Positions 1 to 64,000 of a stretch of 64,000 bases of DNA are shown in pieces. The translations under genes were made by a program, and so were the position numbers. The stretch comes from Dactylellina haptotyla (taxonomy: Eukaryota > Ascomycota > Orbiliomycetes > Orbiliales > Orbiliaceae). How positions within the stretch are numbered: the first letter of the stretch is position 1; each line of letters opens with the position of its first letter. The DNA lies in assembly GCA_031310005.1 (NCBI GenBank), contig CM062380.1:3782001-3846000 (forward strand), written 5' to 3'. The notes beneath the pieces were generated by a model that saw only the letters and a program-made list of their open reading frames with translations, did not search any database and had not been told where the DNA came from.

Positions 1-3000
1 TGCGTATTATCTGCATGGAAGGAAGTGCTTAAAGCTTCACATTTACTTTGGAAAGAAGGTTGAGGGGTTGCAAAGATCAATGGGAGATTAAGCGCTAAAG
101 CGCCAGCAATTGAACTGACTCTCATTTCAGATATTTTATCGGGCAATTATCAAGAGAGAACTGAGAGAGTCTGGTAAAAATTTGCTGGCGGAGCAATGCT
201 GATTGTGCATATTCTACCAGGGCACCCAGAACTCCTCTACTTATACACGAGCTAGCTAGCTGCGACATGGTGCGCACTGTAATCCCATCAGCAGTGACCT
301 TCTTTGTGTTCGCATTCGGGTTATACAATTGTGGGGACGGAAGGTGTTGTGGTTTTGCTCTCTAGGACACCCTTGCACGGCATATCCGCCTGTGTTCCAA
401 TTGGCAAGTGCCTATGAAAATAATCAGATCAACCTTTCGCGAAACTGGAGGAATCGAGACGATATTCGCGCAGTAAACCCGGTTGCCGGTCGCAAGAAGC
501 AGGGCAAAATCCACAAAATAAACGGCCCAGGTGGGTCTTTATGGTTACATCAGTGCGCTAGTGCTGCAACAATTCACAGTGGACAAAGCGTTGCATTAGT
601 TTCTCCCCGGAAGCAGTCAAGACCAACCACAAAGGCCGCCACTTCCCGTCATGTTCTGGGGGATTTACATACCAAATACACCGCCAAATACCAGTATGCG
701 GAACGTCTGCGAAATTTGGGCGTTTTCTCGTTATCAGATGACTTTTAGTCCCACAATATTTAAAAAATTAGTGCCGAAAGGCTCTACCGCCCGTAGCGTC
801 GGACCGGAGTCCGCAGTTTCAGCTAGCTAACGCCAATCTCTACTGGTGGGGTCAAGGCGGTTTCTTGAAGGAGAAAGGAAAGTATCTGCATATATGATTT
901 GCAACAGAAACCGCTGTTACCGTGATGAGAGCGCCACTGTGGACCATGAGCAAAAGCCAGCTGCATGTGCTTCAAATTCTAATCAATAGATGCATATGAA
1001 GCCAAGCTACAAGCCAGGGTTTATTTGAGGTATAGCGTTGGAAAATCATTATCAAAATAATATTATCCAAAAGACTCTAGGTAGATCTTGATACTTTCTC
1101 TCTCAGCACGGACAATCGTATCATTATATCGTTCTATCGCGAGCAGCTTAGCTAGAATCACGGGAACAAAATGTAGGCCTGCATCATCACTGTCAAGAGT
1201 TGTAATTACAGCTTATTCTTTCTTGCGTAAGACTATAAATTTAAACCCGTACGCACGCCGAGTTACAACTGGTCTCAAATCTAGCAATTAGCTGTGAGAC
1301 TATAGTAGTTAGCAATAATTCATTAATGTTAGATGTATTTTCGGCATCAAAATATCTATATTATTGAAAAATGATACTTTGCAGGTTGGGAAAGTCCTAC
1401 TAACTAGTGGTTAAAGAGCGCTTAGCCGAAAAAAGAGTTTCTTCCGAATCCCTAGGACATTGTAGACTTGTTGGAAACTAGGAAAGACACCAACAATATA
1501 TCGTGATACCTACAATGCAATGCGCAATGTTCGGTGGTGGCGATACATACGCATTGTGATGTCGCGAGACCCCAAAAAATGTGTTGCCCTATCTGAGATC
1601 TGGAATCTACCCACCGACCTGCAGTTGCAGTCGCAGTCGGCTTTCGTGCTGCGCCGCAGCCCTAGAAGCCCCTTGTAAATCGACTTCAAGGATCCAGTTA
1701 CTTCTTTTGGGTTTTGGCACTGCGCGGTAGCCATCTAGAATTAGTGTATATGTATTGAAGACATGCTGTCTGAATATTAAAATGTTGAATGGCCTCAAAA
1801 AGATGTGAAATGAATTTAGATCCTGTAGCAGTTATCATTATCAAGCTACCATCGGGATGCTAGCAGATTCTTCTATAGATCTAACGTAACTCAATGAGAC
1901 TGCCCAACTCCAACCATTTATAGCGCTGTTATTGCATGGTTAACATCCATCTATTCGCATGTCAAAAACGGCAGAAAAGAGTAGAGAAGGTATAATTTGA
2001 GGCGTATTGCCCCAGGATTCTTGTTTGGTGTACCATTTATTCGGATCTGAGTAAAATCTATTCACTGCTCTGTAATCCAATCAATCCGATGTTTGAGGAA
2101 GACCAATGGAATCTCAAAGATACAAAGACTCACGTGGAGGCTGTAAATCTGGGACATACCATCAAGCTGCGACTTCCATGCTGATGCACTTTCGTCTTCA
2201 AGCCACGCTTAGATGAACCTGGTGCCACCCTTCAAATTTTAAGTTATCCTGCCAACGCATTCACCAACTTCCAAAGTACCATATGGTCCATTCAACTCTC
2301 AATCTAGTCACCTGCTCGTACACCCCTCCGAACTTCCTGCATAAAGCAGAAAACGTTCTAAGGATTGTTCGGAGTAATTAGGTTGTTTTTCCAAGGGCAG
2401 ATAACTCGGCTCAAAGTGGTATACCAAGACGCAGTGAGAATGTAAACGTAAGCTGTATGAAAATGTGGAGAAAGATGATGTGAACAATGTTCCGCGGTTT
2501 CCGTGGGGAAGCTCGTCGTTATTGTTGCAATGAGGGTAGACTTTGATGGTAACTTTAGCCTAAATCACTTGATATCTACTCAAGTGCCTATTGTCCCCCA
2601 CTATTGTTCGCTCCTATGGCGCTAGGGCGCCTGTGGGATGCAACATCACCCTTCCAAGACATGGTAAGATGATGTATCAAATAAGAATTTGACGCTTGAA
2701 TCCCACCACAACCATTATAACTGATGCATGATGTGTGTCTTCGGATTCATGTTGAAATCATGTTGATAACTCTACAACAGCGGTAGCAGTACTCATAAGC
2801 CGCGGTGCAAAAGACACAAGTTCCACACCAGAAAATGGCCTTGTAAGCCCGACAACACAAAGTACATTGGGGAAAGCGCTCAAGGCCAATTTCGTGGTAG
2901 CCTCGATACCAGATTTCGTGGCTGCGCTGCCAACCACATATGCACATGCATCAACGGGACCCGGAGATGCATCTACCAAGCATTCTTTTGGAAATGCAAA

Positions 3001-5836
3001 ACAGCAGCAAATGCCAGGCCGCCTTTTTTCCCGTTCAAGGGAAACGGTTTGTGCATATCGGTAAAGCTTCCGCATCACAGATTCAAGCTCATTACGGAGT
3101 ACGGATCAATTAAATTGCATTTAAAAGGGGCGAAGCTGGAAGCGCGGTTCCCAACATCGAAGGATCTCGTTACACAAGCCTTAGATGATTTTTTTTTTTT
3201 TTTCACCACACCCTCTTTTCGTTTCATTATCATTTTTATTGTTTTTAAAAGGGACGAGCATGTATATGTACATATGCGAGTATTCAGAATCCACTTTTTC
3301 CTGCGAAAGAGAACGCATTCTCTTCAGGTTTCTTCCTCTCATTTCTATTAGCTTCTGTGTCTTGGCGTCAGACCTGTCGAATTACCTCTGGCACTGCACT
3401 TGTGGACGAGAGGAGGCTCATTGAAAGGCTTACCAACTAATAAATGTCCGGTCAGTAGGCGAATATACATATGTATATATATAGATATATGTATATTATC
3501 TCTCCAATACTCCCCACACCGAACGGGAAGTGACACTCCCCGACATAAACAGCACTTGCGCAAAAAATCAGCCGCATTTCATAAGTTTTCGCCCGCATCG
3601 ATTGGGTGCCCTCGCGTTGACGTCATCATGCTTGAGGAATGCATGCAATGGCGATGACTTTAAGTATTGGCTGGCAGAGTCTCGGCTTCAGAGCGACTAG
3701 GATTTCTTGTTGATTTTACTACTTGCTTCCCGGTAAACTCCTTCCGGACCGGTATATATGACTGATGAGGTGCCACTCGGACTATAGCAAGCAAGTGATG
3801 ACGTTCTCGAAATTCTAGACGGTATTGTGATGCGACCAATGGATGGGAACCGTTTCTGCTTGCATAGCCCTGCTCTCCGCCTCTCGACTTCTTAATCTCT
3901 TCCTGCTGGGAAGATTTCGGGGAAATTTTTTAATTATCAGGTACGGCACAGAACGCCACAATCCCGGGCACTCGGGACCGTGTTGTCTCATGGAGTCCGG
4001 GTCTGATGGGAAAATGCGGTTATGATGGATCAGCCTATGCGTATTCGCGAGTCAAACATGTTTATAAAACACCCCTCGACCGACCTTGTCATTAATCGGA
4101 AGGATTTGGGCCTGCAGATATGTTTCCTGAGGCGACCCGAGGGGGACGACGAGTTGGTGTTCTTGTACCGGCACGAAATGAGGGGCAGAAGGCATAGAAG
4201 AAACGGGGCGCATTGAAAGGCGGAAAGGTGAGTATACTCTCTTCGAGGCCTTCGCGCTGAGGTGCATGATGTGGTCCGGCCAACGAGTTTGAAGAAGTTA
4301 TATGACTCTTCATTTGATCTTTAAACACGAGTTTGCATCAACCATTTCTGTCTTTCTCTCTTTTTTTTTTTTTTTCACTTCTAATTGTCACATTCGCTAG
4401 TGTTTGGGGTAGGCTCAGCTCGATGGCCCAGCATTTACTCCCTGAGTATCAGCCTTCCCCGCTAGCCGGGCGGAACAACTTGCTTTGCTATTCTGTTTAT
4501 AGCCACACTAGGTGCAGGTGCAACTGCGTAAGTCTATCGTATGCACCTTCACTTTGATAGGAATTTCAGGGTTCGTGCTACCTATCTATCCTTTTTGCCT
4601 TGAAGTATCTTTGTGCGATAGATGTATATGTGCCCTCTGAACAGCGCGTCGCGCACTCAATTCTGGATGATATGCATCTGTGTTGTCTCTTGGTTTCCCG
4701 CGTTTCGTACACCTAGTCGTCATCCGTATGCTATAGCTCAGCCTAAGGCCCCGATATACCCGTGCCAGCATGATACTATGTGTCGGTATCGTGCGCCGAT
4801 ACTCAGCTGAGTATTCGTAATCTGCAGGGGGGAGTACTCGAGTATCACCAACTGGATTCGCTTGTCGACCTCACCAGCGAATCTAGAATACCTTGGCGTC
4901 TTACCAACAACATCATTGCTAGCACAGTGCGTGATTTAGGTCTTGTGTGGAGCGCTTGAGGACCAGGGCGACGACATAACGTAATGAAATCCGGGCAGGA
5001 ATCCGTCGTCCGCCGGGTACGTTTCCATAGAGGGAAAGTACTAGGAGGTTGCTGCATGTTTCAGTCTATCGATCAAGCCCCCGAGGTAGCCACAGACATC
5101 GACTATAGCAAGCGAGCAGGGGATTTTTTGGGCGACCATCGGATGACCTATCTTTACCCACATTTTCTTGTTGGCTTTCTCGTGCTGGCCATGCTGTGGG
5201 TCTAGCAGCTACAGAGCATCCGGGATGACTGGGCCTAACAAAAAGCCCCGTTAAAGACGAGAGGCGTGTCAACCGTTCTCCTGCTCCCTCATGCATGCAT
5301 GAGCATGCGATACCCAAGGAAGCTTGAACCTCGATACATGCTGTGTTTGAAGAGGCAGGTATATATAAATCAACATTTGCCTGCCAGTGCCCAAGATCTC
5401 AAGTCCGCTGAGTTTCTAAGACTGCAAAAACAATCCTCCACCGACTTCGAGCCGTGCAGCCTTCCGGCAGCCACTCCTCTTCCACCGTCGTTCGCTGCAG
5501 ATATTTGCCCACACAACACACGCACACTTGTGAGGCCGTTTTGACTGAGCCTCCCTCACCAAGCCACTGCTTTATTTGACCCGCAAATTGCAGTACCAGT
5601 CTCGTAACCAGATCGCAGTACAAGTTTGAACATTCTTCTTTGTGTCAGTTGCGCCCACAAAGGTATCTTTTGTGTTGCCTGGCTAGTGAAGTCGGCCTTA
5701 CCTGTGGCTTTCCAGAACCAAAACGATCTTTGCGCGCGCCCAAGTCGAACTGCGGTATCTAAGGCTTGGTATTTCAGATCGTCTCTCGACAGTACGAAGG
5801 GGCTCGTTTTCCAGGCCAAAGATCCGTGTCGCCGAC
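1..5836. other. Gene-poor 5.8 kb, no supportable coding region
   Basis: I see no recognisable protein, RNA gene or mobile element here. Open frames are short, overlap on both strands and lack family motifs; the longest, 329-748 (+, 139 codons), has no splice partners or recognisable domain. The stretch has T-runs (about 3188 and 4361) and an AT dinucleotide tract. Its right end must carry the promoter of the gene starting at 5837. Confidence 0.5.
3462..3497. repeat. AT-rich imperfect TA/TATG microsatellite
   Basis: A short alternating tract built from ATATAC, TATGTA and TATATA units, partly palindromic. It lies in non-coding sequence and no function is implied. Confidence 0.6.
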
Positions 5837-7808
5837 ATGGCTCCGGCGCTCCCTGGGATTGTTGCAGAACGTAAACCTGGTCCACCTAGCTCCACAACGG
5901 ATCGGGTGAAGGGTTGGTTTAGCATAACTTGGAACCGAGGCTCCCGCGAACCAATCCTGGCAGCCTCGGCACCAGCCGAAACTTTAAACGAGGCTGCATC
6001 GACCACCACGCCGTATTCGAGAACGTCCGTCTCCACTACGACAAGCGAGTATTACTTCCACGGAGATGGACGAAATTCTCAAGATCCGCAATATCAGTCG
6101 CCCGGCCCCCCATCTGAGTACCCATCAGCAAGCTTTGTAAGCGGGCATCAACCTATCGGTGCACCGCAAGTGGACCAGTTGGATGATGTGGTGCTGGCTC
6201 TCTCATATCTGGCTCTCTCATACCTGGCTCTCTCATCAAGGGGCGGTAGCTCGGGTCCCCGATATCCCACAAGCGGCAAAGGTAGGGGTAAAGAGAGAGC
6301 TGGTGGGCGTTCTTACGGATGCCCTTTTGCCATAGCATATCCAGATGAGAACCATGCGTGTCAATCTATAAATAGACAAAATATCAGCGGCCTTAAGTAC
6401 GTAAATCTGAGCTTATACCCCAGTACTTTAGGTCAAGACTTGCTAATGAGATTTTTTTTATCAGAGAACATTTACGGCGTAATCATGAACTACTCGTAAA
6501 GAAGCTACCCGAGCTATTGAAGGCCAGGACCTGGGATGAGGTGTACGAAGTTTGTATTCGCAGCATGCATGGACGCAAACCAGACCCTTGTAAGTCCACG
6601 TTTTTAGAATTGCTGTAGAGGACATTGTGATTCCCTTGTTCTAACTTCAATATTAATTAGCTGTGGATTCTCGCATTTGGAACCAAAATACTACCCAGGT
6701 CGACCGCGTAACGAATCGCCCAATTGAACAGGGTTCTGCATCCCAAAGTTCGCAGAGCGGGTTTGCACCCAACATGAACTCATCGGTCTACCCAGTCTTA
6801 TCACAACAACCTCCTCCTAGCCATGAGCTTGGATATCGCTTTCAGAACACCCCCCAAGACGGTGGCAGTATCTATTCACCACCAAATTTCGGCCAAGCGG
6901 CACAAGTTACTCAAGGGTCTTCCCTAAATGCCACACAAAGATTCACATCGTTGGTGGTACCACCGCCTACCGCAGATGCCTCCACAAATCACTGGGCTCC
7001 CGACAATTACAACTTTGGTTCGCTCGGGCAAGGATATGATATTCCAGCCACTCACCAGGAAAACCACTTCGGTTTCCCCCCAGACGGTATCTCTGCGGAC
7101 CCCGATTACGATTTCTCTCTGAGCACAACCCATCCCAGCACCCCTGCGATCTATGGCTCTTTCACCAATCCAAGTCAGATAGATAATCCCCTTTTGCAAC
7201 CCCAAGCTTTCGATATAGGCCCGGCTGGCGGTCGGATAGCCGGCCGAAGCGAGAGAGCTCAGTCGGTCAGTTCTTTGTTTCCCAATCATTGTTTCCATCA
7301 GCAGCGGAGCACGTCGAGCGTGATTCAATACCCACACTATGATTCGTCCAACACATCATGGGGACTTGCTCCAACGCAGCCGTTCTACGGTGGACTCGCA
7401 ACCCCTAGCTCTGGGATATCCGTGCACCAACCACCCCTCAGTCCTCTCAGTGCTTCAAGTATCGCTATGCCAGAGCATAATCCTCCCGTGTATTCTGTGC
7501 AGGTTCAAAGAGGATATGAACTACCATATACCGACGAGATCGTGCCGCCGTTTTGGTTTACCCATAGACGAGACTTTGAGGAAGAGTTTGAGAGCTGGAT
7601 CAGGCGTAATGTGAATTCGGGGTTCTCATGGGACGTGTGGGCGTTCGTATGCTCTCACCAAGATGGCCGAACAAACTATTGCTACTCTCTTCAAGATTTG
7701 TGTCATCGGATTTTTGGGCCTTATGGTTGGACTCCTGTGGGAACGGAGCGTGTTTCTTTATTCTTGGTACCGGTATCTATGTGTTGGGAGGTTTACGGTT
7801 ACAGCTGA
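5837..7808 (+). CDS. Hypothetical Ser/Pro/Gln/Asn-rich protein, three exons
   Basis: I do not recognise the family. Exons 5837-6396, 6465-6589 and 6661-7808 join in frame to about 610 residues. Intron 1 has donor GTACGT, branch GCTAATG and acceptor TCAG; intron 2 has donor GTAAGT and acceptor TTAG. The central exon encodes a charged helical stretch (EHLRRNHELLVKKLPELL) followed by a TWDEVY segment. The rest is low-complexity, rich in Ser, Pro, Gln, Asn and Tyr, as in disordered regulatory or scaffold proteins. The C-terminus is uncertain: a further in-frame intron 7611-7662 (GTGAAT...CCAAG) would replace the last ~66 residues with a tail holding a hydrophobic segment (FKICVIGFLGLMVGLLW) and ending at 7857. 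There is no signal peptide at the chosen start. Confidence 0.55.
6194..6238 (+). repeat. Three tandem 15-bp copies inside the coding exon
   Basis: CTGGCTCTCTCATAY is repeated three times head to tail and encodes LALSY, LALSY, LALSS in frame. The unit length is a multiple of three, so copy-number change would not shift the frame. Confidence 0.8.
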
Positions 7809-7857
7809 GGTAAATGTTATGCATTTTAGGAGGCGCTTCTGGAGCTATGTTGTTTAA

Positions 7858-9294
7858 TAATGTCTTCATTTTCTTCCTCTTCCCCTCTTTTAAAGATTCA
7901 TTTTTTCATTTGGGGGTTTTTCTCATCGTTATTATCTCATATTTTTTAGTCTGGGTGGCGTCAGGTTTTGTTACTTTTTCTTCACCTTATTGTAAATACT
8001 TTTCAACACCTTCATCCTGGCTTTCTTTTTCGGTTTGATAGAAGTTGCACTATAAAATTAGATAAGCGAATATTATTCCTCCGAAACTGAACTTGAGCCT
8101 TCCAGAAAATACTGTAACTATCTGGTAACATTCCTTGCCTAACCCGTCAACTCCTCCTACCGTTGCCACGACACGTGTTGCACCCTGCCTAAATCCAGTA
8201 TGCCAGCTGTCTAAGATAGGGTGCCATTTCAGCGGATCCAGACAAACATGGCGCCAGGTCGACGCGCACGTTGTTAGCTGCAAGTTGACATGGCTATAGA
8301 CGACAGCAGTACTTCGGAGGTATCTATACAATGCGACTCAAAGAACTACAAACCAGACTTCAATTGAATGACAGCGTATTTCTTTCTTTCCAAAGTAGCT
8401 TCGATATCACGAAACAAAACAATCGAAAGAGAACGGTTGAATATATTCGCATCATCCAGAAATAGTGCAATACTGGAGACACAATTGAAGTCGGCATGGG
8501 CAAGCCCAGAGAACGGCTCCAGAATTTCGAAAAATAATATTAATACAGAACGTTGCCACTTGAGCAACTTTCAGATCTATTGAAAACTCGTTAGAAGACA
8601 ATTGCATATGTTCACCAGGAACTTATTGCTTACATTAAACTGAAAAGAACAGATCTGGTTGATCATATTAGCTTCGAAGACCTTGTATCTTTGGGAGCTA
8701 CTGATACTTACACTACACTTGATCTGTAGGCAACAAGTTAGTTTAGGTATGATCAGGAATCATTGGGGTGAAAGACTAACCTAAGCCTGTTCAGAGATTA
8801 TATGTTAGCATTGAAGAGGTGAGGAAATTGGCGGATAGCAATGAGGGCATACCAAAATGGCAAAGAGAGCTGAGGAAGGAAGGAAGAGAAAAGACTAGGA
8901 GAAAGCTGGAAGAAGTGCTGTTTTATAGTACAGACTTACAAATGACGAGGGAATCTTCGTTGACACTCGGCAACTTCGCAACGCAAATATTCCAGTGTCG
9001 TCCCAATTGGCAAATCTATACAAAATGGGCAACACCGGCGTCTGGCAACGAGACTATAAATCTATAATATATTTCTAAAATCAGAGAGTTAATCCCTACC
9101 CCGACGGATAAGAAAATCAGCACTGGGAACCGCCCCCGATGAAACTACCGGTTATAGAAATTTGTATTTTGCCAAAATGCAATGTTTTATTACTAGGTAT
9201 GTAGCTGGCAGGAGTTCCATAATCTACGTTTCACTCATGATATACAAAAAATGTCTTATAATGCTATACTTAGTGACATCTCTAACTGAATATA
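7858..9294. other. Intergenic, no clear gene
   Basis: AT-rich sequence between the hypothetical gene and the 3' end of the beta-galactosidase gene. The best frame, 8819-9067 (+, 82 codons, Arg/Glu-rich start), has no recognisable motif or splice support, so I do not annotate it. Confidence 0.45.
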
Positions 9295-12200
9295 TTATGC
9301 GTATGCTAACCTGTTTGCAGTCCAACCAGGCCTTAAATACTCCCCATTGAACTTAACATCCAAGCTCGAGCGAAGAATATAATTTACCTTGATATCAATA
9401 TCCACCCTCGCGCCTTCTTCGGTTTGACCCCAAAGGACTAGGGCGATTATATTCTTACCATTGTAGCTCCAGATACCTGGTGGAGCTGGGAAAGTATTTT
9501 GAACGTTTAGTGATGGATAAAACCGCCCGTATTGATAACCATTGACATAAACATATGCTCTGTACTTAGTTATGTCTCCTAAATTCTTTAGTTGAAGGCT
9601 TAAAGAAATATCATGCCCTTCGGGGGTGTCGATATCCATAGTAGTTCGATAAAACTTGACCCCAGCTCCCGTAAAACCTCGACGTGGTGAAATTGTCGGC
9701 CAAGAAGAATCATCGAAATCAGGGAGGTGCCAACCTAAGCGTTCTGCAGTAAGCCCACCCTCGTTGTATAGACCACGTACGGAATCCATAGATCCTATGA
9801 AAGACGAGCCGCCAGTTTCCACTTGCTGAATCCTGGTGGGTTGGAACTACTTCCGGTAATTGTTGCGTTCAGGATTCCACGGATGTTGACAGATGCGGAG
9901 AGCATTTCATGTCCACTATTGTCCTGAATAACTAATAAGACGTTTTTATCTTCCTTAGTCAACCCGCTTGGAAAGCTTAAGGTCTGATTTCCCGTAGCAC
10001 CCACTAAACCCCCAAGCCAGGATCCAATAAATTGACCATTTAGATATGCGGACCATCCAAAAGCAGTTCCACCTTGTAAGTTAAGAAAAACTCCGGACGC
10101 GTTGCCTTTAAAATACCCTCGCCAAATAAGTATACCTGTGTGGAAGCCATACTCATCCGCATAAAGGTATGGTTTAGTACTATCTTTGAATTTGCTAGGA
10201 GTGGTGGTATGGTTGGCATCAACCCATGCGATACCAGTATCGTCATAGTCTACGAAGCGCTCAGGTAGAGAGTCTTGCATCTTCCATGTGCCAAAATTCG
10301 GGGTTGTAAATCTTTCGGGCCCCTCGATACTAGCCTTTAAGGAGCCATACTTTGTGGTTTCTGTTTCCAGTGATTTACCGTTCCATTTAATTTTGTTGAT
10401 CTCTGGCTCGGTGAATACTTCAACCACTGTTGTTTTGTTTACATCTCCATTAATGGATATTTCGTCGCTACTAATTGACGCCCCTCGAACAAGGTATGGT
10501 CCGACTACAATTGCTGCTAAATGTTAGTTTTGATTTTTCTTGCGTGATTCGTTAAATCTTACCTGTCTGATCCACTGGGACCATCGGGTCGTTATTCACT
10601 CCGGGCGCCCAAAATAGATAAGCGGCCGTACGGTCCAATAGAATAATCCGAATATTTTGATCAATACTGAGTACTGACATTCCTTTCTGGCTCCGAAAAT
10701 TGACGATCAATCCTTCCGAGGTTGGGAAGAAAAGAACTTCTGAATTCTTGTTTTTTGTTTCTATTTTCCCGCTCTTAGCATTTTTAATCAGGATTTCTCC
10801 GCCCTCCCCATCAGGGACCCAAAGGGTAGCATATATTTTGCCTGTAAAGATCGAGAACGAAAGGACCTCCGCAGTTGAGTATACAAACTGCTCATTCCCA
10901 AAATGAAAGTCCGTAACCAATATTTTGGCTGCATTCCCTTTAATTATCACACCATCGCTTCTTGATGGTATAAGATAGTTGCCGGAAGCCGATGTGACAT
11001 TAATCCTGAAACCTTCTTGGGAAACAGCCAGCGGATTATTATGTCTGAGTATGTAGAACCTAGCCCCGGTATCTGTATTCCATAGCTGAGTAGTATATAC
11101 CGCAGAATTATTTGTATCGTTGACACCCGAGCCAACCTTTTCGGTCCTGGGCAAATCTTGAGCTACTCTAGTAAAAAGCCCAAGTAGCTTCAGCTCGTAA
11201 TATTTTGATCCGATAGATCTGTCTTCGGCAATAGCAGCAGAGTAGCCGTAGCTTGTAGGGACAATTGGTGCAGACAACCATCCCCAATTAGTTCCTCCGT
11301 ACAGCATATAAAGCCCGAGGATTGTTATACGTTGAGCAATGTTATCTCGAAAGTAGAAATTAAAGAAGTCGGGGCCGGTTTTCTCTGCGCAGCCCTCAGC
11401 GGGGCCATCCCAAGGATTGAGAGCGCCGGCCTGGAACTCCGGCATCATGGATGGCTGTTTAGGCGATACCTGCGAGAAATGTGAAGCGTAGTCGAGGAGA
11501 GTGAAAGTTGGGTTAGACGACCTGCAGTCCTCTGGAATACAAGACCAACAGGTTGGCTATAAGGTCAGCATTTAATCACAATAGACAGCGAGATGCATAG
11601 CTCACATAATTATCAAGGCCATATATATCAACATCCCCACCCGCTCCTACGGTATCGTAGTCTTTAGACCATGACTTGCCGCTGGTACTTGGCATATTGT
11701 GAGTAAAAGGCACATCGATTCCGGCTTCTCGTGCGTTTTGCTCTAGAAGCTTCATGTAAATACTCGATGTCTTCGGCGTTTTAGTCGCTACGTCTGACCA
11801 CTGATCCGGAAACTCATTTTCTATTTGGTACATGATAACGGTTCCACCATGGGACACCTGATATCTCGCGGTAATTTCCCCTACCCGAGACATATATGGT
11901 TTCCATGCTGCGGTATACCTAGCGTCATTGTTTCTTAAACTACCATACTCACCAGTTGTAAGCCAAAGAGGTTCTCCTCCCGCATTAGTCTCAGCATTAA
12001 TATAAGGTCCGTGCCGGGCGTGAACAAAAAGCCCAATATCCTTCGATAATTGCAGCAGCCGGTCGAGATCACGCCCACCAGTTGTGAAATCAAGAGAAGA
12101 GTTTGTCGATGCATGGTATCCCCAATGACTATAGAAAGACATGGTATTCAAGCCCGTAGCCTTCGTTTTCTCTAAAATGTCTCGCCATATTTCAGGAACG

Positions 12201-12379
12201 GGTATACGAAAGGGATGGAACTCCCCTCCGAAAGAGAAAACTCGACTCCCGTTAACAATAAGACTATAATGGTCCCATTGAACCATATCATTGAAACCAG
12301 AGTTTTGTACTGGCCAATCGCTCCGACCGTGTATCACTAGCAAAGCTAGGATAAGGCACGAATATGGAAAGAATGCCAT
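9295..12379 (-). CDS. lacA: Secreted GH35 beta-galactosidase, with an apparent one-base frameshift
   Basis: Hydrolyses terminal beta-D-galactosyl residues, in fungi typically from galactan and arabinogalactan side chains of pectin, outside the cell. Exons 12379-11606, 11556-10563 and 10516-9295 give about 996 residues, the usual length for fungal LacA. The start chosen is the Met opening MAFFPYSCLILALLVIHG, a signal peptide; an in-frame Met 42 codons upstream would bury it. The catalytic acid/base Glu lies in IMYQIENEF and the nucleophile Glu in MMPEFQAG. The conserved NEGGLTAERLGWHLP segment and the RPGWTANRLAYA end are present. In exon 3 the frame breaks at 9816-9818: ORGILN...FSKWK reads on to a stop at 9795, whereas the conserved rest lies in the next frame. 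One extra A in the AAA run would restore it. This is either an assembly error or recent inactivation. Confidence 0.88.
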
Positions 12380-12631
12380 TGCTGTGGGACGTAGTGATGG
12401 AACATAAGGGAGAAATTGAAAAATTCTGAGATGTAGAGGTAATGTTGATCCTGCCATAAAATTGGACCCCCATTGCATATTGGACCTGATGTAAACCATG
12501 TTCATTATCTATTGCTCATATATGAATAAATACTATAGTCATGATTAATCATCCTTGAGAGCGAATGCTCGATGTAGAGTATTGTACCGATGACCCCGCC
12601 GAGGGAGTACGTCTCGCACTGCTATGGCCGC

Positions 12632-12657
12632 GGTGGCTAAACCACGATCATTCGTGG
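12632..12657. promoter_or_regulatory. GGCTAA element and inverted repeat upstream of the GH35 gene
   Basis: About 255-280 bp upstream of the GH35 start lies GGCTAA (the hexamer known for XlnR-type regulators) next to a perfect 6-bp inverted repeat, CCACGA-N4-TCGTGG (12642-12657). Seen in sequence only; short motifs like these arise by chance and the assignment is inference. Confidence 0.25.
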
Positions 12658-12950
12658 ACTTCATCTAAGAATCCGGCGGACCAAAATCGTAGCACGTCGG
12701 TAGGTTAGCATTTGTTAGTAACTTGCCAATATCGCTGTTATGTGTTGCGACAAGTAGTCTTAGGTCTGATTGGCCGTTTGTGGAGTTTCGCCGTTCTTCA
12801 AGCGGGTCCCTCCACGATATCGGATCTGGGGAATGCGGAGTAAAAGGTGGCTGGGTTTCTTCGAAGCAAACCCCACACAGATTCTGAGCCTCGGTTGATT
12901 TAACAAAACAGAAAGTTTTTCCATTGTTACCGGTATACCAGGATCTCGAA

Positions 12951-13720
12951 TTATATCTTAGAGCGCCCAGGAAATTTGTTTCTCCCTAACTCGTCTCGAA
13001 TGCACGATTCGGCGAGACTGGTGTGGGGCCTCACAGGGTTGAAAAAAAAGCTGCCCATTGGTAGAGCCCGACGAAGCTCCCGTTCAACACTTTCGAAATT
13101 GTTGCTCCAAAGTGTTCCGCGCTGAATTTCCTCTTCAACACGCCCACGCTTACGAGGTACCGTGGTTTCGGTCGAAGTGGCAAGAGCCAAGACATCACTA
13201 TCGTGCGAGAACGCTCTGACCTATTACTGTATCGAGCAATGTGGATTCGGAGAGGTGCTCGGATGCTCGCCCTGATTGTATCATGAATATTTGCGGTTCA
13301 CATAGCTAGTGCGATCAGGGAAGCTCATTAAAAAAATATCATTGGCATCAGAATTGGAGTCTAAGCGTGGATCAGGAGTGACAACTAAGCCCACCTATCA
13401 AATCAATCTGATACCACTCTTTTGAGAGCGGTGGAAAAATCGAACACTTTCCGCTTATCAAAGCCTTCAGCGTTGAATTCTGTTTTCGTCGCTGGCGGGC
13501 GGACCTGAAATTGGTCGTTAATAGATAGAACGGTTACGTAAGTGGCCTTGTTGGTTAACATGTTGCTGTGAGGACTTTCGCTCGAAATGCTCATCGAATG
13601 TCTCAAATATGGTGATATCATCAATTTCAGCTGGGCTCCAGTTTAACGGCTTTGGATTCGGAGGCGCAAATTAAAGGGGCCAGATAGGAACCATCGATAT
13701 CCCTTGTGGTTTCAATGCGA
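12951..13720 (-). pseudogene. Decayed or unresolved multi-exon gene, unknown product
   Basis: Several coding-looking segments follow one another on the minus strand but are separated by stops and frame changes: a Trp/Pro/Asp/Glu segment near 13620-13680 (NWSPAEIDDITIFETFDEHF), a segment ending FDFSTALKRVVSD (stop near 13403), DPRLDSNSDANDIFLMSF near 13320-13380, and a basic/acidic C-terminal part from about 13220 to a stop at 12951 (RKRGRVEEEIQRG). Some junctions have intron-like signals but I could not join them all in frame. I do not recognise a family. It may be a relic or a real gene with small exons. Confidence 0.3.
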
Positions 13721-14079
13721 GATGTAAGTCTAGGCAATCTCGTCGTATACAGATCACGGCTAGAAACTTCCATCTTATGAAGCTCATGGGCGTAATTTAT
13801 ATATCTTCAGATGGACTCATGTTTAGTTGGTTCTCTTCCTCTATTGTAAGATTAATTGCTCAAGGCGAAATAGAATATTATGACGGTATGCTTATGAAAG
13901 CGAACTAAGATTAGATTTAAATTGACATAAGTCAGAATGCTTCCCATCTTCCAGAAATTTTTACATGCTAGATTGTGCAATCTTCTCTTATTAACGGTAA
14001 TCCTTCTTGTAGAAGACTTGAAATCCGCTGTTCATTCCCTGCCGTTGTACATGTACATACTTGATACAGCATCCGAGCT

Positions 14080-16317
14080 TCATTCCGTCCCCCCCCGGCT
14101 CAATTTATCTCGAATGATCTGCAGATATGAGACCGTTGCAATTGGCAAATCTGGTGTAGAGTTGGGTTGGAAACTTGATTGGGACAATTCATCAAAAAGC
14201 ATCCAAAGTTCCTCTTCATAGCTATTTTGAAAATTATCCTTCGTCAACTGCGAGTCGAATGCCCCGACGGGATTTTTCAAGACCATATCCCAATCAGTAC
14301 CGTCCTGACAATCGCTTTCAAATGAAAACTCCAGGGTATCTTTGTCGGGACAACTAAATTCTGCTTCTTTGTCCATCTTTTGTCTAAGATCGTTTAATAA
14401 GGCCGAAAACTTAGCTTTTCTGGCCGATGGTGGCGTATCGCATGTAAATAATTCATATAGTTTCCCAATTTTTGTAAGCCCAACTCTTACACCCCCATCA
14501 AGGCAGTCCCCGCCTCGTCTGACGAATAAACTAGCGATGGCGATTAGGAAAGAGGAAATAAGCCAAGTATCGACAATAGGTTCGCTATGGATTATGCCGC
14601 CCATAGACTTAACCTTCCCAAGAACCTTTATAGAAATATCGGCTGAGAATGAGACCATCTCGATCCACCTTTTCTCTTGCAGGTCAAGCTCCTGAGTAAG
14701 TAGCGACCGCTTCAAAGTTGACATTAGGCAGTTGGATGTTACAAAAAAGAAGGTTAAAAAATAAAGTCCGTTCAACTGGAGAAATTTGATGAGGTCTGTA
14801 GAAGATAGAGATAGCTTTTTCGGTTCATACAGCGCTCTTTCCCATCTAAGTTGTGTCGGTATGGAAGTTTTGAAAGATTTGAGATCATTACAGAGCATTA
14901 TTAATTTTTCCTTGTCGCATGTCGAATTAATCCCTTCGCAGTGCGGAATACTCCCCAATATATTGATACAGTCGGAGTATTTCGAATCTACTGAAATCGG
15001 TCGTGTCTTTTTAGATAGTACTGGTAATTTATTGAGAAACAGGGCCAGGATCCTATCCAGGTTATAGAGTGTATTCCATACTCCAGCATTTAGAGATACG
15101 AATTCACCAGACAATGGAGCGTTCAACGATAATTTTTGAGCGAGTGAGATTGCGATACCTATTTTACTAGTTTATTAGCAACAACAATCTGACTTATAGA
15201 TGTTGTGAAACTAACCACAAAAATACTCTGCCTTAAGTTCATTCTCATCAAAGAGGTAGTATATCGTCATAAGTAGAAGAACTTCAATAGTAGAAATATC
15301 TGGGCTTTTAGTAGAGGCAGCCATATCGAATCCTTCTCCGGCAATATAAAAATGAGCAGCCGCACGACGGCGCGGTCCTTCGGCGGGTGCTGGTATTAAT
15401 GGAAGCTCTTTTTTTAAGCTCTCACTTGAACATGCAATGCATTGATACGATATGGCTAATATAAGTTCATAGAGAGAATGTCGATGGGTCAAATTCCATA
15501 TAACAGATGATCTTTTCATCACTTCCAGCAAGTGCGAATGAAGAACAGGATCGATGATGTTTGTGAGCTATCTTTGGATATTAGCTTTATTAAAGCATAG
15601 TTAGGTAAGAATATAGGGAATTACATGGGCCTGAAATATTCTCAACAGCTCTATTCCCTCATCAACAGTAGGTATCTGCGGCTCGGACCCGTCAGACAGC
15701 TGTAGTGTATCCGAATGGCAGCAAGCCGTCTGAGCTTTTGTGTGGGTCTCCGGGTTGTGGTAGCCGAGCAGCGTAAATCGAAGCTCGCTTACCATCGAAT
15801 CGGTTATAGTTTGCCAGTGAAAACCTGGAGATTGGCCTGGATAAAATTAGACTGATAAGCATTATTTTATAGTCTCGCGGGACCATATCGAGTTTATCAG
15901 ATAATCTTACATTTATCTGGTTTTCCTTCTACGCTCATCGAATAATCTTGGGTGTCTTTTAAGTTTGGACAGCTAAGATGTTCTCAGTTGTGTTCAATAA
16001 ATTGGGGCATTGAAAATTTGAAACGCACACATTCTGTTCTGCGTTATCTTTTCGTTGTTTGATCAAATCGTTAGGCATAATATTGAGGCTGTCCTTTCGA
16101 TCCGAGGCTCTCGGCATAACACAAGGTACACCGGCTTTGATACACCTTTTACATTTTATGTCGCCTTCGTGATCACACTTAGGAGATAGCATATTCGTTA
16201 GCGATGGCGTTGAATTGGATTCAAATTCCTTAAGTTGTTCGCTTAAATTACCTTTTCTCTTCGCTTTCTACACCGCGCGCACGCCCTAGGTGCTCTGCGT
16301 CTCCTTTCCGCCCCCAT
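14080..16317 (-). CDS. Zn(II)2Cys6 fungal transcription factor
   Basis: Rebuilt from six exons: 16317-16252, 16177-16029, 15972-15911, 15836-15625, 15567-15216 and 15158-14080, giving 639 residues. The binuclear zinc cluster is split by the first intron: exon 1 encodes RACARCRKRREK and exon 2 continues CDHEGDIKCKRCIKAGVPC, so all six cysteines are present only after splicing. The middle region resembles the fungal-specific TF domain: VDEGIELLRIFQAHVIPY, RRRAAAHFYIAGEGFDMA, EYFCGIAISLAQKLSLN and a GVWNTLYNLDRILALFLNK segment like the WW.LY.LDR motif. It lies between GH35 and PL4 genes, is divergent from the PL4 gene and has the same strand as the GH35 gene, which suggests (inference) control of pectin or galactan use. 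I cannot assign it to a named regulator. Confidence 0.88.
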
Positions 16318-18808
16318 ACGAGATTTTGCTGAACCCTGACCCGATTATCTGCTCGCGGTTGAAAATAACCCAAGTATGCTTAATGATATTTGTCGAGGAG
16401 TGCTACCCAAGTGCTGTGCTTAGTTAGGGCATGATACGAATGGATATTTTAGAGGGATTAAAGCGGTTTATTCTACGTAATAGACGAAGAGAGAAGCCCT
16501 AACCTTGTATTTATATCAACAGTTCAGACCTCTTTCAAGAAAACCAAGAATAATAAATATAGATGCAATGATTCCCGTCCTGACTCTGTTGTAATGTCAA
16601 ATCAGCCTTCTCTTTCAAGAAAATACTGTGACAGAGTGAGAACATTTAATTTCATAAAGGAAGTGTGCATAAGTGTGACATATCTTGATGTAAGCTCCCC
16701 TCTTATCGTGAGAAAGGTTATGATAAATTTTATCTTTCTAAAGATTATATTCCTTAACGAGCTAGGCTTCTGAGGGAGTTTAGATATCTTGCCCTTTTTT
16801 CTGCTTCACGTCCCTCTCACTTTGCTAACTAGAAATGGAAATGAAAGAGCTAAGATGGAGCTGACTTCACGATTTTTCATTGATAGCTTGATCAAGGGCC
16901 AAACGGCCAAATATTTACCCTCCGGGTTAGCTTGGAAAGTCGAATTCAAATTCACAGCATCGCAGCATCACAGCATGTATCACGATCATCGAGTGCCCGT
17001 CTTCAATCTAGCTGTAATCAGAAGGTCAGATTCAGCCAGTAACGTGAGTAAACCTATAATGATCTACATATTGAAGACGCGTGTTAAAAATTGTGAAAAA
17101 ACTTTCAAAATATTGGGAGTTCTCGCTGGGCTTTCAGTCGCACACGCTGTTCGAAACGAAATATCCCTGTGAGTGACAACCGGGGTTGCGCACACACCAT
17201 CGAGACGAAACATGCCTGCGGTCCACGCGGCACCAAATGTTCTTTTTGGCTATCGTCACGAAAAAATAAATCTGAGAGCACGGAACGGGTTTGCTCCCAG
17301 GAAGCAATATCGCTCGGACCGATCATTTCGCTCGCGAGTTTATTCTTACCTAGGTACCTTGCGGGAAATCTTTTGACTTCACCGCATCAATAGAATAGAT
17401 TTTATACATCCTGATTTCGAGCATCTCAAACAACACGCAGTATTTGAATTCTCCTGGATGACAACCCGATCAAGTAACTTAGAAGTGCCGCGTGATGACA
17501 TTTTGGTCCGATAGCCCATAATATAAATCCACCACTCGGTCAAATTCAAACCTATCAAGCTGGAGAATATACCTTGGATCGCACCCGCTAAGAAAAGGAA
17601 TAAAAAAGCGGAAGGAATGAAAAAGAAAAGAAAAATGAAGCTATCGGTAATGCATAATGTTAGCTTGCCGGCGATGCATGTGTGTTCGCCTGCCGATCCT
17701 TAACGGGACCAAGTTCGGGCTTTTCCTCAATTAGCCTCTCAATTACGCACGACGAAACTTTATTCCCTTGGTGAGTCTGTCGGTATAGGCAAAGGCGACA
17801 TTTACCAATTCGGACCTGGAAGACTCACCGTTTGCTTGAAGACACGTCTAAATCGAGTAAGATTGGTTTATGGTACATTTACATAGTGTAAGCAGTCGAC
17901 AGTGTGCTAGCAACACATCTCGGAAAACTGGTGACGGTGGCGGTCTTGTCTCTCGTTGTCTGCCACAGGAACAAGCTACGCTCTGCAATCCGCACCATAA
18001 TTTTTGAATGAAATTATGCAAAACCACAAAAAAATATCATCGTTATCTAAATATCCTCTACAGATACTACGGACAGTATCAATTTGGTATTCGAAATCTA
18101 ACCAAAATTAAATAATCAAGAATACAAGTGTTTTTCTATTATAGCTCTTGGCGAGTGGAGCGCACTAATCGTAAAAAGTCTCAATTTCTTTTTCGCTGAT
18201 CGAATTACATGTCCCACCACATTGCGGGGTAACGAGGTGGACCGTGCCTTAAATCAATGCGGGGACGCTTACAATTGATCTGAATCTCCAGGGTTCACCG
18301 CAAATGATCAGATGACAAGTTTGGGCTGCCGGGTTCAACGCCGGTGCATCTCATGACGGCTGAAGAACTCCTGAAGCATATGTTCGACTATTCTTGCTCA
18401 CATCCCTGGAAAACCGTTCACCCTACATCTATATTTCCCGGATAGAGTGTATAGGAGACTTCACGGAACCGAAGGCGTATTCCCAAATATTGAGACGTGG
18501 TTTGCCGTAGCAATCTATCTAAAAAGTTACTTGCCCGATTATTCGGGAAATCTAAAATTTTACAGAAATTGGAGGGCATTTTGGCCGTTTCCTGAGCGGA
18601 CGGACATTGACTTCGGAGAAGAAAGAATGTCCATTGGAGATAATTTGGACTTCAACTTAATTTATCGAGATGAGCTCGATACGCTCGAGACACTCTTGTG
18701 GCATCGAGATTAGTCTATAAATTCGCATTGTACCGCTGCTACAAGTGCGAGATACAGATACGCTTCCTCCACACAACTAAAGCATATTCACAGATTTTAC
18801 TAATAGAT
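16318..18808. other. 2.5-kb divergent promoter region between regulator and PL4 lyase
   Basis: No gene is supported. Open frames at 16789-17172 and 18447-18713 (+) have no recognisable domain or splice partners. The region is AT-rich and must hold the promoters of the two flanking, divergently transcribed genes. Confidence 0.5.
18534..18547. promoter_or_regulatory. Inverted CCCGA-N4-TCGGG element, possible zinc-cluster site
   Basis: A perfect 5-bp inverted repeat with CCG-N6-CGG geometry, about 260 bp upstream of the PL4 lyase start. A CGG-N10-CGG direct repeat follows at about 18600-18615. Zn2Cys6 proteins bind paired CGG triplets, and such a regulator is encoded next door; the link is inference. 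Confidence 0.3.
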
Positions 18809-20598
18809 ATGGGTTTAACTACTTTATTCACCTTTTTCTGCCTCTGGGCCGCTCTCGTGTGCGCCGTCTCAATCTCAATCACAACTTCAACATCCTCCTA
18901 TGTGATTAATACCGGAAGTTCGTATGGTTTTGAGGTCACTATCAGTCGAACCAATTGTGACATCACATCTCTTAAGTTCAATGGCACGGAGTATCAGTAT
19001 TCGGGCACGCACAGTCATATTGGATCTGGTCTTGGTAGCGGCACAGTTGTAAGTTATTAAATTTTATGCTAAATCCTAGATGACTAATTTTTACTCAAGG
19101 TTTCGTATACTACGAGCCCTTCCGGTGGTACTGTCATTGTAACATGTGTCCAAGATGATGACGAGTTTGATCTTTCACACTACATGATTTTCAGAAGCGG
19201 ATCAGCAAACATTTGGATGGGAACCAATACAATCTCCGAGCCTTCAAATGGAGAGTTGCGCTATATCTTCAGATTAACAGGCCTGACGGAATCTTATCCT
19301 CATGGTAATGTCTCTAGGACTGCAGGTGGAACTGAAATTGAAGGCAGCGACGTTTTCCTTGTTGATGGGGAGACACGCAGCAAATTTTACTCTTCTGATC
19401 GCTTTATCGACGAAGATGTCTACTGTGCTACTAATCTTGGAGCATCAGTTCATGCATGTTGGCTTCGTCCGAATCATCAGGCTACTGAGAAAAGCTCTGG
19501 CGGTCCATTTTTCCGGGATATCAGTCTTCAATCAGGTAGTTCCTACCACGCTATAACTTATTATATGAATTCAGGCCACGTAGCTACAGAAGACAATCGG
19601 ATGGGCTTTCACGGACCCTATGTCTTCTCAATGACTCGTGGCAGTATTCCTGATCCTAGCACGGTAGATGTTTCTTTCTTCGAGAGTCTTGACCTAGATG
19701 GCTATACCCCTGTCGCAGGGACACGAGGGTATATAAAAGGCTCAGCTAGCGGAACATTGTCTAGTCTTCCCACCGTTGTTCATTGGTTTAATACTGCCTT
19801 TCAATTTTGGGCATATGCTACGTCTTCCGGCGCATTCAACTCACCCGCTATGCCTGCAGGCGTTTATACTATGAACTTATACCAAAACGAGTTCTTAGCC
19901 GCGAACAAAACAGTCACGGTTTCAGCTGGAGCAACTGCAACTGTTAACATTGCCGCAGTACATACAGCTTTAACAGCAGCGAGGACCACAATATTTAAAC
20001 TAGGAGAGTACGATGGTACGCCTTCAGGCTTCCGAAACGCTGCAAATCAATTGCGTATGCACCCGTCGGACACAAGGTAAATAACACAGAGATTTTATTT
20101 TAAAGTACAGTTACACTAACATGCTAGTAGAATGTTGCCTTGGGCGCCAGGCACTATTGCCTCAACTGCAACATCATCATTTCCCATGGCCATCTTTCAG
20201 GATGTTAACAATGGTCAAGCGATAACATTCACACTGTCTGCTGCAGTGTCTTCTGTTGCGACTTTACGTATAGCAACTACTTTATCATACTCAGGTGGTA
20301 GGCCCCAAGCCACAGTTAACGGATACACGTGTACAGCGCCAGCTGCACCTCATAAAATTGATAGCCGTGGAGTTACTCGGGGAGCATACCGTGGCTATGG
20401 AGAAATATATTTATGTACTATCCCAGCAGGAACGTTAACTAGTGGGACAAATACTGTTACAATTTATATTCTCTCTGGTAGCCCAGCCGACGATTACCTA
20501 AGCCCCAACGTGGTGAGTATTCATCTTAAGCATTTATATACAATGAACGCGATTTAACAACCTATTAGATTTTCGACGCTATTGAAATATTTCATTAG
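18809..20598 (+). CDS. rglA: Secreted rhamnogalacturonan lyase, PL4 family
   Basis: Cleaves the rhamnogalacturonan I backbone by beta-elimination outside the cell. Exons 18809-19048, 19100-20076, 20131-20512 and 20569-20598 give 542 residues, near the ~530 of Aspergillus RglA. The start is the Met of MGLTTLFTFFCLWAALVCAV, a signal peptide. Expected catalytic-site segments are visible: Lys in EKSSGGPFFRDI and His in GFHGPYVFSM. The middle FnIII-like and C-terminal carbohydrate-binding-like modules follow (KLGEYDGTPSGF, then a jelly-roll-like part ending IFDAIEIFH). The last exon has only 30 nt. Introns are 51, 54 and 56 nt; the first ends in CAAG. The neighbours are a Zn2Cys6 regulator and GH35 beta-galactosidase, fitting a rhamnogalacturonan I degradation group. 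Confidence 0.93.
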
Positions 20599-21659
20599 CC
20601 TCTAGGGGAAAGTCCGGCGATAGGAAATTATTGGAACTTACTCAAGAAATGCAAATGAAAGAAAGGGTTTCCCGGAATTTTGTAATTCTACTACAAGATT
20701 CTAATTTCCTTTGACCTTCGAACTAATATATAGCATTAAGCATACAATATTCGACCTGTCTATATGCGCAGTGTTATAATATTCCCATCCTTTTGAGCAT
20801 TGAAATTTTTTATTTTTTTTGAAATCATATATATTCTTTCTTTTACACAAAAAACCATTCTTGGCATAAAATCTATGTTCACAAAATAAAATGAGGAAGT
20901 AACGTGATCTAGCAAAGCTTCGAGAGGTAGAAAAACTAGCACAAATGCTATATCATATCCTACTAATAACTTAGGTAATAATCACAGTGGCAACGGCAAA
21001 ATAAATTCCTGCACTGATAATACCGCTTCTAGGAGCCGGGGACACAATTTCGTACGACGCTCAGGCCCCCGGGGAAGTAAATTCATGAAACCAAAGAATT
21101 TCGTGTTGTCTGGCCTGCGAGACAAACTAGACCTCAATGAAGTCATCTATAGGTGAAAGCACAGATTTGAGAACGATTTCTCGCGAATCGAATACCATTT
21201 ACCATTTACGGAAATAAATATTGTCACACTGTATAGATAAACGCGAAGCCTGCGGTTCTTAATCGTAATTAAAGTCAATAGAGGGGGTATAACCCTAAGG
21301 AATCTGCGGCGCTGGGGTCTTCGTAACATTATTCGGATGTGAATATTGAGACCTGCTCGTTTCTTTCCATATTATACTTTCCTTGGAGTATAATTTTCAT
21401 ACGAGATTTCGGTTAATCCGTAGCAATCTAGAAGGGGTTTCCTATCCTGTTTTCTTATTGTAGCCAATGTCTATTGTCGAGTACAATCTATCACAAAATA
21501 TATTGAAGTGGTAAGAAAGATCTTGAAGGTTCAAACCCAGAATAGACGTTTAATTAAATTTAAGAGATAGCCTCATTTGCCTAAAATATAGTTGCTATTT
21601 TTCTCATGATGTGAATCAACTGGTTCGTTGCCATATTGCTCTGGGATATATTCTCTACT
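20599..21659. other. AT-rich intergenic stretch
   Basis: Downstream of the PL4 gene; no open frame or RNA signature that I can support. It grades into the GH28-like relic. Confidence 0.5.
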
Positions 21660-21900
21660 GCCGCAGGTTGTCAACTGGCCAATAGCAGAAGGGTATGTGT
21701 TGTTGATGCCGCTGGAAGTAATGTAACAGATGATGCTCCAGCAATTCGCCTGGTACAAGACTGCAATTCGCCAAGCCAAGCATTTAGCAAGTGCAGGGGT
21801 GAAGAGTTATCTTCAATCCAACAAATACCACATTGACGCTGTTCTAAATGTCACAGGTTTAGAAGGCGTCGATATTAACATATATGGATAATTAGCAGTA
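21660..21900 (+). pseudogene. Relic of a GH28 (polygalacturonase-like) gene, N-terminal part
   Basis: The reading VVDAAGSNVTDDAPAI at about 21695-21745 matches the TDD.PAI hallmark at the start of GH28 pectinases. About 80 bp on, in another frame, YHIDAVLNVTGLEGVDINIY (about 21822-21885) matches the following conserved strand of the same family, then an in-frame TAA (21889-21891). The frame change and stop mark decay. Weak further similarity may extend to about 22180 but is too eroded to support. It fits the surrounding pectin-degradation theme. Identification is by recalled family pattern, not a search. Confidence 0.5.
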
Positions 21901-22490
21901 CGTCTTATAACCTTGGAGGTTTTCTATAGAATAAGCTAACCCGATCTTGTAATACGGAATGCTAAGTTTAAGGGTTTACGCGGTGGACCTATTACTATTT
22001 CTCGATACACACGCTTCTCTGGCGCACCCGGTCCTAACTTTTGGAGACTTCACCAACTTTTGAATTCAAATTCGAGATGTTATCCCAGTAGCGTGGTTCT
22101 TGGGCATTATCACATAGATAATTTTTCGCTTGAGTTCCATTATCAAACTTTAAAATCGATATGGAATAATCCTAGATATATGTAAGAGTTTATAGCACTG
22201 CATTGGAAGCTTGCGACGCGAGCATCTTTTGTTGTCACTCGATATAGGTAACTTAAAGGAAGGAAACGTTAACGGCGTGCTCGAGTGGTTTGATACTAAG
22301 TTGATGGGTTCATGGAGAGAAAAAGGTGAAAGTCAAGTATAATTCTATTTCATTACCAGCATATTATTATAGACATAACTGTACCGCTACAAAATTCTGT
22401 GAAACAACCAGTTGTAACCCCAAAGAACACCGGTACCACCGTGTAAATATTAATCCAGTTAAATAAGAGGTGTATATTTTTTTTGACTTT
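21901..22490. other. AT-rich sequence, possible continuation of the GH28 relic
   Basis: No intact frame. It contains scattered coding-like words and stops. Its right end holds the 3' region of the membrane-protein gene on the minus strand. Confidence 0.35.
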
Positions 22491-23264
22491 TCAATATCCT
22501 GCTCCTTCGATTCCACCCATTGGCTGTTCCTTGCCTACGCTCCTTCGCTTGTGGATTAGGAACGCGGCGACGCAGCCAGCAATGATGACGATGCCACCGA
22601 TGGATCCACCGACTGCAGCACCTATTATTGCACCTTTACTCATTCCACCGCCGCTGGTAGATGTTTCTTGTGGGGATGGCGCTCCGCTAGTTGTGTCCTT
22701 TGCTGCTGCGGTGGCAGCAGGAGTAGATGTTGAAGAACTTCCCGCGGAAGCCGGTGTAGAACTTGGCTCGGGCATCGAAGAAGATGGCTCGCTGCTACTC
22801 GCGCTGGTCTCGCTGGAAGAAGAATCGGATGTGGAGGTCGCAGCGACGGTCACCGGTTCCGGAACTGGCTTTGTCGGGTTTCCGTTGGCGGTCGCGCAGT
22901 AGGCGTTGTAGAGCGACAGCGCGGATGGCAGGTTGGCAGGGTCGCCAGTTGTACCACAGTAGTATGGGATGCAAGACTCGAAGTAGCTTGTCGCGCTGGA
23001 GGAGTATTTGGTGTTACAGTAGCAGCCGTTCAATGGAGCGTATCCGCAATCGAGTTCGCCGCCTACGTCGTCCCAGTCGTGGTAGTAGACACCGCGTAGG
23101 TTCTGGCCATTGTACCACAGACAATGTTTCACGCAACTTCTCGCGAGAATATATTCGGTATTTTCCTTCATAGATGCATATTCTAGTGGGCCGTTGGGCG
23201 GCGCGGTGGTTACTTGGCCGAGGGCCAAACGGGCGGCGAGGAGGATAAGAATTGATCGATGCAT
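22491..23264 (-). CDS. Small type I membrane protein with Ser/Thr-rich stalk
   Basis: A single-exon gene for 257 residues. Visible parts in order: a signal peptide (MHRSILILLAARLALGQ); a ~110-residue ectodomain with about ten cysteines (SCVKHCLWYNGQNL, LDCGYAPLNGCYC, CIPYYCGTT, YCAT); a Ser/Thr/Pro-rich, probably O-glycosylated stalk; a Gly/Ala/Ile transmembrane segment near residues 212-237 (GAAVGGSIGGIVIIAG); and a short basic cytoplasmic tail (HKRRSVGKEQ). The layout is like fungal wall-stress sensors and glycophorin-like surface proteins. No catalytic motif is seen and I cannot name the family. It is expected to sit in the plasma membrane facing the wall. Confidence 0.8.
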   Translation of the reverse strand: MHRSILILLAARLALGQVTTAPPNGPLEYASMKENTEYILARSCVKHCLWYNGQNLRGVYYHDWDDVGGELDCGYAPLNGCYCNTKYSSSATSYFESCIPYYCGTTGDPANLPSALSLYNAYCATANGNPTKPVPEPVTVAATSTSDSSSSETSASSSEPSSSMPEPSSTPASAGSSSTSTPAATAAAKDTTSGAPSPQETSTSGGGMSKGAIIGAAVGGSIGGIVIIAGCVAAFLIHKRRSVGKEQPMGGIEGAGY

Positions 23265-24753
23265 CTTGATTGCACTTAAGATCTTGTTACTGCTTTGGGG
23301 AATTCGTAGATCTATACACTTTAAAGCGGATGTGCTCGAATATGATCAGCCTCCTCGTAACTGGGAGAGCCGATATTTATCTACTTGGGCCCCCATTCCC
23401 CTTAAGTCAGCCGCAACATGCTGGTCCGATTGTTTCTCCCCCATTATCGCTTTTTCTTTCTCTGAATAGGGTTTTTTCAAGCCTCCAAATAAACGCGATT
23501 CGGTCGAAGGATTATTAAGAGTGCCGCCAAGATAATCCTTTGTTCTCGATTCTGCCGCCAAGCGCCGCCAAGTTGGTTAAATCGAGGCTCTATTGGTTCC
23601 GTTTCGCGAGAAATTTGCTTGGCTGGCTGGAATCTCCGTGTGACAGATCTCTGTTGCACAGGCACTCTAGGACTAATTCGTTGGCTGGTGGCAAATTTTC
23701 ACCAATTTGCAGATTTTTAGCGTGCTCCCGTCAAGGCGGATTACTTGCGTCGGTGCGATTTCTAGTGCAAGGCTTTTATTGTGTACATGCTGGGATGCTG
23801 ATTTTGGCATGAGTCTTTCCCCTGACAAGAAATCTCGTGGCACGTAAGCATGGGATTTATGAGAAATACTGAAATTGAGCATGGTAGAAAATCCATTGGT
23901 TGGATGCGGAAATCCCGCCATTGTGCCTCTTACATAGAAAGCAGCTGCGATTAGCGATGACACGGAAACAGCTAATGTTTCTTGGCTTCCTTGTTATCGG
24001 AGCTGAGGAGTTGTTATCTTCTTGAAGCGGAACTTAAGGCTCGATTTGAAGCTTGGGCCATTTCGTGGGCGGCATGACAATCTTGAATTCTCCCCTTCGC
24101 TCTTCGCGGCCAACTCACAAGCCCCTCTGGATCAAGGGGGACAAATCTGGTGCTTGGCAGTATACTCTTCTCAAGCAATCTAAGAGGCTGAACGGCAGTA
24201 TTTTAATTCTCAATTCACCAAAAATGCAAAAGTCATGAGCACGAATCAGAGACATACAGGGCAATATTAAAACGCTGTTGCGGCCAAGATTGAAATGTTT
24301 TTGAAGGATTCCGAGGAATGTGATGAGCCGCACTTAGCGCGTAGTCTAAATTGGCAGCTGAATGCTTTGAACCTATGCCATCAATCATGCCATCCCAAAG
24401 CTTGTTCAAGATGAATATTTGGTTTGTGTCTATAAGCGTGTCTATCAACGTCAATCGCGAACTCCAGATCACGGTGTTAAAGTATCAAATGTAGCTACTT
24501 AAGTACGTCAGCCCGTCGATAGGATGGACCTGGACGGGTGACCTCTCTTCTCAAATGCCACTGGTATTCTCGCGCAGCTCTGGGCCACCACTGCCCACTC
24601 CTGCCAGCTGGTTACGATACTGCCTGCCAGCGCCTACGAGCACCAGAAAGAAAGGTGTTGTTGATTCTGATGCGGTGCGATACCGCACGCCCGACAGCAC
24701 CCACCGCCCTGACACAATCGCCTGGAAGATTCCCTCGCTCCTCTTCCAGAAAC
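23265..24753. other. Intergenic: promoter of the membrane protein to the U2 promoter
   Basis: No gene is supported. Short open frames on both strands overlap without motifs. Confidence 0.5.
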
Positions 24754-24760
24754 TATTTAA
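24754..24760 (+). promoter_or_regulatory. TATA-like box of the U2 snRNA gene
   Basis: TATTTAA lies about 50 bp upstream of the inferred U2 5' end (24806), followed by a CT-rich stretch (24778-24805), a common fungal Pol II start-site layout. Confidence 0.45.
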
Positions 24761-24822
24761 ACGGGTTTCGCTGTGTCTTCTCTTCCTCTCTTCTCTTTCC
24801 TCCTCAGCTCTCTTTGCCAATC

Positions 24823-24888
24823 GTAAGATACCCCCCATAGTGCTCGCTTTCATCCATCACGACCTAACGTTGCTAACTTCGACTACAG
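24823..24888 (+). other. Intron 1 of the U2 snRNA gene (66 nt)
   Basis: Donor GTAAGA, branch sequence TTGCTAAC (24870-24877) and acceptor CTACAG, all matching protein-gene introns in this window. It interrupts the loop of U2 stem I. Removing it brings TCTTTGCC next to GGCTTAGA across an AATC loop. Confidence 0.85.
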
Positions 24889-24928
24889 GGCTTAGATCAA
24901 GTGTAGTATCTGTTCTTTTCAGTTTAAT

Positions 24929-24983
24929 GTAAGTCCTTATTCACGATGATACTTCTTGAAGTTTCTGCTGACATCTGGTAAAG
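24929..24983 (+). other. Intron 2 of the U2 snRNA gene (55 nt)
   Basis: Donor GTAAGT, branch sequence TGCTGAC (24966-24972) and acceptor AAAG; AAG acceptors are also used by the PL4 and ECM4 genes here. It lies in the loop of stem IIa, 20 nt after the GTAGTA branch-recognition element. Removal restores the expected TTTAATATCTGA order. Confidence 0.85.
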
Positions 24984-25466
24984 ATCTGAAAGTCACTCAA
25001 ATTGGGTGATTTATGGTATAATTCTATTTTTGAACTTCGGGGCCAATCTCTGGGCTTGCCTACGTTGGCTCCACCGTGTCTCTGGTATCGCACCATCTCC
25101 AGTTGATGCAACCTTGTTCTCTTTTCTCCATGGTCTGCTTTGTGACATCAAAGCTGCTGTAGAGAATTTGATCAACCCACAAGCTTGTGTCTCATATTTT
25201 ATAACGTTGCTGAGGTCTCTAGCATCCAGCGAGGGTGTCGCCAACCTATGAACGAATCACATCTCCCTCATCATTACAACCATCATCACATCAACCATAA
25301 AGAATGCTATCTTCGGTATAATAAGCTTTTCATTGGGTATCTGTTGGGTATCTCCAAAAATCAAACTAAATACAGGGTATCCTATAGTATGTACGTCGGA
25401 GTATATCCGATCTCGCCCGCTTCCCTCTCTCACCCCAGTAGATTCTCTTCTAAAATCCAGGTCACT

Positions 25467-26988
25467 TTACATAGCGGCTAAGAGGTACATCATTCCGCTC
25501 CACATCTCTTCACCGGTGGGCTTGATCTCCTTAGGAGACAACTGGAAGCCGCCGATACCGCCACCGTTGGGTCGCAACTCAATGCACCAACTGATCTCCG
25601 CCTTTCCAACATCCTGCATCCAATCTGTGCTGCCACCAACAGCCTTATAGAGGTCAGGACAGGTGGCACCGGGGGTGTACGTCTTCTTGCTAGTCTTCAA
25701 GACGGCACCAGCAACACCTTTAGCGAGGGATATCTGTTTGTCGTAGTTGGCGACTTGGCGGTTGCAGTCATATCCGTATGGCAAGAGGATCAGTTGACTG
25801 AAGCTGTGCCAATCAATGTACAACTTGATTCCCTTTGGGAGGCTGGCAGCGTGCTTGCTCAAGGCGGTGTTTTCTGGGGTGTTTCCAGGAGAGACACCGC
25901 GGAAGGTTTCGTCGCATGGATTCGTGGAGGAGCCACCAGGGGTCTCCCATTTGAATGGCCTATCCAGTTTTAGTCTATGCCTCGTACTAATATCTGCAGA
26001 GTTCCTTACCAGTTTCTGTTGATATCTGTGCCCACGCAGCTGTTGGAAGGATGAGTCTGTCTGCTCTTTCGCCAGAAACGGTTGGTAGTTTGGGTATAGA
26101 CGAAGCCTAGAGTGTTTGATTCGCATTAGTAAATTTTTGAAACTTATCAAACGCTGTTTTGCTTACCGTCTGGGTTAACCACTGGAATGATGTAGAAGTC
26201 GTAGTTGTCCAGGATACTGTGAACCTGGGTGTTATTGGAGTTATACCCAGTGATGAGTCCGTAGGTGAGGTATTCAACAGTCTATAACAGTTTGTTAACA
26301 GAAACTCAAAGGTCTAGTTGGGATTGCAAACTCACCATAGTGGAGATCCACTCTCGAGCATGGACGGTTCCGTGCCAGAGAACAGCTGGCTTAGAGTCCT
26401 TTCCACCGCTTCCCCAGATGTGAATACCGCTAAGTGACCTGCCCTGGAAAGACTTGCCAGCATCGAACAGCTCAGAGTTCCCAGGAATTGCGGCCTGAAC
26501 ATCCACGAGCCACTGCTGGTGCTCTAAGAATGTGTGGTACGCGTCGAACCAAGTCATGTCCGGGAAAACCTTAGGAACCAACTTGTCGAGAGCTAGTGTC
26601 CAGTTAGCAACTGTGTAGAATTTCCAAAGGCTGATAACCGATACTTACATGGGGAAATCTGCCTGGCAGCCGCAGAGTCTGGGAAGAAACCGCCTTCTTC
26701 AACAATCGAAGCCCCAAGATCCTCATCGAGAACTTCGTACTTCAACCTCATCTTCTCGAACTTGGTGAGACTCTCTGGCGCGATCGCAACCTCAATATAC
26801 TCCTTCGTGTTAAAATTGTACTGAACAACATTCAGTGTCTTCAGCATCTTCTCAATAGCGGGTGCCCGGCCGCGAGAGTCAATCCGAACAACTCTGTAGC
26901 CATCATAGGTAATCGGCTTGTCAGCGATATCGATAACCGCAGCCGAAGCCAGCGGCGCAATAAGAGCGAATAATGCAAGAAACTTCAT
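25467..26988 (-). CDS. Secreted M14A zinc carboxypeptidase with propeptide
   Basis: Removes C-terminal residues from peptides; made as a secreted zymogen. Exons 26988-26649, 26592-26336, 26281-26167, 26106-26010 and 25959-25467 give 433 residues, normal for fungal carboxypeptidase A-like enzymes. The start is the Met of MKFLALFALIAPLASA, a signal peptide; an upstream in-frame Met is less likely. The propeptide follows (residues ~18-110). Zinc ligands His and Glu are in VHAREW and the third, His, in IDWHSFSQ. The substrate Arg lies in DINRNW, split by intron 4, and the catalytic Glu in CIELRPNGGGIGGF. The order of motifs is complete and no frame is broken. It lies 350 bp downstream of the U2 gene on the opposite strand. 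Confidence 0.93.
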
Positions 26989-28071
26989 CTTGTTACTGAA
27001 TGATATGCTGAACAAATCCACAATGTCATTCCTATTGATCCACCGGAATTTCTCATCATCTTATACATCGACCCCAATGCCTAAGACACATCACCTCCTC
27101 TCCAACGAGAGCTTCCAAACCGCTCGCGATCCCAAACTCTGCAGCACCAACCACCTGACGTCCTAGGCAACAATCTACACTCTACACCACGCCAGCAGTT
27201 TCCAATCTTCAACCATCACGAACCCCCCAAAAGGTCAGCGGAGATCACACAAAACGAGTAGGTGAGCACGCTCGACGTATTCGATTACCAAGACCCGCAC
27301 ATCTATCTCGCCGTGGGTCGCGCATCTAAGAAAACCCACTGTCACACCCAATCGCCAACGATAACCATCCAAAATCGCACCAATCCAATGTTTATCCCTT
27401 GCGTAATGCCTGCGATTAAAGCCTTGTCACAATCTTGGAGGACGTCAGATAAGGTTCTCGCCAAGCGGACGGTGCAACCGTAGTAAACCTATATTCTGCA
27501 TATGCACATGCACCTCCTCTCCCCGCCCCCGGTCGGTCTCGGAATTCGGTGCCTAGGCGAGGCATTCCAACCTTCCAGAAGTTTACACCTGCTGTCACTT
27601 CGCTTTTACTTTTCCAAGTTTCTACTTGTAGGGAATACGAAGTTCTTTGGAAATCCCGATTACGATCGTATACGCTCGTTTGGCATGTATTGCTGAGTAA
27701 CTTGGCGATTTCTTGGTTTTGCGCGAACGGGAAGGTGGGTTTCCTGCGGGACTCTTAGGCTGCACAGGTGGGGTTAGATACCGGAGAGCCCAGAACATGG
27801 ACTCTTTCCGTGGCTATTGTCATTTCCAATCGATGGATACGTCCGTTCGGAGGATTTTTTTTTTGGTATAGCATGTGACTTTATTCCATGGTTGACATGT
27901 CACAAGTTGGTCTTAACTTTTCACTATCGGGGGTTTTGTGTTGGGATGTGTCATTTTTTTAACCTCACAGATTTGGAGAAGGGCTCGCTGGTATTGGGTA
28001 GCTATCTACAGGAGTCTAGAAATCTAGATACGGATGGAGATTTACGTATACTGTGAGTTAAAATGTGACTA
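26989..28071. other. Promoter region of the carboxypeptidase gene and 3' end of HBS1
   Basis: No gene is supported. Weak open frames on both strands lack motifs. The two flanking minus-strand genes read away to the left. Confidence 0.5.
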
Positions 28072-31056
28072 TTATTCTACAACGCCCGCGGCGACTGTAA
28101 GCCCATCCGCACGCAGGACTATCTTACTGCCCTTCTCCAGCGGGAGCGGTGCCCCCGTGACTGTAATATTGACGACCGCTAGGCTTCCGGGTCCAATATG
28201 TCTTGGCTTCTTCTTTGTAATCGTACCGCTAGCTTTGTCTAGCGTTGCTACCAGTTTTGTAATCCTACCTGAGGCGTTAAGCCTTCCTCTGTGAATATCA
28301 ACCATCATTGGCGTCAGACTTTCGAAAGCGAGAATCTTGGCTTCGAACTCCTTTAGAGGGACTAAAGGAGCATCTGCGTGGCATACGACGTCGCCGATTC
28401 TTTTTCGTGTTAGTCAGGCAGAAGTATATTGAAAGTAAGAGGCAGGGTTACTTACTTGAGGTAATCCATCTCTATTCCAGCCAAATGGAGCTGAACATTG
28501 TTGCCCGCAACAGCCCAGTCTGCCGCCTGGTTATCCACCTCTATAGCTTTGATGGTGGCTTTCTCATCACCAGGAATAACCACAATCGTATCTCCGACCT
28601 GCAGGTTCCCAATCTCAATCCTCCCGGATATTGTAACAGGGTTTATAACCCCTCCTCTATAAACATCAGCTATAGTCATCCGAAGCGCTTTCTCAATCGC
28701 TTTTGTAACAGGCTTGGCGGTCTCGAGCTCCTGAACGAGTGTCGGGCCGTTATACCAAGGCACCAAACCCTCTTCAGGCTTTCGAACGATATTATCGCCA
28801 GTGAGTCCACTGCACGGTATAAAGCTAACATTCTTGGCTTGGAACCCTGCCGTGGTGAGGAATTGCGACATTTGTTGCTTGATCTCATCGAATCGGTCTT
28901 GGTCCCAGTGCATCTGCATGCCATTAGCCTAGGAGTTTAAAAGGGAAGGAGGGCTGTGTATTTACTAGATCGAGTTTGTTGACTGCCACGATTATTCGTT
29001 GAACACCCATACTCCTTACTAGAAGCGCGTGCTCCTTTGTTTGCCCTCTAATGTTAAAGCCCGCTTCAAACTCTCCTGGGGATGAGTCGATGACAAGAAC
29101 CGCAAAGTCCGCCTGTGCGGCTCCAGCAATCATGTTCGGGATGAAATCACGATGGCCAGGGGCATCCAGAATTGTGAATCGCCCTTTCTCGGTTTCAAAT
29201 GCGTTGACTGCAATGTCGATAGTGACACCTCTGTCCATACTATTAGCTTGGTCTCTCCTTCGGGTAACGGGTCGATATACCTCGCTCTTTCCTCCCCCGT
29301 TTGATCTAAAACCCAAGCAAGTGCAAAGGAACTTTTGCCAATCTTCTCTGCCTCTTGTTTGTATTTTTGGATCGTCCTCTCGTCTACAACTCCCGAGTCG
29401 TATAGTAACCGGCCCATCAAAGTACTTTTACCAGCATCGACATGACCTATGATCATTAATTACTGTTTATTTTGCCAAAAAACATAAAAAAGCAAGATAC
29501 TTACCAATAACAACTAGATTGGCGTTTTCTTTCCTCCTTGACTTGGATTTCTCATATTCGGCAACTACATCAATTTTCTTCCGAGCAATCTTTTGGGGAG
29601 CTGGTTTTTCTGGGGCATCAGCGACCTTGAGTGCTTCTACACCCTTTTGTATCGCAGCTGCAGTTGAATTCTTTTCTGGTTTTTGACCCTTGACAAGACC
29701 TGAGATGGTATATTAATATACTGTCAGCGATACTAGATCCCAGCCGTACCTTTGCTTTGTGATTGGGCTGCCATAACAACATCATCGGGGCTCGGCCCTT
29801 CAAACCCCTGTTTAGCTTTCGCTGCAGCCTTTTGTGAGGGTGCTACAGAACAATAAATTTGTGAATTAGCGATTCCTTCACTGAATAATCCGCTGAATCT
29901 GTTCCCGAACATCGACATGGCAAAGCCTGACGGCTGGGCCTTGGGTAACAGATCTGGTTCCAAGCTTGGAGTGGCAAGTGTTTCTATTGGCTTTTCATCT
30001 TTCGGTGTATCGGGAGTGGCTTTCTCATGAAGCTGGTCGGGTACAGGTGGAGCCGCTGGAGTGGAAGTTGTAGTGGACGCCTTTGCAACGGCTGAGATAG
30101 TGGCAGGTGTATCCGTCTTCTTTTTCGATAGCCGATCGAGTAAAGATACTGCCGTTCTCGATTCGCCCCCAGCTTCCGCTGCTTTTTCGGCTTTTGCTTT
30201 ACTGCGAGCTTTGGCGAGAGCCGCGAGTTTCGATGTCTTCGGCTGCACACCAGAACCACCTAGAAGCCCCGATGTTCTACAATCAACGGGCATCGGAGGC
30301 GGCAATAGTTCTGAAAGCCTGTAAGATGGAACCGCTCCGAATGGTGTATCGTCCCAAAATCCAGGAGGTATCGAGTGACGTGGAGCCGAAGGAGATGAAG
30401 TTTGCCTGACTGTTTCAGAATCAAAAGATGCTCAGAAAGTGTGCTGCAACCAGAGTTCAAAGCGACTCACAAGAATATCCACCGTCTTGGCCTGGCCTGC
30501 CACTGTAGCTCTGCCAAGAAGAGAAAAGGAAGATGACAAACCTTTAGATTCGGCTGCCACGGCCTTCTTCTGCTTCTTCTTCTCCGTTGTGCCCGCTTGA
30601 TCTATTATCATCGCCCGTTAGTGTTGCAGCATCAAACGAGCTTCCCAAACTTCCATACTCAAAAGATAGGTTATCGACTTCTCCACATCGAAGTAATAAT
30701 ACCACAATGTCTCTTCGATCTTCTCGTTGGTCAGAGAGGGTACATCGTCTCCTAGAACTTCCCGGATTCTTCGCAGACCGTCTGCCATTTTCGCTGTGGG
30801 CGTCGGACACCGGTTAGGAGCGAGCGGTTCGGCGGGGTATCTCAGATGGGCATCGCGGGGTACCTTTATCTTCGGGAGACATTCCTATGGAAAGACGACT
30901 CGGAGGTTAGTCCGTGATGAACGGCAAACAGGGTCGATATATCACGATATAGGGGAGTATACCTTGATCTTCCTCTTCGTAATAGTCCTCTTCGCCGTCG
31001 TAGTCATCTAGCTCGTCCGCCAGATTCATCGTCCGGATTATCTTGTGTCGCGACAT
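28072..31056 (-). CDS. HBS1: Hbs1, ribosome-rescue GTPase (eRF3/EF-Tu-like)
   Basis: With Dom34/Pelota, Hbs1 recognises stalled ribosomes in the cytoplasm and triggers subunit splitting (no-go and non-stop decay). About 823 residues from ten exons: 31056-30963, 30884-30864, 30793-30659, 30601-~30467, ~30409-29750, 29699-29505, 29446-29281, 29230-28966, 28928-28456 and 28399-28072. The N-terminal Hbs1 domain is clear (acidic start, GMSPEDK, then [21 protein letters not shown]). After a disordered Ser/Thr/Pro/Lys-rich linker comes the GTPase core: [28 protein letters not shown] and CSGL, then two beta-barrel domains. The exon 4/5 junction is ambiguous: the best-looking donor (GTGAGT at 30470) leaves the frame one base short, while GTCGCT at 30466 keeps it. 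Exon 2 is a 21-nt microexon and intron 8 has only 37 nt. Confidence 0.93.
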
Positions 31057-32006
31057 TCTGGCGGTAGAGTCCCGACAGGTCTTAGCGCCAACGAGGTAAG
31101 ATATACGGCTTTGAAGTGCTTCTACACGGTATCGCGGGCTTTCGACTGTTTGATGGAGCTGTCCGGATCTCGTTGGAGCTTGAAGTCGTCGGGGTTCAGG
31201 TGATAATCCATCGGCCGAGTTGATCGTCGTCAATTGAGTTGCGTCGTTTCACAATTGTCTTGGCGCCGACTCTTCGACAACACAAATTGCTTCCGCTCTT
31301 GACGCCATGATTGTCTCGCGGACAAGCACGGCGGTTGATAATACGTCTGATCTGGGCAGTTCTGGTCTCGCGGGGCAGCTCTAAGCAATGGCCACGGCGA
31401 TTGCTAGTATTGCGTAGCTAGGTATCCTCGGGGCTTCATATGATCATGACCGTGGTATCAAAGTTCTTGATCACGAAAGCTAGCTGCATCTAGTTCAGGT
31501 GAACCCGCGCATACAATTGGACAATAGAACATCTATGAGCACTCTCAAAGCAATTGCCAGCACGAGCTCGCTCGCTATATATTTTGTCAAGAACGATCGG
31601 TTGCCTGTTCGCGATTCGGACGAGAGTCTCGTATCGGCGCCTTGGAAGCCGTGACGTGCAATGGGTTGAAAGCCAACATTACGTGACTCGATCGGTGGAT
31701 TCAATTCTTTGTCAAGATTTATAAGCGGCTCATTTCCTGATTGAGCTGCGCTGAAGCGTCAAAAAGTCGGCCGAGATTACCCGTTCCGACCTGGGGAACT
31801 GTATATAAAGTCTGCAGCGAAACTTTCAATCGACGAACCTCTTCAATCAGATTTCTACATTAAATCAGCGGATCAATATTTTGATATCACCGCTAATTTA
31901 AGATAGAACAAGCCCTACTTGTGCAGGAATTAATTTGCTACGGATTCGGTTATCAATATCGATACTACTACCTCCAGTTGTCAAATTTACACAAAAACAA
32001 CACAAA
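31057..32006. promoter_or_regulatory. Divergent promoter of HBS1 and ECM4
   Basis: A 950-bp region between divergently transcribed genes. A TATATAAAG element lies at about 31802-31810, some 200 bp upstream of the ECM4 start. No other gene is seen. Confidence 0.4.
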
Positions 32007-33305
32007 ATGTCGCAGGTTAACCAAGATGATGCAAAAGGACATGCCATCTACAAGATGGCCGACAAAGATGGTCAATTCAGGCGCAAGGCATCTACATTCC
32101 GTAGCCATGTCTCCTCAGATCCCAACTCGGAATTCCCTGCTGAGAAAGACCGATATGTAAGCTTCATCTGAACCTCTCGAAACATATACTTCACTCTTCC
32201 TAAATTTCATGAGTTTGTGAGCTGACTTCTCAGGAAGGTTTTGTATATCAATTGGGGGTGTCCATGGGCCCACAGAACTAACCTCGTTCGCTCTTTAAAA
32301 GGGCTGGAGGATATCATTGAACTTGTAGTTATGGACTTTACTCTAACTCCGGAAGGATGGTAAGTTTGGTGGTATATACCACTTGGGATAGCCGCTATGA
32401 GCAACGCAGCATAGCTAACAAAATCCTGCTAGGCTTTTCAACGGCAGCCATGGCTCGATGGAGAAAGATCCACTTTACGGTTTTACAAAGCTCTCTCAGC
32501 TCTATTTCAAAGCGGACCCGGACTACGAAGGTCGCTATACTGTCCCAGTGCTCTGGGACAAAAAGCGGGAAACCATTGTGAACAATGAAAGCTCTGAGAT
32601 TATCCGCATGTTCTACAGTGAATTCGACCATCTTCTCCCGGATTCTCAACGCGAAGTAAACAAACCAGGTGGTGGCTTATTCCCCGAAAATCTAAGCAAA
32701 GAAATCGAAGATATGAACGAATGGGTTTACGACAAGGTCAATAATGGTGTCTATAAGACGGGATTCGCTACCACTCAAGATGCCTACCTTAGTAACGTCG
32801 TTCCACTTTTCGAGAGCCTGGATCGCCTTGAGAAGCACCTAGAAGATAGAGGAACGAAATACCTCTTCGGAGACCATATCACCGAAGCTGATATTCGGTG
32901 AGTACGATGTGATCTGAATTCACTGCTTCTGTCTTTTAATACGCATTATAGGTTATACACAACATTAATCCGATTCGATGTTGCGTACTTTACGATTTTC
33001 AAATGCAACTACAAGATGATTCGATATGACTACCCTCGACTCCACAAATGGTTGAGAGTCCTATACTGGGAAGATAATGAGGAGACGAAAGGCGCGTTCA
33101 AAAAAACGACGTATTTTGAGACTGTAAGTACACGCGACGTATTGCTCTCGCTTTTACGAAGATTACGGGATATGAGAGAAAGAATACTCCAAGAGATATC
33201 GGGTGAATACTAACTAATAAAAAATAGTACAAGGAAGGATATTCCAAGACAATGCGGTCCCCAGTAATTCCATACGGACCGGCCATTGACATTATGTCGT
33301 TGTAG
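32007..33305 (+). CDS. ECM4: ECM4-type glutathione S-transferase (glutathionyl-hydroquinone reductase)
   Basis: Members of this Xi/omega-like class reduce S-glutathionyl-hydroquinones with glutathione using an active-site Cys. Exons 32007-32156, 32238-32359, 32433-32897, 32952-33123 and 33228-33305 give 328 residues, the usual length. Exon 2 encodes the signature WGCPWAHRTNLVRSLKGLED with the catalytic Cys; it appears only when the acceptor GAAG at 32237 is used instead of the CAG four bases earlier. The C-terminal helical domain shows TPEGWLFNGSHGSM, YTVPVLWDK, NNESSEIIRM, the FGDHITEADIRLYTTLIRFD block and an IPYGPAIDIMSL end. Probably cytosolic. The last intron (104 nt) is longer than most here. 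Confidence 0.93.
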
Positions 33306-33523
33306 CCGAGGTATCTAACTTAGCTGCTTGATAAATACGCGCAGTATAAATCATAATAGATTTAATTCACTTGACGTAACAAAACATTCAAAAATTTTGA
33401 ACCAAGAAGAACATAATTAATTTGTGATAAAGTTCACGGAGGAGGTGTTGGTGAATCATTTCGCAATATAACCCGCAGTTTCGCTATGAGGCTGCTTAAC
33501 AGATACATATTCGTTTCAGCCGG

Positions 33524-36500
33524 TTATTTTTCTGATTCCCGTCCTGTATCCGAAGAATAATATTGCAGTTGAATCGCAAGCCTAGGATAAGGGTATTTGA
33601 CCTTCTTCCTCTTAACTCCGATTTCGGGACAGACTATGAGTACCCTTGCCGGCAAATACCACTCACTGCTGTGGAGCAATAGCTTCATCCCATATTTGAC
33701 AAGCGCAGCAACTTCCCCCAGACTTAGAATTGTCACCCATTCAATATTTGACTCGGGAAATAGGTATGGCCGATCCGGATTTGAACTTTGTGGTCTGGGA
33801 ATATCCACGACCTGTCCATTTTCACATGATATAGACGGTGTACGTTGGGCAAGCATATCTAATACAGCCTCCCTTGTGCGAAGACTGGGCTTCCCGATAA
33901 TAAAATATTTCAAATTGACAACTTGACCTTTTGCTTGATCCCTAGCCAGTGTCCAGAGTCTCTCGTAGGCTTCTGATAACAGCAATTTCGTATTCTCTGT
34001 AATTGGATTGGCAGGCGGAGTAGTAAGGAATAAAATACCGTACTCCTGACTTATTGATAATTCGCAAATGATATCCTTAGCGTTTTCGTAAAATTCCAAT
34101 CTGTCTACTTTGCTGCTTACCGGTGGCAGATCGCTAGCCCTAAGATGTGGTCTAAACATCCTAAACGCCAGAGGCAAGTCTTCCTTTGGTCCTAGACGAG
34201 TTTCGAAGTAAAATGACTTCCCCGATATAGGGAGGGGGTCTTCTCGTATAAGGAAGGGGTCTTCTCGTACTCCAAGGTTTATGCTTAGCGTAACAGAGTT
34301 GATTTGTTTCAATAGCTCCATCCCGTGATACATATTGAACGCAAAGTCACTCCCGAATTGATCTCTAAGTAGTCTCGTAGGTGGATCAGGTATCTTTGTG
34401 ATTTTGGGAGTAGATTCGGGGGTAGGTTCGGGGGTGGGTGCTGGAGAGCTGGTATCCGTGTTTCCTTTGTTAGGCGCACCTGGTGAGTCCTGGTCTCGCG
34501 CGGGTAAGTCCTCAATCGCCGGTAATGATGGATGGTCGCTAGGCGGCACTGCGAGCACAATAACGAATTCAGGTTTGTATATTAATTCAAGTTCGTCGTT
34601 TGATCCATCCTGAACCCATCGAATGAAGACCCTCTGTACTAGTTTTCTTGCAATAAACTTCTCCAGGAAGAATTTCGACGTCATTCGCTGGACCGCCAGC
34701 ACTTCCAACGTCCCGAATACAATACCTAAGACATCATTGATAGATGTTCTTTGGTTTAAATTCCATCTATCTAAGAGCAAACTCTGTTCGAGGGATAAAT
34801 TTAGAAGATTAAAAACCTCTCTTACAAGGCTTGTTGTTTCAGCCGTGAGATTTAAAACTGAGATATGTGTTATCTCATAACCACTCTTACGTAGCTTACG
34901 GAAATCTAAATTATCCGCGAAGGCTATATATATTGCATCAGCTATATCACTAGCCCCAGGAATAGCTTGAGTTCCGCTGATCGAGGATATCGCGACGTGT
35001 CCAAAAGAAGAAGAATGCTTGTCTGAATCTTCTTTCGCGGCAAGTATCGCAAAATTATAAGTGCACAAATTACCGGGTGATTTTGCTGCCACTGCACTTG
35101 CAATCATCCTGGTGTATTGGAAAGACTCCGCCATTCCGATTTCTGAGGACAATATCGCATTATTCTGTTCCTCCGTGAGCTCCTCTCGATGCTCTAATAT
35201 GTACCTTCGATACTCCACTAGCGAAGATACAGGGGCACTGCTTCCGCCGAGTTCGATCTTGCTTGAAACAATATTGTATGCACCCCTTAACACTTTGAGC
35301 TTGACATATATCGTCCCGTCGACAACTCCCTTGTTTTTGCCACCTGTCGCTCTGCTGTAGTCTGGAACTCTCAATAACGGGAGTGCGACACCTTTAGTAA
35401 TCGCAATCGTTTCAGCTAGAAATTTTATGTCCAAATTCTTCTTCTTAATTGCAATTCTTGAAAACTCGAGACTGGGTTCGTGTATATCACTCTGGGCAAA
35501 ACCATCATCATCTGGTGCCATCCGAAGCGTTAATTTCTCGCTCTCGGCAGTGTTGAGCCTGATCAAAAAAGTGAATTCCAAATCCATGGGCAAATTCTCG
35601 CCTTTCGAAATCTTAATTCTCCGTCGGTGCCCGATTTCGACTGAACTTATCGTTGGTTGACCGAGATCTAAATACCTCTGAACATTTGAAAGCATCTTGA
35701 AAATAGCCTCTAACTCCAGCGTCGTCTGGAGATCCCGATAAATATCATCGTTTATCTTTTGCCCATCCCAGACATCCGAATTTTCCAATCCAAGTTTCAG
35801 GTTCCGCGACTCTTTGGACGCCCAGATCGTTAGGCTTGCTAGTTTATCGGTCTTCTGTTTCTCGAATGCTTTTTCTATTAAATTTGATGTCGTCGGCGAG
35901 ACGTACATGAATGCGATGTCATGGAGAGCACTGGCCCCTTCGGATTGTTTCCATATTCCGAAGATAACATTTCCTAAATCTTCAGCCTTATGAACGCCAA
36001 TATCATAGAGGTCTGTCTCGAAGAGTATTAGCTTTTCTCTCCCCGATGTCAATGCCTCCGCTGGAATTTTCTCCGGATCCCATTGAAATGTCTTTCGTTT
36101 AAAAGTAGGGGGCAATATCGTTGCGGCTTTTCGTTTTCGTGTGTTACCGGCGGGCTCGATATTGGCAATCGACAGGAATTCTAGCGTTGAATCTTCAAAT
36201 GCCTCTCTGGCGTTATCAGGGAAATTCTCTGGGTTGCTATCCATTTCTATGATGACTAAAGCCGTATGACTAATGCTATCTTCCTCTCTATCTGATGGGA
36301 GTTGCAATGAGAGCATAATCATATAATTTTGTGAAGCTTGATTATTTTGAGATTCTTTCCCCGGTAGGATATACCTGATAGATCTCAACTCTAATCCTTC
36401 AAATTGTTTCGGCCAAAAGCTAAGCATCTTTTGGACCGCTCCAATCTCTGGTGTTCCGAGCAACGCTGCCCAAATATTGAGACTATCCACATCATCCTGA

Positions 36501-37243
36501 GGCAAGTTTAGCTCAAAAAGATCCCCTGCTTCTACAAAATAGTCCTCCTCCGCCTTTCTGAGGATTTTAAAAGTTTCTTGATTCTGAAGATCCAGAATAG
36601 TGACGAACCTCGGCATAAGATCCTCCCTATCCGTTCCCGGGTTTTCTTTGGAGTACTTGGTCCTGGCAACTCCCCAGGCTAGAAACATCAAGTTTTGGTA
36701 TTCATACCACAAGTTCGAATCCTTCCAGCTTGCAACAATATGGCGATCTTTTACCGATATCGAGAGCCTACCTACTACACCACCCCCAAACTTTGACGTA
36801 AATTGAATGGCTAAGTAAACCCTCTCCGGTGATATGAAACCACCTGAACCTATAGATTCTAAGAAACTTTTCGCTTCCGAGGGGCATATTTCGAACCCGT
36901 CACCGCCTATTCCGCTTGAAGTGTAAAACTGGCGAATAGATTCGCTTGGATTGGATTGGTCACTTTGTTGCTTTGGGGCATTGAATAGTTCATAACCTCT
37001 TTTCTTAGCCGACTCCCATTCTGAAAAATCAGATTTGCTTGATTCTCCTTCTCCACTACGTCTTTGGAGAGACTGGACTCTCTCGCCATACGACAAACTC
37101 TCTTTATTTTGAACAAATTTACTTCCAATTAAATCGTTCGATTTATGTTCAGTTTTGCAAGGTGTCTCGGACCCTGAAGTGAGACCCAAAGCTTCGAAGA
37201 GCAAGAAGAACAGGGCGCACGTGACGACGTAAAAGAGATACAT
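33524..37243 (-). CDS. Large secreted four-module protein of unknown family, copy 1
   Basis: I do not recognise this protein. One uninterrupted frame of 1,239 codons, unlike the intron-rich neighbours. It begins with a signal peptide (MYLFYVVTCALFFLLFEALG) and a basic, Ser-rich region. Four divergent modules of about 250-340 residues follow, each with a hydrophobic strand before Trp, a segment like VTILDL..QETF and a core motif: LLGTPEIGAVQKM (about 261-273), LELEAIFKM (509-517), VFGTLEVLAVQRM (842-854) and LSLGEVAALVKYGM (1173-1186). After each comes a ~25-residue stretch ending in alternating hydrophobics (LRSIRYI, VQRVFIRW). A PT-rich linker (SPAPTPEPTPESTP, near 933-946) separates modules 3 and 4. 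There are few cysteines and no membrane anchor. A related gene lies 1.07 kb upstream on the same strand. Function unknown. Confidence 0.75.
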   Translation of the reverse strand: MYLFYVVTCALFFLLFEALGLTSGSETPCKTEHKSNDLIGSKFVQNKESLSYGERVQSLQRRSGEGESSKSDFSEWESAKKRGYELFNAPKQQSDQSNPSESIRQFYTSSGIGGDGFEICPSEAKSFLESIGSGGFISPERVYLAIQFTSKFGGGVVGRLSISVKDRHIVASWKDSNLWYEYQNLMFLAWGVARTKYSKENPGTDREDLMPRFVTILDLQNQETFKILRKAEEDYFVEAGDLFELNLPQDDVDSLNIWAALLGTPEIGAVQKMLSFWPKQFEGLELRSIRYILPGKESQNNQASQNYMIMLSLQLPSDREEDSISHTALVIIEMDSNPENFPDNAREAFEDSTLEFLSIANIEPAGNTRKRKAATILPPTFKRKTFQWDPEKIPAEALTSGREKLILFETDLYDIGVHKAEDLGNVIFGIWKQSEGASALHDIAFMYVSPTTSNLIEKAFEKQKTDKLASLTIWASKESRNLKLGLENSDVWDGQKINDDIYRDLQTTLELEAIFKMLSNVQRYLDLGQPTISSVEIGHRRRIKISKGENLPMDLEFTFLIRLNTAESEKLTLRMAPDDDGFAQSDIHEPSLEFSRIAIKKKNLDIKFLAETIAITKGVALPLLRVPDYSRATGGKNKGVVDGTIYVKLKVLRGAYNIVSSKIELGGSSAPVSSLVEYRRYILEHREELTEEQNNAILSSEIGMAESFQYTRMIASAVAAKSPGNLCTYNFAILAAKEDSDKHSSSFGHVAISSISGTQAIPGASDIADAIYIAFADNLDFRKLRKSGYEITHISVLNLTAETTSLVREVFNLLNLSLEQSLLLDRWNLNQRTSINDVLGIVFGTLEVLAVQRMTSKFFLEKFIARKLVQRVFIRWVQDGSNDELELIYKPEFVIVLAVPPSDHPSLPAIEDLPARDQDSPGAPNKGNTDTSSPAPTPEPTPESTPKITKIPDPPTRLLRDQFGSDFAFNMYHGMELLKQINSVTLSINLGVREDPFLIREDPLPISGKSFYFETRLGPKEDLPLAFRMFRPHLRASDLPPVSSKVDRLEFYENAKDIICELSISQEYGILFLTTPPANPITENTKLLLSEAYERLWTLARDQAKGQVVNLKYFIIGKPSLRTREAVLDMLAQRTPSISCENGQVVDIPRPQSSNPDRPYLFPESNIEWVTILSLGEVAALVKYGMKLLLHSSEWYLPARVLIVCPEIGVKRKKVKYPYPRLAIQLQYYSSDTGRESEK

Positions 37244-38311
37244 ATTCGCGGAGTGCGCTTATCGACCGTGTACCATGGAGCTGCCACAGAAACTTTGAAG
37301 ATTAGTATATTATCAATAATGAGTAAACTGTGCATTCGACACCAGGGGGTTGTTCGCAGTCATTTTAAGGCAATGCCTGTTCATCAGGCTACATTACTTA
37401 ACAAATCGAAATTCCTTATAAGTAGATACAGGCAGCATGAGTTCCGCGAACTTTTACCTTGCAATATTGTCTATGCTTTCTAAGACACGATATTTCATAA
37501 AAAGGTTATATAGATTTTGACATAAAATGTTAGAAAAGGGTTGTGCTCTGAGTATTTGGATAGGGAATCTTTAGGGCTGAGAGATTGACGAAATATAATT
37601 CGACTTCATTTCGAATATTCTTTTCTATTTTCTAGAGCATAATTGATTATATTATTCTGCTAATTGATAAAGCTTTCACTTACTAGTTCCTCGAAGCTTC
37701 GTTATAAGTTTGAGAGCTTGTAGGGGCTAGTTTTCGAAATGTGCTAGAGGTGTGATTTTTCCTCACAAAGTAAACATGAGGTGATAGGGGGAACATACCT
37801 ATTACTGTTGCGCTTGCAAATTTAAGGTCGAGTAATCATATATAAACCAACGGGAAAGAAATCGTTGCCTTCTGGATTCTGGCACAGCTCAAAATACAGC
37901 TAATGGTGAAACTCGCAAACTGCCACACCAACATGTGGTATTTAAGAGCTTATGGATCAATAGAGTCTGTCCATAGAATTAGAACGGAGCAAGAAATAGT
38001 CCAGACTCTGGGGGCTCCCTTGAGACAACCAGAAATCGCAAATTCAGCGTCAAGTAACGTTGTTGCGGAGACTGTTAGGACTTTCCACCAGTTATAATCT
38101 TGACTGTGGATTTTGGGGATTAAAGCTATAAGTTTTCTGGGGAACCAACTCTTAGTCAGGTTTTATATCTTTTGAGCCTCTATATACGGTGCCAAATCAC
38201 ATCTTGCAATTGATGATATGGATAGATGGAACCTTCAACATGATGCCAGGTTTAAAAATAGATAAAGTAGGTATGTTGGGATACAGACTATCGTTCGACA
38301 TTTATATCCGG
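37244..38311. other. Spacer and promoter between the two large secreted-protein genes
   Basis: AT-rich, no coding region supported. It should hold the promoter of copy 1 and the 3' end of copy 2. Confidence 0.5.
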
Positions 38312-41300
38312 CTAGGATACAGCCTGTAACAAGTCCATAGTTTCTCCATCATTCTTTGGAGAATTAAAAAGAAGCTTAACAAACGCTTCAAGACTCTTTG
38401 TTTCAGCGTTATATCGCACAAGAATCGAGTTTATTACCGCCCTGTATGTTCTTTCTGGGTGATCCAACAACATTTTTTGCACAGCTCCAACTTCAGGGGC
38501 ACCGAGCAATGCTAGAAACATAGCCCTGTTCTCTGCGCTCCTATTAGCACCCGCCTGATAAACACGAATCACTCCATTTTTATATAGCACCTTTCTTCGG
38601 TCTAGGCTTCGTATTATTTGTTGTGTGTATGGGCTGAGATGGAGTAGTGACACGCCGCGAAGGCAATGCCGCCTCATTAGTTCTGAAAGTTCTGCTGGCG
38701 CGTGAGAATCCGGGGAAACCGCGAGAATCTCGGTTGAATACGCATTCCAAACCTGAAAATAAATATGAGCCATGGTTTTCATTACGTCTTCAACTTCGAA
38801 ACGCCACGGTCCCAGAACATTCTCTCAATTATTAGGTGTCTGTCAGCATCTGAAACTAAGACGAAAGCTTTATACAGTGCCTCCACAGATGATACTATCA
38901 GCTGAACATACGTCCCCGGTCTCTTGGGATCTTCTTTTGTCTTCATGCCAATTAATTTAAAGAGTTGAATGGCCTGAGACGGACTTGGAATGTTCGTTTG
39001 CAGTTCCACTATCAGTCCTAGACCAGTAGCTGGCCAAGATTGGGGCTTTCGAAGATAGCGAAGAATCTGCGCCTCTAATTCAAGCCTCTCTCCGGTATCC
39101 AGCGCCATCGCTAGATACGAATTTTCTCTGTAATCATTCAAGATCGCCTTCGCAGTTGATTTAGATTTGCAAACCACAAAGATCTGTGGCCTCCTTCCCC
39201 AGTAGAGAGCATTACCACCCAGTTGCCAGTGGGGATCAGTATTGGTCCATCGAATGAAAATCTCTGCGATTCTTTGGGAGTTCAAGTCGCGAGAATATCT
39301 AATATTCATCTCTTCGATAGCGATAATCTCCGCGGTTCCTAGCATAGCGAGCCATCTTGACTTTTCGTAAAGCGTAGCTTTTTCATCGTTTACACTGTCT
39401 CCTGACATCCATATTTGATCGTCAGGTCCTAGATCGCCTTGGATAAAGACTTCTTGAATTATTGCTTGCGTTTCTTGCCCGATATCTACGATCGAAAAAT
39501 AGTGAGGTAGATTCAATCCGGCGGACTTCTCCAAGTTGGTGATTCTCGAGGCATCATAGAATTTCCGCCAACACAGATACAAGATATCGCTCAACGGTCG
39601 AATCTCGTCATTGAGACCTTCAGTACTACCCGGGTAGCTTACAATAGCCATATGTGCCATATGAGCAGATTTAAATAATTTCAGCTGTTTGTTAACGACA
39701 ATTTCTATATGCTGTGGTTGTGCGATATCTTCGGCCGCCCGCTTTTGGAAGAGCTTTTGGGATTTAAAATTGAAACTTGCGCCCGATGCCGCAATCGCAT
39801 CTGTTATCAGGTCTGACGTAGGATTGGCTTCTAGTTTTGTTGGCGCATAATCCAAGACGAATTTTTCTATTCCCCGATAGCTTATAGCTGGCGGTTTTGC
39901 CTGGGCGAGGTCCATAGCGGCACGCAGGTCAATGCCAACCTCAATATTATGAATCCACTCGTCAAGTCTTAAATTTTCTTCCATCTCGGCTTCGGCTTCG
40001 TCCGTCGTCAGTCTCACTAAGAGAATTGGTTGGTCTTGAAACTCGCCCTCGACAGGATAGCTGACCTCAACGGTAGATACCACAAATAACGAGTCCTGAA
40101 ACTGAGTCATTTGAACTACCGCAGAGAGCTCTCGAGTCGACCAAAATGCACCAATGAGACCCCGATCTCGTTCGTTGAACCAATCCAGAATCAGCACATC
40201 GTGGCCTTCAAGACCCAGCTCCTTCCTTGCATTTTCGATAACGGCAAGAGTCTTTTGGGCAATGGCAACCAAAATGATGTCTTGTAGCGTCTGATAGCTT
40301 CCCTCTCTCTGCTCCCAAACTTGCCATATGATATCACCAAGCAATTCATCTACTTCCACCCCCTCTTCGCACTCCATGATAACTGCATGCTCCTCTTGGC
40401 CTGATGTTGATATTTCAAGTTCTAGGTTGGTACCTAGTGCCGTCAAACAATTCACTCTAACTGTCTGGTACGTAGGTAGATGTGGATAGCCATATAGACC
40501 GGGTGCATAGTTATACGTTGTACCCGCGAGCGCATTGAAGACAGGATTCATAGTAATATCAAAAACATCCTCTCCTGAATAGCTCAACGGACTCTTGACT
40601 GGTTCCTCCGAATATATACTATAACGGTCGCGAAGGCTAATAGTCGTCAAGAGTTCTTCGATATGTTCAGTGTTTATTGATTTTTTGGGGCCTTTCGTGG
40701 ATTGTAGATTCTGTTTCAGTTCGACCAGAATATCTGCCGTTTTCTCTGGGCCATCTGCGCGAGAGTTGAAATTTTTGATCCAAAAATGAACTTTCGATAT
40801 GAGACTATTTTGGAGGCCCCTACGATATGTGTTTGCCATCGTTTGCACAGCTGCGATCTCCACGGTACCAATGAGAGCATCCCAAATCTCGATATCTTGA
40901 GAATCATACATTGTGTGTCCCTCAAAGGACGGCACTGGCATTGAAAACCAGCTTTTACTTTTATCCCGACGTTTGCTGATTATGGTAGTAATGATTTCTA
41001 GAGTCTGGGAACTAGATTTACGAAGATCGTATATCGTAACATATTTCAGAGGCTGTCTTTGTTCACCAGGTGGAGGAGCTGCACCTGCTTGCCACCCCCA
41101 ATACATCAGATTTGACGGATCTGTAGAGGCTTCCGTCCATGAAAATACTAAATGCTGATCTTTTGGTGACACCAGAATGACAGCGCCAGGCTGTAGTGCC
41201 CATTTCTGAAACTCAAATCTCTGATAAGAAGGTCCATTTCGAATAACGTTGACACCAATCTGACGAAAGAATGCAGGATCAGGGTATGATTTGTCGTGGA

Positions 41301-41841
41301 ACGGCGAATTCGACCTCCAGAAAGGGGGATAATTGGGCTCTGGTACCCATGCATCAGTAGCCTCAGTTGACGTGGAATGCAGTTCAATGCTATGCCGCCG
41401 AATTGTATCTCCTTTTCGTACGGAGTCCCAATAGTCATGGTGTTTTCTTTCTTCGCTATCGCCAGACCGTGGTGATATTATTTTCGTTGTCCCTGGCTGT
41501 CCGGCTTGTCCACTAAGTTGTCTGCTATAGAGCGTCCGTTGAATACGGGGCTTGCTTTCAAGCAATAGTTCCCTCGAACTACCTCGAGAAGTACTAGAAG
41601 TCCTGAAAGGTTCTTTTGTGCTTTTTGGGGCTCTATTCGACTGCTTTCTTATTCGTTTACTATCGCTACCACCAGCCCAATCAAATGTTTGAGGCTGGTT
41701 GGCATTCGAGTATTGAAAGACTTCATTATCTATAGGGGTACCTAGGTTTCCGAAGACAATGGACTGACTCCCAGCATCCCCAAAGCTTAAATATATTGCC
41801 AAATATATGGACAGATTAGTTAATATTTTAGACCATTGCAT
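38312..41841 (-). CDS. Large secreted four-module protein of unknown family, copy 2, one-base frameshift
   Basis: A paralogue of the 33.5-37.2 kb gene. The start chosen is the Met of MQWSKILTNLSIYLAIYLSFGDA, a signal peptide; an in-frame Met lies six codons upstream. Modules carry LIGTVEIAAVQTM, WSTRELSAVVQM, MLGTAEIIAIEEM and, in a second frame, LLGAPEVGAVQKM. The first frame stops at 38782-38784 (TAATG overlap with the next ATG). One extra T in the TTT run (plus strand AAA, 38799-38801) joins the frames through GVFEVEDVMKTMAHIYFQVW, matching the strand-plus-Trp opening of the other modules, for about 1,176 residues. A spliceosomal intron does not fix the frame. So the gene is either mis-assembled by one base or newly broken. 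It is intron-poor like its neighbour. Function unknown. Confidence 0.7.
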
Positions 41842-41859
41842 TTTCCCTGTAATTATCAA

Positions 41860-42834
41860 AGATAAACAGATTGCTCTTCAAAAATGTTACTATTATATAG
41901 GTCAACCTACACTCCCATATTATCACACAATTTGTTAGAACATCTGTATCCAATTTCCGGGTAGCCCATGCATGCACGATGAAACTAGTATGGTGCCGAG
42001 TGGGTATCGATAATTGACAGCGTTTGTTATGCTCCAATAGTAGCCGAATATTTTCATAAATGTATTTGATTTTGTTGAACTAATTTCGATTCTTATATTC
42101 GGAGAAGTTTAGCTGCATGGGTGACGGCTGAAAATGGGCGAATTTTCCGTTCTCTAGGAAGCCAAGACAAGGATCTCGCTCCTTCGCGAATTCAGTTTAT
42201 GAAACGGTACCTAAAACATATTGGTCCCATACCGCAGGCAGAACATCAATATGCAAAACAGAAAAACGTCTCGAATGGAATGTTCGATAACCACAACTTT
42301 AGTGGCACAACCCGCAGAATACATTCGAATAATGTATTTGCGTACTCAAGTTGCTAAATCCAGACTAGCCCAGCAGAAATTTAGTCTTCTAGTCTATATG
42401 TAGATCTCTATATGCCATAAACTAAGCCTCCTAGGGGTTCTGCTTCACTAAACATAGAAATTTCTAACACCCTGATTCCGTTATTCTTGAATTAGCCTGA
42501 CATTGCAATAAATTGTGTGTTGGAAGCTGTTGGCTTTGATGTTGGCAGACTGGTTGGGAAGTTTAGCCGACGTCGGTTGTAATTGCCAACACGCAGCAGC
42601 AGCTTGAGGCCGCGCGAACTCTCAGCATCAGAGAGCTCCAACGTCAACCATGTTAACTTGAGCCGCAATAGACCACGGAGACCAGCGCCTCCCGCCGAAA
42701 TGGACGTACCCGTGATCACTCACTCGCCTCATGGGAATCCACCGTTCTAACCAAGCCGGATAATACCAGCCGGGTATAGTTGCCCCGCAAGCACGAAACG
42801 CGCGAACTTAGGCACCTCGCATCCAGACGTCACC
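41860..42834. other. Intergenic between large secreted protein and GEM1
   Basis: No gene is supported; the 42121-42357 (+) frame has no motif. GEM1 and copy 2 are divergent, so both promoters lie here. Confidence 0.5.
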
Positions 42835-45338
42835 ATGACAGGAGGTATGCATCCTAACCCCAGATTATGTTCGATAACTCTACCGCGATTAAACCGCTGA
42901 TGTTGTTCGATCGAAATGATAGCCGAAGTCCGCATATGCGTTTGCGGCGATGAGGCGACAGGGAAATCCAGCCTCATCATGTCACTTTGGAAGGATGAAG
43001 CGATTCCCACTTTTACGGGAACCGTTCTGCCTATGGTCACCATGTCACTGGGAATAGACGCCCCAATATCAACAACGATCGTTGATACATCCCGTATGTT
43101 CAGTTGGATCAGATTATCCTTTAATACATCTATCTGACCCTTTAAACTTCTAGCTATGCCGCAAGACCGTAACAATCTGAAGAGAGAGATACGGAAAGCG
43201 AATGTGATTCTCCTCGTGTATTCGGACCACTATGTAAGGCACTCAAAGCTGGCGAGAGGGTACTTATTTACTAACAATATCTCTGCATTAGAGTTGTGAA
43301 AGAATAACGTTATTCTGGTATGGTCCTAAGCTGTAAAAGCATCCCTAACGTGGCGCCTAACACATTTTGCAGGCTCCCTTTCTTAAGAAGTCTAGGCGTG
43401 AATGTAAGTTTTAAAACCAAAAACATACCCTTTAGCGAATCTTGCATTTACTAAGATTAATATTTTAGCTGCCAGTAGTACTATGCGCCAATAAAGGCGA
43501 CCTACGACCTGATGTGGATGTAGCCCAGGTTGTGGAAGAAGAGATGATGCCAATCATGCAAGAATTTAAAGAAATCGACTCTTGTATCCGCGCTAGTGCA
43601 AAGGAACACCGGAATGTTGACGAGGTATACCTCTTAATTTATTCCATAGCACTCAGAATTCCACTAAACGCAGATTGATACCAGGTGTTCTATCTCTGCC
43701 AACGAGCAGTCACCCATCCGATTGCTCCCCTTTACGACTCCAAGGAGCAGGTATGAGAAACTGCAGTTCTAAATTACCTTTCGCATTTTCCAGTATTGTA
43801 TCTCATACAATCTATATAGAATCTCAAACCAGCCACCGTTGAAGCTTTGCGGCGTATCTTTTGTACGTAATTTACGGTCTCCCTTCACGAGAGCTCTCAC
43901 ACTAATAACCTCCTCCAGTCCTCTGCGATCAAGATCAAGACGGCATCCTAAACGATGAAGAGATAGCCAAATTCCAAAAGAGATGCTTCAACAAAAGTCT
44001 AAATCCCGTTGAATTGGATGAAATAAAGCATGTATTACACAAGATATCCACAGAATGCGTAACAGAAGATGGAATCACAGAAAAGGGATTCGTTCTCTTG
44101 AACCGCATGTACGCCGAAAAGGGCCGCCATGAAACAACGTGGGCGATTCTCCGCACATTTCACTATACCGACAGTCTCTCTCTCAAAGAGAGCTTTCTAC
44201 ATCCCAAGTAAGCTCCATCCTCCCTTCTTTTAAAATAAAAAAGAGAGCACATGCTAATAAAAGTAGATTCGACGTTCCGCCATTCTCCTCTGCAGAACTC
44301 TCTCCGGCAGGCTACCGCTTTTTTGTCGACCTCTTCCTCCTCTTTGACAAAGACAATGACGGCGGCCTCAACCCTACAGAACTCTCAGCACTCTTCCGCC
44401 CGACCCCAGGTCTCCCACCCCCCTGGGTGTCTACCAACTTCCCCTCCTCCACGGTGCGGACCGAAGGCGGCCATATCACCCTCCAAGGTTGGCTCGCTCA
44501 ATGGAGCATGACCACCTTCGAAGACCCGAAAACCACACTCGCCTACCTCGCCTACCTCGGTTTCGAAACCGCCTCCTCCCTAGGAAACTGCACGGCAGCC
44601 CTCAAACTCACCAAACCGCGTAAACGCCGGCGACGCATGCACAAAGTCGAACGGTCAGTCGTGCACGCCTACGTCATCGGCTCCCCTTCCTCCGGCAAAT
44701 CCAGCCTCCTCGACGCCCTCCTCAATCGTCCCTTCAACCAAACCTACCACCCTACAATCAAACCCTTAACCGCAGTAAACTCCGTCGAACTCCCACTCGG
44801 CAAACAAGTCTACCTCATCCTCTCCGAACTGGGGGAACTCGAACCCGCAATTCTCGATAACCCGCAGAAACTCGAAAACTGCGACGTAATAGTATACACC
44901 TACGACTCCTCCGACCCGGACAGCTTCGAATACATCGTCTCCCTGCGCAAGAACCATCCGCAACTCGACGACCTACCGTGTATCTATGTCGCGCTCAAAG
45001 CGGACCTGGACAAAACGACCCAGCGCAGCCCGATCCAGCCGGACCAATATACCGAGGAAATGGGGATGCCGCCGCCCGTGCATGTGAGCGTGAGATGGAG
45101 CAGCGTCGCGGAGTTGTTCGTCCAGATCGCCGAGGCGGCGTTGAGTCCTGCGAGCAACTTTCCGAGAACGGAGCCGGAGCCCGTGGATCGGAGTAGTTTG
45201 TATCTGGCCGCGGGTGTGACGGTGTGTACTGCTTGTGCGTTTCTGTATATTTGGCGGAAGGCGAGTCCTGCAACTTTTGGGGCAGGGTTGGGGTGGATGA
45301 AGCAAGGTTGGATTGGAGGGTGGGGTGGAGGATCCTGA
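42835..45338 (+). CDS. GEM1: Miro/Gem1 mitochondrial outer-membrane GTPase
   Basis: Controls mitochondrial shape and inheritance and ER-mitochondria contacts (ERMES-linked in yeast). Ten exons: 42835-42844, 42923-43093, 43154-43233, 43292-43317, 43373-43403, 43469-43624, 43685-43750, 43820-43862, 43919-44207 and 44267-45338, giving 647 residues. GTPase 1: [10 protein letters not shown], then VDTS and the ANKGDL segment (NKxD-type). EF hands: [12 protein letters not shown] and [12 protein letters not shown]. GTPase 2: [16 protein letters not shown] tail-anchor helix near the C-terminus ([16 protein letters not shown]) targets the outer membrane, facing the cytosol. The first coding exon is only ten bases (ATGACAGGAG); the alternative start at 42916, inside intron 1, is less like the family. 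Exons of 26 and 31 nt are also unusual. Confidence 0.94.
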
Positions 45339-45763
45339 TATACATCTCGCTAAACATGTGGTTAATATCCACGTTCATAAAATCACAAGTGTATAAATAT
45401 TTATAAAGATAATATATAGATAGGAACGGTACTGCATAGATTTACCCATATCAGACGAGGACAGATGCATTTATGTACAGGTACAGGGTAGGGGACGCTA
45501 TTAAAAAATTAGTTGTCAAAGTTGTCACGATGGAATCATAACCGAGCGTTTTCAAAAAAAAAAAGACGCGAGTCAAGCTTTTGGTTTTGTCATATATAAC
45601 ATTTCAAATCCCGTCTATGCAGAGTTCGTGAGACAGCACAAAAAAGAAGAAAATGTACCATATGCAATTAGAGAAAAAATAAGAAGGGGCTGCAATCCGC
45701 ATTCGGTTCCCCCTGCCGGGTCCGACTTCATGAAATTTCATAAATACATCCATATAAAGCCTC
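45339..45763. other. Shared 3' region of convergent GEM1 and SUP35
   Basis: The genes converge with 425 bp between stop codons. The stretch is AT-rich with an A-run at about 45556-45564 and no open frame worth noting. Confidence 0.6.
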
Positions 45764-48269
45764 TTAAGCTGTCTCCTGGAAAATGAGATTGTTAATCTTT
45801 CCAATAGCAATCGTTTGTCCCTGCACAGAAACTGTTAGCAATAATTCAATAGAGAATATATAGGTCTTCCGAAAATAACATACCTGATCTCTCAAAGTAA
45901 ACCGCCCCATCTGCGGGTAATCTTCAAACCGTTCAATACAGAACGGACTTCCACTGACGGTCTCCAATCTCGCAATGATACCCTGTCCCTTTTTGGCGAA
46001 ATTTGGTGGTTTCCTACTCTTCCTTCCGGTTCCCTTCTCCAACGCGTGTAGCAGCGCCTCAAACTTGACTTCTTCGATAGCAGCGTGCACGTGCATGACG
46101 CAGCTGAAACCCGCCGTCAAGATACTCTTCAAGTCAATGATGTGGATCTGTGCTTCGAACGCCGAGACGCAGTTCACGGGGCTCTTGACGGAGGAAAGAA
46201 CGTATCCTGGGAGGATATCTTCTTCTTCGACACCTCGGAGACGGAGGCGCACTTGGTCACCGCACATGGCGTGGGGGATTTCCTCGTCGGATTCCGAGTA
46301 GATAGCGGTGACTTCGGTTTGGACCCTGCCCGGCATCATGAGGATTTGCTGGCCCTTGGTGATGACGCCGGATTCGATCTTGCCTTCGGCCATGGTACCC
46401 ATATCCTATTCAAGTCCGAAGTATTAGTATTTATATATATATATATTCAGGTAAAAGAAAGTGACCATATACTTTATACTTGCCGCTGACTGGCATCATG
46501 AATGGAGCCTTCACTTTCCTGTCGAGTCCTTGCATGTTATCCAAGAACTCAAGCAGTCCAGGTCCATCGTACCACGGGCAGAGAGTCTTATCAACTCTAG
46601 ACTTCAAGCCCTGCCCTGTGAGCGCGGAAACGGGCATGCATGTAACATCTAATCGTGGTATTCTGTTAGTCTAAGTTTTACGGTTCGCCAAGAATTTTGC
46701 CATACCAGTCTTGGGGTTGTATCCAGTTCCCTTCAAGAACTGCAGGAGCTTGATGGTACACTCGTCATATCGCTCCTTGCTCCACTCCACCGTCGGGTCG
46801 TCCATCTTGTTCACGACAACGATCAACTTGTTCACACCTTGTGTCTTGGCGAGCACGGCGTGTTCTCTGGTCTGACCTCCCTTCTCAAATCCGGTTTCGT
46901 ACTCTCCCTTTCTCGCCGAGATAACCAGAATACCGACATCAGCTTGACTGGCACCACCAATCATGTTTGGTACGAAGGTCTTGTGCCCGGGAGCATCGAG
47001 GATACTGTATTTTCGTTTCTCGGTTTCGAAGAACGCGCGTCCGACTTCGACAGTCTTTCCCTTCGATCGCTCTTCCTTGGTCAAATCGAGAGCCCAGGAG
47101 AGATACCAAGACTCACGGCCTGCGTCTTTGGCGTCCTTCTTGAACTTCTCCATTGTTCTCTCGTCGACCATGCCGGTAGCGTAAAGGATGGCACCACCGA
47201 GCGAGGATTTACCGGCGTCGACGTGTCCGATGAAAATGACATTGACGTGTTCCTATCATCAATTCAGTTAGCTTAGTACTCCGAATTATAGAAAAGGTTC
47301 GAGAAGAAAAGAAAAAAGATTAATCCTCACCTTTCCGTACATGCTCGCCAGAGTTTCTTCGTCAACATCAGCCTCCTGCTCTTTCGCGACAGCATCGACT
47401 TCTCTCTTCTCCGGCACCTTCGCTGGTGGCGCTGGCGATGTGTTGCCGCTGCCACTGGCCTTCTTCGCTGTGCTGGCGGTCTTCTCTCCTGTGATCTTCT
47501 TCGCAGCAGTAGCCTTATTACCAGCCTCCGGCCCGGCCTTCTCAGCAGAAGCACCGGACGCCGGCGCCGTTGTGGTCTCTTTCTTCTCTGGCTTCGCCGC
47601 CGACGACGACGAAGACCCGCCAATTGTCAAAACCTTAGGCGCACCCCCTGTGCTCGCCGACAGGCTCTTTACCACCGGCTGCGTATCCGCTTTTGGCGCA
47701 GTTGGTGCCGCAGTTGGCGCAGGGGTAGTCTCCGGCTTCTTCTCATCGGCCTTCTTCGCTATCGAAGTCGGCTGAAAGCTCTGCTGCGGTTGTTGCTGCT
47801 GCTGTCGTCCACCATGTTGCTGCTGCTGCTGGAATCCCCCCTGGTATCCACCTTGCTGATAACCCTGATTGTAGTTTTGGTTGTATCCTCCACCTTGGTA
47901 GCCTTGATATCCGCCCTGCTGACCGCCGCCCTGATAGCCCTGATATCCTCCTCCACCACCACCACCACCACCTTGATAGCCTTGATATCCTCCCCCCTGG
48001 TAACCTTGATAACCTTGCTGGCCGTACCCGCCGCCGCCGCCCTGGTAACCGCCGTACTGTTGTGGGGCCGTAGTCCACGATTGGCCGGGGACGAAGGACT
48101 GCGCGCCGGGCTGGAAGGAGGCGGCGTTGAAGTTTGGTCTGAAGTTTTGTTGTTGGCGGGGTTGTTGCGGCGGGGCACCGCCTTGGTTGAGGTTCAAGTT
48201 CTGGGCCTGGGCGGTGACTTCCTCGGCCTCGTCCTCCCAGGAAGCTGGGGCGTTTGCATTGTTCGACAT
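45764..48269 (-). CDS. SUP35: Translation termination factor eRF3 (Sup35)
   Basis: A GTPase partner of eRF1 that drives peptide release at stop codons. Exons 48269-47331, 47252-46706, 46648-46473, 46405-45884 and 45820-45764 give 746 residues. Three regions show: an N-terminal Gly/Gln/Tyr/Asn-rich prion-like part (to ~residue 165, with GYQ repeats); a charged, Lys/Glu/Ala-rich middle (to ~313); and the EF-1alpha-like core with [37 protein letters not shown] and VSALTG motifs and C-terminal barrels ending GQTIAIGKINNL. The start is the Met of MSNNANAPASWED, 41 codons inside a longer open frame whose upstream part is probably leader. The first intron falls just before the core. HBS1, a paralogue, lies 15 kb away on the same strand. 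Confidence 0.96.
47829..48056 (-). repeat. GGYQGYQGG-type repeats in the Sup35 N domain
   Basis: Residues ~72-147 of Sup35 are imperfect repeats of GYQGYQGG and NQNYNQGYQQGG, ending in Gln runs, much like the oligopeptide repeats of yeast Sup35 in composition. The underlying DNA is repetitive and yields long false open frames in other frames and on the opposite strand. Confidence 0.85.
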
Positions 48270-49589
48270 GATTTCGGTATTAAAAATATCTTCTGCTTCT
48301 GCGCACGTCTTTGAAAATATCGATGAGGAGACGGCCGACGTATTAAAAAAGAACGTAGGTCTGCTGGCCGATGTCAGATAGTCGGTCAACACTGTTTGGT
48401 GGGGCTAAATTTTCTTTGGAACGCCAACTTGGGCAGGTCTGTGCTTGGGAAGGATCGAAAGATGGATACGGACCTCGAGCACCAAACCTGGCTAGCTCTT
48501 ATAGGCACTCCCGAATGTGCACCGGGCGAGATATCAGGTCCGTTATGCCAGCCGTGCGTACGGTCGAGGGGTCGTCAGAGAGAGTCGGATGTTGGTCAGG
48601 TTGAGTGCTGGGCGAGTCACACTGAGCAAGAAAAACGAAGCCTTTGACGTTGCCCGGCCTTGGCGTTTTCCTTTCTTTTTTCTCTGACGAGCAGAAAATT
48701 CTGCGGCAAAACCTGCCGCGAAGAGTAACTGATCAGTCGAGCCGGTTTGATGCCCACGATTGCCACGGTGTATTTGCTGTCGACAATTGGCGTGTTATTT
48801 TTGTATTCGCAGGGTTCTTATAACTCCAAAAGCAAGGGCACTGTGGTAATATCCAAATTAGAAATGGTCACTACAACTACATATCGACATTATACGACAT
48901 TGGTATATCACGATATTAGAAAGAACGATCAATCAATCTCACGAATAATTAATTATATTCGCCATAAAAGCTAAAGTCTGCACTTTTATTTTCCCGGTTG
49001 CGTACCAGGTCCGTATACCTAATACCCTCTCTGCCCTCATATATAAACAAGAATCGATGCATAAAAGAAAAGACCATTTTTGAATCGCTGTACAAATATG
49101 CATGCAGTAGTGTAATAACATTAAACAATAACAATTGAATTCGTGAATGGGAGTAGACGGACGGACGTATGAATGAACGAACGATGCGAGTCGGAGTCAG
49201 GGAGATGCAGGTAGGAGTGCAATGAGGGATAATAAATATTGAATGTGCAAGAAATAGAAAAATAGACAAGTTACTTTTGGTTGTTTCGTTTTTTTGGTCG
49301 TTTTTAATGTCCTGCCTCCCCCGAGTAATCTTGGTGATCAATGCGGTACATATAAATGAGAAGAGAAAAAAAAAAGGAAATGTTCATAAACTAATAAAGT
49401 CATAATTGGAAATGCGTAAAAGTCGGGTTTCATGCAGTGCGAAAATGCGATCCCCTACCAATCCTTAGCCTCCTCCTTCCCGGCCTTCATCTCAATATCC
49501 TCCTGAGCATGCCCCGCAAATTCCCCCTCCTTCTTTCCCCCTTCTTCTTCTTCATCTTCGCATGAGAAAACCGACGCGAGCCGAGACTT
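48270..49589. other. SUP35 promoter and SCP160 3' region
   Basis: No gene is supported. The part next to 48270 is GC-rich leader; the part next to 49590 is AT-rich, with an A-run at 49367-49374. Confidence 0.55.
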
Positions 49590-52500
49590 CTAATCTCCAT
49601 TCACGCGGCCCTTTCTTCTGCCACCGCCGTTTCCATTACCACCCTGGACCAACCCCAAGATGATATCCTTGGCCGCCTCAACACCCTCCTTGCTTCCCTT
49701 AATTACAATAGCCTCGTCGCTCTGCTCCTTGGGAATCGTGATCTTGCATCCCGTCTCCTTTCGGATAGAATTAACCTGGCTACCGCCCGGTCCGACGACA
49801 TATCGGTACTTGCTGGGGTCTGGCAAGAATAGATATCCAGTCGTGGTCTTTCCGCCCTCCTCATCGATCAACTTCTTCAACTCTTGAACAGCCTTGGCGT
49901 TATTGTCTGCGTCTCCGCGGAGGATCCAGTTGACCTCTCCAGTCTCACCGCTAGCTTCAGAGTTATCGACGATCTCCCAGGAGTGGCTAGAAGCACTCTC
50001 GCCGGGTTCATCGGTGATCAATGGAAGACCGGTATCAGCGGTCCTCTTTCGGCCCTGTTGACCCCCCTTGGGCTTCGGTGGCAACTCGCCGCTGAAACCA
50101 ATGTCAACATTGTATCTATTTCTGAACGTCCTAGCGAGAGCACCGCTATCGGAAATCGAGTGGTGAAGATGCTTTGGAACGCTAACGGTTTGCACATCCT
50201 GGTCCTTGGTGAGCTCGAGAATGTGCTCCTTGGCCTTTTCAACATCATCAGCACCGCCAATAATCTTGACACCAGTAGGTGTTTCTCCGTCGGGGCGCTG
50301 TCGTGGAATATCTACGGTGACCTTGAAAGTACTCTCGATCTCCTTGCGAACACTACCCTCGCGGCCGATGAGCTTCCTGTGCTTCTCGGTAGGAATCTCG
50401 ACAACGATGGTGACCTTGTCCTTCTCAGCGCTGATAATACTTTCAAGCTCCTTGATAATTTTATCAACGACGTCGGCGCTGCCCTCAACCTTGATGTTGT
50501 TATCGGAAACGTCGTGGTGTGGGAAGCGAACCATACGAGCTTGAGCGCTCTTATCGGATGGGCCACCACACTTGACAACAACCGCGTGAAGGGTTTGACC
50601 TATCAATATTTATTAGTAAGGTATTCTAAAATATGAGCGTTAGCGAAAAACATACCACCGGGTCCGATCAAGGCTCTGTGGAACTTCTTGTCAACATTCA
50701 ACATCTTGACAACTTGGTTCTCGACTTCCTTGGTGCTAGCTTGGATAGCCGCCTTAGCCTTGGCAACCTGGTCCTTGGTACCCTTGATCTTCACCTCCAC
50801 CATCTCAGCATCGGTAGATCCCTGTGGTGGGAGATCAATCTTCGCGCCGCTATCGTCACGGATCTGGTTGATCACCTTGCCTCCAGCACCGATGATGTGT
50901 GGAAGAACTCTGGCGGGGACAGAAAGGGTGGTAGAATGTCCGTGATCTTGTTCGTACTTGATAAGTTCCATAATCTCGTCCTTGACATCCTTAACACCCT
51001 TGCTGGGGCCCTTGAGCACAATTTCGTTCGCGGCTTGTGACTTGGCTGGGGCACCGGCACCGGCACCGGCATCGCTGGCCATATCGCTAGTATCATCGCG
51101 TCCGGCTTTGGGGAATTGGATACGAACAGAGTACTTGTCTTCGAGTCTCTTGACGAACTTGCCACCTTGGCCAATAATGGTGCGGTGATACTCTGGAGCG
51201 ACCATGACGCTGATCGTAGTCTCATCCTCCAACTTCTTACCCAACTTTTGGATGCGGTTCTTGGCTTCCTCGACGTTGGCCTTGATACCCTTGATGGTAA
51301 CGTTATCCTTATCAAGATCGATCTGAACTCCCAATTCATCCCGATACTTGCTGATGTTGCTTCCGCCCTTCCCGACAAGGTTCTTCTGGAACTTTTGTGG
51401 AAAGTCGAATGTAACGGTGTACGAGTTAAGCACCTCGTTATGTTTGGTATCCTCCACAAATTCGGTAATTCTCTTCGCGACGCGTTCGACTTCGGCAGAG
51501 GGACCCCGAATCGTGATAGTGTCGTCAGCGGCGGCTGCTTGCGCAGGCGTCAAGGGTTGCTGGCCAGGCTTGAGCTTTGGAGCACCGACGGTGACCTTGA
51601 CGGTAGCATCAGATCCACCAGTGAATGCGTTCAAAGTAGTTCCCTTCGGTCCCACAATCTTGGCGTGGTACTTGGCTGGGATGTTCAAGACCTTCGTCTT
51701 GAGGTCAGCCTGTTCACTAGCCGTCTTCTGAAGCAATTCGGTGACAGCCTGGAGAGCCGCAGTAGCGAGAGCTGCATCTGGAAGGCTTTGTGTTCCGGTA
51801 GGACCATCGTAGATAAGGACAACTTGCGAATCTTGGTCATCCTCGTCAGCAAAGAGAACCTCAACTCCGTGGTCTTCCTTGATCTTCTGGAGATTTCGGC
51901 CCTTGGCTCCGATAATATGTCGATGCAGAAGGGGTTCGATATCAGTATAACCAAGTCGGGTTGGAGGATGCGTGTTCACGATGTTAATAACTTCTTGCTT
52001 GGCCTTCCTCACATTATCCTTCTCTTTGCCCAGAATTTCAATCATGACTCCAGTGTTGAGGTCGTAGAGGACGTCCGTCTTAGGGAGCGACACTTGGACA
52101 TCGAAGAGGCTCTCAATGCGCTGGATTTCCTTGATCTTGCGGAAGTAACGGGCCAGGTCACGAGCATGTTGGCGTTGCATAGCAACCTCGTTGGAGAAAG
52201 CCTGAGCGTGGGCTCGAGCGATATCAATCGAATCGAAGGACATAGAGTTAGCCTTGTTCATAACAGCGGTAACACCATTGCCAATCTTCTCCTTGGGGCC
52301 GACAACAAGCACAGCATTGTGTTGGACGTGAGCTGGTGGGAGGACAACACTGCAGCCGGATTCCAAGAGAATATCACTGATAGCCCTTCCACGATCACCG
52401 ATAAGGAATCTATGTTGTGGCTTGGGGATATTGATAGAAATGCTCTCGAAGTCATTATGGAGCTGCTTGGCGTGCTTTTCAAGTCTAGCACGAGCTTCTT

Positions 52501-53923
52501 GGACAGCAGACTTTTCACCAGAAAGCATGATTGGAACTGGCGGTTCGCTGAAAGTCTTGGAGGACTCGGAAGTATGATAGAGCGGGATGCGAATTTTCAA
52601 ATCTTTGCCCTCCTCCATTTCGTTGATATTCGCATTGTGGGGTCCAGCAAGGAAGGGGAAGAATTGACCAGGGAATGCGGCGAATGGGAGCTTAACGTTG
52701 ATGTGAGAGGTCTAGCACAGCTTTAGTTAGTAATTAAAATTATTGGATATAGTTAATAGAGAAAGGACTCTCACCTTCTGTCCGACGATTTGCTGGATCT
52801 CGGCCTTGGCCATCTTAATACCATCGACATCTCCTTCAAGCGCTACTTCAACCATTTGCTCTTCCTCGGCAAATGGGTCCTCGACCGCCTCAGTCTCTTC
52901 GACCTGCGGGATCTGGACGCGACATCCGGTCCTTTGAGTAATTCCTTGGATAGTAGCTCCCTTGGGACCGATGATATGCTTCCTAGTGCTAACCGGAATC
53001 ATAATCTTGTCTTGCGTCTAATTCAGTTCAAGAAAACATGTCAGCTAGAGCTCTACGAATATTTCCAACCACGTTCAAGATTAGTGCGTAAACGGCGAAA
53101 GCCTCGGCGTGCGAAGCTAAGGTTTCAAGGCAACTCGCATATATGCAGGTACCCACCGCTTTGCGACGGCAGTTCGTATCTCAACCATTCTCACTTCACC
53201 TCACTTTATTCATCACAGATGCAAGATGGAAACATCGATTTAAGGATCAATAATGAAACTAACCTTCCTGCAGAGTTCGCGTCTAAGAGAGGTCTTAGCT
53301 TTCAAGACGGCGTCAGCTTTACCCTTCGTGATGAAGGTAAGCATTCCGGTGGAAGAGGAAGAAGCATTGATTTTCGCGCCAGTGTCCTTGATGATTGACT
53401 TGAGAATATCAGACAAAGGTCGCTTCAATTGGTCGCGAGGAATCTGATCGCCCTTGTCGATATTCATGATCTCGGTGACCTCCTGGGACATCAAGGGGAG
53501 CGTGGCCTTCGGAGAATGCTGGGCAAACGACGCGACGCTAGCGGGGACGGTGGAAGAGCCATTCATTTTTGCGCCCCAGGTTGGGGGAGGAGCTGGACCC
53601 TTGCCTTTACCCTTCCCGGGGCCTCCGGAGCCCAGTTCAGGGAAAAGTTCGGCAGAGTTGATATCGAAGACCTGCTGGTGCTTCTTTCCGGGGAGCGGAC
53701 CATCGATAATAGGAGTGGCTTGGCCGGTGGCAATAGCAGACTTGGAGCCTGGGTGCAAGAGGTCCTCCTCGTCGACAACTTCCTCGACGGTGGCGGTATG
53801 GGCGTGGAGCTTCTGCATCTTGGCGGCAGCGGACTCGGAAGACCCGCCGACGGGAGCATCAATTGCAACATCGGGAACGGAGTTGCCGTTGCCGTTGATG
53901 CCGTTGGTGGATTCGGTCGCCAT
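49590..53923 (-). CDS. SCP160: Vigilin-type multi-KH RNA-binding protein (Scp160)
   Basis: A polysome- and ER-associated RNA-binding protein that affects translation of many mRNAs. Exons 53923-53264, 53017-52775, 52711-50656 and 50599-49590 give 1,322 residues, somewhat longer than yeast Scp160. A disordered Ala/Gly/Pro-rich N-terminus (~150 residues) precedes a long array of KH domains. Intact GxxG loops are visible in IIGPKGATIQ, LIGDRGRAIS, IIGAKGRNLQ, IVGPKGTTLN, LVGKGGSNIS, IIGQGGKFVK, IIGAGGKVIN, LIGPGGQTLH, LIGREGSVRK and VVGPGGSQVN; at least three more units lack the loop. A Gly/Arg-rich tail ends the protein (GGNGNGGGRRKGR). Intron 1 (246 nt) is by far the longest in the gene. Long open frames on the opposite strand are shadows. 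Confidence 0.95.
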
Positions 53924-55616
53924 TGTTTCGATAGGGGGATACCGATGACGGTGGCGATTGAGCTATACCGTGTAGTGGTTCAACCTAGGGGGTACAGGCA
54001 CTTGGGTGTGTGGCGTGTTATCGAGTTGCTGACGACAGTTTTGCGGTATTGTCGACAGGTTCAATTGGGGAAACGGTGAGTGAGAGGAGCGGAGTGGGTC
54101 ACAGACTTGTGAGAGGAGTGGTATTTGGTGTAAGGGATAGATGGGGGAGGTGAAAAAGGGAGAGAGTGTGGGAAGGGTTGCAGAGAGGTTGAAGTAGCAC
54201 CACTCCGACAGCAGATTGGGTGTGAGAAACAGGCACACGCAGCAGCACTCAACAGCACTCAGCACACACCGCACACAGCTCTGAGGTATGTCTCTCGTCT
54301 CGCTGGCCTTTTCGCCTGCAGGCTGGCCCGGCGCTAACCAATTAATTAACTACCTTGCTTGCTGGCGGCGGAGTGTGGGAGTAGTTGTGCACCCTGGTCG
54401 GCCGAAGCCACCCAGCGAGCCAGGCGAGTTCGTTCTAGAAGGACCAAGAGCCTCGCCAATGCACGACGTAATATTACCAAACAACCGAGTTATTAAGTAT
54501 GTTGCATCGACGATACCGCTGGTATGTGCGCGTATGTGGAAGATAGGGGTTTCAGGCGCAAGGAATGAGGATTCGGACCGCCCTGCTGTGAAATACAATT
54601 CAAGGGAGGTTCTATCTTGATACTAAGAAGAAAGGGGGGGTTTGTTGATGTCGTTGACCGTCGTCACACGAGGCTTCTTCCACGCTGAGACACTCGGGCA
54701 ACTCATCGGCGTGTCCCTCTGGCGATCTGGCGGACGCAGCAACACGCCCTCTCCAGCGTAGGATCTCGTACAATTGCAATCAATTGCAATTGGCGCTTTT
54801 ACTTGGGTCTACTCGAGCATGCGTGAGTCTGCCATATTAGACACCTTTAATATCGCTCGCCCACGGACCAGAGCTGCATTGGCCATATTGCAATATTGGC
54901 AAGAGGAGCAGAAGCGAGATTATACGCCGTCGGCGAAAGTCTATTTGGTAAATTTAGCAGACTCTCGAGATCATTTGGCTCAGGCAGAAATATCAATATA
55001 TTACAAATCCAAATAGGGATCTCGAATGCGAACCTGTTGAGTTTACGTATCAAATGCACTTTCTAGTCAATATTGTAACATTTTACAATACAGAGAGACT
55101 CAATCTGCACGAACCACTGCACTGACAGAAACTGGAGTCCCGCGTGCGCCGCCAATATGCATATATGTCAAATCGATCAAATCGATCGTCCCTTTCTGAT
55201 TTTAACTGGGGAATCCTTGACCTCTCAGGTCTTTTCCCGTGGAAACGCTTCCCCTTCAACTAATCAGATGTGAGTGCTGCGCTGTCGCCTCTCTCCGACA
55301 GAGAGGTTAGAGTTGTCCCTGGCTTCATGCACTCTACTCGAAGTAAGATCCATTCTCAACACTTCGAACTTCCAACACAATTTGAATATATATTCGAATA
55401 TCGATACAACAATATGCATCGTGGTTTCTTATAAATATCTGCTGTATCGCCAGACGAGTTCTGATATTTTATTCTCTATCATCAGCATCCTCACCTTCTT
55501 TGGCTACCTCGCTCTCTTCTCATCCTCACTCGTTGTAAATCTTCAATCACAATCGTTACTCAAAGACCACAATCTTTCCGTATTATATATATATATACAC
55601 ATTCACACGATTCACA
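53924..55616. other. Divergent region between SCP160 and a secreted-protein gene
   Basis: On the SCP160 coding strand the first ~300 bp (53924-54280) are CT-rich, typical leader or promoter sequence. Nothing else is supported. A TATATATATA run sits at about 55584-55596, just upstream of the next start. Confidence 0.5.
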
Positions 55617-57126
55617 ATGTACTCCAAACTAGTATCTTCGCTTGTTATCGCAGGCGCTCTTCAAGTTTCCGCTGCACCTTTGCAGTTTGTTGACGATGCC
55701 GTACGCAATCCCAGATACAACCCAAACTGTCAGAATACGAATAGCTAACTGGATGGATTGATGTTATTAGATTACTAAGTCCTTCACCATCTTTGATAGC
55801 TTCACATCATCATCTGGTGCTATTGCCCTCCCATCATCATTTGGCCCGGAGACTTTCAGCGCGGGTGCCCTCCAGTCGGGTTCCACTGGTGTCGCAGGCG
55901 CAGGCCAGGTAACAGAAATATCTGGTGTCGCGAGCCAGATAACAAAAATAACTGGTGGTGCCGCCGGCATGTCGTGCTGTGAAAACGCAGCAGCGATCCT
56001 CAAAGGGAACGTCGCATGTGACCCAGCAAGCTGTGCCGCAGAGCTGACCGGTGTCGATGCGGCCGGAAATAATGTCACAGTCACCAAAATGACGTCCTCG
56101 ATCACTTCCGGCGGCCAGTTTGAAACCACTGAGATCACCTTCCCTGGCATGACCAAAGATATCAAAGATGTCAATGCGACTAAAGAGCAGCTCGCCGCTT
56201 TGAACCAGAAGATAGTCGAGTTGGAGGCTGCTAAAGCCGAGATGGAGAGGCTTCTCGCAGCTGGTGGTGTGTCCACTGTCGACGTTCCAAAGACCGGCTT
56301 CGTTCCTACCGACCCAACTCAGTTCTCCACCTTCTTTGTTAACTTTGTTCAGAGCTATGCCCGCTCCTACAGTGAGTTCATGAGAGTTCTCCCTTCATCC
56401 TAGACTTTAATATTAACGTAACCCCAGGTTTCATCGTTGAATACACTGGAACCGTTGTTACCGCAGCCTTCTCGCCAGCAACAATCACCCACCTTGACGC
56501 TAGCACCATCGACGGATTCTCCAATGTCGTCACACGTGCAGTTTTCGTCACAGCTGACTACAAGGCATTCAGTATGTACCAATCCTGTTACTCTTAGCAA
56601 TCAAAGTCCTAAATTCACTAACCACACTCCTACACCAGTCGCACACTTCGATGGCTTCGAATGGGCTCAACCTTTCGTGCAGGCTCTCAACGCCGGTTTC
56701 TCCGCCTTCACTCAAGCCGAAGATCTCTTCAGCTCCGGATCCGAGCAAATCACTGAGACCACCAACTCCGCTGGCGCTACCGAGCTGATCACCGGGTCCT
56801 TCTCCGCTGAAGCTGTTAACGGTTATTTCGCATCCAGCCTCAAGGTCGCCAACGGTATGCCCCCCATATCTTATCTCTCATACGCAATAAAATCGGTACT
56901 AACAGATCTCACAGATGCTATCATCCTCTCCGAGGACATCTTCGCCCTCTTCCTCGAGATCTTCGGTGTCCAACGCGCTGAGACCTTCATCTTCTCTGTC
57001 ACCCCATTCACCGCCCCAGTCACCGCCCCAGTGACCCCGCCAGTTGTCGCTCCAGTCACTCCACCAGTCGTTGCTCCAATCACACCGCCAGTCGTCGCCC
57101 CAATCACTCCACCAGTTGTCGCCTAA
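55617..57126 (+). CDS. Secreted or wall-associated protein with Pro-rich tail repeats
   Basis: I do not recognise the family. Exons 55617-55700, 55771-56371, 56428-56571, 56639-56854 and 56915-57126 give 418 residues. A signal peptide (MYSKLVSSLVIAGALQVSA) is followed by a Ser/Gly/Thr-rich part, a short CC-containing segment (MSCCENAAAILKGNVACD, with further Cys in DPASCAAEL), a coiled-coil-like helix (EQLAALNQKIVELEAAKAEM) and helical, Phe/Ala-rich segments. It ends in four copies of APVTPPVV or APITPPVV. All four introns are phase 0 or 1 with clear signals. Likely exported; no catalytic motif is seen. The Pro/Thr/Val tail looks like a glycosylated stalk. Confidence 0.8.
57025..57120 (+). 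repeat. Four 24-bp tandem repeats encoding AP[VI]TPPVV
   Basis: Four in-frame 24-bp units at the very C-terminus. Third-position differences between copies show that they are not brand new. Confidence 0.9.
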
Positions 57127-58005
57127 GCAGCTGAACATGAGACAAGGGTTTCGAAGAAGAATATGGATTACATCTTCAAGATCAATATCCACAAGTTTTT
57201 AGCGAGTATTTTCTACATTTCTATTAGCCAGCAATGATCCTTCTATCCTTTTTTCATTTTATTTTAATAACATGGACGATATTTGTAATCTTACATATAC
57301 CCTCGTTTATAACACATCGCCTCTATGGGCTGAACGAGGATGTCAGTCTATATATTTCTATAGACCTATAGTCAATATAATACAATAATAACTTAAACAA
57401 AAACCACTTTTCTCTTCATGACTTTTAAGCTTATTGGTAGGCCTAAGAGTAGCTATTTCACTCCAAATTTATACAATATTTACCAGCATGGTATCAAATA
57501 TAGTTGCGAAGAACCGGCAAATTGGACCCGAAGAAATGTGTGTTGTTCGACATCAAATCTTGGGAACGCTTGTTCAAATTGGTTGCGAGGCTAGCTTGAT
57601 CGAATTTGGGTTCTAGGCTGAATATCACACATAACTTTTCTACAAGATCCCTTAAATATATTGACTTACTTCACTCTGAGAATTCATCCTAGGTTATAAT
57701 GTTAATTGTACTTCCGTGCCTTCATGTATCTTATCATGCTGGGTTTTAATGCTAGGTGTCAAATGTTGTAACTCCCCATACTACCATGGACCGAAAATAT
57801 AAGAAAGAGAAGAGTGAAAAAAAAAGACCATCGCTATAAAAATGAATTCCAATAACAAAAAAGAAAAACAGAAAAAAGCAACCAAGGAATATAAAGAAAG
57901 AAAGAAAAAGAAATCGAAAAAGTAGCAAAAAGTGGACGTTCAAAGGTATAGAAAGGAAAGGTAATATGCAAAAAGTATAAGGGCATACAACACTCAACAC
58001 CATAA
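57127..58005. other. Shared 3' region of convergent genes
   Basis: AT-rich, with A-runs near 57818-57870; no gene is supported. It lies between the secreted-protein stop and the ZDS-like stop. Confidence 0.55.
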
Positions 58006-61000
58006 TCACCACATATCATCCCCAGTGTAATCCCTGTCCCGATCATTATTCATCGTCTGCTGATGATAATACCGATTTCCCTGTTCATACCGTTGCTCCT
58101 CCTGCCCATCGTAAGCTTCATGCTCCTGGTAGTACTCATAATCTTTGTCAGAGTAGCCTCCGTTTCCATGATGGCCATTACTTCCGCCCTGTTGATGGTA
58201 ATGCGCTTGCTGGTCTTGATATTCCTCTTCGTACCCATACCCACTACCTTCGTAGTCTTGATGATATCCTGAATCTCCAGCGCTGGAAGCGTCACGCGAA
58301 GCGGATCGGACGTTGTACCCCTGTTGCGAATCATAAGGCCGGTCGTCGCGGCCGTCATCGTCAAAGTCGTAGTCTTCATCATCTGAGTCCAGAGGCTGTG
58401 TTTCGTCACCCTGCAAAAATTCGTTGTTAGCATGCACCAATTCTATAGAGATAGAAGGGATATAAGAACTCACGTTAACACCCCCATGGTGCTGCTGTTG
58501 GTGGTACTGTTGCTGCTGTTGATAGTGTTGTTCCTGTTGCTGCTGCTGCTGACTCTGTTGTGACTGCCCTCCTTGTACAGAATTCGGCTGCATCTGCTGT
58601 ACTTTAGCCAAGTACGCATACATAAAGTTACTCAGCAGTACTTGTTGCAAGAGCGGCCGTCTTGGGTTTGCTAGCTTCAGGTGCGACAATCGGTATATCG
58701 CCCGCTCGATGTGGATAGGGAATCGGGTATAGTAGTATGTCTGCTGCGGCGGGGATCGGCTTCGAGAGCCTTGTGGAGCCGTGCGACTTGAAGACTGGTT
58801 CTTGGATGACTTTGACTTCCCTTCCTCATGCTTCTTCTTCGAGCCTCCGAATATCGAAGAGAATATGCCGGACTCTTTCTTATCTTTCTCCTTGTCGGAG
58901 CCAGCAGCCTTACGGCTCGCTTTCTCTTTCTCCTTCTCTCGTTCGCGTTCGAGGGAGTCCATAGAGGGTCGCTGGTGGTTCGAATCGATGCTTTCCCGTT
59001 TCTTGGGTCCGTCGATAGACTTTTGCAATAGATCAAGTCGGGCATGGTCTCGCTCGTTGGCTCGTTCCCGCTCTCGTTCCTTTTCCCGTTCGCGCTCCTT
59101 TTCCCGTTTACTCTCACGTTTTCGCTCCTTTTCGTCCTCCTTTTCTCGATCTTTTTCAATCGATTTGGCCTTCCGAACCTTACGGCCGCCCGATTCCTTC
59201 TCTTTTCCGCCGTCTTTATCTTTATCCCCATCCCCTCCCAGCGACAGCCACGACCAACTCGACTTCCTGCCGACTTCTTTACCAGGTGGTACCGGAGGTG
59301 CGGGCTGGTGGTGATTAGATGAGTCTTTTCGTTTGACTTCCGACTGTTGAGGGGTGCTACTAGACGAAGATGCCGAATCTCGTGAAGGCTCGTAGCTACT
59401 AGTTCCAGGAGATCCTCGTTTCAGAGTTGGACGCTTACTCTTAGATGATGGGGCTTCGGGGGTATTTGTTGATGGTGACGGGGGTATTGGCGCAGCAGGC
59501 AATTGCCCATTTGGAGGTCCTGCTTTGTGTTCCTTCGAAGTCTTTCTCGGTGTTGCCACTTCTTTCCGTTCGACCTTGACGGGCTGGGAGGGAGCTGGAG
59601 GTTTCGGCGCGGATTCGGGCTCTGACTTCGATCTTGCCATCCGCTCCGAGGATATATCGGGAGGCGAGGTAGGCTGTCGAGAGAGCTTAGGAGGTGGAGA
59701 TGTTTGCTTAGGCTGTTCATCCGAAAGATCTCCGTCTCTACTCCTTAGTGACCGGCCTGACTGCCGAGAGCCTTGGTATTCCAAAGTTTCATCTTCATTG
59801 GATATCGATATCGACGGAATTGGTTCTGTCCTGACGCGAGATAACCTGAACTCTGGTTCTTCAGCTCCTCCCTGTTCTGCAGCAAGCTTGGCCCGTCGAA
59901 TCGAGGGTGCGACACGTTCTCCTTTCCGGATACTACCTCTCCTAAGGGCAGTTCTAGTGGATCTCCGCAACGATTGGCCAGGGGGAGGGACCGCGAAGAT
60001 TGGTTGGTCATCTTCAAGCTGGCTAGGTTCACCTTTTAGAAAACTCAGTTAGCCTTATCGGTCAGCATAATCGGGAGCTTTGAATAACATACCTCCAAGA
60101 GCCTTTTCGGCCCTGCTGAGACTCATTTGTCTCATCAAATCCGCGGGGTCCTTTTTACTTAGTACTTCCCCGAGCTCGGATACTGTCAATACGGGTTCTC
60201 CATCAGAATCAGACCGTGACCTCCTAAGCTTATCGGCCCCATCCTCATAACCCTCTGCTGCCTTTCCTTCGGTATCGATTTGCCGTGACAGCATTGATTT
60301 CTTCCTCCTCAAGCTCGGCGTGGTTTGCAAGCCATCTGTGGTTAGATTCCCCTCGTGTTCCCTAATCTGCTCCACGCGAGACTCCACAAAGTTCTTGAAA
60401 GCCTTTGGCGCTAGCTCCGGATGTAACCTCGCAGGAACCCAAAATAACCTCGCTGCATCATCGTCATCCACTCGTCCCTTTGGTGCAACAGATGGAAAGA
60501 AGTTATTAAAACTGGGCAGGTCCGGGTCATTTGCTACATTGCTAACATCCATCGATAACCTTCGGAGAGCCTGCAAGTTCTCCAATTCTTGCTGCACAGC
60601 ATCAGGGTTCGATTCATAGTCCAGATTATTCAACGGGAATGGCTGGCTCGCAGTGGTTGGCGAGCCTCCGGGCACCCGTAGTGTCGGCGAGGAACTAATC
60701 GGGGATGTGGACGAGGTATCCATCGGTGGTGGGGTCCTCCCGGTATTCAGACTCGGACTTTTTCGACCCTTGGTGGGGGTTTGAGGCGGTGTTACGGGAA
60801 GATTTGAAGCTGACTGAGTAATGTGGAGATTAGAATGGAAGCGTGATGTTTGATGCTGTGTTTGCTGATGCGGTTGCGGTTGCTGCTGCTGCCATCGTTG
60901 GCTGAGCTGGTAGTCGTCTTCAGCATCGTGGCCTTCGTCGTCAGAGCCTCCATACAAATCCCCAATTGCCGCTGTAACGTGTTCGTTCTCCCCTAACGAA

Positions 61001-61068
61001 CCCTCACGGCTGTGGAACGTTTGATCGGGAGGTTGAGGGTAGCGGTTATATCGAGGCTGGCCGGCAGA
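58006..61068 (-). CDS. ZDS1: Zds1/Zds2-like protein (PP2A-Cdc55 regulator), 5' end unresolved
   Basis: Yeast Zds proteins bind PP2A-Cdc55 and control mitotic entry and exit and polarity. The C-terminal Zds domain is plain: YYTRFPIHIERAIYRLSHLK, then LANPRRPLLQQVLLSNFMYA. An N-terminal conserved segment, ARLFWVPARLHPELAPKAF, also fits. Exons visible: 61068-60093, 60032-58474 and 58410-58006, about 979 residues. The last intron (58411-58473, 63 nt, GTGAGT...GCTAAC...TTGCAG) is a multiple of three with no stop, so it could be mistaken for coding. Long disordered regions are Ser/Pro-rich, then Lys/Glu/Arg-rich (KEREREKERERE), then Gln-rich. The reading frame enters through an acceptor (TTTAG) at 61069. 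The start codon lies upstream, possibly a tiny ATGAAG exon near 61193-61198, which is unproven. Confidence 0.85.
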
Positions 61069-64000
61069 CTAAACACGTATGAAAGAGAGTAACGTTAGCA
61101 CGTAACTGGTGATAGGTCAGAAATTCCGGGGTGCCAAGTCACGATAGGACAAAAGTGCAGACACGCCCGGATGGGTATATATCACCTTCATATATGAAGC
61201 TTTTGGGATGTACGGTACTCCCAGACCAGGGGACATATACGAGGAGGTAACGGGTGGTCTGGTCTACAATCTTGATGCTGAAAGGGAAAACGGGGTGCTA
61301 ATCGTGATCACCGGAGTATGGACACCATGGGACGCCACAAAGCCTCCTGCAATCGACGCTCTGTTGTTCTCTCTTCCAGGAAGCCCCACACGCCAGGTAC
61401 GGAAAGGCAGTATGGCGGTTGCAAGCGTCGATGCAAGGTGAAGGTGGCTAAACGTCGGGCACCAGTGGCTGGAGGGTGTCTCTTTTGTTCCAGTAAGCAA
61501 ACGGCAGCCGGTATGTCTCGGGTGTTCCTGAATACGATGGCAGGCCCAAAATCCCAAATCTCCGAGTAATTAACCCCCTCGCAATGACAGTGTGCCAATG
61601 CTATGAACAATACCAGCAATGTATGCTCCCCTTGCTTGCTCGCTTGCGAAATGCTGGCAAAAAGATCCGGATAAAAGTAATCGCTGTTCGGAGGTGTGGA
61701 AACGTAGCGTGCACGAGAAAAACGGCGGGAGCAGCAGCAAGAGCAGTGTGTTTAACGACGGGAAGGGTCTAGGGCCCAAGTATGCAGGTTCGAGAGCGGT
61801 GAGGTTGGAGATGGTCCGGGGGAGGTTTTCCGTGGAGGGCGGATATGTGTGTCTACGGCGGGTCGTTCGTTATTGGGGGAGTCCTGGGCGAGTTGTTGTT
61901 GATGTTGGCGATAGCTGCCGTTTAAGAGTGTGGAGTGGAGTCGAGACGTTTGAGTGGTAAACACCAGTCACTGCCGTACCAGCCACCGAGGTTCCTCTCA
62001 ATCAGAGCATGAACGACGAGCGAGTGGAGAGGCAGAGGTTCCAGCTGGAGGACTGTAGATAAATTTTGGCACGCTGAGATATCTCTGGAGGCTCCCGGCG
62101 ACGCAGGATTGTCGTTAGCTGAGGCAAAAGGAGTCGCGAGAGGGCGTTGATGTCATATGCTGGGCGGCTATATGGCGAAGCTGTCACTGCGAGCAAGGGT
62201 CTGGCCAGCTGGAGTATAAGATGTGCATCTATGCCGGTGAGTGATCTAGTCGCAGGTACAGCAAACAGACTCCTTGGTTACGTAGATAGATAGGTAAGGA
62301 GAGGAAAGTTCATGGGTGAAGCCAAGTATAGAAACAGATTTCATTATCGCCATCACAGATGCATATGTTAACAGCAGCATTCCAGCCAATTATCGCCCCC
62401 AGCCAGCCAGCCAATAGCCCTGAGTTACTGCCTGACCGCCTTACTGCCTTACTGACTTGCTAGCATACTTTTTACTACTGCATTGCACCTGCTGGCCCTA
62501 GGCATTCGATATTTTTTACTCGTTGGCTTTCTTTCACTTAGCTGCCCCATTTCTGCTGCTGCTCCCGTGCCTCTTCGGCCCGTTTGCGCAATTTCTCCCT
62601 TCACCTTGCTGGCCTCTCCTCCTGCAGACCAAATTCCCTTAGGCATTCTCCAGTGATTGCCAAAGCAGCACTGCGTCTCTGATGCTTCAAATCCTGTATG
62701 TGTACGAGGTCCGGACGGCCTGTACTGTCCTGTCTTGTCAAGGGCGCGCTGGGTTTGGGACTTGTTGCCGAACCAACAGCCTACTAGTGCAGCTACCAGT
62801 ATCGGCGCGTTCGAACATGTCTCGCCCGTAAAAAAGGGGACGGGCAACAGCTACTTTCCGAGATAGCTCATTTCCTGCCCTTATAATTGTAAACTGTGAC
62901 GGTTAGTGGACTTTCCAGCGATCTAATCCGCCAGTCCAGTGGCGTATATCCGAAGGCACTAGCTATTTGATATAAAAGCTGCAACGAAGGCGCATTCGAC
63001 ACGCCGTTTTATTAACTTCATGCGAGTAATCAGCTTACTATCCCAACAGCAGCACGACGGATATGCGCAAGAACGGCAGCAGATGTTTATTCTTGGAACT
63101 TGCCGGCCTGTCCGTTCTTTCCCCAGATGCACCTGCGAGAACTCCAACCGGATTGGCTGGCCCCGACCAACCCCAGGAAAACGCCACAGCTGTTTTCAAA
63201 TTAACGACCTGCTAGTTTCTTGTTGTTTCCTTGTTTCTCCAACCGTCCCAAGTGCCCCTTTTCGTTCCTGTCTGGTCACCGTTTGTACGGCAGGGCGTTT
63301 GTCCGGTCCCAAACTCGCGCTCTGATTTGGTGGAATCCGGCTTTTCGTCTGATGTGGACGTTTGCGGAGGGATGCTGTTGTCAAGCCACACGCAACACAG
63401 AAACAACGCATTTTTGGGCCGACGTGATGTTTCCCTTTGCCGGGTTACTTGCCCGTGTGCCAATTCCGGCCGGAACTCGATTCTGCGCTATGACATTGAC
63501 AAAGCAAAAAACAAAAAATAATAGTGAGGGGTAAAGTGGACGAAAGAATGAAGCGGGATCTCGTGCCTCGTTCTTTTCTCTGACTAAGAGATGATCCATA
63601 CTCAAGTCGGTGCCAACTTTTGTTGGGGGTGAAATTTGATCAGTTGCTTGCATTATCGCATCGCTTCAAATGGAGTAATTGCGAGGGAGCTCAATGGAAA
63701 GCTACTATTAACTGTATTGGACATGTTTGATAATTCTGTGTATAAAAACAATATCCTAAGAGGGTAGAAAAAACCCTCGTTGAAAAACCCCATGCGCGTA
63801 TGCCAGGTGGAAACTCACCACTGAAAAGGTCCGGTGGGGGGAATTCCAAGCCAGACCTACCAGGTGCAACTACCAGCTTTATGACTTAAGTAGTTCTACT
63901 CCTTGCACCCGTCTAGGTCTGCCTCGTCAAACCCCGTCGAACTTTGGCTTACCCCGCGCTGGAATTCCGGCTTGTCAAAGGTAATCTCTAGACCTTGGTC
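61069..64000. other. Upstream region of the ZDS-like gene, no other gene supported
   Basis: It must contain the missing first exon or leader and the promoter of the ZDS-like gene. The many overlapping open frames (for example 62449-62847 on the minus strand) have no motif. A short cluster of AGCC and TTACTGCC direct repeats occurs at about 62400-62460. Confidence 0.45.

Follow-up and report, generated by a model that had tools for sequence, protein, structure and literature searches.

The window, by which we mean the whole 64,000-nt stretch of DNA analysed here, contains two U2 snRNA genes interrupted by segments that resemble spliceosomal introns. The first (copy A, 24806-25113 (+)) had been reported in a preliminary description of this DNA as a U2 gene cut by two introns, and this reading held: the 5' domain is restored once GT-AG segments of 66 and 55 nt are removed, and with the 3' end used in that description the spliced product comes to 187 nt, the approximate length it had given. 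The second (copy B, 8871-8440 (-)), absent from the preliminary description, becomes canonical only when four GT-AG segments, of 66, 57, 57 and 57 nt, are taken out. Its internal exons measure 6, 12 and 21 nt, and its third intron interrupts the branch-recognition sequence itself (GUAGU^A); splicing of exons as short as 6 nt is rare. Without its four introns the 5' part of copy B reads AGCTCTCTTTGCCATTTTGGCTTAGATCAAGTGTAGTATCTGTTCTTTTCAGTTTAATATCTGAAA, of which the final 48 nt are the same as in copy A and in a third gene outside the window, L001. The features of the two window genes are as follows.

24730-24736 (+): PSE-like word TTCCCTC of copy A, 76 nt upstream of the gene
24754-24760 (+): TATA-like TATTTAA of copy A, from a scan for upstream words
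24806-24822 (+): the 17-nt exon 1 of copy A, comprising the 5' end of the gene and the 5' half of stem I; its first 13 nt recur unchanged in copy B and L001
24823-24888 (+): copy A intron 1, 66 nt, GTAAGA..CTAAC..CTACAG, in the stem I loop
24889-24928 (+): the 40-nt exon 2 of copy A, comprising the U6-pairing region, the branch-recognition sequence GUAGUA and the 5' arm of stem IIa
24929-24983 (+): copy A intron 2, 55 nt, GTAAGT..CTGAC..GTAAAG, in the stem IIa loop
24984-25113 (+), 3' end approximate: copy A exon 3, 3' arm of stem IIa, stem IIb, Sm site ATTTTTG, stems III and IV
25124-25167 (+): hairpin downstream of copy A, a possible 3' processing signal (putative function)
8947-8953 (-): PSE-like word TTCCCTC of copy B, from the upstream-word scan
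8922-8927 (-): TATA box TATAAA of copy B, from the same scan
8853-8871 (-): copy B exon 1, 19 nt
8787-8852 (-): copy B intron 1, 66 nt, GTATGC..CTAAC..GAACAG
8781-8786 (-): copy B exon 2, the 6-nt micro-exon GCTTAG
8724-8780 (-): copy B intron 2, 57 nt, GTTAGT..CTAAC..CTACAG
8712-8723 (-): copy B exon 3, the 12-nt micro-exon ATCAAGTGTAGT
8655-8711 (-): copy B intron 3, 57 nt, GTAAGT..CTAAT..AACCAG, within GUAGU^A
8634-8654 (-): copy B exon 4, 21 nt
8577-8633 (-): copy B intron 4, 57 nt, GTAAGC..CTAAC..CAATAG, at the site of copy A intron 2
8445-8576 (-), 3' end approximate: copy B exon 5, 3' arm of stem IIa, stem IIb, Sm-like ATTTTTC, stems III and IV
8384-8432 (-): hairpin downstream of copy B

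Both genes match the Rfam U2 family even when left unspliced, and the alignments falter at the 5' parts. Copy A matches over 24873-25117 (+) (108 bits, E 7.2e-21); its 5' end misfits, and 57 nt take the place of 2 nt in the model. Copy B matches over 8683-8440 (-) (79.2 bits), and its alignment breaks down at the intron-cut 5' part. Beyond these two copies, a permissive Rfam search of the window gave no match reaching E 0.5, and a test of the window for a larger duplicated unit found no repeats of 60 nt or more (20-nt seed).

The host fungus is related to nematode-trapping species, and one protein encoded in the window is 88% identical to a protein of the orbiliomycete Dactylellina haptotyla, the sole match of that search. 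At 38315-41841 (-) in the window, the Dactylellina homologue aligns in two frames that join at 38800, which may reflect a frameshift, a sequence error or another cause. Beside this gene, the stretch 35867-37075 (-) shares about 23% identity with that Dactylellina protein and is a predicted distant paralogue of the 38315-41841 gene.

Searches of the genome covered the 39.8-Mb assembly in its 11 contigs. Among the best-scoring 46 of 878 candidates from the family search, Rfam recognized at least five U2 genes, all of these on contig 2, and the five carry 0, 0, 1, 2 and 4 introns. All of them exceed the RF00004 gathering score of 46: in addition to copies A and B, L001 scores 131.9, L002 116.7 and L004 105.8 bits, again unspliced. 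The three genes with the canonical core (A, B and L001) lie within about 46 kb and carry 2, 4 and 1 introns, respectively. The single L001 intron, 141 nt long (L001:1675-1815 (-)), occupies the site of copy A intron 1; three CTCACGTGC repeats lie inside it and may account for its length. The other two genes, L002 (L002:1501-1697 (-)) and L004 (L004:1501-1700 (+)), are intronless and diverged: each has one additional nucleotide between GAUC and UGUAGUA, and stem IIa is altered on both sides in a manner that preserves pairing. They possibly represent a second class of U2. Uninterrupted U2 genes, the existence of which the preliminary description had singled out as a point to check, do occur elsewhere in the genome, but they are diverged and neither has the exact canonical core.

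The distribution of the core in the genome is narrow. An exact 21-nt canonical core word occurs at three places, which are the three interrupted genes, and allowing up to 3 mismatches extends the count to eight: the interrupted genes (0 mismatches), a decayed fragment and four places with 3 mismatches each. The decayed U2-like fragment (L014:6440-6493 (-)) lies a few hundred bases upstream of L001 and scores 28.8 bits, under the cut-off of 46. A second U2 pattern hit 14 places in the genome, three of them U2 genes; two others were put to Rfam and gave no match. An exact 34-nt U2 word had no match in public viral contigs or genome contigs.

We evaluated the inserts as introns in several ways. 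Nine inserts in the genome's snRNA genes, seven of them in U2 and one each in U6 and U4, can all be placed as GT..AG segments that leave the product unchanged, a placement that shuffled inserts allow at rates of 0.0028-0.0060 each. Boundaries are fixed by invariant sequence in five of these only (A2, B2, B3, B4 and U6), which form the strict set because those of A1, B1 and L001 fall in the stem I loop, where the sequence of A, B and L001 is variable and offers no independent check, and because the U4 donor, GTTCGT, was picked as the one that restores U4, with GTGAAT as the alternative. A branch motif (CTAAC, CTGAC or CTAAT) lies 11-18 nt from the 3' end in 9/9 inserts; of shuffled inserts with their ends kept, 15-20% have such a motif 8-40 nt from the end. 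For comparison we took seven coding introns from the tubulin genes and a neighbouring M14 carboxypeptidase gene of the same genome (nine junctions tried, yielding seven distinct introns, two of them found via two reference proteins each). These are GT..AG introns of 50-89 nt, the 56-nt carboxypeptidase intron having a close rival placement, and six of the seven contain CTAAC, CTAAT or CTAAA within the last 28 nt. The donor, branch and acceptor signals attributed to both copy A segments in the preliminary description resemble these coding introns.

A dynamic program that removes up to four GT-AG segments, scored on the 48-nt U2 core, restored the core with 0 mismatches by one removal in copy A and three in copy B, where the fourth intron is needed for exon 1. 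Among 60 shuffles of the copy B region none did better than 21 mismatches, and among 57 other stretches of the window none did better than 20 (60 had been drawn, and 3 near copies A and B were dropped).

These observations weigh against the view that the segments are non-spliceosomal insertions, either retained in the RNA or removed in another way, which we consider very improbable: every insert has a donor, a branch site and an acceptor akin to those of the genome's coding introns, and retention would disrupt stem I, stem IIa and the branch-recognition sequence of copy B. Least credible of all is that errors in assembly or sequence produced the extra introns, since separate copies have intron sites in common (the sequence of A1 can be aligned with that of the L001 intron, and A2 and B4 share a position) and splice signals are not expected from sequence errors.

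The RNAs that would result from splicing retain the pairing expected of U2. Stems I, IIa, IIb and IV, listed for copy A in the preliminary description, agree with our pairing analysis, and the Sm site ATTTTTG, also listed there, agrees with the Rfam alignment. Across the set, stems I, IIa and IV are fully paired in 5/5 genes (arms picked by hand), as is stem IIb in every gene but L002, where it has 4/6 pairs. Stem III is as in the Rfam alignments, with some non-standard pairs, and an AUUUUU Sm site appears in those alignments for all five genes. GUAGUA is intact in A, L001, L002 and L004, and in copy B only with intron 3 removed. The U2 5' ends of all five genes can also pair with the tail of the U6 gene L006 (helix II) at -9.9 to -13.9 kcal/mol, compared with means of -3.6 to -4.1 kcal/mol for shuffled U6 tails.

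Promoter-like words flank the same genes. In each of the five, TTCCCTC lies at -62 to -90 on one strand or the other, and a TATA-like box lies at -37 to -56. The word was first spotted by eye and counted afterwards; it lies upstream of 10 of 14 small-RNA matches, against a rate in the window of 0.022 per 200 nt, and ranks top of all 7-mers, in 10 of 12 regions, when L007 and L011 are left out. The matches that lack it are U1 L010, the intron-bearing U4 L013, U6 L007 and U5 L011. Downstream of A, B, L001 and L002 lies an alike inner hairpin with a 6-nt loop; L004 folds otherwise.

On this basis, we think it very likely that copies A and B are working U2 genes whose introns, two and four of the ordinary U2-type spliceosomal kind, are spliced out to give standard U2. 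The exon/intron anatomy, the splice signals, the kept pairing, the promoter-like words and the series of copies are read from the sequence itself. The main competing explanation, which we judge improbable, is that the interrupted copies are pseudogenes and the diverged intronless genes do the work. In its favour, the genome has two intronless U2 genes that carry TATA and PSE-like words, and the decayed fragment upstream of L001 indicates that U2 debris does occur here. Folding of the 3' 164 nt is also equivocal: that of copy A outperforms shuffles (z -2.53; 3/200 at least as good), whereas that of copy B barely does (z -1.06; 25/200). Decay is, however, difficult to reconcile with the pattern of conservation, in which the 48-nt core is identical in A, B and L001 while the RNAs are 67-70% identical outside the core. 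Stem IIb is paired 6/6 in all three despite sequence differences, and stem IV of copy B pairs in flipped form, as CCAG/CUGG rather than the CUGG/CCAG of A and L001. This stem-pairing control is modest, because arms crossed among the three genes also pair fully in 2/6 combinations for IIb and 4/6 for IV. The interrupted copies additionally retain promoter words and downstream hairpins, and splice signals persist in all inserts.

If A and B are working genes, their expression can be outlined; here we infer transcription, actual splicing, the function of the product and the order of events. A TATA/PSE-like snRNA promoter would drive transcription, and the introns would be excised by the spliceosome via intron definition, also around the 6-nt and 12-nt exons. 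The hairpin 3' of the gene would probably guide 3' end formation, and the spliced RNA would be standard U2, pairing with U6 and with branch sites. First rounds of splicing would be supplied by the intronless U2 genes and by U2 already in the cell, so the loop would be self-dependent yet startable. The preliminary description had held that a double-intron U2 would be needed for the maturation of its own transcript; the interrupted gene stands, but the case for a strict need is weaker, since the process could be started by the intronless type. By the same token, since intronless U2 genes exist, the interrupted copies need not be essential.

Interruptions appear to extend to other small RNA genes of this genome. 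One of two U6 matches, L006:1441-1608 (+), carries a 67-nt intron directly before CGATACAGAG, and this intron contains a tRNA-type B-box-like word, GTTCGAATCC. The other, L007:1501-1620 (-), is probably a chimeric pseudogene, because the U6 5' part is missing and a tRNA-like stretch stands in its place (by eye), with the changeover near the U6 intron site. For U4, L013:1501-1691 (-) has a 60-nt intron in the 5' stem-loop and the other match, L012, has none. The single U3 match, L016:1501-1834 (-), appears to be interrupted in its 5' stem-loop as AGACCACACTTC|GTATGT...CTCACAG|ATAGGATC (by eye), and this insert is a probable intron; TTCCCTC and TATAAATA lie upstream (also by eye). Three U1 matches, all under the Rfam cut-off, showed no large insert across the matched length. 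U5 gave a single genome match at E up to 10, L011:1501-1660 (+), with an imperfect Sm site, a B-box-like GGTTCAATCC downstream, and neither a TTCCCTC nor a TATA match upstream. A U5 pattern search of the genome found no exact GCCTTTTAC followed by ATTTTTG within 20-50 nt, and the true U5 of this genome may be unusual or interrupted.

The introns were also compared with one another. Of 36 pair alignments, four exceed a z of 2.5 (A1-L001, 5.05; B1-B3, 4.09; A2-U4, 4.05; A2-B4, 2.85). Among these A1-L001 alone is convincing, and B1-B3 and A2-U4 could be chance among 36. We also considered whether one intron seeded the others, and these alignments do not support such a spreading element. Four distinct U2 intron sites all fall in the first 57 of 187 nt, which would occur with a probability of 0.0086 if sites were random and independent, in a test run after the sites were known and with the stem I sites of A, L001 and B counted as one. 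The intron-bearing part of U2 is the region engaged in pairing with U6 and the branch site; in U6, the intron comes directly before the ACAGAGA box. Because of this clustering of U2 sites, we tentatively propose, as a possible rather than a probable origin, that excised introns reverse-splice into spliceosome-held snRNAs and are then copied back into genes, giving a self-dependent U2 set that could be started via the diverged intronless U2.

Some fungi are known to have introns in snRNA genes: the fission yeast U6 intron contains a B box, and U1 and U5 introns are known from Rhodotorula, a genus whose member R. hasegawae is a basidiomycete yeast. Closest to the present case is the U2 snRNA gene of Rhodotorula hasegawae, for which the title of Takahashi et al. 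1993 (via PMC2586383) announces an mRNA-type intron, likewise a spliceosomal intron within a fungal U2 gene. As far as that title goes, R. hasegawae has one intron, whereas here an ascomycete (Orbiliomycetes) has one, two and four in three paralogues, with micro-exons and an intron in the branch-recognition sequence. U6 introns have been described in fission yeast and other fungi (Tani and Ohshima 1989; Canzler et al. 2016; both as cited in PMC5832005); one U6 gene here likewise has one intron and a B-box-like word, but in this genome U2 and U4 are interrupted too. In the passages available to us, Canzler et al. 2017 (PMC5832005) single out U3 and U6 as the only small structured RNAs in which frequent interruption is known, a pattern that the probable 5' stem-loop intron of the U3 gene here would join, and those passages contain no multi-intron U2 gene, unlike this genome. 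Our literature search, with most subscription journals outside its scope, likewise found no multi-intron U2 gene. With snRNA introns already known in fungi, the striking part is the four-intron gene with its micro-exons and the 0/0/1/2/4 series.

Introns in U2 would make the spliceosome dependent on itself for its own parts. A graded set within one genome offers a test of the intron load that an essential splicing RNA tolerates, and the same genes would allow tests of 6-nt and 12-nt exon splicing, of feedback from the level of U2 on U2 maturation, and of intron gain. With introns situated at the part of U2 and U6 that acts at the catalytic centre, intron gain by reverse splicing would become directly testable.
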